Assembly (NCBI GenBank): GCA_009844085.1
Contig: VYCF01000024.1
Span: 62,001 to 126,000 of the forward strand
Source of the DNA: Gammaproteobacteria bacterium
Lineage (GTDB): Bacteria; Pseudomonadota; Gammaproteobacteria; Pseudomonadales; Pseudohongiellaceae
DNA: 64,000 nt
Direction: 5' to 3'
Position 1 is the stretch's first letter; every line of letters begins with the position of its first letter. The notes beneath the pieces were generated by a model. The model saw only the letters and a program-made list of their open reading frames with translations, did not search any database and was not told the DNA's origin. A program made the translations under genes and the position numbers. Of this stretch, positions 1-64,000 are shown in pieces.

Positions 1-1312
1 AGATCGCCTCCTGCCCTTCCTTCATCTGCGCCACATATTCTTCCAGGCCCCGGTCCTGTTCGTCCCCGCCGGATTCAGTGCTGTTGAAAAGGAACAGTGA
101 AGCAATCTTCTCGCGATTGGCGTGGTCTTCGGCCGGCCCTTCCTTCAGCGCCTGGCCGAATTCTTTCCAGAAGCCGGCATAGGCCTCCGCATCCTTCTTC
201 TTCAGACGGGACATCAGGTCGAGAACGCGCTTGGTCAGGGCGCCGCGGACCTTGTCCACCTTGGGATCGTTTTGCAGGATTTCCCGCGATACGTTGAGCG
301 GAAAATCGTTCGAATCGAGTATGCCCTTGACGAATCGCAGGTAGAGCGGCAGGAACTGCTCGGCCTCGTCCATGATGAAGACTCGCTGCACATAGAGTTT
401 CAGTCCGCGTGCGCCGTCCCGGTTCCAGAGATCGTAAGGCGCGTGTTTGGGCAGGAACAGCAGGCTGGTGTATTCGAGCTTGCCTTCGACATGGTTATGA
501 CTCCAGTCGAGGGGGTCTTCGAAACTGTGGCTGATGTGCTTGTAGAATTCCTGGTATTCCTTCTTCTTGATTTCCTTGCGCGTGCGCGTCCACAAGGCCT
601 TGCCTTCGTTGACGGCTTCGTACATTTTCTCTGTCTCGCCATCTTCGTCGTCTTCGCCGTATTGCTGTTCTTCCATCAGGACGGGGATGGATATGTGGTC
701 GGCGTACTTCTTGACGATGCCGCGGAGGCGGTATGACTCGAGAAATTCCTTCGCGCCGTCTTTTAGATGAAGGATGACAATGGTGCCGCGTTCCTTCTTC
801 TCGGCGCTGCTGATGGAATATTCCGACTCACCGCCGGATTTCCACAGAACGGCGTCCGCGGGACTCGAACCGGCCTTGCGGGTCAGCACTTCGACTTCCT
901 CGGCGACAATGAAGGAGGAATAGAAGCCGACGCCGAACTGGCCGATCAACTGGGAATCCTTTTGCTGATCGCCGGTGAGAGATTCCAGGAACTGGGCGGT
1001 GCCGGACCTGGCGATCGTGCCGAGATTACTGATGACCTCTTCGCGAGACATGCCGATTCCGTTGTCGACCACGCTGATTGTCCTGTTCTCGGAGTCGAGT
1101 TCGATGCGGACCTTCAATTCGGTGTCCTCTTCCAGCAATTCCGGCCGGGACAGCGCCTCGAAGCGCAACTTGTCGGCGGCATCGGACGCGTTGGAAATCA
1201 GTTCGCGCAGAAATACCTCCTTGTTGCTGTACAAGGAGTGGATCATCAATTGCAGAAGTTGCTTGGCTTCGGTCTCGAATCCGTGTGTCTCGGTCTTGGC
1301 TGTCTCGCCCAT
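1..1312 (-). CDS. htpG: Molecular chaperone HtpG (Hsp90), C-terminus cut by window edge
   Basis: Hsp90-family ATP-dependent chaperone of the cytosol. The frame opens at an ATG at 1312 and stays open to base 1, so about 437 residues are present and the C-terminal dimerisation region is missing. The N-terminal GHKL ATPase motifs are clear: [15 protein letters not shown] near residue 38, DNGIGM near residue 83 and [11 protein letters not shown] near residue 125. The middle-domain motif NVSREILQ is also present. It is preceded by a sigma-32-like promoter and a terminator hairpin, so it appears to be transcribed apart from the TonB operon upstream. Confidence 0.96.
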
Positions 1313-1329
1313 TGTTATCTCCCAGGCAC

Positions 1330-1360
1330 AAAAAAACCCGACCGCGAAATCGCGGTTGGG
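1330..1360 (-). terminator. Rho-independent terminator hairpin before htpG
   Basis: Arms 1337-1346 and 1351-1360 pair over 10 bp with one G-T wobble around a 4-base loop. On the minus strand a run of seven T (1330-1336) follows. It lies downstream of the TPR gene that ends the TonB operon and upstream of htpG. It also falls just downstream of the predicted htpG promoter. Confidence 0.8.
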
Positions 1361-1364
1361 TCCT

Positions 1365-1392
1365 GAATGGGGGTTAAGGCCGGAATTTCAAC
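1365..1392 (-). promoter_or_regulatory. Sigma-32-type heat-shock promoter of htpG
   Basis: Read on the minus strand: GTTGAAA (1392-1386), a 13-base spacer, then CCCCATTC (1372-1365). This is close to the E. coli heat-shock consensus CTTGAAA / CCCCATnT. htpG belongs to the heat-shock regulon in known relatives. The start site has not been mapped and would fall at the edge of the terminator hairpin. Confidence 0.65.
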
Positions 1393-1409
1393 CCTTCCGG
1401 CCGCCTTTG

Positions 1410-2771
1410 TCAGTCGATCAGGGAAGGATAGGATTCGTAGAAGTCGATCGCGTCGGCACGGCGTGTTGCGAGCACGTTATGCAGTTCCTGTACCGATTCG
1501 ATGAAATCGCGATAGTTGGCAGCCGCGGTCCGAGCTTGTTCGTCGCCGGCTTCTGCTGAGTCCGAGGTCGCTTCCAGCGCTTCTTCGAATTCGTCAAGCT
1601 CTACCAGCGATCTGGCGAGGAAAAGCAGGGTGTCGGCGCGGTCATCCAATCCGCCTCTGTCGAGCGCCGTGCGGAAGGCTTCGGCGGCGTCCTCGTAGCG
1701 ATTGAGCACATAGTAGAGATAGCCCAGCGTGTCGTGGGAGTTGCCGGTGTCATCGAGCTCCGCCGCTCTCAGCGCGGGTTCGAGCGCCTCGTCGTATTCG
1801 GCGCCGAGCATGGACATTTGCGCAAGCGTGGTGTTGTTTTCCAGATCGTCGATGATAAAGCCCTGGGCGAATCCGTCGTCGAGGATGTTGCGCCCGGATA
1901 GCGGAATCTCCATGCCGGCCAGTGACTGCCCCAGATTCAGGAAGCGGGTATCGTCATCGAGAAACCCACGCAGGTAGGTGAGATTGAGCGATTGCACGCG
2001 TTCGTCTTCCAGGTCGAGGCTGGCGTAGATCGCGCTCAGATTTTGCCAATCCGTGGGATCGTCGAACTTCATGATCATCGTCTTGGTCAGTTCCAGCGCT
2101 TCTTCGAAAGTCTCCAGCGTGAAATACACGCCATTGAGATAAGTATAGTCGTCGCGGCCGAGTTCGGTGCCGTTGACCAAAGCGAGATTCATGTAATCCA
2201 GCCAGTAATCTCGTGCCGGAACCATCTCGTCCAATTGATAATGCGCATAGGAAAGTCCCTTGAAAACGATCTCGTCTTCCTCAAGAGTCATTTCCCGCCA
2301 GGCCTCGTAATTCTCGATGGATTTCGTCCAGTTTTCCTCGGCGGCGTAAAGCTGGCCCAACGAGCGAAGAGTCCGGCGCCGGGTATCCTCCCGCAACTCT
2401 TCAATGGTCAGCATTTCCTCGAAAGTGCGCAAGGCATTGGTGAAATCTTCTTCGGCCAGGTAGTAGCTGATGTAGAAGTTGAGCAGGGTCGACTTCTCGA
2501 AGTCGTTCATGCGATCCCAGCGGCGTTCGCGCAATTCATCGAGCGCCTCCTTGGCGCCCGGCAGATCGACCGGATCCTCGGGATCTTCCGGAGTCATCAT
2601 TTCCTGGATTTCGGAAATGGCGCGCATTACCTGTGGACCCAATGTGCCAGCGGTGCGCGCTTCCGGAGGCGCCCTCTGCTCTTCACCCGCCAGCACCGGC
2701 GCAGCGGGTTGCACCAGCATCAACACGAATCCGGACAGCAAGGCCGGAAAAAGACCGTAGATTCTCTTCAT
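1410..2771 (-). CDS. TPR-repeat protein of the TonB2 operon
   Basis: 453-residue exported protein with an N-terminal signal peptide (MKRIYGLFPALLSGFVLMLV, cleavage likely after VLAG). The rest is helical and acidic, with tetratricopeptide-like repeats, most obvious in the stretches around LRTFEEMLTIEE, SIENYEAWREM and AAEAFRTALDRG. It is the last gene of the six-gene DUF3450-ttpC-exbB-exbD-tonB-TPR operon. A TPR protein sits at this place in the Vibrio TonB2 locus as I recall it (VC1543-VC1548). A periplasmic scaffold role in TonB-dependent uptake is an inference from that context. Confidence 0.85.
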   Translation of the reverse strand: MKRIYGLFPALLSGFVLMLVQPAAPVLAGEEQRAPPEARTAGTLGPQVMRAISEIQEMMTPEDPEDPVDLPGAKEALDELRERRWDRMNDFEKSTLLNFYISYYLAEEDFTNALRTFEEMLTIEELREDTRRRTLRSLGQLYAAEENWTKSIENYEAWREMTLEEDEIVFKGLSYAHYQLDEMVPARDYWLDYMNLALVNGTELGRDDYTYLNGVYFTLETFEEALELTKTMIMKFDDPTDWQNLSAIYASLDLEDERVQSLNLTYLRGFLDDDTRFLNLGQSLAGMEIPLSGRNILDDGFAQGFIIDDLENNTTLAQMSMLGAEYDEALEPALRAAELDDTGNSHDTLGYLYYVLNRYEDAAEAFRTALDRGGLDDRADTLLFLARSLVELDEFEEALEATSDSAEAGDEQARTAAANYRDFIESVQELHNVLATRRADAIDFYESYPSLID

Positions 2772-2800
2772 ACCGCCAGCTCCTGCAGATTCCGCCGGTT

Positions 2801-3415
2801 CTACTCTTCCAGCTCGTAGCGGAAAACGTATTGCACGCCAGGCACTTCCACACCCTGGCCGTCCACCACCCTGGGCTGAAACTTGAACCGCGCCGCCGCG
2901 CGAACGGAAGACCTGTCGAATATGTTGGGCGGTTCCGCATCGACGACAACGATACTGTCTTCGACCACGTTACCCAGCCCGTCCACGGTAAAACTCACCA
3001 GGCACCAGCCTTCGATGCCGCGCTGGGCGGCCCGCGTCGGATATTGGGGAGCGATAGCCACCAAAGGCAGGTAGTCGCCGTCGGTATTGCTGATCGAGGT
3101 AGGGGCAATATCGATACCGTCGCCGATATCGATATCCTGCCTGGAAATTCCGAGGGAAGGCCCGCTGTCCAGATTGATCTGTTTATCCGGTATTTCGACA
3201 TCGTCCTGCACGACTTCCTCGATCGGCTCGGGCCGCTCGATTTCCTCGACCACGTCGAGTTCGATGTCGGGCATCGTCGCGTCGACGATCCTGATAACCG
3301 CAACCGGATCGGACAGCCGTTCACCGGTGGCGATCAGGTATTGCATGAAATAGAACAGGCCGGTGGTAATGCCGGCGGCCATGACAACTGAAATTGCCCA
3401 TCTGACGAATATCAT
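2801..3415 (-). CDS. tonB: TonB2-type energy transducer
   Basis: 204-residue TonB-family protein. One N-terminal membrane anchor (residues 5-25) is followed by a short acidic, proline-containing linker (VVEEIERPEPIEEVV) and a C-terminal TonB domain containing YPTRAAQRGIEGWCLVSF and a terminal YVFRYEL strand. The linker is much shorter than in classical TonB, as in TonB2 proteins. It would carry proton-motive energy from the ExbB/ExbD/TtpC complex to outer-membrane receptors. It starts 3 bases after the exbD stop and is followed by the TPR gene. Confidence 0.9.
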   Translation of the reverse strand: MIFVRWAISVVMAAGITTGLFYFMQYLIATGERLSDPVAVIRIVDATMPDIELDVVEEIERPEPIEEVVQDDVEIPDKQINLDSGPSLGISRQDIDIGDGIDIAPTSISNTDGDYLPLVAIAPQYPTRAAQRGIEGWCLVSFTVDGLGNVVEDSIVVVDAEPPNIFDRSSVRAAARFKFQPRVVDGQGVEVPGVQYVFRYELEE

Positions 3416-3418
3416 CTT

Positions 3419-3829
3419 CTACGACGCCTCCGTCGAAATTGAAACGTTTTCTATGCTGGCTTCACGAGCCGCTTCGAGAATCTGTAGCACTTGCTCGTTA
3501 TTCGAATTCTGATCCGCCTGGATGACGATCGAGGAATTCGGCGCGTCGGCCAGACGCAACTCGAAGCGGGATCGGATGAAGCGCGGGTCAATCTGGTCTC
3601 CGTCGATCCAGATGTCCCCCTGGGCGCCGACCGCGATCAGGATCAGGTCACCCGATTGACTCAGACCGGTCGATGCTTCCGGTTTGGCGACGTCGATGCC
3701 GGCTTCCCTGACGAATACCGAGGTCACGATAAAGAAAATGAGCAGAATGAAGACGACGTCGAGCATCGGGGTGAGATCGATTTCACCCGCTTCCCCGTCC
3801 TCCGCTCTTTTCATCAAGCCTGTTTTCAT
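3419..3829 (-). CDS. exbD: Biopolymer transport protein ExbD
   Basis: 136-residue ExbD/TolR-family subunit. The single membrane segment carries the conserved aspartate in DLTPMLDVVFILLIFFIV (residues 18-35), which is needed for proton coupling in the family. A periplasmic domain follows. It works with ExbB and TtpC as the motor for TonB. It lies between exbB and tonB in the operon. Confidence 0.93.
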   Translation of the reverse strand: MKTGLMKRAEDGEAGEIDLTPMLDVVFILLIFFIVTSVFVREAGIDVAKPEASTGLSQSGDLILIAVGAQGDIWIDGDQIDPRFIRSRFELRLADAPNSSIVIQADQNSNNEQVLQILEAAREASIENVSISTEAS

Positions 3830-3884
3830 CTGTTTGTTTCCAAATGTCGTGGTTCCTGGATGGCTCGGTTCAATACCCGCTGAA

Positions 3885-4415
3885 TCAGTGCGTCAGCGGC
3901 AGATGGTCCTCAAGCAATTCAAGATCCCGGTCCACGGTTCCCTTGAGATAATTGTAAGCGAAGATTCCCGAAATGGCGCCGACCATGCCGGCCATGGTCG
4001 GAATGGTCGCCCTCGACACGCCTCCGGCCATGGACTTGGCGTCGCCGCCGCCGGTCACCGCCATCACGAAGAACACTTCGATCATCCCGGTTACTGTACC
4101 AATCAGGCCCAGCAAGGGGCAAATGGTCACGAGCACTTCGATGATCGGCAGCGTACTGCGCACGTCGAGCGAAACCTTCGAGATCATCATTTCCCGGATC
4201 TGGTGGGCCGACCAGGAAATCGTGTCTTCCCGGGCGTTCCATTCCGCCAGCGTTTGCTTCACGTTTTGCTTGTGCGTGGTGTTCAGGTACCAGATGCGCT
4301 CGAATACCAGCGACCACTTCAGGAACAACAGGATGGCGATCACGTTCAGAACCGGTCCGCCACGTTGCATGAAACTGCTGATGGCATCCACTATGTCCAA
4401 TAGAAAGAAGTACAT
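3885..4415 (-). CDS. exbB: MotA/TolQ/ExbB proton channel protein (ExbB2)
   Basis: 176-residue proton-channel protein, shorter than classical ExbB. It has an N-terminal membrane segment (residues 18-36) and the family signature region LVTICPLLGLIGTVTGMIEVF with a second and third membrane segment. It is the second MotA/TolQ/ExbB protein of the operon, after the larger TtpC. The gap to ttpC is 22 bases. Confidence 0.92.
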   Translation of the reverse strand: MYFFLLDIVDAISSFMQRGGPVLNVIAILLFLKWSLVFERIWYLNTTHKQNVKQTLAEWNAREDTISWSAHQIREMMISKVSLDVRSTLPIIEVLVTICPLLGLIGTVTGMIEVFFVMAVTGGGDAKSMAGGVSRATIPTMAGMVGAISGIFAYNYLKGTVDRDLELLEDHLPLTH

Positions 4416-4437
4416 GATCGGTCGACTCCCGCCTTGT

Positions 4438-5832
4438 CTATCCTTGCGCCTTCGCCTCGCGTTCGGCCTTGAGGGCGATCATGCCCGTGGCCTGCTGCTC
4501 GAGGATATGGGTGATATTGTCCGCGCGGCTCTTCACCACGGTATGCATGAAAATCGTCGGGATGGCGACGACGATACCGAGCACCGTGGTCATCAGGGCC
4601 TGGGAAATACCGCCCGCCATGATGGTCGGGTCGCCGGCGCCGTATACCGTGATCTGCTGGAACACCTCGATCATGCCGGTCACCGTGCCGAGCAGTCCTC
4701 CGAGCGGCGCGATGGTGGCGATCATCTTGATCAGGGTCAGCATGCTTTCCAGCGACGGGGTTTCCTGCAGGATCGCTTCGCCGAGCTTGAGCTCGAGGGT
4801 TTCCGTGTCCACGTCGGGATTGGATTCGCCGACGAGCAATACGCGGCCCAGCGGATTCTTCTTGCTCAGGTTTTCAGTGCGCAATTGCGCGCGCACCTTG
4901 AGCGAAACCAGGGTCAGGATCAGCAGCCGCAGGAATGCGATCAGGATGCCGACGATGCCGACGCCGATGATGATGAAGCCGATGATGCCTGAATTGTTTC
5001 GAACCTGTTCTTCGACAGTCGGGAAGTTGACCAGATTGGCGAGCACCTGGCCGCCGACGCCGCCGGTCGGGTCGATGCCGACCTTGACGAATCCGTCGCT
5101 GGCGGCTTCGAGATCCCGGGCGGAACCGAGGAATCCGGAGTCGGGTTGGCGCGGCAGAACCTGCAAGTGGCCGATGTCGCCGGTATAGCTCAGGTACTGG
5201 CCGTCGGAAACCGAGTTGAAGGCGCCGATTCGGGTAACCGCCTGGCTGACCGTATCGCCATTGGGCAAGGCCACCTGTCCGTTATAGGAGACGACCTGGG
5301 CGGATTCGGTCAGTTCCTGGTGCATGTAGAACCAGAACTGTTCCATCTCCGCTATTTCGAGTTGGGCGATGGTGCTGCCCGCTTTTTCGATGAAGCCTTC
5401 GACAGCTTCGGAGCGGCCAGGATATTGGGCGCTGATCAGTGAATTTTCGAAGGTGCTGAGAAAGTCGCCGGCCACGCCCTGCAAGGTGCCGAACAGTTCG
5501 TTCAGGTCGCCGCGCCGGTCGCGCAGGATTTCGCGCTTGTCGTTGATGGTGATCTCGTTCTGTTCGAACTGGTCGCTCAACTGGGTCTGCAGGTTTTCCT
5601 GTTCGACGATGCGGTCGTTGGTAGTATCCAGGATTTCCTCCTGGCGATTGGCGTTCTGTTCGAACTCCGTCAGCCGCTGGCGATATTCCTCGGACTCGGC
5701 GACCCGGTCCTCCGCGACCAGATCCAGCAATTCCGAAAGACTGCTGGCGGATTCCTGGGCCGCTACTTGCGCGCTTGCGCCCAGCAGGGCTCCGGTGACC
5801 AGAATGGTTTTGAATTTTATGAAATTGCTCAC
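4438..5832 (-). CDS. ttpC: TtpC-like ExbB-family protein with long periplasmic domain
   Basis: 464-residue protein. It begins with a signal peptide (VSNFIKFKTILVTGALLG, cleavage near AQVAAQ), then about 200 residues of glutamine- and glutamate-rich coiled coil, then an ExbB-like membrane core with IAPLGGLLGTVTGMIEVFQQ. This matches TtpC, the third inner-membrane partner of TonB2 systems. I chose the GTG at 5832 because GGAGG lies 7 bases upstream and the signal peptide begins there. An in-frame start at 5952 would add a basic, non-signal extension. GTGA overlaps the stop of the DUF3450 gene by 4 bases, implying translational coupling. Confidence 0.88.
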   Translation of the reverse strand: MSNFIKFKTILVTGALLGASAQVAAQESASSLSELLDLVAEDRVAESEEYRQRLTEFEQNANRQEEILDTTNDRIVEQENLQTQLSDQFEQNEITINDKREILRDRRGDLNELFGTLQGVAGDFLSTFENSLISAQYPGRSEAVEGFIEKAGSTIAQLEIAEMEQFWFYMHQELTESAQVVSYNGQVALPNGDTVSQAVTRIGAFNSVSDGQYLSYTGDIGHLQVLPRQPDSGFLGSARDLEAASDGFVKVGIDPTGGVGGQVLANLVNFPTVEEQVRNNSGIIGFIIIGVGIVGILIAFLRLLILTLVSLKVRAQLRTENLSKKNPLGRVLLVGESNPDVDTETLELKLGEAILQETPSLESMLTLIKMIATIAPLGGLLGTVTGMIEVFQQITVYGAGDPTIMAGGISQALMTTVLGIVVAIPTIFMHTVVKSRADNITHILEQQATGMIALKAEREAKAQG

Positions 5833-6653
5833 TGTGCAACCTCCGGAGCCATGACAGGCAGTTCGATGATTCTTGGCGCATCGAGTTGCGCGGCAACACG
5901 GATGGCGTCCTGTATCGCGGTTCGATATTCGCCCGGCGGCAGTTCGACCCATGCGCGGGCTCGATTGTCCCAGGCCCGGGTTTCCTGCCGGTCGGTAGTC
6001 TGATAGATAAGCGCCACGCGGCCAACGCGGACAATGTTGACGTCGCGTTCTACACCGTCGACTTCGATCGTGTCGGGATAGGTCTCGATGGTGCGCCCAT
6101 ATGCGGTTTCGGTCTGATACATGACCAGAACCTGACGAAACTTCTCGGCGATCGACACGTCGGGATTGTCGATCGCGTCGCGGGCAAACTGGATGCGTCC
6201 TCGCCGATCCTCAAGGAGAAACGGATAATCCAGTTCGATAAAAGTTTCCAGCGCGGCCAGCATCTGCTCCATCAGCCGGGGAATCTCGCGCGTGACTTCT
6301 TCCACCGAGGCGATGGATTCGTCCAGGGTCGCGATATTTTCTTCCTGGATGGAGATGGATTTGCGAAAACCGGCATTGAGTACCAGCAGGGATTCAAGGT
6401 TGTCATTGGCGCGCTTGAATTCCTCGAATGTGGAACTGGCCGAGTCCGCCAGCCGGGTCAGTTCCTGCTGAACTTCCGCCGAGTCGCGGTACTTCTCCCC
6501 AATGGCGCTCATCGCCCGATCGATCAAGCTGCTGTCGACCAGAATCTCGGGCGCCGGCACATTCTGTACCGGAGCATCCTGGGCCTGGGCCGAGCCGGTC
6601 AGGCCCGCCAGCAGCAACGCAATCGTGACGTTACCGAATCTACGTATTTTCAT
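5829..6653 (-). CDS. DUF3450 periplasmic protein, first gene of TonB2 operon
   Basis: 274-residue exported protein with a signal peptide (MKIRRFGNVTIALLLAGLTG, cleavage after AQA). A long predicted coiled coil (about residues 35-150) precedes a small beta-rich tail. This is the DUF3450 type found first in TonB2 operons (VC1548-like). The ATG at 6653 is preferred over the upstream ATG at 6683 because AGGA lies 6 bases before it and the signal peptide starts there. Its molecular role is unknown to me. Context places it at the TtpC-ExbB-ExbD-TonB complex. Confidence 0.85.
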   Translation of the reverse strand: MKIRRFGNVTIALLLAGLTGSAQAQDAPVQNVPAPEILVDSSLIDRAMSAIGEKYRDSAEVQQELTRLADSASSTFEEFKRANDNLESLLVLNAGFRKSISIQEENIATLDESIASVEEVTREIPRLMEQMLAALETFIELDYPFLLEDRRGRIQFARDAIDNPDVSIAEKFRQVLVMYQTETAYGRTIETYPDTIEVDGVERDVNIVRVGRVALIYQTTDRQETRAWDNRARAWVELPPGEYRTAIQDAIRVAAQLDAPRIIELPVMAPEVAQ

Positions 6654-6853
6654 GTGCCATCCTAAATTGTCTTCAAATAACAAAATCCGGACATCTTTCG
6701 CGACGGCGTCGCGCCTGATGTCAGGACAGTCGTATCGTTCAGGCTGTTGCCAATTTCATGGCCCTCGGGTTCTTGTACTCCTGCCCTTGGCCGAAAGTGC
6801 GCTAAAGCCTAACACAAGTTCGCAAAACTGTAGAACCCCTTTTGTAAAAGCCA

Positions 6854-7750
6854 TTATTTACCACCAGCGAGAGCGGATTTCCAGCCTGTCGCCTGCGACA
6901 GGCCCTCGCCGATGTCGGCCAGGCTCCTCACCGTCTTCACGCCGGCCGCCTCCAGCGCCGAAAATTTTTCCGCCGCGGTTCCCTTGCCGCCGGATATGAT
7001 CGCTCCGGCGTGGCCCATTCGCTTGCCCGGAGGCGCCGTGACGCCGGCGATATACGCCACCATCGGTTTGCTGACATTCTCCGCGATGAAGGCCGCCGCT
7101 TCCTCTTCGGCGCTGCCGCCGATCTCGCCGATCATGACGATCGCCTCGGTGGCCGGATCCGCCTCGAACAGGGCCAGTATGTCGATGAAACTCGAACCCG
7201 GAATCGGGTCGCCGCCGATGCCGACGCAGGACGACTGGCCGAAACCGTGGTCCGTGGTCTGTTGCACGGCCTCATAGGTCAAGGTGCCGGAGCGGGAGAC
7301 GATGCCGACCTTGCCGGGCAGATGGATATCACCGGGCATGATGCCGATCTTGCTTTCCCCGGGGGTTATCACGCCCGGACAGTTGGGCCCGATCAGGCGC
7401 ACGCCGGCCTGGTCGCATTTGGCCTTGGCCAACAGCATGTCCAGGGTCGGGATGCCTTCGGTAATGCAGACGATGAGCCCGATGCCGGCGTCCACGGCTT
7501 CCAGGATCGAATCCAGGCAGAACGGCGCGGGTACGTAGATGGAAGTGGCTTCGGCCCCCGTCTTCTCCACAGCTTCGCGCACCGTATCGAAAACCGGTAC
7601 CCCGAGATGGGTCTGGCCGCCTTTGCCCGGCGTTACGCCGCCGACGATCCGGGTACCGTAGGCGATCGCCTGTTCGGTGTGAAAACTGCCCTGGGAGCCG
7701 GTGATTCCCTGGCAGATGACCCTGGTCTTCGCATCGATCAATATGCTCAC
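6854..7750 (-). CDS. sucD: Succinyl-CoA synthetase alpha subunit
   Basis: 298-residue subunit that binds CoA and carries the phosphorylated histidine in the TCA-cycle step succinyl-CoA to succinate with ATP or GTP formation. The CoA-binding N-terminus has [15 protein letters not shown], and the catalytic histidine is H247 in [10 protein letters not shown]. The start overlaps the sucC stop by 4 bases. It is the last gene of the sdh-suc run. Confidence 0.97.
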
Positions 7751-8916
7751 GGGGCGTCTCCCGCCGCTTCCACGACTTTGCGCGCCGCGTCCTGCAGGCT
7801 GGTGGCGGCGATGATGCTGAGCCCGCTCGAAGCGAGTGCCTGCCGGCCCAGGTCCGCGCTGTTGCCTTCCAGCCGGACGACAACGGGCAAGGTGACGCCG
7901 ACTTCGCGCACGGCCTCGATGATGCCTTCGGCGATCAGGTCACAACGTACGATGCCGCCGAATATGTTGACCAGTACCGCGCGCACCTTGTCGTCGGACA
8001 GGATGATCTTGAATGCCTCGGACACTCTTTCGGCAGTGGCGCTGCCGCCGACGTCGAGGAAGTTGGCCGGACTGCCGCCGTATAGTTGCACGATGTCCAT
8101 GGTGCCCATCGCCAGGCCCGCGCCATTGACCATGCAGCCTATATTGCCGTCCAGCGCGACGTAGCTGAGTTGCCAGTTCGCCGCGTGGGCTTCGCGTTCG
8201 TCGTCCTGGGAGAAATCGTGCATTTCACGCAATCGAGGCTGCCTGAAGAGTGCGTTGCCGTCGATATTGATCTTGGCGTCGAGACAGTTGAGTTCGCCCT
8301 GTTTCGTGATGACCAGGGGATTGATTTCGAGCAATGACAGATCGAGTTCCCGGAACAGCCGCGCAAGCGCCATGAAAATGCCGGTGAACTGCTTGACCTG
8401 CGCGCCTTTCAGGCCGAGCCGGAAGGCGAGGTCGCGGCCCTGGAAGGGTTGGGGCCCCGTCAGCGGATCGATGCCGGCGCGCAGGATCTTTTCCGGCGTC
8501 TCCTGCGCTACTTTCTCGATGTCGACGCCACCTTCGGTTGAGGCCATGAACACGATGCGGCGCGAAGAGCGGTCCACTACCGAGCCGAGATAGAGTTCGC
8601 TGTCTATCTCGACGCATTCCTCGACCAGAATCCTGTTTACCGGTTGGCCGCCGGCGCCGGTCTGGTAAGTCACGAGCTTGCGTCCGAGCCAATGTTCCGC
8701 GAACGCCTGCGCCTCGGCCGCGCTGTTCACTACCTTGACGCCGCCGGCCTTCCCTCGCCCGCCCGCATGCACCTGCGCCTTGACAACCCAGCGCCCGCCG
8801 CCGAGGCGGTCGGTGGCGGCAGCCGCTTCGGCCGCCGAATCGGCGGTCGCCGAGCGCGATACCGGCAAGCCGTATTCGGCAAATAATTGCTTCGCCTGAT
8901 ATTCATGCAAATTCAT
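7747..8916 (-). CDS. sucC: Succinyl-CoA synthetase beta subunit
   Basis: 389-residue subunit with the N-terminal ATP-grasp domain ([39 protein letters not shown]) and a C-terminal domain with [13 protein letters not shown] and [16 protein letters not shown]. It gives the nucleotide and succinate specificity of the synthetase. Forty-three bases separate it from lpd, and it is coupled to sucD by a 4-base overlap. Confidence 0.97.
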
Positions 8917-8959
8917 TAAAGAATTCCTTATTGGGTCCCTGGTCCCGATTGCGGGCGCA

Positions 8960-10450
<1,491 letters not shown>

Positions 10451-11677
10451 TCAGATTTCCAGCACCAGCCGGGTCGGGTCTTCGAGCAGTTCCTTGATCG
10501 TCACCAGGAATTGCACCGCCTCCTTGCCGTCGATCAGGCGATGGTCGTAGGAAAGCGCCAGGTACATCATGGGAAGTATCCTGATTTCGCCCTCGACCGC
10601 CATCGGCCGTTCCTGGATCTTGTGCATGCCGAGAATCGCCGTTTGCGGCGGATTGAGAATCGGCGTCGAAAGCAACGAGCCGAAGATGCCGCCGTTGGAG
10701 ATGGTGAACGTTCCGCCGGCGAGTTCCTCGATCGCCAGCTTGCCCGCGCGGGCCTTTTCGCCGAATTCGAGGATATCCTTCTCGATGCGGGCGAAGCCCA
10801 TGTTGTCGGCGTCGCGCAGCACCGGCACGACGAGTCCTCGCGGCGAGGAAACCGCCACGCCGATGTCCTGGTAGCCGTGGTAGACGATATCGCCGCCGTC
10901 GATCGACGCATTGACCGCCGGGAAGCGCTTCAATGCCTCGATCGAAGCGCGGACGAAGAACGACATGTAGCCGAGACGAACGCCGTCATGGGTTTCCTGG
11001 AAGCGTTCCTGGTGCCGCTTGCGGATTTCCATCACCGGCTGCATGTTGACCTCGTTGAAGGTCGTCAACATGGCCGTGCTGTTGCTCGCCTCGAGCAGCC
11101 GCTGGGCGACCCGCGTGCGCAGCCGGCTCATGGGCACGCGTTCTTCCTTGCGATTCTCCATGGATTGCGGCGCAGGCGCGGCAGGGCTCGGCGCGGGTGC
11201 CGGAGCCGGGTCGGATGCGTCGGATTCCAACCGGTCGAGCACGTCCTGCCGGGTAATGCGGCCGCCCTTGCCGCTGCCTTGAATGTCTTCGGGGTCCAGC
11301 TCGTTTTCTTCCATCAGGCGGCGCGCGGCGGGGCCGGCGGCCGGAGCCGACTCCTGCACCGGTTCCGCCTCGAAGCCGGTCTGCTCCGGAGCTTCCGCGG
11401 CAGGCTCGGCTTTGACAGCTTCGAGGGTTTCACCAGGCTCTAACGGTTCGATTCTGCCGATCGGCTCATTGCTGAGAACAGTATCGCCGGCATGTTTGTA
11501 GATTTCCTTGAGAACGCCGTCCGCCGGAGAGGGTACCTCTATCACCACCTTGTCGGTTTCGATGTCCACCAGCACTTCGTCGCGTCTCACCGTCTCCCCG
11601 GCCTTCTTGTGCCATGAGCTGATGGTCCCGTCAGGCACCGACTCAGGCAGGGTCGGAGCGTTCAATTCGATTGTCAT
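10451..11677 (-). CDS. sucB: Dihydrolipoamide succinyltransferase (E2 of 2-oxoglutarate dehydrogenase)
   Basis: 408-residue E2. It has one lipoyl domain with the lipoylated lysine in [12 protein letters not shown] (about residue 43), an alanine/proline-rich linker, a peripheral-subunit-binding domain ([20 protein letters not shown]) and a C-terminal acyltransferase with the active-site motif [15 protein letters not shown]. The start overlaps the sucA stop by 4 bases. Confidence 0.97.
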
Positions 11678-14544
11678 TGTTTCTTCCGTTCCGGTTTACG
11701 CGGCGAGTCGGACTCCAGATCGAGCGCTTCGCGCAGAAAGTCCTCCTGCTGGCGCAGATGCAAGGCGAGATATCCCGCCGCGGCCGCCGCCGAGGCCTCC
11801 CTGCCCGCGTATTCGAGCCAGATTTCGGGGAACAGTTCGCCGATGGCGCGGCGCATGTGATGCTGGCTCGAATACCAGGCGCCCTGGTTCATGGGTTCTT
11901 CCTGGCACCAGACGATGGACTTGGCGTTCCAGTAGCGGCTGATGCAGCGGCTGAAGTCTTCCTGGGGAAAGGGATACAACTGCTCGAGCCGGATGATGGC
12001 GATATTGTCGATGCCCCTGGCGCGGCGCATTTCGTCGAGGTCGTAGAACACCTTGCCGCTGCAGACCACCAGCTTTCGGGTCGTTTCGGGATCGGGCCCG
12101 GCCGGATCGTCGAGCACGACCTGGAAACTGCCGTTCGCCAGTTCTTCGAGGCTGCAGGCGCATTCCCGGCGCCGCAACAGGCTCTTCGGCGACATCACCA
12201 CCAGCGGTTTGCGCAATGGACTGAGCACTTGCTTGCGCAACATGTGAAACACCTGGGCGGCATTGGTAGGCAAACAGACCTGGATATTGTGTTCGGCGCT
12301 CAATTGCAGAAAGCGCTCGAGTCTTGCGGAAGAATGCTCCGGACCCTGCCCCTCGTAGCCGTGGGGCAGCAGCATCGTCAGACCGCAAAGCCGCTGCCAC
12401 TTGTGTTCCCCGCTGGTGATGAATTGATCGATGACGACCTGGGCAGAATTGGCGAAGTCGCCGAACTGGGCCTCCCAGATCACAAGCGCGTTCGGCGTGG
12501 TGGTGGCGTAACCGTATTCGAAGGCGAGCACCGCCTCCTCGGACAGCAGCGAGTCGTAGATCGTGAACGAGCCCTGATCCTTTTGAAGTTGTTGCAGAGG
12601 CACGTATTCCGCCCCGGTTTCCTGATCGAGGAGCACGGCATGGCGATGGGCGAACGTTCCGCGTCCGCAGTCCTGGCCGGTGATGCGAACCTTGTTGCCG
12701 CTGACCAGGATACTCGCGTAGGCGAGCGTTTCGGCGAAGCCCCAATCGACGGGAAGCTCTGATTCCGCCATGCGCCTGCGGTCGTCCATCAGCTTTTTCA
12801 CCTGGCGATGCAGGCGGAATCCTTCGGGCTTTACCGTAAGTTTGCGCGCCAGGATCTGCAGATTCGCCAGCGGCATCGAGGTCTGGTAGTGGGGGCTCCA
12901 GTCGTGACCGAGGTAAGGACTCCAGTCGACGAACAGCTCCACCGAGGGTTCCTTGACGAGGCTTTTCACTACGTGTTCCCCGGTATCCAGCACGGCGCGA
13001 TAGCCGCTTTCGAGCGCCCTGGAATCTCCGGGAGATACGATGTCTTCCTCGGCCAGCCGTTCTGCGTACAATGCGCGCGCGGTCTTGTGCCCGCGTATCT
13101 TTTCGTACATCAACGGCTGGGTTATGGCCGGCTCGTCTGTCTCGTTATGCCCCTTGCGCCGGTAGCAGACCAGGTCGATCACGACATCCTTCTTGAACTG
13201 GTAGCGATAGTCGAGCGCGAGGCGGGTCACGAACAGCACGGCTTCAGGATCGTCAGCGTTGACGTGGAAGATCGGCGCCTGGACCATCTTCGCCACGTCG
13301 GTGCAATATTCCGTCGAACGCGCGTCTTCCTGCTTGCTCGTGGTGAAGCCGACCTGGTTGTTTATGATGACGTGTACGGTGCCGCCGGTGGAAAATGCGC
13401 GCGTACGCGACATCTGGAAGGTTTCCATCACCACGCCCTGTCCGGCGAAAGCCGCATCGCCATGCACGATCACCGGCAGCACCAGGTCGCCCTGCTTGTC
13501 TTCGCGCCGCGATTGCCGCGCCCTGACCGAACCTTCCACCACCGGCGCGACGATTTCCAGGTGTGATGGATTGAACACCAGCGCGATGTGCACTTCGCCG
13601 CCCGGCGTCATGACGTTGGAAGAGAAACCCTGGTGGTATTTGACGTCGCCCGAGCTCTGGTAAACCGCCTTGCCTTCGAATTCGTCGAACAGGTCGGACG
13701 GATTCTTGCCGAGAAGATTGACCAGCACGTTCAGCCGCCCCCGATGGGCCATGCCGAGCACGACTTCCTTTACGTCATAGGCCCCGGCGCGCTGCACGAC
13801 TTCGTCGAGCAGCGGAATCAGGCATTCGCCGCCTTCGAGCCCGAAGCGCTTGGTTCCCGGATATTTGCCGTCTAGGTGTTTTTCCAGTCCTTCCGCCGCG
13901 GTCAGCCTTTCGAGCAGATGTTTCTTCTCCTCGTTGCTGAAATGCAGGTAGCCGTCCGTGCTTTCGATGTTCTGTTGAATCCATTGCTGCTCGGCGAGAC
14001 TGACGATATGCATGTATTCATAGCCGATCGAGCCGCAATATACCCTCTCCAGGGTATCGATCAGGCCGCGCAAGGTATCCCTGGGCTTGCTGATGAACAG
14101 CACTCCGGTCTGGAAGATCGTTGAATAGTCAATGGGTGACAGATCGTGGAACTCGATTTCCAGATCGGGGACGCGCAATCTTTTCATCAATCCGAGCGGG
14201 TCGAGCGAAGCTTTTTGATGACCTCTTTCACGATAGGAACTGATCAGTTCCAGCACCTGGACCTGCTTTTGTTCGTGCGCCGAGTTTACGACGGCGTCGT
14301 CGCTGAGTACCTGGGTATAACGGCTGATCTTGCCGAGCTTGCGAAAGTCGGAGCGGATCTGCGAATGGGAAACTTCGCTCATGCCGCCGGCGCCCGGCGG
14401 AAGATCCGTAAAGAACGCGCGCCATTCCTCGGGCACCGATGCGGGATTGGCGAGCCAGCTTTCGTAGAGTCCGTCCACATACTCCGCGTTCGACCCGGAG
14501 AGATGGCCGGTGCTCCAAAGTAATTCCATTACGCTCTGCTGCAT
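11674..14544 (-). CDS. sucA: 2-oxoglutarate dehydrogenase E1 component
   Basis: 956-residue ThDP-dependent E1 that decarboxylates 2-oxoglutarate and passes the succinyl group to SucB. Features seen: N-terminal [37 protein letters not shown], the ThDP/Mg region [19 protein letters not shown] and the C-terminal [20 protein letters not shown]. Length and motifs are normal for the family. It follows sdhB after 51 bases and is coupled to sucB. Confidence 0.97.
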
Positions 14545-14595
14545 TGCGGACGCCTCGTTCCAGGCTCTGGCAGGCCCGGATTCAGGTTGCTCTCA

Positions 14596-15303
14596 TTAAG
14601 TGCCTTGGCGTATCAGCATGGACCTGATATGACCGATCGCGCGCGTCGGGTTCAGACCCTTGGGACACACCGCGACGCAGTTCATGATACCCCGGCAGCG
14701 AAACACGCTGAACGGGTCGTCGAGTTCCGACAGGCGCTCCGCGGTCGCGGTATCCCTGCTATCGGCCAGGAACCGGTAAGCCTGCAATAATCCGGCAGGC
14801 CCGATGAACTTGTCCGGGTTCCACCAGAATGAGGGGCAACTGGTGCTGCAGCAAGCGCACAGGATGCACTCGTACAGGCCGTCTAGTTTTGCGCGGTCTT
14901 CCGGCGATTGCAGGCGCTCGATGGGCGGCGGCGGTTCGTCGTTGATCAGATATGGCTTGACCTTTTCGAATTGCCGGTAGAACTGAGACAGGTCGACGAC
15001 GAGGTCGCGAATCACCGGCAAACCCGGCAGCGGCCGCAATACCAGCTTGCGCCCCGGCCCCGCCGCCCGGGAAACCGGCGTGATGCAGGCCAGCCCGTTG
15101 ACGCCATTGATATTCATGCCGTCCGAGCCGCAAACCCCCTCGCGGCAGGAGCGCCGGTAGGCGATGGAGGGATCCTTGGCCTTGGCCAGTTCCAGCACGT
15201 CAAGGACCATGAGGTCGCGGCCTTCCGGCACGTCGACTTCGATGTTCTGCATCACCGGTTTGCTGTCCTGGTCGGGATTGTAGCGATAGATGCTGACTAA
15301 CAC
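14596..15303 (-). CDS. sdhB: Succinate dehydrogenase iron-sulfur subunit
   Basis: 235-residue subunit with three iron-sulfur sites. The [2Fe-2S] ligands are in SCREGVCGSDGMNINGVNGL and the cysteine after it, the [4Fe-4S] ligands in CILCACCSTSCPSFWW, and the [3Fe-4S] ligands in CRGIMNCVAVCPKGLNP. It passes electrons from the SdhA flavin to quinone. It is fourth in the sdhCDAB order. Confidence 0.97.
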   Translation of the reverse strand: MLVSIYRYNPDQDSKPVMQNIEVDVPEGRDLMVLDVLELAKAKDPSIAYRRSCREGVCGSDGMNINGVNGLACITPVSRAAGPGRKLVLRPLPGLPVIRDLVVDLSQFYRQFEKVKPYLINDEPPPPIERLQSPEDRAKLDGLYECILCACCSTSCPSFWWNPDKFIGPAGLLQAYRFLADSRDTATAERLSELDDPFSVFRCRGIMNCVAVCPKGLNPTRAIGHIRSMLIRQGT

Positions 15304-15318
15304 GGTTGCTTCCTGGCT

Positions 15319-17091
15319 CTAATAGCTTCTCGCCTTCGGTTTGAAGACGGGCACCACATTGGGTTTGAAATTGACTTCGCGCTTGCCGATTTTCTTTTCG
15401 TCCGGGAAATAAAGCGAGTGGCACAGCCAATTATCGTCGTCCCGTTCGCGATAGTCGTCTCTCGCGTGGGCTCCGCGGCTTTCGTTGCGGCCTTCGGCCG
15501 CGATCGCGGTGGCCTCCGCCACGGCGAACAGGTTTTCCAGTTCCAGCGCTTCGATGCGGGCGGTATTGAAGGCCGCGCTCTTGTCCGCCAGCCGGGAGTT
15601 CGCTATGCGCGGGCCGAGTTCGGCCAGCTTCGTCACGCCTTCACGCATGAATTCCCCGGTGCGGAAGACGCCGAAATACAATTGCATGACGTTCTGCAAC
15701 TCCGCCCTCAAGTCCGCGGTGCTTTCGCCCTCGGTCGATTCATCGAGCCGCCACAGCCGGGCCAGGGCGCGTTCAACGTCTTCCCTGGCAGCATTGCGGA
15801 GTTGTACGCCCTGTTGCAGCACTTCCTCGATATGCTTGCCGGCGGCGCGGCCGAAAACCACGAGATCGAGCAGGCTGTTGCCGCCGAGGCGGTTGGCGCC
15901 GTGCACCGAGACACAGGCGACCTCTCCCGCGGCGAACAGGCCCGGAATCCGTTCATCTTCGCCGGCAGCATTGCGGGTCAGCGCCTGGCCGTGAATATTG
16001 GTCGGAATTCCCCCCATCATGTAATGGCAGGTCGGCACCACGGGTATCGGCTCCCTGATCGGGTCCACGTGTGCAAAGGTGCGCGACAGTTCGAGAATGC
16101 CCGGCAGCTTGCTGTTCAGAACCTCGGCGCCGAGATGATCGAGTTTCAGCATGACATGGTCGCCATGTTCGCCGCAGCCCCTGCCTTCGAGAACTTCGAG
16201 CACCATGGATCTCGAGACCACGTCGCGCCCGGCGAGATCCTTGGCGTTGGGCGCATAGCGTTCCATGAACCGCTCGCCGTCCTTGTTGATCAGGTAGCCG
16301 CCCTCTCCCCGGCAGCCTTCTGTTACCAATGTGCCTGCGCCATAAATTCCCGTGGGGTGAAATTGCCACATTTCCATGTCCTGGGCGGGAAAACCGGCGC
16401 GCAGGCACATGCCGACTCCGTCGCCGGTATTGATCAGGGCATTGGTGGTCGATGCGTAGATGCGTCCGGCGCCGCCCGTGGCCAGCACCGTGGCCGCGGC
16501 CTGCACGAAACAGACCTCGCCGCTGGCGATATCGATGGCGGTTACGCCGGTCACGGCGCCGTCCTGGTTCCTGACCAGATCCACGACGAACCATTCGTTG
16601 AGAAAAACCGTGTCGTTTTTCAGGTTGCCCTGATACAGGGCGTGCAGCAGCGCATGGCCGGTGCGGTCCGCCGCGGCGCAGGTGCGCGCCGCCTGGCCGC
16701 CCTTGCCGAAATTCTTCGACTGGCCGCCAAAGGGGCGCTGGTAGATGCGGCCGTCGGCGGTGCGCGAAAACGGCAACCCCATGTGTTCGAGTTCGTAGAC
16801 CGTCTGCGGCCCTTCCATGCACATGTATTCGATGGCGTCCTGGTCGCCGATATAGTCCGATCCCTTGACGGTGTCGTACATGTGCCAGCGCCAGTCGTCT
16901 TCCGGGTCGGCGCTGCCGATCGCGCAGGTGATTCCGCCCTGGGCGGAAACCGTATGCGAGCGGGTCGGAAATACCTTCGACAGGACCGCGGTGCGGAAAC
17001 CCGACTGCGCCAGTTGCAGAGCCGCCCGCATGCCGGCCCCGCCGCCGCCGACGATTATCGCGTCGAAAGTGATGACCCTGAATCCGCTCAT
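15319..17091 (-). CDS. sdhA: Succinate dehydrogenase flavoprotein subunit
   Basis: 590-residue FAD subunit. It has the FAD fold ([20 protein letters not shown]), the flavin-linking histidine in [10 protein letters not shown], substrate-site HPTGIYGAG and the catalytic-arginine region near [15 protein letters not shown] start at 17091 because this ATG overlaps the sdhD stop by one base (TAATG), the usual coupling. The longer frame to 17151 would lie within sdhD. Confidence 0.97.
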
Positions 17092-17465
17092 TATCCGCCC
17101 CAGATAATCCTTGCGCCCCATAGCAGATAGACCAGTGTCAGCAAGGCGCATGCCCCCTGTGTCAAGAGTCGGATCGCGGTCCCTGCCCTGCCCAGATGCG
17201 CCTCGTTGAGGTAATCGGTGGTTACGGTCCAGACGCCGATCCAGGCGTGAGCGCAGAGCGACAACAGTGCGATCAGACTGAAAATCTGCATGGCGGGCTC
17301 GTCAAATTGCGACCGCCAGCTTGCATAGTCCAACTCCGGGGCAAGCAACAGGCTGCCGAGAATGCAGACGGTATACGCCAGCAGCACCAGCGCGCTCACA
17401 CGCTGTACCAGCCAGTCGAATAGCCCGGAACGGCCCAGGCTGGTGGCGTTGGTCACCATATCCAC
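17091..17465 (-). CDS. sdhD: Succinate dehydrogenase membrane anchor subunit
   Basis: 124-residue hydrophobic anchor with three membrane segments (about residues 18-41, 58-78 and 94-118). The histidine in [17 protein letters not shown] fits the family's haem/quinone region. Its start overlaps the end of sdhC by 13 bases (or 7 from the second ATG), and its stop overlaps sdhA. Confidence 0.93.
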
Positions 17466-17827
17466 AATCCCGCGAGAATCGCGCCGATGACCGAAAGTAC
17501 GATAACGGCGGCAGCGGCGAATCTGGCTGCGCGCCAGGTTTCACCGATGCCGATATCCATCAGTAAATGGCGGCAGCCCGCGATCAGGTGGTATAGCAAG
17601 GCGGCGACGGTCAGCCAGACGACAAAGCTTGCCGCCGGCGTGGAAAGCAATTCGCCCGCCTGCATGAAACCGTCTTCGGAAGCCAGGGAAAGATCGAGCA
17701 GATACAGCAACAGGGCAGTGGCCAGAAACAGCAGGATCCCGGAAATCCTGTGCGTTATCGATACCAGCGCCGTCACCGGCCATTTGATGCTGAAAAGGTT
17801 GAGATTGGTTGGTCTGCCGGTTTTCAC
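17453..17827 (-). CDS. sdhC: Succinate dehydrogenase cytochrome b556 subunit
   Basis: 124-residue three-helix anchor with the family motifs SITHRISG (about residues 23-30) and YHLIAGCRHLLMD (about residues 79-91), which includes the haem-ligand histidine. It starts at a GTG, the only suitable start before RPTNLNLFSIKWP. It is first in the sdh-suc run, with a good sigma-70 promoter 36 bases upstream. Confidence 0.95.
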   Translation of the reverse strand: MKTGRPTNLNLFSIKWPVTALVSITHRISGILLFLATALLLYLLDLSLASEDGFMQAGELLSTPAASFVVWLTVAALLYHLIAGCRHLLMDIGIGETWRAARFAAAAVIVLSVIGAILAGLWIW

Positions 17828-17862
17828 TTTCTATTTGCTGGCCTGATTCCGAAGCCAGCGAA

Positions 17863-17891
17863 AGTATATTCGCAGCGGGCTTGCGTGACAA
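17863..17891 (-). promoter_or_regulatory. Sigma-70 promoter of sdhCDAB-suc operon
   Basis: On the minus strand: TTGTCA (17891-17886), 17-base spacer, TATACT (17868-17863). Each hexamer matches 5 of 6 consensus bases at the optimal spacing. It lies 36 bases before the sdhC GTG and faces away from the gltA promoter 13 bases further on. Confidence 0.75.
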
Positions 17892-17904
17892 TCGCGGTCC
17901 CAAT

Positions 17905-17934
17905 TTGACAATATCGAGGGACTGTCCCTAGTAT
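17905..17934 (+). promoter_or_regulatory. Sigma-70 promoter of gltA
   Basis: A perfect -35 TTGACA (17905-17910), 18-base spacer and TAGTAT -10 (17929-17934), ending 34 bases before the gltA ATG. The spacer contains a perfect inverted repeat (17917-17929). Confidence 0.65.
17917..17929. promoter_or_regulatory. Perfect inverted repeat inside gltA promoter (candidate operator)
   Basis: AGGGACTGTCCCT, two 6-base arms around one T. It fills most of the spacer and touches the first base of the -10 element, so a bound dimer would block RNA polymerase. The cognate regulator is not identifiable from this window. Confidence 0.45.
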
Positions 17935-17968
17935 TGCCTGCCCCAGCGTCTGCAATCCGGAGTGGCCT

Positions 17969-19273
17969 ATGACTGAACGAAAGGCGCAATTGATCGTCGA
18001 CGGCAAACCGGAATCAGTCGAACTGCCTGTATATGGAAGCAGCCTCGGCCCAGACGTCATCGATGTCCGCGGATTGATCGAAAGCGGCTATTTCACCTAC
18101 GACCCCGGCTTCATGTCCACCGCCGCCTGCGACTCGGACATCACCTACATCAACGGCAGTGACGGAGTACTGCTCTATCGCGGCTATCCCATCGAACAAC
18201 TGGCCGAACATTCAAGCTACCTGGAAACCTGTTATCTGCTCCTGCACGGCGAATTGCCTGACGCCGGCCAGAAGCTCGAGTTCGAGAACAATATTCGCTA
18301 CCACACCATGGTGGATCAGCAGATTCACCAGTTTTTCAATGGCTTCCCCCGCACCGCGCACCCGATGTCGATGCTCGTCAGCGTCGTCGGCGCCTTATCG
18401 GCCTTTTATCACCACACGCTGGACATCTCCGATCCGGAGCATCGCATGCTGGTGGCGCGCCGCATCATAGCCAAGATGCCGACCCTGGCGGCCATGTGTT
18501 ACAAGCATGGCGTGGGCCAGCCGTTCATGTATCCACGCAATTCCCTCGGTTTCGCCGAGAATTTCCTGCACATGATGTTCGGCACGCCCTGCGAGGAAAA
18601 GGAAGTCAGTCCCGTGCTCGCCCGCGCCATGGATCTCATTTTCCTGTTGCATGCGGACCACGAACAGAACGCCTCGACTTCCACCGTGCGGCTGGCGGGA
18701 TCTACCGGCGCCAATCCATTTTCCTGTATCGCCGCGGGCATCGCCGCCTTGTGGGGCCCCGCTCACGGCGGCGCCAACGAAGCCGTCCTCGATATGCTTG
18801 CCGAGATCGGTTCCGAATCGCGCATCGACGAATTCATCGCACGCGCGAAGGATCCGAACGATTCCTATCGACTGATGGGATTCGGCCACCGGGTATACAA
18901 GAACTTCGATCCGCGCGCGACGGTAATGCGCGAAGTCTGCAACGAAGTGCTCGATGAGGTAGGCGAAGCGGCGGACGACACCTTGTTCAGAATTGCCCGC
19001 AGACTCGAGCAGATCGCCCTCGAAGACGACTACTTCATCGCGCGCAAGCTCTATCCCAATGTCGATTTCTATTCCGGGATCATCCTCAAGGCCCTGGGAA
19101 TTCCGACCAGCATGTTTACGGTGATTTTCGCGACGGGCCGTACGCCGGGCTGGATGGCGCACTGGAACGAGATGGTAAGCGGGCCTTATCGAATCGGGCG
19201 GCCGCGGCAGCTTTATCGCGGGCCGGCCAAGCGGGATTATCCGGCCGTGCAGATCACGGCCGCGGTTTCCTGA
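17969..19273 (+). CDS. gltA: Citrate synthase
   Basis: 434-residue citrate synthase of the hexameric type II class (acetyl-CoA + oxaloacetate to citrate). It has the beta-rich N-terminal domain ([20 protein letters not shown]) and catalytic motifs [33 protein letters not shown] and [11 protein letters not shown]. It is divergent from sdhC, so the two promoters can jointly control TCA-cycle entry and the succinate branch. This matches the Pseudomonas arrangement. Confidence 0.97.
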
Positions 19274-19288
19274 ATCAGCTTCTTGAAC

Positions 19289-19364
19289 TGGTGGAGCCTA
19301 CCGGGATCGAACCGGTGACCTCAACGCTGCCAGCGTTGCGCTCTCCCAGCTGAGCTAAGGCCCC
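19289..19364 (-). tRNA. tRNA-Ala (anticodon GGC)
   Basis: 76-base tRNA on the minus strand. The 7-bp acceptor stem GGGGCCT/AGGCTCC has one G-T pair. The D-stem starts at AGCTCAGCTGGGAGAGC, the anticodon stem is CAACG/CGTTG with loop CTGGCAG (anticodon GGC), and the T-arm contains GGTTCGATCCC. Discriminator A and CCA are encoded. It lies downstream of gltX and has its own promoter. Confidence 0.96.
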
Positions 19365-19379
19365 ACGCGAAGGAAAGCG

Positions 19380-19408
19380 ATTCTAGGAACCACCCGCCCC
19401 CATGTCAA
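19380..19408 (-). promoter_or_regulatory. Promoter of tRNA-Ala
   Basis: On the minus strand: TTGACA (19408-19403), 17-base spacer, TAGAAT (19385-19380). It is near-consensus and ends 15 bases before the tRNA 5' end. Confidence 0.8.
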
Positions 19409-19425
19409 TCACAAGAGGGTGTTGT

Positions 19426-19461
19426 GGCTTCGACCCGCCGACGACTCACGCCGTGCAGAAT
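19426..19461 (-). repeat. Short (palindrome-less) copy of the dispersed repeat
   Basis: The minus strand contains TGCACGGCGTGAGTCG joined directly to GCGGGTCGAAGCCAC. These match the left and right flanks of the full copies at 47701-47841 and 60796-61011, with the hairpin absent. It begins 12 bases after the gltX stop, between gltX and the tRNA promoter. Confidence 0.65.
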
Positions 19462-19473
19462 CCTCACTTTCAG

Positions 19474-20955
19474 TCATAGGGTCTTAAATTCCTTTTCGAG
19501 TATTTTCTGTTGCTTGCCGGAGATTCCGCCGAGGGATTCGATGGCTGCGCGGAGGCGTGCGCGGGTCAGGTCGAGGCCCAGGACGGAAATCGAGTCGAAT
19601 ACGGAAAGCGATACGGGCTTGCCGGTAATGGCGACAAACAGCGGGAACAGGAAATTCCTGATCTTGTAGTCCATTCGAGTGGCGAGTTCCTGCAGGCGGG
19701 CCTCAATAGCGTCGCGGTTCCAGTCCGGTGAGGCTTCAAGAGTCCAGAGGCTGTACAGCAGAATGCGGCGGCATGCTTCCTGGTCGAGTTGCTTGTGGGC
19801 GAAGTCGTCGGCCGAGACCGAAAGTTCTCCTTGCAGGAAATAGCCCGCGAGACTGGTTACGTCACTGAATCGACTGGTTCTTTGGCGCACCAGGGGAGCC
19901 ATTTTTCCGATCAGTTCGGGCCGGAAAGCCCATTCGGCGAAGCGCCTGGCGAATTCGGCGTCATCGAGATCTTCCCGCAGATAGCGGCCGTTGAGCCAAT
20001 CGAGTTTCTCCCTGTCGAAAATCGGCCCGCCCAGCGAAACCCGCTCAAGTTCGAATCGGGCTTCCATGTCGGCGAGACTGAACTTCTCCTCGCCATCGGG
20101 CATGCTCCAGCCCATGGTGCCAAGGTAGTTGATCAGCGCCTCGGGCAGATATCCCGTTGCCTGGTAATAGCCGATGCTCGTCGGGTTCCTGCGTTTGCTG
20201 AGCTTGCTCTTGTCGGGATTGCGCAACAGGGGCATATGGCAGAATACCGGCCTGTCCCAGCCAAAGGACTCGTAAAGCAGCACGTGCTTGGGCACCGAAC
20301 TGATCCACTCCTCGCCGCGAATCACGTGACTGACTTCCATGAGATGGTCGTCCACGACATTGGCGAAATGGTAGGTGGGCAGGCCGTCGGACTTGATCAG
20401 TACGGGCATGTCGACCTGGGACCATTGAATGCGGATCTCGCCGCGCAGCAGATCCTCGAATACGCATTCGCCCTCGCGCGGCACGCGCAGTCGGATGACA
20501 TGCCGTTCACCGCTCTCGATACGCCTTGCGACTTCGTCCGCGGATAAATTGAGGCAATGGCCGTCATAGCCCGGCTGCCGTTTCAGGCGCATTTGCTCCC
20601 GCCGCAACTCCGCCAGGCGTTTTTCATCGCAAAAACAGGGGAATGCGAGCGATTTCTCCAGCAGGATACGAATATGATCCGAGTAAATCGCGGATCTTTC
20701 GCTTTGCCGGTACGGGCCTTTGCCGCCGTCGCGGCCCGGACCTTCATCCCAATCGAGGCTCAGCCAGCGCAAGGCCTTGAGTATCTTGTCCTCGGACTGC
20801 GCGCTCGAACGCTCCCGGTCGGTGTCTTCGATCCGCAAGATGAAGCTGCCGCCATGGCGATGGGCAAAACAGCGGTTGAACAAGGCGATATAGGCAGTGC
20901 CGAGGTGCGGGTCGCCCGTCGGCGAAGGAGCGATTCTGGTTCGCACCGGTGGCAT
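19474..20955 (-). CDS. gltX: Glutamyl-tRNA synthetase
   Basis: 493-residue class I aminoacyl-tRNA synthetase charging tRNA-Glu. The HIGH-type motif appears as PSPTGDPHLGTAY (residues 10-22) and KMSKS as KLSKR (residues 251-255). A zinc-type set CFC...YDGHC spans residues 107-134. The C-terminal anticodon-binding helical domain is present, and length is normal. Whether it is discriminating cannot be decided from motifs alone. Confidence 0.95.
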   Translation of the reverse strand: MPPVRTRIAPSPTGDPHLGTAYIALFNRCFAHRHGGSFILRIEDTDRERSSAQSEDKILKALRWLSLDWDEGPGRDGGKGPYRQSERSAIYSDHIRILLEKSLAFPCFCDEKRLAELRREQMRLKRQPGYDGHCLNLSADEVARRIESGERHVIRLRVPREGECVFEDLLRGEIRIQWSQVDMPVLIKSDGLPTYHFANVVDDHLMEVSHVIRGEEWISSVPKHVLLYESFGWDRPVFCHMPLLRNPDKSKLSKRRNPTSIGYYQATGYLPEALINYLGTMGWSMPDGEEKFSLADMEARFELERVSLGGPIFDREKLDWLNGRYLREDLDDAEFARRFAEWAFRPELIGKMAPLVRQRTSRFSDVTSLAGYFLQGELSVSADDFAHKQLDQEACRRILLYSLWTLEASPDWNRDAIEARLQELATRMDYKIRNFLFPLFVAITGKPVSLSVFDSISVLGLDLTRARLRAAIESLGGISGKQQKILEKEFKTL

Positions 20956-20990
20956 CTGGAATTGGCTCGCGGCGTTCTGGAGATGCGCGG

Positions 20991-21021
20991 ATTATATGTT
21001 AAAGGGGCGCAAGGCGCTCAA
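20991..21021 (-). promoter_or_regulatory. Candidate promoter of gltX
   Basis: On the minus strand: TTGAGC (21021-21016), 19-base spacer, perfect TATAAT (20996-20991), 36 bases before the gltX ATG. The long spacer weakens the call. Confidence 0.45.
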
Positions 21022-21023
21022 GC

Positions 21024-21051
21024 TTGACTGTCAGTCGGGGTTGGGAATAAT
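21024..21051 (+). promoter_or_regulatory. Candidate promoter of dusA
   Basis: TTGACT (21024-21029), 16-base spacer, AATAAT (21046-21051). Transcription would start about at the annotated dusA ATG (21058), giving a leaderless or nearly leaderless mRNA if this promoter is real. Confidence 0.35.
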
Positions 21052-21057
21052 TGCCGG

Positions 21058-22044
21058 ATGTTTTTCGTGAACGACAGGCCTGCTCTGTGCCACCGTTTTT
21101 GCGTGGCGCCGATGATGGATTGCACCGATCGCCACGATCGCGCCTTTCTGCGGCAGTTTTCCCGGCATACGTTGTTGTATACGGAAATGTTGAGCAGCGG
21201 CGCGCTGCTTCATGGCGACGTGGCGCGCCTGCTGCGGTTTTCGCCGGAAGAGCAGCCGGTAGCGCTGCAACTGGGCGGCAGCGATCCGGACGATCTGGCC
21301 GCCGCCGCCCTGCTGGCGGAACAGGCGGGTTACCGCGAAGTGAATCTCAACCTCGGATGCCCGAGCGACCGCGTGCAAGGCGGCAATTTCGGCGCCTGCC
21401 TGATGAAGGAGCCCGAACGGGTAGCGGCCTGTGTCGCGGCGATGATTGCCGCCGTGCAAATCCCGGTAACGGTCAAGTGCCGGATCGGCGTCGACGGCCG
21501 CGACAGCGATGGCGAATTGCTCGATTTCGTCGAACGGCTCGCGGAGGCCGGTTGCCGGACATTCATCATTCACGCTCGTATTGCCGTTCTGCAAGGATTG
21601 ACGCCGAAACAGAATCGGGAAATCCCGCCGCTGAACTATGCGCGGGTATTGCGTGTAAAGCGGGCTTTCCCGGAACTGGAAATAGTCATCAACGGCGGCA
21701 TCGATTCACTGGAGACAGCCGCGAACCTGTTGCGCAATCTCGATGGGGTCATGCTCGGCCGGGAAGCCTATGGCAATCCCTTTTTGTTGAGCAAGGTCGA
21801 CGAGACGTTTTTCGGCGAACCGCCGAACGCCAAATCCCGGCTTGACTATCTTGGCGGATTTTTGCCCTATGTCGAACGGGAATTGCGCCAGGGGACGCCC
21901 TTGCGCCATATCACCCGCCACATGCTTGGATTGTTCAGGGGACAACCCGGAGGCAGGTGCTTCCGCCGCCATCTGAGCGTCCATGGCAATCGGCGTGGAG
22001 CGCCGCTCGAAGTGTTGCTCGACGCCATGACCCACGTGGCCTGA
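21058..22044 (+). CDS. dusA: tRNA-dihydrouridine(20/20a) synthase DusA
   Basis: 328-residue FMN enzyme that reduces uridine in the D-loop of tRNA. Family motifs: CVAPMMDCTDRHDR (residues 15-28), YTEMLSSGALLHG, LNLGCPSDRVQGGNFGACLM with the catalytic cysteine, VKCRIGVDG and HARIAVLQGLTPKQNREIPPL (residue 178 onward), the last typical of DusA rather than DusB/C. HARK is replaced by HARI. No clear ribosome-binding site precedes the ATG. Confidence 0.93.
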   Translation: MFFVNDRPALCHRFCVAPMMDCTDRHDRAFLRQFSRHTLLYTEMLSSGALLHGDVARLLRFSPEEQPVALQLGGSDPDDLAAAALLAEQAGYREVNLNLGCPSDRVQGGNFGACLMKEPERVAACVAAMIAAVQIPVTVKCRIGVDGRDSDGELLDFVERLAEAGCRTFIIHARIAVLQGLTPKQNREIPPLNYARVLRVKRAFPELEIVINGGIDSLETAANLLRNLDGVMLGREAYGNPFLLSKVDETFFGEPPNAKSRLDYLGGFLPYVERELRQGTPLRHITRHMLGLFRGQPGGRCFRRHLSVHGNRRGAPLEVLLDAMTHVA

Positions 22045-22084
22045 AATTGCCGATCAGCCGTCGCGAGCACTAAGACGAGACAAT

Positions 22085-22552
22085 ATGCTGGGTTCATTGC
22101 GCAACTTGTTCATAGCCCCGAAGGTGGGGCCCGAAGCGGACGCTCCCGATGCCGCGACGCGGCTCGAACTTGCCGGCGCCGCCCTGCTGTTCGAGGTAAT
22201 CAAGGCTGATCACGAAATGGACGATCGTGAATTCGCGTCCATCGCGGAAGTATTGCGCGCCGGCAGCGCCCGGAATGCCGCGGACGTCGAAGAATTGATC
22301 GAACTTGCCCGGCGGGAATCCGGCGCGGCCACTTCCTTGTACGAGTTCACGAGCCTGATCAACGAACATTGCAGTTACGAGGAGAAATGCGTCCTGATCG
22401 GGAACATGTGGCGAATTGCCTACGCCGATTCGCAAATCAGCAAGTACGAGGACCACCTGATCCGAAAGGTCAGCGATCTGATCTACGTATCGCATAGCGA
22501 TTTCATCCGCGCCAAGCTTGCGGAGAAAAAGCAGTCTGCCATGAGCGAGTAG
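22085..22552 (+). CDS. TerB-like (COG4103-type) protein
   Basis: 155-residue all-helical protein resembling the TerB/DjlA N-terminal family. The characteristic acidic segments are AALLFEVIKADHEMDDREF (residues 36-54) and MWRIAYADSQISKYEDHLIRKV (residue 105 onward). No signal peptide or membrane segment is seen. It follows dusA by 40 bases, and its stop abuts the end of the convergent mlaA. Function is unknown; a tellurite role should not be assumed. Confidence 0.8.
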   Translation: MLGSLRNLFIAPKVGPEADAPDAATRLELAGAALLFEVIKADHEMDDREFASIAEVLRAGSARNAADVEELIELARRESGAATSLYEFTSLINEHCSYEEKCVLIGNMWRIAYADSQISKYEDHLIRKVSDLIYVSHSDFIRAKLAEKKQSAMSE

Positions 22553-23284
22553 TCAGAAATCGCCGAACGGATCGTCGAGTTCGCCGTCGTTTATTTCGAA
22601 TTCGCGTTGCTGGAAACTGGCTTCACGCAGGAACAGGTAACGATCACCGGTAATCAGCGACTCCGCGGGCAACAGGCCGGTGCGCCATTCGAGCCGCTCG
22701 GCGCCGAAAGTCGTTACGCGGGCCGCTTCGTCGTCAATCTGGTAAATCGGATTCAACAGCGAATCCACGAACAGACCCAGCGCGTCCCGGGTGGAACTGG
22801 CGCCGAATATGGGCAATACCACGTAAGGACCGGATTCGACTCCCCATACTCCCAGAGTCTGGCCGAAATCTTCGTTATGCTTTTCCAGGCCGAGTTCGCT
22901 GGCCACGTCGATCAGGCCCCCGATGCCCACGGTGGTGTTGATCAGGATTCGCCCGCAATCCGACACCGCCTCCGGGATTTTCCATTGCAGCAGGTTGTTG
23001 GCCATGGTGTTCAGATCATCGATATTGCCGAAAAAGTTGGTGACCCCGGTCTGCACCGGCGAGGGGACGTAATTGGAATAGCCGACGGCCAGCGGCAGAA
23101 GCACCAGGTTGTCGAAATATTCGTTGAATCCGAAGACCACCTGATTGACGCCCAGAAAAGGATCCCGGTTCGCCTGTGCGCCGAAATCCTGCGCGAGAGA
23201 CGGCGTGGCGGTCAGGCTCAACGCCAGCATCAGCGTCGCATAACGCAGGATTTGCGACAGTTTTCGTCCGCTTGTCGACACCAT
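22553..23284 (-). CDS. mlaA: MlaA/VacJ-family outer-membrane lipid-asymmetry protein, no lipobox
   Basis: 243-residue MlaA-like protein. It has the family start RDPFLGVNQVVFGFNEYFDN followed by LNTMANNLLQWKIPEAVSDCG, then VVLPIFGASSTRDALGLFVD. Family members remove misplaced phospholipids from the outer leaflet with a porin partner and the Mla ABC system, none of which is nearby. The signal peptide (MVSTSGRKLSQILRYATLML..., cleavage near SLAQ) has no cysteine at the cleavage site, unlike the E. coli lipoprotein. I used the ATG at 23284, which follows the hrpA stop by 7 bases. A longer frame (to 23368) would overlap hrpA. Confidence 0.88.
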   Translation of the reverse strand: MVSTSGRKLSQILRYATLMLALSLTATPSLAQDFGAQANRDPFLGVNQVVFGFNEYFDNLVLLPLAVGYSNYVPSPVQTGVTNFFGNIDDLNTMANNLLQWKIPEAVSDCGRILINTTVGIGGLIDVASELGLEKHNEDFGQTLGVWGVESGPYVVLPIFGASSTRDALGLFVDSLLNPIYQIDDEAARVTTFGAERLEWRTGLLPAESLITGDRYLFLREASFQQREFEINDGELDDPFGDF

Positions 23285-23291
23285 CGGTAAT

Positions 23292-26200
23292 CTAACCCGC
23301 CAATCTGGCGATCTGTTTGTCCAGTCTTTCCCTTGATATCGGGAAACTTGTGCCCAGCCGCTGGGCAAAAAGAGAAATCCTGAATTCCTCTATCGACCAG
23401 CGCAAGGATTGGATTAGCCTGGAATCCCCCCGGGAAGAGCGCAATTGCTCAAGCCTCTCCCAATAGTATGCCACTTCCCGCGTGTTTTTTTCATCCGCCT
23501 GGCCGAAATGCGGCGCCTTTTCCAGTCGCACTCCAATGCCTTCCAGATAACGCGGAAAATGTCTGAGCCACTCGAAGGCGGTGTCCCTGAGGAAGTTCGG
23601 CGGGAACATACGCTCGATCTGGCCTTGTATGTCCTGCCGCACGGTTTGACCGGATTTTTCTGGCAATGCCGCAAGTTTTTGCCGGATACCATGTGTCCGT
23701 TCAAGCATCACGGTCAGCAATTGTTCCAATTCGTCCGCAAGCAATGGCAATCTGGTCGCATTGCGCTCGATCGATTCCATGAATTCCCCCTTGCTGCGTG
23801 GAAACCCGTTATTGAGGGCAAAGGCCTCCAGATAGCAGGCGATTGCGGCGTCTTCCTCTATCTCGCCCAGCCCCGGCATGAAGAGAATGCGGGCGGCATT
23901 TGCGTTCCTGAAACGAAGGAATCGTTTGCGCAGGGCATTACGCTGGGCGACGGTGCGTAACATGAAAAGGCGCATCGCGCCCTGCCGGCTTTTCACGTTT
24001 GCTTCCTGACTGTTGTCGAGCAGCGCCACGGAGACCGAATCGACCTCGTCCACAATCGCGGGATAACGCACAAGAACGACGTCGCTCCCGATCTGTACGG
24101 ATTCGGGCAGGTCCTCGAAGTCCCAGTCCCGCAGCCCGCTGCGCTCCAATCGGTGACGTTGACGCCGGACTGTCGGCGCCCGGCCGGTGAAGCGCTTGCG
24201 CAATTCGGCCAGATCGTCCCCTTCAGCCAATATGCGTCCTTGCCGGTCAATGACTTGCAGCCTGGTCCGCAAATGCCCCGGCAATTCGGCTGACAGCAGT
24301 TCTTGGCGCTCGATGAGGCGGGCGCCGGTCCGGTTCATCTGCAACAGCAGGGAATCGGCCAATGCGCCATCGGCGCGCCGCATCCGCGGCAATACACGGT
24401 CGACAAAATCGGGAGCCGGAATGAAATTCCGGCGTTTGTTCTTCGGCAGGCCGCGGATCAGGGCGATACACTTCTCCCGGACCAGGCCCGGCACGGCCCA
24501 GTCGAGATCGGCGGCGGACAATTGCGCCACGAGTTCGACGGGCACGCGCAGGCTTGCGCCGTCACGGCTGCCGCCCGGATCGAACACATAGTCCACCGGC
24601 AGCACGTTGTTCTGCACCTTGACCCGGTCGGGAAACTGGCGCTGCAATTCCTCGAGGGCCTCGCCGCGGAACAATCCCGCGCGCTTCATTTCGAGCGAAC
24701 GATTGCGCCGGTCCGGGTCTTCGGCCAGCCACTGCTCGAGCGTCCTCGTCGATACGACCGATTCCGGCAAGCGCTGATCGTAGAAGCGCTGGATTTCCCT
24801 TTCGTTCACGACGAGTTCGGGGCGGCGGAATTTTTCCTCCTGTTTGCGAAGTTCTTCCAGAAAGGCCCTGTTCCGCTTGAGAAAATCCGCTTCGCTCCTG
24901 ATCCGGTCCTCGACCATGGCCTGATCCAGAAAGATTTCGCGGGCGCCCGCGGCATCGTGCCTGGCGTAATCCACCGCAATCATTTCGCGCAAGGCGAGAC
25001 CGTAAAGGACTGTCTTTTCGTGGACCATCACCTGTTGCCGTTCGCCGCTCCAGAACGGCTCGCCGTATTCCTTGCGCAACAAGTTGCCGGCGAACTCGAT
25101 CACCCATTCCGGTTTGATCCTGGCCGCCATCGACGCGAAAGTGCGCGCCGTGTCTACCCATTCGCTGGTCATGATCCAGCGCACGTTTCTGCGCGCCAGA
25201 GCCGACGACATCGTCAGGACGAGCTTTCGGTTCCTGCTGCCGAGATAAGTTCTGCCGTCGTGGTGACGCGCTACCTGGTTGAGCGAGCCGCTCAGCAATG
25301 CACGATGGATTTCGGCATAGCCGGCTTGTTTGCGACCCTGTTTGCGATTTGGGTCGGCGCCGAGCCGGCGGCAGGCGTTCAGCAGTTGGCGGTGGATTTC
25401 CCGCCATTCCCGCACGCGCTGAAAGGACAGACGGTATTTCCTGCAGAACTTGCGCAATTGCGACTGGGAAATCCGCTCCTTTTCGCATCGTTCCCAAAGT
25501 GTGAGCAAGCCGAGGAAATCGGAGTCGGGATGCGTGAACTCCGCCCACTTTTCATCGTATTGACTTCCCGGGCCCTGGCTGCCCGGCGCCGATTCCCGAA
25601 GGTCGCCAAGACTCATCGCGCTGACGATGATCAGGACTTCCCGCAGGCTGCCGAGTTTCGACGCCGCTACCAGCATGCGTCCGAGTTGCGGTTCAAGCGG
25701 CAGTTCGGCCAACATGCGCCCCGTTTGCGTCAAGCCTCCCGCTTCGGTCAGAGCCCCGATTTCGCGCAGCAACGTGCGGCCGTCATTGATCGATTTCTGC
25801 TCCGGCTCATCGAGAAAGGGAAAATCTTCCGGCTGGCCGAGCCGCAAGGCGCTCATGCGCAGAATCACCGAGGCCAGGTTGGAGCGCTTGATCTCGGGGT
25901 CGGTGAAATCCGGCCGGGCCTCGAAATCCGCTTCGCTATAGAGCCGGATGCAGACGCCGTCCGCGAGCCGCCCGCATCGGCCCTTGCGTTGTTCGGCGCT
26001 GGCTTTCGAGACGGGCTCTATGGGCAGGCGCAACAGTTTGCGTTGCACGCTGTAGCGGCTGATACGGGCAAAGCCGGAGTCGATCACGAAGTGAATTCCC
26101 GGCACCGTCAGCGAAGTTTCCGCGACATTGGTCGAAAGCACGATGCGACGGCCATCGTGCGGTGCGAAAATGCGCTGCTGTTCCTGCGCCCGCAGGCGCG

Positions 26201-27065
26201 AATACAAGGGCAGAATCTCGGTATTCGTCAGGCGCCGCTTGCGTAGATACGCGGCGGTTTCGCGAATCTCCTTCTCGCTGCTGAGAAAAACCAGGACGTC
26301 GCCTTCGCCGTGTTCTTCAAGTTCCGTCAGCGCTTGTGCGATGGCGGCCATCTGCCGGTCTTCCTCATCGGCGTCGGGAACGAGTTGCCCGGGCGGGCGG
26401 TATAGCGTCTCGACGGGATAGCTGCGCCCGGCGACGCGGACAACGGGAGCGCCGCCGAAATGCGCCGCGATACGCTCCACGTCCAGGGTCGCGGACGTGA
26501 CGATCAGTTTCAGATCCTTGCGCCTGGGCAGGATCAGTTTCAGATAGCCGAGCAGGAAATCGATATTGAGCGAGCGCTCGTGGGCCTCGTCGAGGATCAG
26601 CGCCTGGTACTTCTTCAACAGGCGGTCGCGCTGGATTTCCGCAAGCAGGATGCCATCGGTCATCAGCTTCAGCCAGGCGTCCGCCGGCACTCTTTGTCCG
26701 AATCGAATGTGGACGCCGATGCCACGATGGGCTTGGGCGGCGGACGCCGTAAATACATCCCTGTAGGCTTCGGGCTCGGCGTCCTGCCTCGCACGCCCGC
26801 CGCCCAAGCCCATCGCGGCATCGGCTTCGAGTTCGGCGGCGATACGTGCCGCTACCGACATCGCCGCCAGCCTTCGCGGTTGTGTATGTCCGATCATGCC
26901 GCGGCGGGCCAGGCCGGCACGCAGGCAAATCCTGGGTAATTGCGTGGTCTTGCCGGAACCGGTGTCGCCGGCGACGACGATGACCTGGTTTTGTGTCAGC
27001 AGGCGCTCGATTTCAAGGGCGTGCCGGGCGATAGGAAGATCAGTCGGCAGGCTGATCTCACTCAC
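23292..27065 (-). CDS. hrpA: ATP-dependent RNA helicase HrpA
   Basis: 1257-residue DEAH-box helicase. It has Walker A GDTGSGKTTQLPR (about residue 33), the DEAH box (DEAHERSLNIDFLLGY), SATLD, the motif VLSTNVAETSLTVPG, QRKGRCGR and the long HrpA-specific C-terminal region. The known E. coli protein rescues stalled ribosomes. Start: GTG at 27065 (VSEISLPTDLPIARHALEIE), overlapping the fadD stop by 8 bases. The frame extends to 27152 but only inside fadD. Residues 82-116 are encoded by an inserted palindromic repeat that has no counterpart in the E. coli HrpA sequence as I recall it. Confidence 0.95.
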   Translation of the reverse strand: MSEISLPTDLPIARHALEIERLLTQNQVIVVAGDTGSGKTTQLPRICLRAGLARRGMIGHTQPRRLAAMSVAARIAAELEADAAMGLGGGRARQDAEPEAYRDVFTASAAQAHRGIGVHIRFGQRVPADAWLKLMTDGILLAEIQRDRLLKKYQALILDEAHERSLNIDFLLGYLKLILPRRKDLKLIVTSATLDVERIAAHFGGAPVVRVAGRSYPVETLYRPPGQLVPDADEEDRQMAAIAQALTELEEHGEGDVLVFLSSEKEIRETAAYLRKRRLTNTEILPLYSRLRAQEQQRIFAPHDGRRIVLSTNVAETSLTVPGIHFVIDSGFARISRYSVQRKLLRLPIEPVSKASAEQRKGRCGRLADGVCIRLYSEADFEARPDFTDPEIKRSNLASVILRMSALRLGQPEDFPFLDEPEQKSINDGRTLLREIGALTEAGGLTQTGRMLAELPLEPQLGRMLVAASKLGSLREVLIIVSAMSLGDLRESAPGSQGPGSQYDEKWAEFTHPDSDFLGLLTLWERCEKERISQSQLRKFCRKYRLSFQRVREWREIHRQLLNACRRLGADPNRKQGRKQAGYAEIHRALLSGSLNQVARHHDGRTYLGSRNRKLVLTMSSALARRNVRWIMTSEWVDTARTFASMAARIKPEWVIEFAGNLLRKEYGEPFWSGERQQVMVHEKTVLYGLALREMIAVDYARHDAAGAREIFLDQAMVEDRIRSEADFLKRNRAFLEELRKQEEKFRRPELVVNEREIQRFYDQRLPESVVSTRTLEQWLAEDPDRRNRSLEMKRAGLFRGEALEELQRQFPDRVKVQNNVLPVDYVFDPGGSRDGASLRVPVELVAQLSAADLDWAVPGLVREKCIALIRGLPKNKRRNFIPAPDFVDRVLPRMRRADGALADSLLLQMNRTGARLIERQELLSAELPGHLRTRLQVIDRQGRILAEGDDLAELRKRFTGRAPTVRRQRHRLERSGLRDWDFEDLPESVQIGSDVVLVRYPAIVDEVDSVSVALLDNSQEANVKSRQGAMRLFMLRTVAQRNALRKRFLRFRNANAARILFMPGLGEIEEDAAIACYLEAFALNNGFPRSKGEFMESIERNATRLPLLADELEQLLTVMLERTHGIRQKLAALPEKSGQTVRQDIQGQIERMFPPNFLRDTAFEWLRHFPRYLEGIGVRLEKAPHFGQADEKNTREVAYYWERLEQLRSSRGDSRLIQSLRWSIEEFRISLFAQRLGTSFPISRERLDKQIARLAG
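26718..26822 (-). repeat. Palindromic repeat inserted in frame in hrpA
   Basis: Exactly 105 bases. Arms 26718-26741 and 26799-26822 are inverted repeats matching at 23 of 24 positions. The core, read on the minus strand (GGCGTGCGAGGCAGGACGCC and on to GTATTTACGGCGTCCGC), is nearly identical to the cores at 47741-47794 and 52787-52839. The arms differ entirely from those copies. The insertion adds 35 codons (including AEPEAYRDVFTASA) between helicase motif Ia and the GIGVHIRFG segment without shifting the frame. Confidence 0.85.
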
Positions 27066-28680
27066 GCAGTTCCCGCCGCAGGATCTTGCCGATGTTGGAT
27101 TTCGGCAAGTCCTCAACAAATTCGATCTTGCGGGGAATCTTGTAGGCGGCAAGTCCCTGGCGGCACCAGGACTGGACGTCCTCGGGTCCGGGGGCTTCTT
27201 CTCCCGCGACCACGAACAGTTTCACCGCCTCCCCGGTTCGTTCGTCGGGCACGCCGATGGCCGCACTTTCAATGACTTGCGGGTGCCGATTGACCCAGTC
27301 TTCGATCTCGTTGGGAAAAACGTTGAATCCGGAAACGAGGATCATGTCCTTCTTGCGGTCGACGATGCTGATGTAGCCGTCTTCGCTGATGTTGACGTAA
27401 TCGCCGGTGCTGAACCAACCGTCCGCGTTGATGCTGTCCTGGGTCGCCTCTTCCCGGCCGTAATAGCCGGCCATCACCTGGGGGCCGCGCACCTGCAATT
27501 CGCCGACCGAGCCGATGGGCAATTCGTTCGCCTCGTCGTCGACGACGCGCAATTCGGTCTCGGGCACTGCCTTCCCCACCGTGCCGCGCCGCACCTCACC
27601 GGGGATATTGACCGCGACAACCGGCGAGCATTCAGTCAGGCCGTATCCTTCGAGGATTTCGCAGCCCGTCAGTTCCTGCCAGTCTTCGGCGATCGAACTC
27701 GACATCGCCATGCCGCCGGCGCCGCAGAACCGATACGTCGAGAAATCCACCTGCCCGATCTTCGGATGTCTGAGCAAGGCAAGATACAAGGTGTTGATGC
27801 CGGCAAAGCCGTGAATCGTGTTACGCCTGAGCAATTTGACGAGCGCGTCGAGATCGCGGGGATTGGGCACGAGGATGTTGTGGCTGCCGGCATAGGCCAT
27901 GGTCAGCAAATGCAACTGAAAGGCGTAGGTGTGGTAGAGCGGCAGCGGCGCGACCACGGTATCCGATTGATCGTCCATCACCAGCGATGTTCTCGAACGC
28001 AATTGCATCATGTTGGCGATGAGATTGCGGTGCGTGAGCATGGCGCCCTTCGCGACTCCGGTCGTGCCGCCGGTATAGAGAATCAGGGCGGTGTTTTCTC
28101 CCGCCCTGGTCGCCGCGGTCCCTATCGGGTCCGAGCCGACCGCCTCGCGGAAGAAGTGCGCCCCGGGCAATTCATAGGCCGGAATCATTTTCCGCAAGTG
28201 TTTTGCCGCCAGGTTGACCAGTGTTCTCTTCGGCTCGGGCAACAGGTCCCCGAGGCGGGCGATGACGACGTGTTCGATATCCGTGTCCGCGATGACGCTT
28301 TCGAGCTTGTCGCAGAATGCTTCGAGAACGACGACGGCTTTCGCGCCGGAATCGCGGAACTGGTGCTTCATTTCCGGCGCCGTATAAAGCGGATTGGTGG
28401 TGACGATGACGAGATCGGCCTTGATCGCCGCGTAGACCACGACCGGAAACTGCAACAGGTTGGGCAGTTGAATCGCGATCCTGTCGCCCGGGTTCATTTG
28501 CAGCTTATTGCGCAGGAAGCCTGCGAGGCGGTTGCTCAGGTCATCGATTTCGCGGTAGGTCAGACTGTGGCCGAAGCAGGTGAACGCCGGCAATGGCCCA
28601 TGGGCGGAGGAAACGTGATCGAGTACCTCGGCCAGAGATGCATATTGTTCAGGGCGGAGTTCGGGGGGCAGCTTTTCCAT
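27058..28680 (-). CDS. Long-chain fatty acid-CoA ligase (FadD-like)
   Basis: 540-residue AMP-forming acyl-CoA synthetase. It has the AMP-binding motif ILYTGGTTGVAKGAMLTHRN, EGYGLTECSPV and the fatty-acyl-CoA signature DGWFSTGDYVNISEDGYISI followed by DRKKDMILVSGFNVFPNEIE, with the catalytic lysine in SNIGKILRREL at the C-terminus. It activates fatty acids to acyl-CoA for degradation or lipid synthesis. It begins 18 bases after the VWA gene and its stop overlaps hrpA. Length and order resemble FadD, but chain-length specificity is not readable. Confidence 0.92.
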   Translation of the reverse strand: MEKLPPELRPEQYASLAEVLDHVSSAHGPLPAFTCFGHSLTYREIDDLSNRLAGFLRNKLQMNPGDRIAIQLPNLLQFPVVVYAAIKADLVIVTTNPLYTAPEMKHQFRDSGAKAVVVLEAFCDKLESVIADTDIEHVVIARLGDLLPEPKRTLVNLAAKHLRKMIPAYELPGAHFFREAVGSDPIGTAATRAGENTALILYTGGTTGVAKGAMLTHRNLIANMMQLRSRTSLVMDDQSDTVVAPLPLYHTYAFQLHLLTMAYAGSHNILVPNPRDLDALVKLLRRNTIHGFAGINTLYLALLRHPKIGQVDFSTYRFCGAGGMAMSSSIAEDWQELTGCEILEGYGLTECSPVVAVNIPGEVRRGTVGKAVPETELRVVDDEANELPIGSVGELQVRGPQVMAGYYGREEATQDSINADGWFSTGDYVNISEDGYISIVDRKKDMILVSGFNVFPNEIEDWVNRHPQVIESAAIGVPDERTGEAVKLFVVAGEEAPGPEDVQSWCRQGLAAYKIPRKIEFVEDLPKSNIGKILRRELRE

Positions 28681-28698
28681 GAGTGCAGGGTCCTGGGT

Positions 28699-29877
28699 TC
28701 AGTGCAACAGGGAATTCATGGCTTCTTCCAGTCCCTTGATGGTTAACGGCATCATCCGGCCGGTCACCAGTTCGCGCACGAGACCGATGGAATAACTGTG
28801 CTCCCAGTAATCCCGCGGCGTCGGATTGAGCCAGACCAGATGCTCGAAATGATCCGCCATTCGCTGCATCCAGACGGCGCCGGGCTCCTCGTTGTAATGC
28901 TCGATACTGCCGCCGGCATGAGTGATTTCATATGGCGCCATGGTCGCGTCGCCGATGAATATGACCTTGTAGTCACCGGGATACTTGTGAATCAGATCGA
29001 AGGTGGACTCGGTCTCGGCGTGTCTCCGCCTGCCCATGGTCCACACCGATTCATAGAGAAAATTGTGGAAGTAATAGTATTCGAGATGCTTGAATTCCGA
29101 ACGCGCCGCCGAAAACAGTTCTTCGCAGAGCTTGACATGGGGGTCCATGGAACCGCCCACATCGAAGAACAGCAACACCTTCACCGCGTTATGCCGCTCC
29201 GGCACCATCTTGATATCGAGCAGGCCGCCGTTTCGCGCCGTCGATGAAATCGTGTCGTCCATGTCGAGTTCTTCCTCGGCGCCGGTGCGGGCGAACTTCC
29301 GCAATCTGCGCAAGGCCAGCTTGATGTTGCGGGTGCCGATTTCCACGCTGTCGTCGAGATCGCGGTAGTCGCGGCGGTCCCAGACCTTTACCGCCGTGCC
29401 GCTTCTGCCCTCGTCCTGGCCTAGGCGGATGCCTTCCGGGTTATAGCCGTAGGCGCCGAACGGAGAGGTGCCGCCGGTGCCGATCCATTTGCTGCCGCCC
29501 TGGTGGCGTTTCTGTTGTTCTTCGAGGCGCTTGCGGAACTCTTCCAGCAGCTTTTCGAGACCGCCCAGGCTTTGCAGTTTCGCCTTGTCTTCCTCGCTCA
29601 GCGAGGCTTCGAATTGCTTGCGCAGCCAATCTCCCGGAACCTCGCTGACGAATATGTCGGCGGTCGCTTCGATATTTTCGAAATAGCCGGAAAAAGCGCG
29701 ATCGAAGCGGTCGAAGTGTTTTTCGTCCTTGACCATGCAAAGGCGCGCCAGGTAGTAGAAATCGTCGACATCGCCGAAGACGATGTCTTCGTTCAGGCAT
29801 TCGAGCAATGCGAACAACTCGGTTATCGAAACCGGAAGCTTGTGCTCTTTCAGGCTCATAAAGAAATTGATCAGCAT
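28699..29877 (-). CDS. VWA-domain protein partnered with MoxR-like ATPase
   Basis: 392-residue cytosolic protein of the CoxE-like VWA type. It has an N-terminal helical region (MLINFFMSLKEHKLPVSITE), a charged middle with LEKLLEEFRKRLEEQQKRHQ, and a C-terminal von Willebrand A domain with a MIDAS motif (VLLFFDVGGSMDPHVKLCEE, DxGxS). Such proteins pair with MoxR AAA+ ATPases as chaperone or metal-insertion systems. The MoxR gene lies 18 bases upstream. The client protein is unknown. Confidence 0.87.
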   Translation of the reverse strand: MLINFFMSLKEHKLPVSITELFALLECLNEDIVFGDVDDFYYLARLCMVKDEKHFDRFDRAFSGYFENIEATADIFVSEVPGDWLRKQFEASLSEEDKAKLQSLGGLEKLLEEFRKRLEEQQKRHQGGSKWIGTGGTSPFGAYGYNPEGIRLGQDEGRSGTAVKVWDRRDYRDLDDSVEIGTRNIKLALRRLRKFARTGAEEELDMDDTISSTARNGGLLDIKMVPERHNAVKVLLFFDVGGSMDPHVKLCEELFSAARSEFKHLEYYYFHNFLYESVWTMGRRRHAETESTFDLIHKYPGDYKVIFIGDATMAPYEITHAGGSIEHYNEEPGAVWMQRMADHFEHLVWLNPTPRDYWEHSYSIGLVRELVTGRMMPLTIKGLEEAMNSLLH

Positions 29878-29895
29878 GAGCGTTTCCTGTCAACG

Positions 29896-30738
29896 CTAAC
29901 GGTTGGCCCGATGCATGAATGCCAGTTTCTCCAGCAATTGCACGTCCTGTTCGTTTTTCAGCAAGGCCCCGTACAGGGGCGGAATCGCGCTGGAAGCGTC
30001 CCTGTCCTTGAGGATGTCAGCCGGGATATCGTCGGCCATGAGCAATTTCAGCCAGTCGAGCAATTCGGACGTTGACGGTTTCTTCTTCAGCCCGGGCGCC
30101 TTGCGCAGGTCGAAGAACACTTCCATCGCCTGACGCACGAGTTTCTGCTTGATTCCGGGATAATGCACCCTGACGATCTTCTCCATGGTGACCGTATCCG
30201 GGAAGGCGATGTAATGAAAGAAACAGCGGCGCAGGAAAGCGTCCGGCAGTTCCTTTTCGTTGTTGCTCGTGATCACCACGATCGGCCGCTGCCGCGCCTT
30301 GATCACCTGCCGCGTTTCGTAGACGTGGAATTCCATCCTGTCGAGTTCGAGCAGCAGATCGTTGGGAAATTCGATATCGGCCTTGTCGATTTCGTCGATC
30401 AGCAATACGCATTGCCGCTCGGATTCGAAGGCCTGCCAGATCTTGCCCTCGATGATGTAATTGCCGATGTCATGGACTTTATCGTCGCCGAGCTGCGAAT
30501 CGCGCAGTCTTGAAACCGCGTCGTATTCGTAGAGTCCCTGCTGCGCCCGGGTGGTGGACTTGATATGCCACTGGATGAGTGGAAGTTCGAGGGCCTTGGC
30601 GATCTGTTCCGCGAGCATGGTCTTGCCGGTTCCCGGCTCGCCCTTGATCAGCAACGGCTTGCGCAGGCGAATCGCCGCGTTTACCGCCATTTGCAGTTCC
30701 TTGGTGGCGACGTATTCCTCGGTGCCGGCAAAATTCAT
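29896..30738 (-). CDS. MoxR-family AAA+ ATPase
   Basis: 280-residue AAA+ protein with Walker A IKGEPGTGKTMLAEQIA (residues 32-48), Walker B VLLIDEIDKADIEFPNDLLL, sensor 1 ITSNNEKELPDAFLRRCFF and a C-terminal lid. It sits directly before the VWA gene, the classic MoxR-VWA pairing for assembly or activation of protein complexes. It is not a regulator in the DNA-binding sense. Confidence 0.9.
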   Translation of the reverse strand: MNFAGTEEYVATKELQMAVNAAIRLRKPLLIKGEPGTGKTMLAEQIAKALELPLIQWHIKSTTRAQQGLYEYDAVSRLRDSQLGDDKVHDIGNYIIEGKIWQAFESERQCVLLIDEIDKADIEFPNDLLLELDRMEFHVYETRQVIKARQRPIVVITSNNEKELPDAFLRRCFFHYIAFPDTVTMEKIVRVHYPGIKQKLVRQAMEVFFDLRKAPGLKKKPSTSELLDWLKLLMADDIPADILKDRDASSAIPPLYGALLKNEQDVQLLEKLAFMHRANR

Positions 30739-30779
30739 ATTTATTCTTCCCAGCCAGTTTCAAAACGCGCCATTGTAGA

Positions 30780-31394
30780 CTAGCGCCGGGCCATTTGCTT
30801 CCCCGATCGGCCAAACCGTCGGTACAGGCGATAGCCGAGCAGAATCGCCAGGATCGATCCGTACAGCACCGCTTCGCTGACGTCGGTGCGCAGAATCCAG
30901 GTGAGATGAACGATCGCCAGCATTGCCGCCAGGTAAATCAGGCGATGCAGGCGTTTCCAGTTCTTTCCCATGCGCCGCACCGCGGCCTTGGGTGAAGTGA
31001 CGCCCAGCGCGATCAGGATCAGCAAGGCAAGAAAGCCGATGGTTATATAGGGCCGCTCCAGCAACTCCTCCCCGATCGCGAACCAGCGGAATCCGAGCAG
31101 CAGCGACATCCAGACGGTGAAATGGATCGACGCATAGAACAACGCGAACAATCCCACCATGCGGCGGACGCGAACGAACGCCAGTTGGCCGCTAATGTGG
31201 CGCAAGGGCGTGAGGGACAAGGTAATCAGCAGAAATCGCAGGGTCCATTCACCCGTTGTGATGGCAAGTTCCTGCGCCGGGTCGGGCCCGAGGTCGTCCG
31301 CGGCTATGCGCCAGATCAGCCACGCCAGCGGAATCAGCGAGGCACTGAATACGGCAGGTTTCAGCCACCCGGTCCTTGCGGGGTTCTGGGCCAT
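30780..31394 (-). CDS. msrQ: MsrQ haem-binding membrane subunit (YedZ)
   Basis: 204-residue integral membrane protein with about six hydrophobic segments. It has conserved ferric-reductase-like histidines (SLTPLRHISG, YASIHFTVW, KRLHRLIYLAAMLAIVHLTW). It passes quinol-derived electrons to periplasmic MsrP for repair of oxidised methionines. It lies 20 bases after msrP. Confidence 0.93.
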   Translation of the reverse strand: MAQNPARTGWLKPAVFSASLIPLAWLIWRIAADDLGPDPAQELAITTGEWTLRFLLITLSLTPLRHISGQLAFVRVRRMVGLFALFYASIHFTVWMSLLLGFRWFAIGEELLERPYITIGFLALLILIALGVTSPKAAVRRMGKNWKRLHRLIYLAAMLAIVHLTWILRTDVSEAVLYGSILAILLGYRLYRRFGRSGKQMARR

Positions 31395-31414
31395 CCTGTT
31401 CTTGGTCGCGGCGA

Positions 31415-32449
<1,035 letters not shown>

Positions 32450-32464
32450 GGCAATTTACCCTAC

Positions 32465-33346
32465 TCAATCCTCAATATCCGGTTTATCGGCCTTCTTGCG
32501 CTGGGATCCGCTCTTTTTGGCCGGCTTCTCCCCGGTGCGGGCAAAACGACTTGTGAGCATATCGCGCTTGCGGTAGAACCAGACCGCGGGCCCTGAAGCG
32601 GCGTAGATCACGCACATGGCCAGCAGCAGTTCCTGGGGATTCTGGGCCACCACCACCAGCAAGGCCAAGGTCAATAGTAGCACTATATATGGCACCGTGC
32701 CCTTGACATTCAATACCTTGAAACTGAAATAGCGATAGTTGGAAATCATCAGCAGGCCGGTCAGCACCATCACCGCAGCGGCCGGGTAGGCGACCAGGGC
32801 GGTGACTTCCACTTCGTACTTGTAGCCGACCCAGGGTATGAAGGTGATCAGGCCGGCCGCCACGGGGCTTTGCAGTCCCATGAAGAAGCGCTTGTCGACG
32901 GTGCCGAGTTGCACGTTGAAGCGGGCCAGACGCAAGGCGGCGCAGGCCATGTAGAAGAAACTCGCGGCCCAGCCGAGCCGCCCGAGCGGCTCAAAGGCCC
33001 AACTGAACATGATCAGGGCGGGCGCCATGCCGAATGAGACCATGTCGGAAAGGCTGTCGAATTCCGCGCCGAAAGCGCTCTGGCTGCGCGTCAGCCGCGC
33101 GATGCGGCCATCGAGTCCGTCGAGCACGCCGGCGATCAGGATCGCCCAGCCGGCTTCGTTGAAATTGCCCTCCATGCCGGCGATCACGGCGTAAAAGCCC
33201 GCGAACAGCGCGCCCAGGGTCAAAATGTTCGGCAACAAGTAAACGCCGCGCCTTCTGACCTGCTTGCCGCCCTCCGAGACAATCTCCTCGTGCTCGTCGA
33301 TCGGAAGCATGCTTTCGTTTTCGTCTGTTGACTGTTCTTTACTCAT
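32465..33346 (-). CDS. pssA: CDP-diacylglycerol-serine O-phosphatidyltransferase
   Basis: 293-residue membrane enzyme making phosphatidylserine, the precursor of phosphatidylethanolamine. It has the CDP-alcohol phosphotransferase motif [10 protein letters not shown]...GAEFDSLSD (about residues 75-100), several membrane segments, and charged N- and C-terminal tails (C-terminus [17 protein letters not shown]). ATG at 33346 is used; an in-frame TTG lies 12 bases upstream. It is divergent from ilvC, 91 bases away, as is usual near ilv genes in Pseudomonas-like genomes. Confidence 0.93.
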
Positions 33347-33359
33347 TACTTGCCGCAAA

Positions 33360-33388
33360 TTTACCCGGTTCGGCGGATGCTATATCAT
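33360..33388 (+). promoter_or_regulatory. Candidate sigma-70 promoter of ilvC
   Basis: TTTACC (33360-33365), 17-base spacer, TATCAT (33383-33388; 5 of 6 consensus). It ends 49 bases before the ilvC ATG. Confidence 0.5.
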
Positions 33389-33437
33389 CGCGCCTCTTTT
33401 GCCGAATCCACCGCCTGTCCGGAGCTCGAACAAGTTC

Positions 33438-34907
33438 ATGAATTATTTCAACTCCCTGCCCTTGCGTCTTCAATTGGAACAACTCGGCAAGTGCCGTTTC
33501 ATGGACCGCTCGGAGTTCAGCGATGGCGTGGGCAAGCTCAAGGGCAAGAAGGTCGTGATTGTCGGCTGCGGCGCACAGGGGCTGAATCAGGGACTCAACA
33601 TGCGCGACAGCGGGCTGGACATAGCCTATGCCTTGCGGGCGGATGCCATCGCCGAACAGCGCGCTTCCTGGAAGAACGCAACGGGCAACGGCTTTGTTAC
33701 CGGCACGTTCGAAGATCTGATTCCCGGCGCCGACCTGGTGCTGAATCTCACGCCCGACAAGCAGCATTCTCCCGTAGTCGGGCAGATCATGCCGCTGATG
33801 AAGGAAAATTCCTGCCTCGCCTACTCCCACGGCTTCAACATCGTCGAGGAAGGTACGCAGATCCGGCCCGACATCACGGTGATCATGGTCGCGCCGAAAT
33901 GTCCCGGCACCGAGGTCCGCGAGGAATACATGCGCGGCTTCGGTGTACCGACCCTGATCGCGGTTCATCCGGAAAACGACCCGCGCGGCGAAGGGCTCGA
34001 AATCGCCAAGGCCTATGCCGCGGCGACCGGCGGCCATCGCGCCGGCGTCCTTGAGTCTTCCTTCGTGGCCGAAGTCAAATCGGACCTGATGGGTGAACAA
34101 ACTATCCTTTGTGGCATGTTGCAGACAGGCTCCCTGCTCTGCTTCGACAAGATGGTCGCCGGCGGCGTTGAAAAGGGTTATGCCTCAAGGCTGGTGCAAC
34201 ACGGCTGGGAGACGATCGCAGAAGGCCTCAAGCATGGCGGCATCACCAACATGATGAACCGGCTGTCCAATCCGGCGAAATTGCTCGCCGACGAACTGGC
34301 CGACGAGTTGAAGGAGATCATGACGCCGCTGTTCCGCAAGCACATGGACGACATCATGACCGGCGATTTCTCCGCGGGCATGATGGCGGACTGGCGCACA
34401 AGCGACCGCAAATTGCTGACCTGGCGCGAAGAGACCGCGCAGACCGCATTCGAAAACTCAACTGCCGGGGAAATGGAAATATCCGAGCAGGAATATTACG
34501 ACAAGGGCATTCTCATGGCGGCCATGATCAAGGCCGGAGTCGAACTCGCCTTCGAAACGATGACGGATTACGGCATCATCGAGGAATCGGCCTATTACGA
34601 GTCGCTGCACGAAGTGCCCCTGATTGCCAACCTGATCGGCCGCAAGAAGTTGTACGAGATGAACAAGGTCATCTCCGATACCGCCGAATACGGCTGTTAT
34701 CTCTTCTCCCACGAATGCGTGCCGTTGCTGGCCGATTTCATGTCCCGGATCGACACCGACGTGATCGGCAGGGGGTTGCAACTCGCCGATACCGGCGTCG
34801 ACAACCAGGAACTGATTGCCGTCGACGAAAAGATTCGCGCGCATCCGATCGAAGTCGTCGGCCGCAAGCTGCGCGGCCACATGACCGCGATGAAAAAGGC
34901 GATCTGA
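33438..34907 (+). CDS. ilvC: Ketol-acid reductoisomerase, long (class II) form
   Basis: 489-residue enzyme of branched-chain amino acid synthesis. It converts acetolactate or acetohydroxybutyrate to the dihydroxy acids with NADPH. It has the nucleotide fold [20 protein letters not shown] (about residues 37-56) and two C-terminal knotted helical regions with [19 protein letters not shown] and [20 protein letters not shown], as in E. coli IlvC. I start at [15 protein letters not shown] (33438); the frame extends upstream without homologous sequence. It is convergent with ilvH, 11 bases apart. Confidence 0.97.
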
Positions 34908-34918
34908 TCGCGCAACGC

Positions 34919-35410
34919 CTAGATCGCGAGCACCTTGGTTCCGCGGGAGATTCCGGTTACGCCGGTGCGGGCTACCTCGAGCACCTTGCAGTCGCTGAGC
35001 GCGGCCAGGAAGCCGTCGAGTTTTTCGCTGGTTCCGGCGAGCTGGATCGAATAGCTCGTGCCGGTCTGATCGATCACCTGGCCGCGGAATATCTCAACCA
35101 CGCGCAGCACCTCGGCGCGTTGCGCGCCGGTCGCCTTCAACTTGATCAGCATCAGTTCGCGTTCGATATGGGCGCCGCCGGTCAGGTCGATGAGTTTCAC
35201 GACATCGACGATCCGGTTCAGATGCTTGGTTACCTGCTCGATGCGGGCGTCGTCGCCGTCGGTAATCAGCGTCAGCCTCGAGAGCGACTGATCTTCGGTC
35301 GGCGCGACCGTCAGCGAATCGATATTGTAATTGCGCTGGGAAAACAGTCCGACGACCCGCGACAGCGCGCCCGGCTCGTTTTCCATCAGGATCGAAATGA
35401 TACGCCGCAT
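34919..35410 (-). CDS. ilvH: Acetolactate synthase small (regulatory) subunit
   Basis: 163-residue ACT-domain subunit (MRRIISILMENEPGALSRVV, then NYNIDSLTVAPTEDQSLSRL) that binds valine for feedback inhibition and stimulates the large subunit. The ATG at 35410 overlaps the ilvI stop by one base (TGATG). The longer frame to 35539 lies inside ilvI. Confidence 0.96.
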   Translation of the reverse strand: MRRIISILMENEPGALSRVVGLFSQRNYNIDSLTVAPTEDQSLSRLTLITDGDDARIEQVTKHLNRIVDVVKLIDLTGGAHIERELMLIKLKATGAQRAEVLRVVEIFRGQVIDQTGTSYSIQLAGTSEKLDGFLAALSDCKVLEVARTGVTGISRGTKVLAI

Positions 35411-37161
35411 CAGGTTCTCTCCGTCTTGCTCAACACCATGTCCTTCATGGCGCCGCCCTTGATCGCCATCGGATAGACATGCTCGTCCGGGTCGACCAGG
35501 ATGTCGACGAACACCAGCCGATCCTTGAGGGAAAAGCACTCGCTCAACTTGTCGCGCAACTCATCGGGGTGTTCGATGCGGATGCCGACATGGCCGAACG
35601 ACTCCGCGAGCTTGACGAAATCGGGCAGCGATTCGGCATAGGTGCTATGACTGTAGCGGCCGCCGTATTGCATGTCCTGCCATTGCTTCACCATGCCCAG
35701 GGCCTGGTTGTTGAGACAGATGATCTTGATCGGCAACTGGTATTGCATGCAGGTGGCGAATTCCTGCATGTTCATCAGGAAACTGCCCTCCCCGGTTATG
35801 CAGACCGAAACCGCGTCCGGAAAGGCGAATTGCGCTCCCATCGCGGCGGGAAAGCCGAAGCCCATGGTGCCGAGCCCGCCCGAGTTGATCCAGCGCCGGG
35901 GTTTGTCGAAGCCGTAGTACTGGGCGGCGAACATCTGGTGCTGGCCCACGTCGGAGGAGACGAAGGCGTCGCCGCCGGTCAACTCGTGCATCAGTTTGAC
36001 GACCTGCTGGGGCTTGATGAGACCGTTTTCCGGTTCCGGAATGCGCAGGGAATCCTTCTCGCGCCAGCGATCGATCTGATCCCACCAGATCTTCAGCGTT
36101 TCGGCGTCGGGACTGGCCTTTCTCCGTTCGATTTCCGCGACCATGTCCTCAAGCACCGAGGCCACCGGCCCGACGATGGGGATGTCGGCGTTCACGATCT
36201 TCGATATCGACGCCGGATCGATGTCGATATGCAAAATGGTCGCTTCGGGGCAGAACTTGCTTGGGTCCGAATTGGTCACGCGGTCATCGAAACGCGCGCC
36301 GGCGCAAAGCAGCACGTCGCAATAATGCATCGCCATGTTGGCTTCATAGGTGCCATGCATGCCAAGCATGCCGAGAAACTGGGGGTCGGAGGCGGGATAG
36401 GCGCCAAGACCCATCAAGGTATTGGTGATCGGATAGCCGAGCAGCCTGGCGAGCCGCGTCAATGCCTCGGCGCCTTCGCCCTGAATGACGCCGCCGCCGC
36501 TGTACAGCATGGGACGCTTGGCTTGCAGCAAGGTGTCCACGGCTTTCCGAATCTGGCCCGGATGGCCTTTTTCCGGGACCGAATAGGAACGCATCTGGAT
36601 CTCGCCCGGATAGACATAAGGCGCCTTGACGCGCGGGTCGGTCGCGTCCTTGGGGATGTCGATCACTACGGGACCCTGGCGTCCGGTAGTTGCGATATGA
36701 AAGGCCTTTTTGACCAGGGTCGGAATTTCCTCGGCGTTGCGGGCCATGAAACTGTGTTTCACGATCGGCCGGGAGATACCGACCATGTCGGTTTCCTGGA
36801 AACTGTCGGTGCCGAGCATGCGACTGTCCACCTGCCCTGAAATCACGATCAAGGGAACCGAATCCATGTAGGCGGTGGCGATTCCGGTAATGGCGTTGGT
36901 TGCGCCCGGTCCTGAAGTGACGAGCACCACGCCGGGCTTGCCGGTTGCGCGGGCGTAGCCGTCCGCGGCATGGGTCGCGGCCTGTTCGTGGCGCACGAGA
37001 ATATGTTCCACTTCGTCCTGGTGGAAGATTGCGTCGTAAATATGCAAAACGGCGCCGCCGGGATAGCCGAAGATGATTTCCACACCTTCGTCCCGCAGCG
37101 CCCGGATCAGCATTTCACCGCCGGAAAGCAGTTCCGCCTGTTCTGTCGTTTCGCCGGTCAT
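35410..37161 (-). CDS. ilvI: Acetolactate synthase large (catalytic) subunit
   Basis: 583-residue ThDP enzyme. It has N-terminal FGYPGGAVLHIYDAI and the catalytic glutamate in VRHEQAATHAADGYARATGK, FAD-region motifs, and the C-terminal ThDP site GEGSFLMNMQEFATCMQYQL...LNNQALGMVKQW. The first motif reads GEG where GDG is commoner; I recall GEG in other gammaproteobacterial enzymes, so it is not evidence of inactivity. It forms the first step of valine, leucine and isoleucine synthesis with ilvH. ATGA overlaps the end of a 68-codon upstream ORF. Confidence 0.96.
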   Translation of the reverse strand: MTGETTEQAELLSGGEMLIRALRDEGVEIIFGYPGGAVLHIYDAIFHQDEVEHILVRHEQAATHAADGYARATGKPGVVLVTSGPGATNAITGIATAYMDSVPLIVISGQVDSRMLGTDSFQETDMVGISRPIVKHSFMARNAEEIPTLVKKAFHIATTGRQGPVVIDIPKDATDPRVKAPYVYPGEIQMRSYSVPEKGHPGQIRKAVDTLLQAKRPMLYSGGGVIQGEGAEALTRLARLLGYPITNTLMGLGAYPASDPQFLGMLGMHGTYEANMAMHYCDVLLCAGARFDDRVTNSDPSKFCPEATILHIDIDPASISKIVNADIPIVGPVASVLEDMVAEIERRKASPDAETLKIWWDQIDRWREKDSLRIPEPENGLIKPQQVVKLMHELTGGDAFVSSDVGQHQMFAAQYYGFDKPRRWINSGGLGTMGFGFPAAMGAQFAFPDAVSVCITGEGSFLMNMQEFATCMQYQLPIKIICLNNQALGMVKQWQDMQYGGRYSHSTYAESLPDFVKLAESFGHVGIRIEHPDELRDKLSECFSLKDRLVFVDILVDPDEHVYPMAIKGGAMKDMVLSKTERT

Positions 37162-37364
37162 GTCCCCGCTTCTTTCTCCGCTGTTTTCTTCACTATTGCG
37201 CGGGCCGCATCGCGATGTTGCCGCCCGCCGGTGTACTGCCGCTCAACTTGCAACGATCGGCAAGCAGAAAACCGTAACAGTTTTCTTGCCTGCCCGATAC
37301 AGGACAAGTTGTCAGGATTAGCGGCGGCTTGCCGTATGGCCGCCTGAACGGCCCGAGCCTCCAT
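37158..37364 (-). CDS. Possible small ORF in ilvI leader (hypothetical)
   Basis: 68 codons from an ATG at 37364 to a TGA that overlaps the ilvI ATG by 4 bases. The protein is basic and alanine/arginine-rich (MEARAVQAAIRQAAANPDNL) and has no signal, no membrane segment and no family I recognise. No good ribosome-binding site precedes it, and it is not enriched in Ile/Leu/Val codons as a classical attenuator peptide would be. It could be real and translationally coupled, or chance. Confidence 0.3.
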   Translation of the reverse strand: MEARAVQAAIRQAAANPDNLSCIGQARKLLRFSACRSLQVERQYTGGRQHRDAARAIVKKTAEKEAGT

Positions 37365-37396
37365 CAGCGGGTAGTTGTCTTCGGTGGAGGCGGGCC
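37259..37396 (-). promoter_or_regulatory. Structured 5' leader of ilvIH
   Basis: The 328-base stretch between clpB and ilvI holds a promoter, a repeat remnant, a small ORF and two long imperfect hairpins. One pairs 37385-37396 with 37350-37363 (12 paired bases with a 2-base bulge). The other spans 37259-37290 (GGCAAG/CTTGCC plus AAAAC/GTTTT, 3-base bulge). Neither is followed by a T-run, so they are not simple terminators. An attenuation or processing role is possible but unproven. Confidence 0.4.
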
Positions 37397-37438
37397 TGCG
37401 GATGCGCGTGGTTCAGCTATGCTCCGCAAAGTTCGCGC

Positions 37439-37466
37439 ATTCTCCCATTTAATGCGGAAAAGTCAA
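37439..37466 (-). promoter_or_regulatory. Candidate promoter of ilvIH
   Basis: On the minus strand: TTGACT (37466-37461), 16-base spacer, GAGAAT (37444-37439). It gives a leader of roughly 270 bases before ilvI. The -35 directly abuts the repeat remnant at 37467-37500. Confidence 0.5.
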
Positions 37467-37489
37467 GGTGGCTTAGATCCGTCGGCGAC

Positions 37490-37500
<11 letters not shown>
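37467..37500 (-). repeat. Short (palindrome-less) repeat copy overlapping the clpB stop
   Basis: The minus strand reads CCACAGCGTGAGTCGC joined to CGACGGATCTAAGCCACC. These are the left and right flanks of the full palindromic copies with no hairpin between. The clpB stop codon TGA (37492-37490) is part of the repeat. Confidence 0.65.
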
Positions 37501-40105
<2,605 letters not shown>

Positions 40106-40143
40106 GGGTCAAATTTCTCTTCGGACCTGTTCAACGGGTTTGT

Positions 40144-40171
40144 ATATGAGGTCTAAAGAAGTTGCTTCAAG
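40144..40171 (-). promoter_or_regulatory. Sigma-32-type heat-shock promoter of clpB
   Basis: On the minus strand: CTTGAAG (40171-40165), 13-base spacer, CCTCATAT (40151-40144), close to the consensus CTTGAAA / CCCCATnT. It lies 39 bases before the clpB ATG and overlaps the last codons of pgeF, so clpB can be induced separately from rluD-pgeF. Confidence 0.7.
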
Positions 40172-40931
40172 CAGGGTTTATGCAGATCAGGTTTGCCATG
40201 CGGCCGCAGAGGCCGTCGCGGCGGTGGGAGTAGAAACGGCTGGCGTCGCTGTAGGTGCAATGGGTTCCGCCGGAGATGGATGCCGCGCCGAGGCGATGCA
40301 ATTTGATGCGGGCGATTTGTGGCAGGTCGGCGTAGTACTTGCATTGTTTCTTGAGAGGGGCGAAAGCGGCTTTGAACTGTTGTTGCTCGCGGGTGTTGGC
40401 AGCGCAATCGAGGAATGCTTCGCGGACGTCTTCGCCTACTTCGTAGTGGCATGACTGGATCGCCGGGCCCAGCCAGATCAGCAGATCTTCCGGTTCGCTG
40501 CACATGGCCGCCAATGTGTTCTCGATGATGCCCGCGCTCATGCCGCGCCAGCCGGCATGAATGATCCCCACTTCGTCGCCGGCGCGATTGCAGACGAAGA
40601 TCGGCAGGCAATCCGCGGTAAGTACGCAAAGCGCGATGCCGGGAGCGCTGGAGATCAGGCTGTCCGCCTCCGGCGCCTCCCCCGACTGGAACACGATGGC
40701 CGGTTCGCTGCCGTGAACCTGCCGCAACCACTGGAATTGCGCATCGGGAGCGAACGCATCGGCTGCGAGTTTGCGGTTGCGCCGAACGCTGCTTTCCGCA
40801 TCGCCGACATGCAGGGCCATGTTGAGACCGGCGAATTCGCCCTCGCTGCAACCGCCGTTCCGGGTAGTGACCGCTGCGAAAACGGTATCGGGCGCCGGCC
40901 AGTCAGGGCGAAGCAGTTCAGGCGCCAGCAT
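40167..40931 (-). CDS. pgeF: Purine nucleoside phosphorylase/peptidoglycan editing factor (YfiH, DUF152)
   Basis: 254-residue YfiH-family protein with the metal and active-site residues of the family: AAVTTRNGGCSEGEFAGLNM, QVHG, LTADCLPIFV and IIHAGWRGMSAGIIENTLA. In other bacteria it shows purine nucleoside phosphorylase/laccase-like activity and edits muropeptide precursors. Its start overlaps the rluD end by 14 bases. rluD-pgeF-clpB is a conserved order in gammaproteobacteria. Confidence 0.93.
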   Translation of the reverse strand: MLAPELLRPDWPAPDTVFAAVTTRNGGCSEGEFAGLNMALHVGDAESSVRRNRKLAADAFAPDAQFQWLRQVHGSEPAIVFQSGEAPEADSLISSAPGIALCVLTADCLPIFVCNRAGDEVGIIHAGWRGMSAGIIENTLAAMCSEPEDLLIWLGPAIQSCHYEVGEDVREAFLDCAANTREQQQFKAAFAPLKKQCKYYADLPQIARIKLHRLGAASISGGTHCTYSDASRFYSHRRDGLCGRMANLICINPA

Positions 40932-41898
40932 CTGCGACCTCTTGGGTTCGCGGATTCTGCCTCAGAAGCTCAAGCAAATTCTGCATGTCGGGCGGCAACT
41001 TCATGTCAATGATTATTTTTTCCTTGTTTACAGGATGCAATAGCGAAAGCTTGCAGGCATGCAGGGCCTGGCGTCCGAACGCGCCGAGGGCCGCAGTGAG
41101 TTCCGGAGGGAACGCGGCTGGCGGTTTCGGTCTGCCGCCGTAAGTGCGATCCCCCAGAACCGGATAGCCGAGCCAGGCCATATGCACTCGAATCTGGTGC
41201 GTTCGGCCGGTTTCAAGCGATATCTCGACATGGGTATGGGCGGGAAATCGCTCGAGTACGCGATAATGCGTGCGCGCCGGCTTGCCTTCCCCGACTACCG
41301 CCATTCGAGTCCGATGCACGGGATGCCTTCCCATGGGCTGGTCCACCGTGCCGCCGGCGGTGAGAACGCCATGCACGAGCGCCTGGTAAACGCGCTCGAT
41401 GCGGCGTTCCTGCAATTGTCTGACCAGTTCCGTATGCGCGCGCAGCGTGCGCGCGATCAACATGAGTCCGGTAGTGTCCTTGTCGAGGCGATGAATGATG
41501 CCCGCGCGCGGCAACTGCGCCAATTCCGGGAAGGAATGCAGCAGACCGTTCAGCAAGGTGCCCTCGTGATGGCCTGTGGCGGGATGGACAACCATATTCT
41601 CCGGTTTGTTGACGATCAGGAAATGCTCGTCCTCGTAACGTACGTCGAGTTCCATGGCTTCCGCCGTCAGTTCATCGTCGGTTGCGAGTTCAGCGTCGAT
41701 TTCGATGACATCCCCTGCCCGCAAGCGATCCTTTTGCTTCATGTTTTGCGAATTTACCGTCAAATTCCCGCCTTTTATCCACAATTGGAGACGCGATCGC
41801 GAAAATTCGGGAAAAAGATCCGCTGCCGCACGATCCAGGCGCAGGCCGGCCATAGAATTGGAGACGGTTTCCCTGCGGACAATTCTGTTTTCCTGCAT
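40918..41898 (-). CDS. rluD: 23S rRNA pseudouridine(1911/1915/1917) synthase RluD
   Basis: 326-residue RluA-family enzyme. It has an N-terminal S4 domain ([20 protein letters not shown]) and the catalytic aspartate in [20 protein letters not shown] (about residue 140), then [20 protein letters not shown]. It modifies helix 69 of 23S rRNA. I chose the ATG at 41898 ([10 protein letters not shown]); the frame continues to 42030 toward bamD without family sequence. It is divergent from bamD, as in Pseudomonas and E. coli. Confidence 0.94.
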
Positions 41899-41982
41899 CG
41901 GCCCATCCGGGTATGACGTGTGCACGCAGGTTGGCATATTCTCCAGTACGGTTCCACAAGCAGAAACCCTTCGTATTTCGAC

Positions 41983-42012
41983 TTGGACCGCGGCCGGCGC
42001 TGGCGTTACAAT
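41983..42012 (+). promoter_or_regulatory. Candidate promoter of bamD
   Basis: TTGGAC (41983-41988), 18-base spacer, TACAAT (42007-42012; 5 of 6). It ends 35 bases before the bamD ATG. The -35 is weak. Confidence 0.4.
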
Positions 42013-42047
42013 TGCCGGCAGCAAATTCATGGTTGCAGACCGGATTC

Positions 42048-43040
42048 ATGACCCAATTCCTGCGCTTCGCGAGACTCCCGCTCCTCCTTCTTACCATTCC
42101 GCTTTTCGTATCCTGCGCCTGGTTCGGCGATGACGAGGATGAAGACGAATTTGCCGGTCTCAGCAGCGAAGAACAGTTTTACCAGCGCGCGCTGGGCCAA
42201 CTTACCAATCAGAATTTCCGCGGCTCGATTTCCACTTACGAGGCGCTGGAATCGCGTTTCCCGTTCGGCCGCTTTGCCGAGCAGGCCCAGATCGAGATCG
42301 TCTACGCGTACTATCGCAGCGGCGACAGGGAAGCCGCCCGGGCCGCCGCGCAACGTTTCATCCGACTGCACCCCGACAGCGAAAACATCGATTACGCGTA
42401 CTACATGCTGGGATTGGCCTCATTCGACGACAACAGCGGTTTTCTAGACCGTTTCGTCCCGATCGACCCGACCAAGCGCGACCCAGGCCGCACCGAGGAA
42501 TCCTTCAACGATTTCGCGCAATTGCTCGCACTGCACCCTGACAGTCCTTACGCGGCGGACGCAAGGGCGAGGATGATCTATCTGCGCAACAATCTCGCCG
42601 CCTACGAGATTCATGTCGCGAATTACTATCTCGAACGCCGGGCCTTCATCGCGGCGCAGCGCCGCGCGCAATACGTAGTGGAAAATTTCCAGGGAACTCC
42701 CGCCGTGGCGGATGCGGTGGCGATCATGGTCGAATGCTATCTGCGCCTGGGCCTGAACGATCTGGCGGACACCTCACTGGCGCTGCTGCACGAAAACTAT
42801 CCGGACCACCCCTCCATCGACGAAGGCGGCGACTTCATCATTCGCACGGAGATATCCGATCCGTCGCTGCTATACACCGTGACCTTCGGCCTGCTTGGCG
42901 ATAATCGCGGCAACCCGCCGCTGGCGCCGACTTCGCGGCCTCCCCTGTCGGGTAGCCAGCAGATCATCAGCAGCCAGGAAGCGCCGGAAGAACCCGATCG
43001 CTCCCTTCTCAGCATCATCACATTCGGGATTTTTAATTGA
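42048..43040 (+). CDS. bamD: Outer-membrane assembly lipoprotein BamD
   Basis: 330-residue TPR lipoprotein of the BAM complex. It has a signal peptide with lipobox ([11 protein letters not shown], Cys about residue 21) then an acidic linker and five TPR-like repeats ([40 protein letters not shown]). The proline-rich C-terminal tail after residue 285 is longer than in E. coli BamD (245 residues). ATG 42048 is chosen because it gives the lipoprotein signal; the frame extends upstream to 41913. Confidence 0.94.
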
Positions 43041-43049
43041 GCAACCCGG

Positions 43050-44693
43050 CTAGTCCCCGGGCAGCCAGGCATTGGTGATCGGGTAGCGCCGGTCCCGGCC
43101 GAACGCCTTTTGCGTCAGGCGCACGCCTGGCGGACCCTGACGCCGCTTGTATTCGTTGCGGTCGACCATGCGCACCACCCGGGCGACGACTTCCTCCTCG
43201 AAACCGTCTTCCACGATTCGATTCGCGCTCCAGTCCCGCTCGACGTAGCGCTCGAGGATGGAGTCGAGGATGTCGTAAGGCGGCAGATTGTCTGCATCGA
43301 CCTGCCCCGGCGCGAGCTCGGCCGAAGGCGGCCGTTCGATAACTTCGCGCGGAATGACCTCGACTGCTTCGCCCGCCAGCCGATTCCGATATTCCGCCAG
43401 ACGATAGACCATGGTCTTGGAAACGTCTTTCAGCACATCGAAACCGCCGGCCATATCGCCGTACAGCGTTGCGTACCCGACCGCGAGTTCACTCTTGTTG
43501 CCCGTGGTCAGGACCAGCAGGCCTTTCTTGTTGGATATCGCCATCAGCAACACGCCGCGGCAACGCGCCTGTACGTTCTGCTCGCTTACATCGGCCGCCG
43601 AGCCGGTGAATTCGTCGGCCAGCGCCGCAATGAACTCTGCATAGATCCCGTCAATGGGAATCACGCTGAATTTCACGCCAAGCGCCCCGGCCTGCCCGGC
43701 AGCGGCGTCCTTGCTCAGGTCCGAGGTGTAGGCGAAAGGCATCATCACGGCCTGGACGCGTTCCGCTCCCAATGCGTCGACCGCGACCGCCAGGGTGAGC
43801 GCCGAGTCGATTCCTCCCGACAGACCCAGTACGACGCCGGGAAAACCGTTCTTGTTCACGTAGTCGCGCACGCCGAGCACAAGCGCCTGGTAGATCTGTT
43901 CTTCCACCGTGGCCGGTGGTTGCATTTCGCCATCCGCCAGCTTGCAGGCGCCTTCCCGCTCGTCCACTTCGATTTCGACCGGATACAGCCCTTCCGCGAA
44001 GGCGGGCGCCAATACGCGGGTATTGCCTTCGGCGTCGACAGCGAGCGAAGCCCCGTCGAATACGAGTTCATCCTGTCCGCCGACCAGATTAACGTAGATG
44101 ATCGGAAAGCCCCCGCGCCGGCAGCGATTTGCCAGCAAGGATTTTCGATCTTCCGTTTTGTCGACATGAAATGGAGAGGCGTTGATATTGATCAGCAGAT
44201 CGGCGCCGGCATTGCCGGCCTGCAATACGGGGTATTCCCGCCACAAGTCCTCGCAGATCGTGAACGCCACCCTGGCGCCGAAAAGCTCCACCAGACAGGG
44301 ACTGCCGCCGGGACGGAAATAACGCTGCTCGTCGAAGACCTGGTAGTTGGGCAATTGCTGCTTGTGATAAGTCGCGATCCGCCTGCCCTGGTCGATGACG
44401 GTCAATGCATTGAACAGCCCTTCATCGGTGGCCTGCGGAAATCCGACCGCTATCGGGCATTCGATGCCGGCCTCGGCGATCTGCGCGAGCGCCCGGTCGA
44501 TCCGCCTCGAAAGACTGGGGCGCAACAGCAAATCTTCGGGCGGATATCCGGTCAGGCTCAATTCGGGAAACACGACGAGATCGGCATTGAACTCGGACCA
44601 CGCCTCCCTGGCGCTTTCCACGATCCGCCGGGCATTGCCGTCGATATCGCCGACCAGCAAATTCAATTGCGCCATCACGACTGTTGCGCGCAT
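43050..44693 (-). CDS. nadE: Glutamine-dependent NAD+ synthetase
   Basis: 547-residue two-domain enzyme. The N-terminal nitrilase-type glutaminase has the Glu-Lys-Cys triad in FPELSLTGYPPEDLL, HKQQLPNY and FTICEDLW. The C-terminal NAD synthetase has the PP-loop LGLSGGIDSALTLAVA (about residue 290) and TTGNKSELAVGYATLYGD. It makes NAD from nicotinic acid adenine dinucleotide. It is convergent with bamD, 9 bases apart, and lies where Pseudomonas has pilS-pilR beside the pilin cluster. Confidence 0.96.
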   Translation of the reverse strand: MRATVVMAQLNLLVGDIDGNARRIVESAREAWSEFNADLVVFPELSLTGYPPEDLLLRPSLSRRIDRALAQIAEAGIECPIAVGFPQATDEGLFNALTVIDQGRRIATYHKQQLPNYQVFDEQRYFRPGGSPCLVELFGARVAFTICEDLWREYPVLQAGNAGADLLININASPFHVDKTEDRKSLLANRCRRGGFPIIYVNLVGGQDELVFDGASLAVDAEGNTRVLAPAFAEGLYPVEIEVDEREGACKLADGEMQPPATVEEQIYQALVLGVRDYVNKNGFPGVVLGLSGGIDSALTLAVAVDALGAERVQAVMMPFAYTSDLSKDAAAGQAGALGVKFSVIPIDGIYAEFIAALADEFTGSAADVSEQNVQARCRGVLLMAISNKKGLLVLTTGNKSELAVGYATLYGDMAGGFDVLKDVSKTMVYRLAEYRNRLAGEAVEVIPREVIERPPSAELAPGQVDADNLPPYDILDSILERYVERDWSANRIVEDGFEEEVVARVVRMVDRNEYKRRQGPPGVRLTQKAFGRDRRYPITNAWLPGD

Positions 44694-44777
44694 GCGATCA
44701 TTCCCTCAAAACCCGGCAATTCACCGAATCCCGACTAGACTTCAAGCAAGGGCCACGAATGGGAACAAAGGTGGAAT

Positions 44778-45338
44778 ATGATCCGAAATTCCGGAATGAC
44801 CTTGCTGGAAGTGATTGTGGCAATGGCGCTGCTTTCGCTGCTTCTCGCCGCGGCGGCGCCGTCGCTGAGCGGAATTATAGAACAACGCCGGGGCGACGAA
44901 ACAATCCGCCTCCTGCGGGAGGCGATCGAACTCACCCGGGCCACAGCAATTAGCAGCGGCGGCTTGGCCACGTTATGCCGTTCAGGCGACGGCGCGAGTT
45001 GTGGCGGGCGCTGGGAAGAAGGCATGATCGTCTTCATCGACGGCGACGGAAACCGCGTGCCCGATACCGCGGGCGCTCTCGTGCGCGCCTTTCGCTTCCC
45101 TTCTCCGACAGGCAACATCCGCTGGCGCTCCTTCGGCAACAGGCAATACCTGCAGATGACGCCGATGGGGTTTACCCGCAACCAGAACGGCAATTTTACC
45201 TGGTGTCCCGGGAACGGCGACGTTCGCCTCGCGCGGCAATTGATCGTCAATGCCGCCGGGCGGATGCGTGAAGCCCTGGACAACGACGGTGACGGGGTGC
45301 GCGAAGGCGCCAACGGCAGGCCGATCACTTGCGATTGA
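44778..45338 (+). CDS. Type IV minor pilin, FimT/FimU/GspH family
   Basis: 186-residue prepilin. It has a short leader with cleavage after G6 (MIRNSG), then MTLLEVIVAMALLSLLLAAA with the conserved Glu at mature position 5, then a GspH-type beta domain with four cysteines. In type IV pili such proteins prime pilus assembly. It is divergent from nadE and convergent with pilE, on the opposite strand from pilVWXE. In Pseudomonas fimT/fimU run in the same direction as pilV. Confidence 0.9.
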   Translation: MIRNSGMTLLEVIVAMALLSLLLAAAAPSLSGIIEQRRGDETIRLLREAIELTRATAISSGGLATLCRSGDGASCGGRWEEGMIVFIDGDGNRVPDTAGALVRAFRFPSPTGNIRWRSFGNRQYLQMTPMGFTRNQNGNFTWCPGNGDVRLARQLIVNAAGRMREALDNDGDGVREGANGRPITCD

Positions 45339-45365
45339 AGCCGAGGCGGTAACATCCCCGTACTA

Positions 45366-45791
45366 TCAGCGCCAACACTCTTCGGCCGTTTCGCCTTCGG
45401 AGCCGCGGCGGCCGTCGCTGGTCAAACTCATCCAGCCGCAATCGTCGCGGGCCTGCCCGCCTTGCGGCCGGGCCACGGCGGTGAAACAATCGCGCAAATC
45501 GCCGCCGGAGCAGACGCGCACTTCGATTTCGTAAAGCCCGCCGCGCGTGCGCCGCAGCCGCCCTGCTGTCGGAGGAGCTTGCAGCGGCAGTGCATCGTTC
45601 ATATAAGCGCCGTTACGCGAACGGTATCTTTCCTGATCCGCTGCGGCCTCCATCAATTCCTGCCTCGCCTCCAGGCGGCCCGCCCGCTGCGCGTGGTCCC
45701 GGTATGCCGGCAGCGCGATGGCCGCCAGAATGCCCGCCACGGCGAGCACAATCAGCGCTTCCAGTAAAGTGAAGCCGCAATACTTGTTCAA
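45366..45791 (-). CDS. pilE: Type IV pilin PilE-like
   Basis: About 141 residues: leader of six residues (MNKYCG), prepilin cleavage before FTLLEALIVLAVAGILAAIA, then a C-terminal domain with a four-cysteine pattern typical of PilE minor pilins (RVCSGGDLRDCFTAV, DDCGW, ECW). I infer a TTG start at 45791 because GGAGGAG lies 8 bases upstream and the leader then has canonical length. ATG at 45809 or GTG at 45797 are alternatives. It follows pilX directly; no pilY1 intervenes. Confidence 0.82.
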   Translation of the reverse strand: MNKYCGFTLLEALIVLAVAGILAAIALPAYRDHAQRAGRLEARQELMEAAADQERYRSRNGAYMNDALPLQAPPTAGRLRRTRGGLYEIEVRVCSGGDLRDCFTAVARPQGGQARDDCGWMSLTSDGRRGSEGETAEECWR

Positions 45792-45847
45792 AAACACAAC
45801 TCCTCCCATTAACCAAAAATCCCAAAATACTGCTTCGCAGGCGCCAT

Positions 45848-46348
45848 TCAGCCGAGCCTGCGCCACGACAGTCGATTCTGCGTGATCGTTTGGTCACCGT
45901 TGCATGTCGCCACGCCAAACACTTGCAAGACACTCGCGTCCGCCGACGCCCGCGCCGCCGCGCGGGCGGTGACGCGGTAGTAAACCGGCGCATTGGGCAA
46001 GGCGGCGTTTCTCCGCCAGAATTCAATAAAATAGCGCGGTGGCGCATCGACGCCCGCGAAGTCCGCCTCAATGCCGTTGTTTTCCCACCATTGCGGCGTC
46101 AATTCGATGACTTGCCCCCAGACCGCGCCATCGGCCAGCGGCGCTGCACTGGGGCATTGACGGCCTATCTCCACTTCGCCCGCGCGCAATGCGGCTTCGG
46201 CGGCCTCGAATCCGCCCTGGGAACGCCTCTCGTTGGCCAACATGCGCTCGTGCAGTAGCAAGGACTCCAGACCGGCGACCGCCATAAGACCCAGCAAGGC
46301 CAGGAACACCAGACAGAAAGGAAGGATCGCGCCGAATTGATGTCTCAC
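45848..46348 (-). CDS. pilX: Type IV pilus minor pilin PilX
   Basis: About 166 residues. It has an N-terminal hydrophobic segment (AILPFCLVFLALLGLMAVAG) and the PilX-type continuation LLLHERMLANERRSQGGFEA with AEAALRAGE. I use a GTG at 46348, 8 bases after GAGGG. It sits 25 bases after pilW. PilX helps pilus assembly and cell-cell contact in Neisseria and Pseudomonas. Confidence 0.82.
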   Translation of the reverse strand: MRHQFGAILPFCLVFLALLGLMAVAGLESLLLHERMLANERRSQGGFEAAEAALRAGEVEIGRQCPSAAPLADGAVWGQVIELTPQWWENNGIEADFAGVDAPPRYFIEFWRRNAALPNAPVYYRVTARAAARASADASVLQVFGVATCNGDQTITQNRLSWRRLG

Positions 46349-46373
46349 GGTTAGCGCCCTCTTGCTCCCGTGC

Positions 46374-47234
46374 TCATGGCGTTCCAGCTTGCGGAAAATC
46401 GGCGAAGGCGACGGAACGATTCCGCAATGCCACGGATTGGCCAAAGTCGCGCCGAAGGTTGGCGAATTGCAGGCTTTCCAAACGCAGTTCGAACCGTAAA
46501 GCTATAACTTCGTTCCAATTCCCAACCTGATTTGCGGGCAAAAAATCTTCGCCGCCCGTTAGTCGGAAGCGCACCTGCATCGATTCGACGCCTTCGACCA
46601 GTTCCCGGGCCGGGCTCGTATCGCCGAAATCGGACGTTTCGCGCACAAACAGCGCCGGCGGATTGCCTTGCTCACCGCCGCGTCTGCCGATGAAAAACAA
46701 TGCGCCCCGCAATCCTCTTCCCGGCGCCACGCCCGCATCCGCTGGCGGCGGCCGCAATTCCCGCGCATAGGGACCGATGCCGGCGCCGCTGCAGCCGCCG
46801 ACCGACCACCGGAACGCAACCGAATCGCTGCCCGTCACGGGTCCCGGTTCGGGATGCGGCCGCAGTGTGTCCCAGCCTTCCACGGCCGGGAATGTATTCG
46901 GACCGACCCAGGCGGAGTTCAAGGGGGCATATTCGGCCGATTCGCCGAAGCAACCGGGAAATCCGGCCAATCCCGCGTTCACGCTCAAGACATGCATGGC
47001 GAAGCGCGCGTCCGACTGCAAACGCAGTTCCGCCGTCACTTCCGCGTGCAAGGCATCGCCGCTCAGAAACGCCCGCGCCGCCATCGTCGCCAGAGACATG
47101 CTCAATGCTGTCGCCACCAGCAACTCCAGCAGACTCCATCCGCTGGCCGAATTGTGTCCACACGGCGTAAAAAGGCGGCTTTCAAGGCCGCAGAGTATTG
47201 ACTTGCATGGTTTCCGGTTCGCCGTCACTGTCAT
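46374..47234 (-). CDS. pilW: Type IV pilus minor pilin PilW
   Basis: About 286 residues. It has a prepilin cleavage site before WSLLELLVATALSMSLATMA, the PilW-size globular region, and a C-terminal segment on the VESMQVRFRL pattern seen in PilW. The only in-frame start near the leader is ATG 47234, with GGTGGGAC upstream. This gives an unusually long leader of about 32 residues and overlaps pilV by 53 bases. The start is therefore uncertain. Confidence 0.8.
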   Translation of the reverse strand: MTVTANRKPCKSILCGLESRLFTPCGHNSASGWSLLELLVATALSMSLATMAARAFLSGDALHAEVTAELRLQSDARFAMHVLSVNAGLAGFPGCFGESAEYAPLNSAWVGPNTFPAVEGWDTLRPHPEPGPVTGSDSVAFRWSVGGCSGAGIGPYARELRPPPADAGVAPGRGLRGALFFIGRRGGEQGNPPALFVRETSDFGDTSPARELVEGVESMQVRFRLTGGEDFLPANQVGNWNEVIALRFELRLESLQFANLRRDFGQSVALRNRSVAFADFPQAGTP

Positions 47235-47619
47235 CGTCCCACCAAATCTTGATCGCCCAATCCGAGCCCGTACCATCGCAGGCCGGTGCGTCCGCGACGC
47301 CGTCGCGCGGCGTGCCGTCGATGCAGACTACGGCCGCGCCAGCCGGCAGCGATGCGCCGATTTCCGTCCGCCACCGTGTGATGGCGGCATCAGGAGAACG
47401 CCCCTCGCCAAGCAACGCCCGAAGTCGCTCAGCCATGTCCGCAGCGCTTGAAACGGCGCGCGACTGATTCGCCACCGAATGCAAGTACTCAAGCGTTCGC
47501 AATTGCGTCGCGGACAAGCCGGCCAGCCCGAGCGACAGAATCGAAAGCGCCACGAGCACTTCGATCAAGGTGGCTCCGGCACAAGCTGTGAACGGACGCT
47601 TGTCCGCATTGTTTTTCAT
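47182..47619 (-). CDS. pilV: Type IV pilus minor pilin PilV
   Basis: 145-residue prepilin with leader MKNNADKRPFTACAG and cleavage before ATLIEVLVALSILSLGLAGL, followed by the PilV-like region SRAVSSAADMAERLRALLGE. ATG 47619 has GGAGC 8 bases upstream. The frame runs on to 47703, but that part is palindromic repeat sequence and is not counted as coding. Confidence 0.87.
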   Translation of the reverse strand: MKNNADKRPFTACAGATLIEVLVALSILSLGLAGLSATQLRTLEYLHSVANQSRAVSSAADMAERLRALLGEGRSPDAAITRWRTEIGASLPAGAAVVCIDGTPRDGVADAPACDGTGSDWAIKIWWDDDSDGEPETMQVNTLRP

Positions 47620-47647
47620 GCGTATGCTCCGAAACTTCGGTCTGCAG

Positions 47648-47841
47648 GAGATTCTGCGACTCCGCTTCGCTCCGCGCAGAATGACAGTCAGTCGGTTGCG
47701 CACTGCGTGAGTCGCCGTCGGCTGGCGGGAGGTTCAGCGGGCGTGCGAGACAGGGATGTCGAGCCCGAAGCCTACATGGACGTATTTACGGCGTCCGCTG
47801 AACCTCCCGCCAGTCGGCGGCGACGGATCGAAGCCACCAAT
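47648..47841 (+). repeat. Full palindromic repeat with accessory hairpin, pilV-tauE intergenic
   Basis: An accessory hairpin (ATTCTGCG 47651-47658 with CGCAGAAT 47675-47682) is followed by the flank GCACTGCGTGAGTCG. The main palindrome has arms 47711-47740 and 47795-47824, matching at 28 of 30 positions, around a 54-base core. The right flank CGACGGATCGAAGCCACCAA completes it. It fills most of the 252 bases between pilV and the tauE-like gene. The same composite layout recurs at 60746-61011. Confidence 0.88.
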
Positions 47842-47871
47842 CAAATCTCCCGAAAGAAGTGTAGGAAGGTT

Positions 47872-48636
47872 TTGGAAATCGAGCTTAATTTCGGCGCAAT
47901 TTTGTTGCTTTGCCTGGCTGGATTCCTTGCCGGCGGCATCAATACCGTCGCCGGAGGAGGCTCCAACCTGACCTTGCCTGTATTGATGATGCTGGGGCTT
48001 CCGGCCGACGTGGCAAATGGCACCAACCGGGTGGGAATCTGGCTGCAATGTCTCGCCGGAGTGAGGGCTTTCGACCGACATGAGGCCCTGCATCGGGCCG
48101 CCGTCGTTCCCGTATTCGTTCCCACACTTTCGGGCGGCCTTGCCGGCGCCTTGCTGGCGGTGATCCTGCCGAATCTCTATCTGAAGCCGGTGTTGCTGAT
48201 CTGCATCCTGGTCATGGCTGTCATGATGCTGGTCAAACCGGAAGTGATCGCGCCGCCGCCGGGAACCGCAACCCGCTCACCGTCCGAAAGCAGATTCGCC
48301 TGGTGGGGATTGTTCGGCGCGGGGGTCTATGGCGGTTTCGTGCAGGCCGGGGTCGGTTTCATTCTGCTGGCGGTGCTTACGGCGGGGCTGCGTTATGACC
48401 TGCTGCGCGCGAACGCGCTCAAGATGAGTTGCGCATTGGCATTTACCACGGTCGCCCTGGCCGTTTTCATCGTGTTCGGCAAGGTTCACTGGCTGCCGGG
48501 CCTGGTGCTTGCCGCCGGCGCCGTGGCCGGCGCCTGGCTCGCGGTCAGGATTGCGGTCAATGTCTCGCACCTGACCTTGCGCCGGATTCTGTTCGTATTG
48601 ACTCTGGTAGCGGTCGCGGGCGGCTTTCTGGTCTGA
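47872..48636 (+). CDS. TauE/SafE-family membrane permease
   Basis: 254-residue membrane protein with about eight hydrophobic segments. It has the family start FGAILLLCLAGFLAGGINTV with the following AGGGSNLTLPVLMMLG, and a matching internal repeat with WGLFGAGVYGGFVQAGVGFI. Family members export sulfite, sulfoacetate or other small anions; the substrate here is unknown. I use TTG 47872 with AGGAAGG just upstream. The open frame extends to 47479 only through the repeat and antisense pilV. Confidence 0.85.
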   Translation: MEIELNFGAILLLCLAGFLAGGINTVAGGGSNLTLPVLMMLGLPADVANGTNRVGIWLQCLAGVRAFDRHEALHRAAVVPVFVPTLSGGLAGALLAVILPNLYLKPVLLICILVMAVMMLVKPEVIAPPPGTATRSPSESRFAWWGLFGAGVYGGFVQAGVGFILLAVLTAGLRYDLLRANALKMSCALAFTTVALAVFIVFGKVHWLPGLVLAAGAVAGAWLAVRIAVNVSHLTLRRILFVLTLVAVAGGFLV

Positions 48637-48648
48637 TTCGGCCTTCGT

Positions 48649-50061
48649 TCATTCCACGGCATCGACCCTGGATGCGAACAGGTCGAGCAGAACGCGCGCC
48701 CCGCCGCCGGCGCTTTCGCCGATGTCGATGCTTCCCCGATAGCTCGAAACGATGTCCTTGACAACCGCGAGACCGATGCCTTCGCCGGCCGACAGGCTGT
48801 CCGCCCGCACGCCCCGCTCAAGCACGAATGCCTGCTGCCCTTGCGGCACTCCCGGCCCGTCGTCTTCCACCACGACCCGGAGATTTCCCGATGCGGGCTC
48901 GGAAACTTCTATCGCCACCTTGCCGTTGCCGTACTTGAAAGCGTTGTCGAGTACATTGCCGAGAATTTCCATAAGGTCTCGCTCATCGCCATGAAAGGCC
49001 GCGTCGGCCGGGCAGTTCCTGACTACCTGGACTGCCTTGTCGACGTAAACCTTGTTCAAGGCGCTCAGGACCTTGTCGAGCACGTCCGCTACGCCGACGG
49101 CCTTGCCAAGCGAAGTGCTGTCCGCGGTTCGCACCGCCCGCTGCAATTGCCAGGTCACGATCTGGTTCATGCGGCCGACCTGCTCGTCCACGGTGCGCAG
49201 TGTTCCGGCGACGACGCCGGCGCCGGAATTCGCCTCCGACAGATTGCGCATCGCGCCCGAGATCACGGCAAGCGGCGTTTTCAGGCTATGAGCCAGGTCG
49301 CCGAGAGTAGTGCGATAACGTTGCTGTTGCCTGCGCTCGCTGTCGATCAGCATGTTCAGATTGGCGGTAACGCCTTGCAATTCCCTGGGGTATTGCGGGT
49401 CGAGCCGGTCCTTGCCGCCCTCCTCGATCTGCTTGAGATCGAGCGCCATGCGATTCAACGGCAACAATCCCCAGCGCAGCAGCAGGTACTGGATGATCAG
49501 CAGCAAGGCGGCGACTCCGCCTAGCCAGGCCCAGAGATCGTTGCGAAAGTTGCGAATCTCCAGATAGTACGGCGTCGAGTTCTCCATCACCGTAAAGCAA
49601 TATTCGGTAATGCCGTTTTCCCACAGAATGCCGTACTGGAAAACGAACAATTCTTCGCCCTGGCCGGAAAATGTCGTGAAAAAGCGCGATTCGCCTTCAT
49701 TGAGGGGTTGAATCAGTATGTCCGGATCCGTCAGGCTCAGAGCCCGCGCCGAATCGCTGCGCCAGAGTTCGCCCAGCGCACGCTGGCTGATGAAGCCGTA
49801 GAGGCCCGAATCAAGCTGGCTGAATCGCGCCTCCGGCAGATCCTCGAGAAAGTAGAACTCGCCGTCGGCCAATTCGACTTCGCCAAGAATCAGATTAATC
49901 TGTCCCCGCAGACGTTCGGCGGCGCCGGCCTCGACGCTGTCGCGAAACGCCCGGTCGAGCACAATGCCGGTCAGCCCGAGAAAGACGAACAGCAGGATGC
50001 TGAAAGCCAGCAACAGCCGGCTTTGCAGGGAGTAGTTACCCTTGCTTTGCCGCGGCGTCAT
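48649..50061 (-). CDS. Sensor histidine kinase, PhoQ/QseC-like
   Basis: 470-residue inner-membrane kinase. Membrane segments lie at about residues 15-35 and 178-198, flanking a periplasmic sensor of about 140 residues rich in Asp/Glu. A HAMP-like linker, a dimerisation box with the phosphorylated histidine in LGDLAHSLKTPLAVI, and an ATPase domain with NVLDNAFKYG, DDGPGVP and GEGIGLAVVKDIV follow. ATG 50061 is used; a GTG 12 bases upstream is possible. It overlaps the response regulator by 26 bases. Its signal is unknown. Confidence 0.9.
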   Translation of the reverse strand: MTPRQSKGNYSLQSRLLLAFSILLFVFLGLTGIVLDRAFRDSVEAGAAERLRGQINLILGEVELADGEFYFLEDLPEARFSQLDSGLYGFISQRALGELWRSDSARALSLTDPDILIQPLNEGESRFFTTFSGQGEELFVFQYGILWENGITEYCFTVMENSTPYYLEIRNFRNDLWAWLGGVAALLLIIQYLLLRWGLLPLNRMALDLKQIEEGGKDRLDPQYPRELQGVTANLNMLIDSERRQQQRYRTTLGDLAHSLKTPLAVISGAMRNLSEANSGAGVVAGTLRTVDEQVGRMNQIVTWQLQRAVRTADSTSLGKAVGVADVLDKVLSALNKVYVDKAVQVVRNCPADAAFHGDERDLMEILGNVLDNAFKYGNGKVAIEVSEPASGNLRVVVEDDGPGVPQGQQAFVLERGVRADSLSAGEGIGLAVVKDIVSSYRGSIDIGESAGGGARVLLDLFASRVDAVE

Positions 50062-50740
50062 TTCCCGCTTCACCGAGTACGAAGCAATAACCCTGGCCTC
50101 TTAGGGTTTCGATGGGATTCAGACTCTGGTCCGGATCGAGTTTCTGCCGCAGCCTGCGTATGAAGACTTCAAGCACATTGCTGTCGCGGTCATGATCTTC
50201 CGCGTACAGGTGCTCGGTAAGCTCCGATTTGGAAATCACCTGGCCGGGGTGCAACATGAGATATTCGAGCATCTTGTATTCGTAAGCCGTCAACTCGACC
50301 CGCTCGCCGTTCTTGCTCACCTGTTTGCCGGCGGTGTCGAGCATGATCGGCCCGAATTGCAGACGCGGCTTGCTGAAGCCCGCCGCACGCCGCAACAGGG
50401 CATTGAGCCGCGCAAGAATCTCTTCCATGCGAAAAGGTTTCAGTACATAGTCGTCGGCCCCGGAGTCGAGCCCCGTCACCTTGTCCTGCCAGTCGCTGCG
50501 CGCGGTAAGAATCAGGATGGGAAATTGTCTGCCCCGGTCGCGCAATTGCTGAATCAGCGAGATACCGTCGATTGCCGGCAGGCCGAGATCGATGATCGCG
50601 GCGTCGTAGTCATACTCGGTCGCGTAATACAGCCCTTCCCGTCCGTCTTCCGCCACGTCGACGACATAGCCGGCTTCCTGCAAGCTGTTTTGCAGTTGCT
50701 GATTGAGCAATGATTCGTCTTCGACCACGAGCAGGCGCAT
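50036..50740 (-). CDS. OmpR-family response regulator, PhoP-like
   Basis: 234-residue regulator. The receiver domain has the acidic pocket (VVEDE) and phospho-acceptor aspartate in AAIIDLGLPAIDG (about residue 51), with LTARSDWQDKVTGLDSGADD and K in DYVLKPF. It is followed by a winged-helix DNA-binding domain (LTAYEYKMLEYLMLHPGQVI; NVLEVFIRRLRQKLD). It is translationally coupled to the histidine kinase and lies 9 bases after a PepSY gene. Targets are unknown. Confidence 0.93.
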   Translation of the reverse strand: MRLLVVEDESLLNQQLQNSLQEAGYVVDVAEDGREGLYYATEYDYDAAIIDLGLPAIDGISLIQQLRDRGRQFPILILTARSDWQDKVTGLDSGADDYVLKPFRMEEILARLNALLRRAAGFSKPRLQFGPIMLDTAGKQVSKNGERVELTAYEYKMLEYLMLHPGQVISKSELTEHLYAEDHDRDSNVLEVFIRRLRQKLDPDQSLNPIETLRGQGYCFVLGEAGNDAAAKQG

Positions 50741-50749
50741 TGCCCGTTC

Positions 50750-51097
50750 TCAGTTGCCGCTGCTGACCGCGCCGGTGTTCGCGTTGACGAAGACGGTAAA
50801 TATCTTGCCTTCGTTTTCCATGCGGATCTGGTAACGGCGAGTGGCGGCTTCGCCAATGAGACTGATGCGCAGCACATTGCCTTCGAAGCGCTGCCGCACG
50901 AGATTTACCGCCTGCAGTTCATTGATTTGCAGTGGCACGGGAACCACCCCGTTGCGAATACGGGGGGAAAGGCTGTTCCGGTTGGAATCGTTCTCATCCT
51001 GCTGCGAGGGCGGCTGCGCCCGGGAGAGGGGCGCCAGCATCGACAACATCAGGCCAAGCAGTAACAGGCCAATCAGTAACAGCCTATGCAGATTCAC
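50750..51097 (-). CDS. Small exported PepSY-domain protein
   Basis: 115-residue protein with a signal peptide (MNLHRLLLIGLLLLGLMLSM, cleavage near SRAQ) and one C-terminal PepSY domain (LQINELQAVNLVRQRFEGNV then YQIRMENEGKIFTVFVNANT). It is first in a PepSY-regulator-kinase operon, an arrangement seen with PhoP-like systems in Shewanella and Vibrio relatives. It may modulate the kinase sensor domain in the periplasm; this is inference. Confidence 0.82.
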   Translation of the reverse strand: MNLHRLLLIGLLLLGLMLSMLAPLSRAQPPSQQDENDSNRNSLSPRIRNGVVPVPLQINELQAVNLVRQRFEGNVLRISLIGEAATRRYQIRMENEGKIFTVFVNANTGAVSSGN

Positions 51098-51347
51098 TTC
51101 AACCGGCCCTCCACGGCAAGCGTGGACCTGGAAAATTCACTATCCCGCGGGAACGGGTATTGCCAAGCATAATAGCATGTCCCCGAAATCGCTCGAAAGC
51201 CGCAAACCGGCCTCATGGAGCCAGCTTGATGAATGCAAGCTGAATAGCGGCTGAAACGGCAATCCTCGCCCGCATGGTTCGGATCGGTTTTCAAATCCGG
51301 CCTGCTGGTGTATTTTTTGCTTTAAAGATGTAAACAATGAGATTTCC

Positions 51348-51755
51348 ATGTTCAATCGTCCTCTGCCTATCGGAATTTTCATGGCAGTGCTGGCGGGAAT
51401 ACCCTTGTATCTCCTTGTGTCGCGGGGCTATCAACTGAATTTGCGCGACTTTCCGATCATCGCCGGGTCCCTGCTGGTATTTTTTCTTGTCACTGCCTTC
51501 TGGAGCGCCACGGCCGTACGGCCGGCAGCGAAAACCGCCAGGCGCGCAAACCGCGAGACCGGAGTAGTCAAATGGTTCAATGCCAACAAGGGATTCGGTT
51601 TCATCAGCCGTGAAACCGGCGGAGATATCTTCGTGCACTTCCGTTCGATCCGCGGACAAGGACATCGCGTGTTGATGGAAGGACAGAAAGTCGAATTCGG
51701 CATCATCATGGGAGAGAAGGGGGAACAGGCCCACGATGTGGAGATTCTGCGGTGA
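51348..51755 (+). CDS. Membrane-anchored cold-shock-domain protein
   Basis: 135 residues. Two hydrophobic segments ([17 protein letters not shown], residues 8-24; [20 protein letters not shown], residues 37-56) form a hairpin anchor. A basic linker and a complete cold-shock domain follow: [20 protein letters not shown] with RNP1 KGFGFI, and RNP2 DIFVHF. The domain ends normally at [20 protein letters not shown]. The fold predicts nucleic-acid binding at the inner membrane. It is followed by a thioredoxin-like gene whose earliest possible start (GTG 51752) overlaps this stop. Confidence 0.85.
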
Positions 51756-51808
51756 GCGACGCTATAATTACGGCGATGCCTGGTGCTTCGGCGAACAGGA
51801 ACAAAACC

Positions 51809-52318
51809 ATGACTTCAGCAATTCGCAGTCTATTGCTCGCTACGATTATTCTTCTGCTGGCAAGCATTCCCGTGCTGGCGGTCGAGGAAGGCGATCAGGC
51901 GCCGGATTTCACCTTGCCTTCCATCTACCAGGGTCAGCCGGACATCAGTCTCTCCGGGCTGGCGGGCAAGGTTGTCTATATCGATTTCTGGGCTTCCTGG
52001 TGTGCTCCCTGCCTTACCTCATTGCCGTTGTACAACGACCTGTATCATCGTTATCGGGACCAGGGCCTCGAAGTAATCGGCATCACCGTGGACGATCCGA
52101 TCGAGGACGGACTGGAGTTTCTTGCCGATACCCCGCTGGACTTCCCGATTCCCGCCGACCCCGAAGGCGAAATGATGGATCTCTATTCCGTTTACGGGAT
52201 GCCCACGTCGTATCTGATCGGCCGCGACGGCGAGGTCAAGCTGGTGCACATGGGCTTTCGCGACGGCGATATCGAGGAGATCGAGAACGCTATCCGGGAA
52301 GCGCTGGCGAGCGACTGA
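51809..52318 (+). CDS. TlpA/ResA-like exported thioredoxin
   Basis: 169 residues: signal peptide (MTSAIRSLLLATIILLLASI, cleavage near VLAV) then a peroxiredoxin/TlpA-type thioredoxin fold with active site WASWCAPC (about residue 52) and the cis-proline loop VYGMPTSYLIG. It probably reduces disulfides outside the cytoplasm. ATG 51809 is used because AGGA lies 8 bases upstream and the signal starts there. A perfect TATAAT at 51763-51768, with no good -35, could drive it separately from the cold-shock gene. Confidence 0.88.
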   Translation: MTSAIRSLLLATIILLLASIPVLAVEEGDQAPDFTLPSIYQGQPDISLSGLAGKVVYIDFWASWCAPCLTSLPLYNDLYHRYRDQGLEVIGITVDDPIEDGLEFLADTPLDFPIPADPEGEMMDLYSVYGMPTSYLIGRDGEVKLVHMGFRDGDIEEIENAIREALASD

Positions 52319-52329
52319 GGCGCCCCGCC

Positions 52330-52668
52330 CTAATCGCTCTTGACGTGATCGGTCTTGCCCCCGATATAGTTCACGGGAAGCGGCGTGATGTTGTCGCCGC
52401 TTGAAATCTTGCTGACGCCGCCTTTCTCCACTTCGTCGATGCGGATCACCGATTGAATCGGAATGAAGCTGCGGCGCACGCCAGCGAATTCGTTTTTCAG
52501 TTTCTCCTCGCTGGGATCGACAACAACCTGGGTGACTTCGTCGAAGACATAATCCTCGACCTCGATGAATCCGTACAGGTCGCTCTGGAAGACCTGGCGT
52601 ACGAAAAGTTCATAGACCTTGCCCTTGTTCAGGAAGGTCACCTTGTAGATTTCGGAGGAGGTTGCCAT
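52330..52668 (-). CDS. DUF1820 family protein
   Basis: 112-residue cytosolic protein of the small DUF1820 family of gammaproteobacteria. Conserved stretches are IYKVTFLNKGKVYELFVRQV, SDLYGFIEVEDYVFDE, VVVDPSEEKLKNEF and FIPIQSVIRIDEVEKGG. Function is unknown. The ATG at 52668 is preferred over 52695 from family length. It is convergent with the thioredoxin gene and divergent from miaB. Confidence 0.85.
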   Translation of the reverse strand: MATSSEIYKVTFLNKGKVYELFVRQVFQSDLYGFIEVEDYVFDEVTQVVVDPSEEKLKNEFAGVRRSFIPIQSVIRIDEVEKGGVSKISSGDNITPLPVNYIGGKTDHVKSD

Positions 52669-52744
52669 GGGGGTCAAATCCGGGGAATGTTTCAAGAGTA
52701 ACGCGAATATCAGGCCGATTCGAGAATTTTCAAGTTATCGGTTC

Positions 52745-52880
52745 TGCACTATGTGAGTCTCCGTCGGCTGGCGGGAGGTTTAGCGGGCGTGCGAGGCAGG
52801 ATGCCGAGCCCGAAGCCTACAGGGAAGTATTTACGGCGTCCGCTTAACCTCCCGCCAGCCGGCGGAGACGGATCGAAGTC
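52745..52880 (+). repeat. Full palindromic repeat upstream of miaB
   Basis: Left flank TGCACTATGTGAGTC, arms 52757-52786 and 52840-52869 (28 of 30 positions pair or wobble), core 52787-52839 nearly identical to the hrpA copy, right flank GACGGATCGAAG. The accessory ATTCTGCG hairpin is absent. Arm base pair GTCTCC/GGAGAC replaces GTCGCC/GGCGAC of other copies on both sides. It lies between divergent DUF1820 and miaB and ends just before the miaB promoter. Confidence 0.88.
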
Positions 52881-52902
52881 AATGTTCTCCGGAAGATTAC
52901 GT

Positions 52903-52908
52903 TATAAT
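52903..52908 (+). promoter_or_regulatory. Likely -10 element of miaB operon
   Basis: Perfect TATAAT 31 bases before the miaB ATG. No convincing -35 is visible at 16-18 bases upstream, where repeat flank and unique sequence join. Confidence 0.45.
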
Positions 52909-52938
52909 CGCGCCCATATTCATTTTCTCTGCCACCAG

Positions 52939-54330
52939 ATGCAAAGCTTGAACGCGCCGGGCGCCGATGCCGGCACCGGTTCCGTAGAGAGTCCGGCGGA
53001 TTCTCCCGCCCCCACCCGGGTGCATATCAAGACTCACGGCTGCCAGATGAACGAGTATGACTCCTCGCGCATGCTCGATCTGCTGCGCGAGTCGCGCAAC
53101 GCCGTACTCGTGGATTCGCCTGAGGCGGCCGACATCCTGGTGCTCAACACCTGCTCGATTCGCGAAAAGGCCCAGGAAAAGGTGTTTCACCAACTGGGGC
53201 GCTGGCGCAGCCTGAAAGTCTCCAATCCCGACCTGAAGATCGCCGTGGGCGGCTGCGTGGCGAGCCAGGAAGGCGAGGCCATCAGCGCTCGCGCGCCTTT
53301 CGTCGACGTCGTTTTCGGCCCCCAGACCTTGCACAAGTTGCCGGAATTGCTTGACGCATCGGGCCAGGGTCCGGCCGTGGTCGACGTCAGTTTTCCGGAA
53401 ATCGAAAAGTTCGACCGCCTGCCCCAGCCGAGCGCCGCCTCCTGCGAGGCCTGGCTCACGATCATGGAAGGCTGCAGCAAGTATTGCAGCTTCTGCGTCG
53501 TGCCTTATACCCGCGGCGAGGAAGTGAGCCGGCCCTTCGACGACGTTGTCGCCGAGGCGGTCCATCTGGCCGGACAAGGCGTCCGCGAAATCAATCTGCT
53601 GGGACAAAACGTCAACGCGTATCGCGGCCTCACCCACGACGTAAAAACCGTTGATCTCGCCTTGTTGATCCAGTACGTCGCCAGCATTGACGGCATCGAC
53701 CGCGTCCGATTCACGACTTCGCATCCCGCCGAATTCAGGGATTCGCTCGTGTCCGTGTACCGCGAGACGCCTGAATTGGCCAGCCATCTGCATCTGCCCG
53801 TGCAAAGCGGCTCCGACCGCGTGCTCGCGGCGATGAAGCGCGGCTATACCGTGCTCGAATACAAGTCGCTCGTACGCCGAATCTGCGCGGCGCGGCCGGG
53901 AATCAGCCTGTCCTCCGACTTCATCGTCGGTTATCCGGGGGAAACCCAGCGCGATTTCGAGGAGACGATGAACCTGGTTATCGAGGTCGGCTTCGATACC
54001 TCGTTCAGCTTTATCTACAGCGCCCGCCCCGGAACGCCGGCGGCGCAATTGCAGGATCGCACTTCGCTGCGTGAGAAGAAACATCGGCTGACGGCGCTCC
54101 AGGCGCAACTGACCCGCCAGGCCCGGGCGATCAGCGAGTCGATGGTCGGCTCGAATTGCCGGATCCTGGTTACCGGCGTGTCGAAAAAGCGCGCGACGGA
54201 TCTGCAGGGTCGCACCGAAAACAACCGGGTCGTCAATTTTCCCTGTGACGACGTTTCGTTGGCAGGTCAATTCGTTGATGTCAAAATAACGGAGGCCTTG
54301 CCCAATTCACTTCTTGGCGAATTGCGCTGA
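52939..54330 (+). CDS. miaB: tRNA 2-methylthio-N6-isopentenyladenosine synthase MiaB
   Basis: 463-residue radical-SAM methylthiotransferase acting on A37 of tRNAs reading UNN codons. It has an N-terminal cluster domain with cysteines in [30 protein letters not shown] and [11 protein letters not shown], a radical-SAM CxxxCxxC in [16 protein letters not shown] (about residue 178), and a C-terminal TRAM domain. The ATG at 52939 fits family length apart from a 28-residue variable N-terminal extension. The frame extends to 52753 only through the repeat. Confidence 0.96.
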
Positions 54331-54355
54331 GCCCGGAATTTGCGCGAAACATTGT

Positions 54356-55372
54356 ATGAGCACATATACGCTCGATCTGACCCTCGACCCCGATGATAGC
54401 CGGCGCCTGTCCAATCTTTGCGGGCAATTCAACGAACACATCCGCCAGATCGAAGAGATGCTGTCGCTGACGATCCGCCAGCGCGGCAACTGGTTTCAGC
54501 TTTCGGGCAGCAAATCCGCGGTGAACGATGGCAGCCGCTTGCTGGAATCGCTGTATCTGGCGACCGAGCAAGGCGAGTTGCTTTCGTCGAACGTCATTCA
54601 CCTCGCCTTGCAGGAAATCACCAACCCGCCAGCCGGCGAAGCAGGAGACATCGGCGTGACCGGAATCATCCGTACGCCGCGGCTTTCGATCAAGCCGCGC
54701 AGCAAGCAGCAGGCCGCCTACGTCAACGGCATAGAGCGGCAGGATCTGAATTTTTCCATTGGTCCCGCGGGCACCGGCAAGACGTATCTGGCGGTGGCCT
54801 GCGCGGTTCAGGCCCTGGTGAGCGAGCGGGTCAACCGGATCGTGCTCGTGCGCCCGGCAGTGGAGGCCGGGGAAAAACTGGGCTTTCTGCCCGGCGACCT
54901 GATACAGAAGATCGACCCGTACCTGCGGCCGCTTTACGACGCCCTGTACGAAATGCTGGGATTCGAGAAGGTCAATCGCCTGGTCGAGAAAAACGTCATC
55001 GAAGTGGCGCCGCTGGCCTATATGCGCGGCCGCACCTTGAACGAATCGTTCATCATTCTCGACGAAAGCCAGAATGCCACGACGGCCCAGATGAAGATGT
55101 TCCTGACCCGTATCGGCGTCAGTTCGAGAGTCGTGGTAACCGGCGACATCACCCAGATCGATCTGCCGGCGGGCACGCGCTCGGGTCTCGTGCAGGCGAC
55201 CCAGGTGTTGCGGGACGTGGATGGCATCGGCTTTACCTGGTTCACCTCGCGCGATGTGGTGCGCCACCGGCTCGTACAAAGCATCGTCGAGGCCTATGAA
55301 GGATTCGATCAATCACAGGTGACCGGAATTCGCGAGCAGGACCCGGGCGCGCGCAATGAAAGTGAAAGTTGA
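54356..55372 (+). CDS. ybeZ: PhoH-like ATPase (YbeZ)
   Basis: 338-residue PhoH-family NTPase with an N-terminal KH-like region and Walker [21 protein letters not shown] (about residue 138), then [20 protein letters not shown] and Walker [21 protein letters not shown]. It partners YbeY in rRNA maturation in E. coli and is encoded just before it, overlapping by 17 bases. ATG 54356 is chosen on family length. Confidence 0.94.
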
Positions 55373-55829
55373 GATTTCCGATCATTCGACGGGTCACTGG
55401 GTTCCGAACGACAAGTTATGCCGGAACTGGATAGAACACGCCATGCGTGGGGCGAACCGCGAAAGTCCGGTGACGGTGAGCCTGTGTTTCGTCGATGCGG
55501 GCGAATCCGAACAACTCAATCGCCGCTATCGCGACCGGCAATATCCCGCCGATGTGCTTTCGTTTCCGAGCGCCATGCCGGCCGCGCTGCGGGAACAGCT
55601 CGACAGCGAACCGCTTGGGGATATCGTCGTCTGCGCCGAACTTGCCCAGCGCGAAGCTTTGTCCCGGGACAAGCCCGTCGACCATCATTGGGCGCATCTT
55701 GTGATTCACGGCTGTCTGCATCTGCTGGGGTACGATCATGCAGCCCACAAGGATGCCGCAGACATGGAAAAAATCGAAATTGAAATATTGCGGAATCTTG
55801 GAATCCCCGATCCCTATCTAGTATCGTAA
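55356..55829 (+). CDS. ybeY: Endoribonuclease YbeY
   Basis: 157-residue zinc endoribonuclease of 16S rRNA 3'-end maturation and ribosome quality control. The metal site is HLVIHGCLHLLGYDH (H-x3-H-x5-H, about residues 120-134), preceded by YPADVLSFP and GDIVVCAELAQREA. Its start lies inside phoH. Confidence 0.96.
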   Translation: MKVKVEISDHSTGHWVPNDKLCRNWIEHAMRGANRESPVTVSLCFVDAGESEQLNRRYRDRQYPADVLSFPSAMPAALREQLDSEPLGDIVVCAELAQREALSRDKPVDHHWAHLVIHGCLHLLGYDHAAHKDAADMEKIEIEILRNLGIPDPYLVS

Positions 55830-55862
55830 TACGAAGCATTCGCAAAGGAGCCATATCAGCGC

Positions 55863-56732
55863 ATGTCTGACGACCAGACTAGCATCGATCTGAGACGCCG
55901 TTCTTGGATCGATAAAATCGCACAAGTCTTTTCCGACGAACCCACCGACACCCGAAGTTTGCTGGACCTGCTGCGCAACGCCGAACAGGACGACCTGCTC
56001 GACGCGGACGCGCTCGGCATCATCGAAGGCGCCTTGCAGGTCTCGAGCATGCAAGTGCGGGACATCATGATTCCCCGTTCCCAGGCGGTGATCGTTTCAA
56101 CCAGCATGCCGGTGCGGGAAACGGTGGAAATGGTGGCCGGCGCCTCCCATTCGCGCTTTCCGGTGATCGAGGAGAACGTAGACAACATCATCGGCATCCT
56201 GCTCGCCAAGGATCTGCTGCCGCTGTGCCTGAAGGGAATCCCGGAGAATTTCAATCTCAGGAAAATCGTAAGGCCGGCAACCTTCGTGCCCGAATCGCGC
56301 CTGGTCAACGTGTTGCTGAATGAATTCCGCGAGCGGCGCAATCATATGGCGATCGTCGTCGACGACTACGGCAGCGTCAGCGGCATCGTCACGATCGAGG
56401 ACGTGCTCGAACAGATCGTCGGCGAAATACAGGATGAAACCGACATCGAGGACGACAGTCATATCAAGAAGTTCGACGACCGCAATCACATCGTGAAGGC
56501 CTTGACTCCGATCGACGATTTCAACGAACATTTCGCCACCGAACTCGACGATCGGGAATTCAACACGATCGGAGGCATCCTGCTGCAGGAGTTCGGACAC
56601 ATCCCGGAACGCGGCGAAAGCACCCGGATCGGTCCCTATCTGGTTACCGTGCTGAATGCCGATAACAGACATATCAAATTGCTCAAAGTCACCTTGACCG
56701 GCAATGGCATGCGCAAGGAGGACAGTTCGTAA
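55863..56732 (+). CDS. corC: CBS-domain protein CorC/YbeX
   Basis: 289-residue cytosolic protein with two CBS domains ([40 protein letters not shown]) and a C-terminal CorC/HlyC transporter-associated domain ([20 protein letters not shown]). It is linked to cobalt/magnesium efflux and, in E. coli, to ribosome maturation. The usual next gene, lnt, is absent. AAGGAGGA near its end serves leuS. Confidence 0.93.
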
Positions 56733-56733
56733 C

Positions 56734-59220
56734 ATGGACAAGGCCGAGATCCAGTACAAACCCGAACAGGTCGAGGAAGAAGCGCAACGGTATTGGGGGG
56801 AACACGGGAGTTTCCGCGTAAGCGAAGACCCGGACAGGGAAAAGTTCTATTGCCTTTCGATGCTGCCCTACCCCAGCGGCCACCTGCACATGGGGCATGT
56901 GCGCAACTATTCCATCGGCGACGCCATCTCCCGGTTTCATCGCATGAAAGGCAAAAATGTCCTGCAACCCATGGGCTGGGACGCCTTCGGCCTGCCGGCC
57001 GAGAATGCCGCGATCCGGAACAACGTGAATCCCGCCGAGTGGACCTACGCCAATATCGACTACATGCGCGCGCAATTGAAGCGGCTCGGCTACGCTTACG
57101 ACTGGCAGCGCGAAGTGGCTACCTGTCATCCGGAGTACTATCGCTGGGAACAGTGGTTTTTCACCCGGCTGTTCCGCCAGGGCCTGGTATACAAGGCGGA
57201 GGCCGAGGTCAACTGGGATCCGGTCGACCAGACCGTGCTCGCCAACGAGCAGGTCGTGGACGGCAAGGGCTGGCGCTCGGGAGCGCCGGTCGAACGGCGC
57301 CGAATCCCGCAATGGTTTTTCCGTATTTCCGATTTTGCCCAGGAGTTGCTCGACGACCTGGAAACGCTCGACGGTTGGCCCGATGCCGTGCGCACCATGC
57401 AACGCAACTGGATCGGCCGCTCCGAAGGCGTAGAAGTGGAATTCGAGGTTGACGGCGAAGCCGATCCTGAATTGCGCACGATCAAGGTATTCACCACCCG
57501 CCCGGACACGCTGTTCGGCGTAACCAGCCTGTCGCTGGCGCCGCAGCATCCGCTGGCGCAGGCCGCCGCGGCCGGAAACCCCGAATTGGGGCGCTTTCTG
57601 GCGGAACTGGCCTCCGACGGCATTGTCGAAGCGGAACTGATGACGATGGAAAAGCGCGGCATGGATACCGGGCTGGTCGCCCTGCACCCGCTGACCGGCG
57701 AGCCCCTGCCGATCTACGTGGCCAATTTCGTGCTGATGAGTTACGGCTCGGGGGCGGTCATGTCGGTACCCGCCCACGATCAGCGCGACTGGGAATTCGC
57801 CACCAGATACGGGCTCGAAATCCGCCAGGTCATCCGTCCGGCGGATTCGGAGCAGGAATGTGACCTGAGCCGGGAGGCCTTCGTCGAATATGGCGTGCTG
57901 ATCAATTCCGGGCAATTCGACGGATTGGATTTTGCCGCCTCGTTCAAGGCAATAGCCGAACGTCTCGAATCCGCCGGCAAAGGCCGGCCCACGGTCAATT
58001 TCCGTTTGCGCGACTGGCTTGTGTCCCGGCAGCGCTATTGGGGAGCGCCGATCCCGATGATCGATTGCCCGGATTGCGGGCCGGTTCCGGTGCCCGACGA
58101 GGACCTGCCTGTGCGCCTGCCGGAAGAAGCGGACTTCACCGGCCACGGTTCTCCCTTGCCCGGCCTGCCGGAATTCGTCAATGCCGAGTGCCCCGAATGC
58201 GGAGGGGCGGCCAAACGGGAAACCGATACCTTCGATACCTTCATGGAATCCTCCTGGTATTTCGCGCGTTATACCTGCGCCGACCAGGGCGGCGCCATGC
58301 TCGACGAACGCGCCCGATACTGGCTGCCGGTGGATCAATACATCGGCGGCATCGAACACGCGATCCTGCATCTGCTGTACGCGCGCTTCTATTACAAGTT
58401 GATGCGCAACGAGGGCCTGGTCGATTCCGGTGAACCTTTCACCCGGCTGCTGACCCAGGGCATGGTGCTGAAAGACGGCACTACGATGTCGAAATCGAAA
58501 GGCAATACCGTCGACCCGATGCCGTTGATCGACAAATACGGCGCCGATACCGTGCGGATGTTCACCTTGTTCGCTTCGCCGCCGGACCAGTCGCTGGAAT
58601 GGTCGGATGCGGGAATCGAAGGCAGCTTCCGGTTCCTCAGGCGGCTCTGGAAAATCGTCCATGGCCATACGCCTTGCGAACTGCCCGATTTTTCGGGTTT
58701 GACCCTGACTCCCGAACAAGAGGACTTGCGCAGAAAGACCCACGAAACCCTGGCCAAGGTGAGCCGGGACTACGAAGACCGGTATGCCTTCAACACTGCG
58801 ATCGCGGCCGTAATGGAACTGCTGAACGCCCTGACCCGCTTCGTTCTGCAAGATACCGGACCGGACCGGAACGATGGCCGGATCGTTCAGGAAGCGCTGG
58901 AAATGTCGATTCTCATGCTGGCCCCGATAGTTCCGCACTTCTGCCACGTGGCCTGGCAATATCTCGGTCATACGGGGGCGATCATGGACGCCGCCTGGCC
59001 GGATGTCGACACGCAGGCGCTGGAGAAGGATCAGACACTGATCGTATTGCAGGTAAACGGCAAGTTGCGGGGGCGGATGGAAGTGCCCGTGGACCTGCCG
59101 GACGAACGCTTGCGTGAAATCGTGCTGGAAAACGACTCGGTGCGCAAATTCACCGCCAACGCCGGCATCAGACGGGTCATCGTGGTTCCCGGAAGGCTGG
59201 TGAACGTCGTAACCGCCTGA
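56734..59220 (+). CDS. leuS: Leucyl-tRNA synthetase
   Basis: 828-residue class I synthetase. It has HIGH as [20 protein letters not shown] (about residue 43), a CP1 editing domain with [10 protein letters not shown] and [25 protein letters not shown] as [12 protein letters not shown] (about residue 582), and a C-terminal domain ending in [10 protein letters not shown]. It charges tRNA-Leu. It follows corC by one base; leuS-lptE-holA is a conserved order. Confidence 0.97.
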
Positions 59221-59226
59221 TCGCTC

Positions 59227-59733
59227 ATGATCCGGCGCGTCTTCTTCAGCCTGCCGCTTGCACTATTACTGATTACGGCTGTTGGCTGCGGCTACAACTT
59301 GCGGGGAACCGTGGCCGGGGCACCCGAATTCACCGATCTGCGCCTGCAATTACCGGAATCCGAACCCGAATTCGAGAGAGTTCTGCTACGCAGCCTGCAA
59401 ACCGCCGGCATAGGCGTACATGAAGCCGGTGACGCCAACGCCCGGAACTTTCCCCTGCTGGCAATAGGACCCGAACAGTTTTCGAGCCGACCGGCGAGCA
59501 CGACGGTGCAGGCGCGCGCCGCCCAGATCACCTTGCAACTCGCGGTTCGCGTCAATCTGACCGACGGCGAGACCGCATTGATCGATATGGAAACCCTGAA
59601 CGTGGAAAGAACCTATTACCAGGATTTGCGCAATATCGCCGGCAATCGCGAGGAAGCCGAACTGTTGCGCGAGGAGATGCGGCGGGATCTCCTAGCCCAA
59701 CTCATGCGGCGGCTGGAGGCCGCCGGTCGTTGA
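59227..59733 (+). CDS. lptE: LPS-assembly lipoprotein LptE
   Basis: 168-residue lipoprotein with lipobox TAVGC (Cys about residue 21) followed by the hallmark GYNLRGTVAGAPEFTDLRLQ. It plugs the LptD barrel in the outer membrane. It starts 7 bases after leuS, and its stop overlaps the holA TTG start. Confidence 0.92.
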   Translation: MIRRVFFSLPLALLLITAVGCGYNLRGTVAGAPEFTDLRLQLPESEPEFERVLLRSLQTAGIGVHEAGDANARNFPLLAIGPEQFSSRPASTTVQARAAQITLQLAVRVNLTDGETALIDMETLNVERTYYQDLRNIAGNREEAELLREEMRRDLLAQLMRRLEAAGR

Positions 59734-60782
59734 AGATCCGCGGCGACCAACTTTCCTCGACCCTGGCGAGGCAATCCGCGCCACTTTACTGGCTGGCAGG
59801 AGACGAGATCCTGCTGCTGCGCGAGGCCGCCGACGAAGTACGCAGACATTGGCGCCAAGCCGGTTTTACCGAACGCGAAGTATTTCACGTCGAGCAAGGC
59901 TTTGACTGGAACGATTTTCTCTATCAATTCGACGCCACCTCGCTGTTCGCCGAACAAAAACTGCTCGAATTACGCCTTTACTCCGCCAAACTGGACGCCA
60001 AGGGCCGGGAAGCGATCACCGCCTGGCTGGACAAGGCCCCCGAAGACTATCGCGTACTGATCTCCGGCCCCAGAATCGACTCCTCGGTCTTGTCCGCCAA
60101 ATGGTTCAAAAACCTGGACGACAAACTCGTCCTGGTCCAGATCTGGCCCATAGACCGAGCCAGGCTGCCCGCCTGGCTGCGGCAGCGCCTGGCAGCCGCC
60201 GGAATACAACCCGACGACGACGCATTGCAAATACTGACCGACCGCGTCGAAGGCAACCTGCTGGCAGCCGAGCAGGAAATCGAAAAACTCGCCCTGCTGG
60301 CAGACGCCGAACCCGGCGCCAACAAAAGATTAACCGGCAACGACGTCCTGCGCCTCGTTTCCGACAGCTCCCGCTACGACCTCGGCAAACTCGCCGATGC
60401 CGCCCTCAAAGGCGACGCAGAACGCGCCCAGCGCGTCCTGGGCGGCCTACGCGCCGAAGGCGTATTCCCACTACTGATCCTCGCCGTTCTCACCCGGGAA
60501 CTCCGACAACTACTGACAATCCTCGACCAGATCGACCAGGGCCACGAAATCGGCCAGGCAATGTCCGCCGCCCGCATATGGCAAAGCCGAAAACCCATCG
60601 TCTCCCAAGCCCTCAAGCGCCTGACCGCCGACAAGACCCAGCAAATGCTCGAACACTGCAAACTAATCGACCACTCAGTCAAAGGCCTCCACCGCGCCAA
60701 CCCCTGGGACGAGTTAAGCCTGCTGGTATTGCGAATCTGCGGCGAGAGATTCTGCGACTACGCTTCGCTCCGCGCAGAATGA
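59730..60782 (+). CDS. holA: DNA polymerase III subunit delta
   Basis: 350-residue clamp-loader subunit with the N-terminal AAA-like fold (LYWLAGDEILLLREAADEVR), middle ISGPRIDSSVLSAKWFKNLD and the C-terminal collar (YDLGKLADAALKGDAERAQR). It starts at TTG 59730, with TTGA overlapping the lptE stop. The last residues (RFCDYASLRAE) and stop are encoded by the accessory hairpin of a dispersed repeat, so the natural C-terminus may have been altered. nadD, often next, is absent. Confidence 0.93.
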   Translation: MKIRGDQLSSTLARQSAPLYWLAGDEILLLREAADEVRRHWRQAGFTEREVFHVEQGFDWNDFLYQFDATSLFAEQKLLELRLYSAKLDAKGREAITAWLDKAPEDYRVLISGPRIDSSVLSAKWFKNLDDKLVLVQIWPIDRARLPAWLRQRLAAAGIQPDDDALQILTDRVEGNLLAAEQEIEKLALLADAEPGANKRLTGNDVLRLVSDSSRYDLGKLADAALKGDAERAQRVLGGLRAEGVFPLLILAVLTRELRQLLTILDQIDQGHEIGQAMSAARIWQSRKPIVSQALKRLTADKTQQMLEHCKLIDHSVKGLHRANPWDELSLLVLRICGERFCDYASLRAE

Positions 60783-61011
60783 CATTGGTTGAGGCTTGCA
60801 CTGCGTGAGTCGCCGCCGGGCTGTGCGGGGTTCAGCGGGCGTCCCCGACATGGATGTCGGGGCCGAAGCGTATAGGGGTGAAGGCAAGCGTTTATGAAGC
60901 GCAGCTTCATGCGCAGCCGGAACGACGCCAAGCTGTGCTTGGCGGCTGGACCGTATTCACAGCGTCCGCTGAACCCCGCACAGCCCGGCGGCGACGGATC
61001 GAGGCCACCAA
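60746..61011 (+). repeat. Longest palindromic repeat copy, between holA and M3 peptidase
   Basis: The accessory hairpin (60749-60780) overlaps the holA end. The main palindrome has arms 60809-60838 and 60966-60995 with a perfect 30 of 30 match. Its core is expanded by about 70 bases relative to other copies and holds three more perfect hairpins: 60843-60862 (8 bp), 60894-60910 (7 bp) and 60926-60944 (8 bp). Right flank CGACGGATCGAGGCCACCAA follows. It sits between convergent genes and could also terminate transcription both ways. Confidence 0.88.
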
Positions 61012-61022
61012 CCCAAAACGCC

Positions 61023-63191
61023 CTAGTTCAATCCGCGGCGCTCCAGCAGGGCATTGATATCCGCGTCTCTGCCACGGAAATTGCGGAACAAGGTCATGGC
61101 GTCCTCAGCACCGCCCCGAGAAAGCAAGGTGCGGCGAAAATGCACCCCGTTCTCAAGCAGCAGCCCGCCGTTTTCCAGGAACCATTCCACCGAGTCCGCA
61201 TCAAGCACCTCGCTCCAGATATACGAGTAATAACCCGCTGAATATCCTCCCATGATGTGAGAAAAATACGGCACCCGATAACGCGGCGGAATTTCGTCCA
61301 TTGCCATGCCCGCCTGTTCAAGCGCCTGCGCCTCGAAATCCATCACCTCGTCCGCACCCGGCACATCTTCCGGCGCGAGCTGATGCAGCGCCTGATCGAC
61401 GATCGACGCCGCCAGATATTCCGCCGTAGCGAAACCCTGGTTGAACTGCTGCGTGGAAAGCACCTTGTCGAGTAATTCCCCAGGCATGGCTTCGCCCGTC
61501 TCGAAATGCACCGCGTAGTTTTCGAGCACTTCCGGCCAGACCGCCCACATCTCGTAGACCTGGGAAGGATATTCGACGAAGTCGCGCGGCACGCTGGTGC
61601 CGGCAAAACTCGGATAACGGACATCCGAAAACAGGCCGTGCAGCGCGTGACCGAATTCATGGAACGCCGTCGTTACCTCGTCAAAAGTCAGCAAGGTTGG
61701 CTCGCCTTCCGGCGGCTTGGTGATATTGAGATGATTGCCCACCACCGGCCGGCTGCCGAGCAGATGAGACTGGGCAATATATGCGTTCATCCAGGCGCCG
61801 CCGCGTTTGTTCGCGCGGGCGTAGAAATCGGCGATGAATAGCCCCAGCGTCTCGCCGGTGACGTCGAATACTTCGAATACCCGCACGTCTTCCTGATAGA
61901 CCGGCAGGTCGAATCGTTCCTCGAAGGTGATGCCGAAGAGATGTTCCGCTGAAAAGAAGACCCCTCGCAGCAACACATTGTCTAGTTCGAAATAGGGCCG
62001 CAACTGGCTTTCGTCGAAGTCGAACCGTTCCGCGCGCAGAATCTCCGTGTAATACGCCCAGTCCCAGGCGGCCAGGGTAAAGTCCTCGCCGGAGTCGTCG
62101 ATCATCTGCTGCAAATCCGCCGCTTCGCGCCGGGCGTTGGCGACGGTCGGCGGCGCAAGTTCAGCGAGGCGCTGATTGACCGCCCCCACCGAGCCCGCGG
62201 TTTCGTCTTCCAGGATATACGCGGCGTGATTTTCGTAGCCGAGCAATCGCGCCCTTTCGGCGCGCAGCCGCAGAACCTCGGTCACGGTCTCCAGATTATC
62301 GTATTCTCCGCCGCGGGAGCCCCGCGACAACGAGGTTTCCAGAATGCGTTGGCGCAGACCCCGATTCTGCAAACTGGCCAGGGACGGCTGTCCGCTCGTA
62401 TTGAGCAAGGGCAGCACGAACCGGCCCGGCAAATCGCGCGACTCGGCTTCGTTTGCAGCCGCCGTAATGAGCGCCTCATCAAGGCCGGTCAATTCCTCCC
62501 GGCTGTCGACGACGATCGCCACGTCGTTTACTTCGCCCAGCACGTTCTGGCTGAACCGCGTTTCAAGCACCGCAACCCGGGCATTGATATCCCTGAGTTG
62601 CTCCTGCTGCTCCTCGCTCAGCCCCGCTCCCGCCCTGATGAAGTCGATATGAGTTCGCTCAAGCAGGCGATGGGACTCGGGGTCCAGGCCCAGATCGTCC
62701 CGGCTCTCGTGCAGCGCCGAAATACGCGCGAACAAATCCCGATTCAGCAGAATCGCATCGTAGTGGGCGGCGAGTTCCGGGGCCAGTTGCTGCTGCAGCG
62801 CCTGAATGTCGTCATTGGTATGGGCGCTGGACAAGGCGAAGAAAACCGAGGACACGCGATTGAGCAATTGTCCGCTCAACTCGAGCGCGACGATCGTGTT
62901 TTCGAAATCCGGCGCGGCTTCCTGCCCGGCTATCGCTTCCACTTCGGCGATCTGCTCCGCCATGCCGACTTCAAAAGCAGGCTGGTAATGCTCGTTCGCG
63001 ATCAGATCGAAGGGAGGGAAATTGAAATAGTGCGGACTCTCCGCGAAAAAGGGATTACCGGCCACCTGGACCTCCGCCGCCGCTTCAGGCTCGGCGGCAG
63101 AATCCTGCGCCGGCGCCTGATCCTCGCCGGAACAGGCCGCGAGCGCGGCAAGAATCAATGCCGCCCCCGGAAATTTCAAATATCTGTTCAT
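61023..63191 (-). CDS. M3-family metallopeptidase lipoprotein (peptidyl-dipeptidase Dcp-like)
   Basis: 722-residue zinc peptidase with HEFGHALHGLFSDVRYPSFA (HExxH about residue 510) and the downstream Glu region DFVEYPSQVYEMW. The N-terminus is a lipoprotein signal (ILAALAACSGEDQAP, Cys about residue 20) with an Ala/Glu-rich linker, so it is membrane-anchored and periplasmic, unlike cytosolic E. coli OpdA. ATG 63191 is used (GAGG 9 bases upstream); an in-frame ATG lies 15 bases earlier. It probably trims dipeptides from oligopeptides. Confidence 0.92.
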   Translation of the reverse strand: MNRYLKFPGAALILAALAACSGEDQAPAQDSAAEPEAAAEVQVAGNPFFAESPHYFNFPPFDLIANEHYQPAFEVGMAEQIAEVEAIAGQEAAPDFENTIVALELSGQLLNRVSSVFFALSSAHTNDDIQALQQQLAPELAAHYDAILLNRDLFARISALHESRDDLGLDPESHRLLERTHIDFIRAGAGLSEEQQEQLRDINARVAVLETRFSQNVLGEVNDVAIVVDSREELTGLDEALITAAANEAESRDLPGRFVLPLLNTSGQPSLASLQNRGLRQRILETSLSRGSRGGEYDNLETVTEVLRLRAERARLLGYENHAAYILEDETAGSVGAVNQRLAELAPPTVANARREAADLQQMIDDSGEDFTLAAWDWAYYTEILRAERFDFDESQLRPYFELDNVLLRGVFFSAEHLFGITFEERFDLPVYQEDVRVFEVFDVTGETLGLFIADFYARANKRGGAWMNAYIAQSHLLGSRPVVGNHLNITKPPEGEPTLLTFDEVTTAFHEFGHALHGLFSDVRYPSFAGTSVPRDFVEYPSQVYEMWAVWPEVLENYAVHFETGEAMPGELLDKVLSTQQFNQGFATAEYLAASIVDQALHQLAPEDVPGADEVMDFEAQALEQAGMAMDEIPPRYRVPYFSHIMGGYSAGYYSYIWSEVLDADSVEWFLENGGLLLENGVHFRRTLLSRGGAEDAMTLFRNFRGRDADINALLERRGLN

Positions 63192-63215
63192 ATCTTGATG
63201 CCTCATACCTGTCGT

Positions 63216-64000
63216 TCAAGCGCCCAATTGTCGCGCCAGATCGAGAAAATCGGTGGCCGTCACATCGAAATCGCCGCTCGTGTCCGGCGTAAAGGGCCGA
63301 TCCGGACCTCGTTCCAGCGGCCGCGGCACATATCCCGTACGTAAGCCTGTGGCCGCGGCAGCGCGCAGGTCGCCCGGATGGGCCGCGACCATCATCACCT
63401 GTTCCGGAGCGAGACCGAGCAGATCCGCCGCTTTCAGGTAGACCGCCGGATTCGGCTTGTATCGTTCCGCGAGTTCGGCCGAAAGGATCGCATCCCAGGG
63501 CAGACCGGCGTTCTTCGCCATATTGGTCAACAGCGCGACATTGCCGTTGGACAGCGTCGCGATCACATAACGCGTCTTCAGCCGGTTCAATCCCGCCACT
63601 GCGTCAGGCCAGGGCGAAAGCCTGTGCCAGGCATAGTTGAATTCGACCCTCTCCTCCTCCGTAAGTTCCTGCAGCCCATATTCTTCGATCAGCTCGTCGA
63701 GAATCATCCGATGCAGAACGTCGATCTTCGTCCATGGCAACTCGCCATTGCGCACCCGGCTCATCGAAGGCCCATAACCTCCGCGCCAGCGGTCGGCAAA
63801 CTCGAACCAGTCCACGTCGAAATCCCTGCCCGCCGCCAGCAACTGCCCTTCCCGCGCAATCGACGACCGCCAATCCACCACCGTACCGAACACATCAAAT
63901 GTCAGCGCCCGAACCTCCCCCAAGGGCCCATCAACCTGCGCAAATGCCAACCTGCCCGATACCCCGGCTCCCGCCGCAACCGCCAGCGACCCCCCCAGAA
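63216..64000 (-). CDS. HAD-family haloacid dehalogenase type II-like hydrolase, N-terminus off window
   Basis: The frame is open from the right edge to a stop at 63216 (about 260 residues visible). The HAD core has the nucleophile aspartate in ALTFDVFGTVVDWRSSI, ATLSNGNVALLTNMAK (motif II), a motif III lysine in ELAERYKPNPAVYLKA and VAAHPGDLRAAAATGLRTGY (motif IV; HPGD where HDWD is commoner). Upstream residues GGSLAVAAGAGVSGRLAFAQ look like the hydrophobic part and cleavage site of an export (perhaps Tat) signal, so the TTG at 63950 is unlikely to be the true start. The substrate is unknown. The gap to the peptidase gene is 24 bases. Confidence 0.85.
   Translation of the reverse strand, partial: LGGSLAVAAGAGVSGRLAFAQVDGPLGEVRALTFDVFGTVVDWRSSIAREGQLLAAGRDFDVDWFEFADRWRGGYGPSMSRVRNGELPWTKIDVLHRMILDELIEEYGLQELTEEERVEFNYAWHRLSPWPDAVAGLNRLKTRYVIATLSNGNVALLTNMAKNAGLPWDAILSAELAERYKPNPAVYLKAADLLGLAPEQVMMVAAHPGDLRAAAATGLRTGYVPRPLERGPDRPFTPDTSGDFDVTATDFLDLARQLGA

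Follow-up and report, generated by a model that had tools for sequence, protein, structure and literature searches.

In a gammaproteobacterium, a palindromic repeat lies in frame inside hrpA, the gene for a DEAH-box RNA helicase. The insertion is real, is common to three genomes, and is tolerated. We consider it likely that a repeat related to YPAL/RU-2 entered this gene once and is a passenger there, and that elsewhere the repeat is kept as RNA, as a probable binder of CsrA/RsmA. The DNA analyzed is a stretch of 64,000 nucleotides from contig VYCF01000024.1, here called the window.

An in-frame repeat in hrpA

By open reading frame, Pfam, and orthologue similarity, hrpA occupies positions 23292 to 27152 of the minus strand and is complete to DUF3418. 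Its start codon is uncertain, with orthologue similarity beginning at 27062, and the genome holds a single hrpA match at an E value of 1e-30 or below. The earlier note read a palindromic repeat in frame in this gene, and the reading frame is indeed open across the segment. Alignment of orthologues identifies 35 residues, HrpA residues 79 to 113 (26724 to 26828, minus strand), in place of a common loop of 6 residues. The length first proposed stands, and the position moves from the proposed residues 82 to 116; because most orthologues already have 6 residues at this point, the net gain is 29 residues (87 bp) over the usual loop and not 35. A phmmer alignment to Escherichia coli HrpA (9ggr) ends at residue 82 and restarts at 115, with 3 residues between.

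The segment contains a 61-bp repeat core (26740 to 26800, minus strand) that recurs without change in four other copies of the same genome and in which four of the six reading frames are open. Self-comparison gives two inverted arms of 35 nt, one downstream in hrpA (26712 to 26746), taking in the host codons for GIGV, and one upstream (26794 to 26828). They are 91% complementary and longer than the 24-base arms described before. Folded as RNA, positions 26712 to 26828 have a z-score of -10.0, and none of 200 shuffles is equally stable. Misassembly of the palindrome was considered and is unlikely, as three separate assemblies have inserts at the same site.

The helicase itself appears intact around the insert, as had been claimed: an alignment of 12 sequences has the residues of what we take to be motifs I, Ia, DEAH, SAT, and QRKGRCGR in place and, with few exceptions, invariant. 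Orthologue alignment puts the insertion point in a loop that follows the helix after motif Ia and precedes the strand GVGVxVRF. Structure prediction for the domain, with 12 sequences as input, gave a poor model (mean pLDDT, 46.3), and the location of the insert in a loop of the HrpA fold is probable from sequence alignment. The Pfam DEAD match of the protein begins only after the insert.

A dispersed family of palindromes

A 141-base query around the core has at least 42 matches in its own genome, a lower bound since 40 of 122 candidates were scored; three of these are accounted for by the hrpA copy together with its arms, and at least 39 lie elsewhere. The left end of the repeat gives 76 matches against 2 for a reversed control, and the hairpin motif has 52 matches in the genome and none in the control. 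Full copies, mostly 135 to 139 bp, are built as GCACnnnGTGAGTCGCCGTC, a variable arm, the core, the complement of the arm, and GACGGCGACGGATCGAAGCCAC, and the copies of this genome end in GCACnnnGTGAGTCGCC and GGATCGAAGCCAC. The arms vary between copies but pair, with at least 22 Watson-Crick pairs among the first 26 positions in 36 of 37 copies. Coreless short forms of 33 to 56 bp and long forms of 190 to 211 bp both exist.

Repeat searches of the window found, on the plus strand, full-length intergenic elements of 138 bp (47700 to 47837) and 137 bp (52746 to 52882) and an extended intergenic element of 211 bp (60798 to 61008) with a further hairpin nested in its core. Two coreless forms, consisting of the feet only, are on the minus strand, one a probable deletion derivative (37468 to 37500) and the other upstream of a tRNA gene (19424 to 19456). 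The hrpA core is 97% complementary to positions 52783 to 52843 and, over 45 nt, 91% complementary to positions 47754 to 47798, in an element whose core spans 47737 to 47798. A shared core had been proposed for repeats at 47648 and 52745; the second proposal was right, and in the first the true match is 47700 to 47837, positions 47648 to 47686 being a different repeat. That unrelated short palindrome (GAGATTCTGCG...CGCAGAATGACA) is found immediately upstream of two elements, at 47648 to 47686 and 60746 to 60784, and other copies in the genome, L049 and L053 for example, are preceded by similar letters.

At gathering score, Rfam recognized only a tRNA in the whole window, and a permissive search with one element returned VA RNA and matches of microRNA type, none of which reached its gathering score. 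The repeat has no match in a plasmid collection and two in viral contigs. Some copies are themselves interrupted. An end resembling that of an insertion sequence (TGTATGGTCCGCCCC... or its other end) breaks the second of the two core hairpins described below in L074 (near 22 to 82), L086, L099, L038 (near 3906), and L022 (near 7273); these interruptions lie partly at contig ends and perhaps reflect an element that targets this repeat. In L096, a copy is broken by another, apparently mobile sequence.

Conserved hairpins and putative CsrA/RsmA sites

Fold and copy comparison define two hairpins within the core, both on the minus strand: hairpin 1, GGC-AGGAC-GCC with an A(N)GGA loop (26778 to 26788), and hairpin 2, UACAGGGAUGUA with an ANGGAN loop (26754 to 26765). 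More generally, hairpin 2 has the form UACANGGANGUA, followed by UUYACRGCG. We examined 122 copies, the remainder of 131 motif matches after removal of 9 with a low arm score, of which 2 are plainly false. All 122 have GGA on the sense strand in the hairpin 1 stretch. The columns of hairpin 2 read C 121, A 122, N, G 121, G 121, A 122, N, G 122, so that in CANGGANG both N are variable and the other six columns are kept in 121 to 122 of 122 copies, a conservation that is partly, perhaps largely, built in by BLAST and by a search pattern that included hairpin 2. The loops are conserved on stems that covary: one outer pair of hairpin 2 is U-A in 108 copies and C-G in 14, and another is A-U in 104, C-G in 16, and G-C in 2. 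In the 23-nt hairpin 2 motif, positions 1 and 19 also covary for the most part (CC...ACGGCG or CG...ACAGCG, C with G and G with A), a hint of an additional contact beyond the hairpin.

Across the class, a pattern for hairpin 2 only was used, which leaves hairpin 1 free of search bias. It matched 35 of 369 gammaproteobacterial genomes, the source genome included (34 of 272 genera), with up to 347 matches in one genome and none in the reversed control. Thirty-one copies with clear stems remained after 8 of 39 distinct matches were dropped by score; 7 of these 8 have GGA and 1 does not. Another 3 matches, at contig edges, were also left out. In the 31, the first hairpin contains GGA in 28, is flipped in 1 (L241), and is absent or lacks GGA in 2 (L225 and L242). 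Flipped forms of hairpin 1 were also seen in L166 and L167. Stem sequence differs widely between genomes in these copies.

These features recall ligands of the CsrA/RsmA family, in which A(N)GGA is presented in a hairpin loop, as it is in both hairpins here. For CsrA, SELEX gives the consensus RUACARGGAUGU, in which ACA and GGA never vary and GU is missing from a single ligand (PMC7652899), and hairpin 2 with its preceding base agrees at 11 of the 12 positions. The same paper gives the CsrB repeats as CAGGA(U/A/C)G in loops and the RsmE ligands as an ANGGAN hexaloop with variable N. Judged by these sequences, the repeat core is probably a pair of candidate CsrA/RsmA-binding hairpins. The source genome has one copy of csrA; the gene was found in 16 of 18 tested genomes that carry the element, including 13 of the 13 at least 90% complete, and in 17 of 19 tested genomes lacking the motif, and its presence says little because csrA is nearly universal. 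In two genomes with many copies, G146 (88% complete) and G419 (85%), no csrA was found, and most of their listed copies have a ...GGAGG loop in hairpin 2. Literature searches, which did not extend to the original description of YPAL, found, among the papers listed, none linking dispersed repeats with CsrA and none mentioning both YPAL and CsrA.

On our preferred reading, copies outside genes would use a long stem, with hypervariable and compensated arms, to present two A(N)GGA(N) hairpins to CsrA/RsmA. A broader version would make YPAL-like repeats mobile CsrA/RsmA modules across the class, forming a dispersed sponge, with the hrpA copy a rare misplacement. Up to hundreds of copies per genome would then spread CsrA sites into untranslated regions, the loops being selected and the arms free to change as long as pairing holds. 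This we regard as a serious possibility that stops just short of being probable.

RNA or mobile DNA

If the stem functions at the RNA level on the core strand, G.U pairs should be tolerated and A.C mismatches should not, whereas a palindrome acting as DNA would treat both alike. One duplicate row was dropped before mismatches were counted. In 67 copies, the variable arms contain 12 G.T, 2 A.C, and 14 other mismatches (binomial P of 0.013 for G.T versus A.C, an optimistic value because copies share ancestry and the counts are not independent). The outer stem of the same set has 39 G.T versus 5 A.C; 54 copies of other lineages have 75 versus 20, some fixed inner G.T pairs included, and the 31 class-wide copies have 57 versus 22. 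On the RNA reading, the elements would be transcribed. Speaking against the RNA reading, the copies have no orientation bias relative to neighboring genes, which an RNA acting in a host transcript should show: upstream genes are co-oriented in 19 of 31 cases and downstream genes in 24 of 44, with 8 of 53 copies excluded as lying inside crude gene calls.

The lack of orientation bias is what would be expected if the repeats were purely selfish DNA, their hairpins recognized in single-stranded form by a transposase yet to be named and their loops kept for mobilization and not for CsrA. Such a reading would also accommodate the flipping of hairpin 1 and of whole cores and the resemblance of coreless short forms to palindrome deletions. 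YPAL, moreover, has empty and filled sites and target duplications of 3 to 26 bp, as described in excerpts of PMC2229807. Against these stand the preference for G.U on the core-sense strand and the match between the variable loop positions and those that vary in RsmE ligands (PMC7652899, in the portion available). In 53 copies of the source genome, furthermore, no signal of target duplication was found (mean longest shared word of 3.43 versus 3.38 in shuffled pairs, a value reached by 65 of 200 shuffles); these copies may be old. Overall, we find selfish DNA possible and lean toward the CsrA/RsmA interpretation.

Relation to known repeats

The only paper found to contain the hairpin letters is Delihas 2007 (PMC2759123), whose available text concerns enterobacterial repeats fused in frame to genes. 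The element core in the viral contig L221 agrees by eye with the RU-2 sequence in that text. It aligns with the two intergenic window elements that were compared over 43 to 55 nt at 80 to 81% identity (blastn, E values between 1e-8 and 1e-10, five short sequences being searched) and is identical to the hrpA copy at 26 of 27 nt. YPAL/RU-2 and the window family also have in common the order hairpin 1, GAG, CCTACANGGANGTATTTACGGCG, a long stem, and a mostly intergenic location. They differ in arms and ends, and YPAL is about 168 bp long with ends of its own, compared with the 135 to 139 bp of most copies here. Because of the differing arms and ends and the missing target-duplication signal, we regard the window family as YPAL related and not as YPAL. 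A palindrome resembling a terminator (GGCCACCTGTGTGGCCT) recurs as direct repeats on both sides of the YPAL-type element at 6100 to 6400 of L221.

The earlier note compared the insert with the palindromic elements of Rickettsia and pointed out that here the host is a gammaproteobacterium. The comparison is an analogy, and it holds for a palindromic repeat read in frame within a conserved gene. The Rickettsia elements are described as often entering genes, and many different ones (PMC10969869); here hrpA is the only such gene found. By core sequence, the nearest relative found is YPAL/RU-2. A gammaproteobacterial host is not new: in-frame fusions of ERIC/RU-1 and RU-2 in enterobacteria were reported in 2007 (PMC2759123 and PMC2229807, in excerpts), and in-frame insertion was therefore already known outside Rickettsia. 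ERIC/RU-1 resembles the present case as a small repeat in frame with gammaproteobacterial genes and is, by description, a different repeat.

Two further systems invite comparison. The sponge RNAs CsrB and RsmZ likewise carry GGA in hairpin loops, here two per element, and the loop forms are those of CsrB repeats and RsmE ligands; they are single RNAs with many hairpins, whereas the window family is dispersed as two-hairpin copies. REP/REPIN sequences mobilized by RAYT are palindromes of 20 to 40 bp that bear a GTAG or CGTC tag and are accompanied by a RAYT gene, and the length of the present elements does not fit them.

History of the insertion

Thirty-three distinct orthologue sites, the window's included, were read; they represent 41 loci, 11 from one search and 30 from among 64 relative genomes with a match, after identical ones were merged. 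The loop has 6 residues at 29 sites, 35 at 2 (the window and L010), 62 at 1 (L009, identical to L120), and 9 at 1 (L017, identical to L121). The earlier note proposed a look for relatives without the insert, and close ones do exist; a distant genus whose HrpA has these residues unrelated to any repeat is not among the 33 sites. Inserts thus occupy 3 of 33 sites, and their interiors all differ. The window has the core in sense orientation. In L010 (OX638341) it is inverted, another peptide is read, and the arms are spelled differently yet again pair. L009/L120 has a longer core, with an insert 27 residues longer. At L017/L121 the loop is 3 residues above normal and footprint-like, with apparent remains of both arms. 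The segment thus belongs to a repeat family, its presence in hrpA is restricted to one clade, and its interiors differ at a single site. Of the other two inserts, that of L009 has an altered hairpin 2 and is absent from the motif matches, and that of L010, being inverted, yields a sense RNA lacking A(N)GGA(N)-type loops. Two origins for the palindrome were set aside on inspection: orthologues without the insert have no palindrome at the site that could have been a target, and single arms do not look self-complementary by eye, as a palindromic target duplication would.

The simplest history would be a single old, tolerated insertion that has since been remodeled. A nonautonomous, dispersed stem-loop repeat with a YPAL/RU-2-like core would have entered hrpA once, in frame, in an ancestor shared by a few species within the source genus. 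With four of six core frames open, translation would have kept running, and the arms, as inverted repeats, could later have allowed the interior to flip, expand, or be deleted. HrpA would tolerate 29 to 56 extra residues in this loop, the insert being a nearly neutral passenger. Three different interiors at one site, one of them inverted, could also reflect several independent insertions at a hot spot, which we think unlikely: two species share junctions and the 35-residue length, the arms are similar in all three, a fourth site has a footprint-like loop, and repeated independent entry at one loop is improbable. Elsewhere, one element (L036 and L037) has nearly identical flanks in two genomes with clearly diverged HrpA proteins, which suggests recent regional transfer.

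HrpA is under purifying selection, and the insert is much less so. Outside the insert, dN/dS is 0.18 against L009, 0.15 against L010, 0.15 against L011, and 0.16 against L017; inside, over 35 codons, it is 0.64 against L009, 0.64 against L010, and 1.05 between L009 and L010. At the protein level, the insert is probably nearly neutral. Retention in three genomes, in a gene under purifying selection, might suggest that HrpA has gained a useful new function from it, a very improbable reading given values of 0.64 to 1.05 inside it, a peptide that is not conserved, a core read in opposite orientations and in one case much longer, and only a short remnant in L017.

Entry into a conserved domain had been put forward as a capacity of the repeat, and this is true of hrpA and of no second gene that we found. 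No other split conserved gene was seen among the 131 motif matches, of which 98 have at least 180 bases of flank on both sides and 33 have short flanks; the false matches, at least 2, lie in what is presumably a citrate synthase-like gene. Pfam was applied to 38 open reading frames spanning the core, two of them HrpA, and the other 36 have domains only downstream of the element or none, a weak test because even in HrpA the insert has no Pfam domain on both sides. Pfam alone would have missed the HrpA case, for which the orthologue alignment is the proof. A codon usage score was not decisive, ranking L039 and L053 above hrpA; L053 has no Pfam domain, and L039 has only a MerR domain, downstream of the element. 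Among the copies examined, hrpA is the sole genic copy found, and the copies otherwise seem to lie between genes; genic entry does not look habitual in this family.

Implications

The hrpA site offers a natural series, from the plain loop through the insert, the inverted insert, and the expanded insert to a footprint-like loop, that shows the fate of a palindrome trapped in a conserved gene. The putative CsrA-like constant part of these widespread repeats is an unexpected result and more interesting than the insertion itself. YPAL-like repeats have been described as mobile hairpins that might affect the stability of upstream transcripts (PMC2229807, in excerpts). Should the part they hold constant prove to be two CsrA sites, palindromes that look like junk would join a global regulatory circuit.
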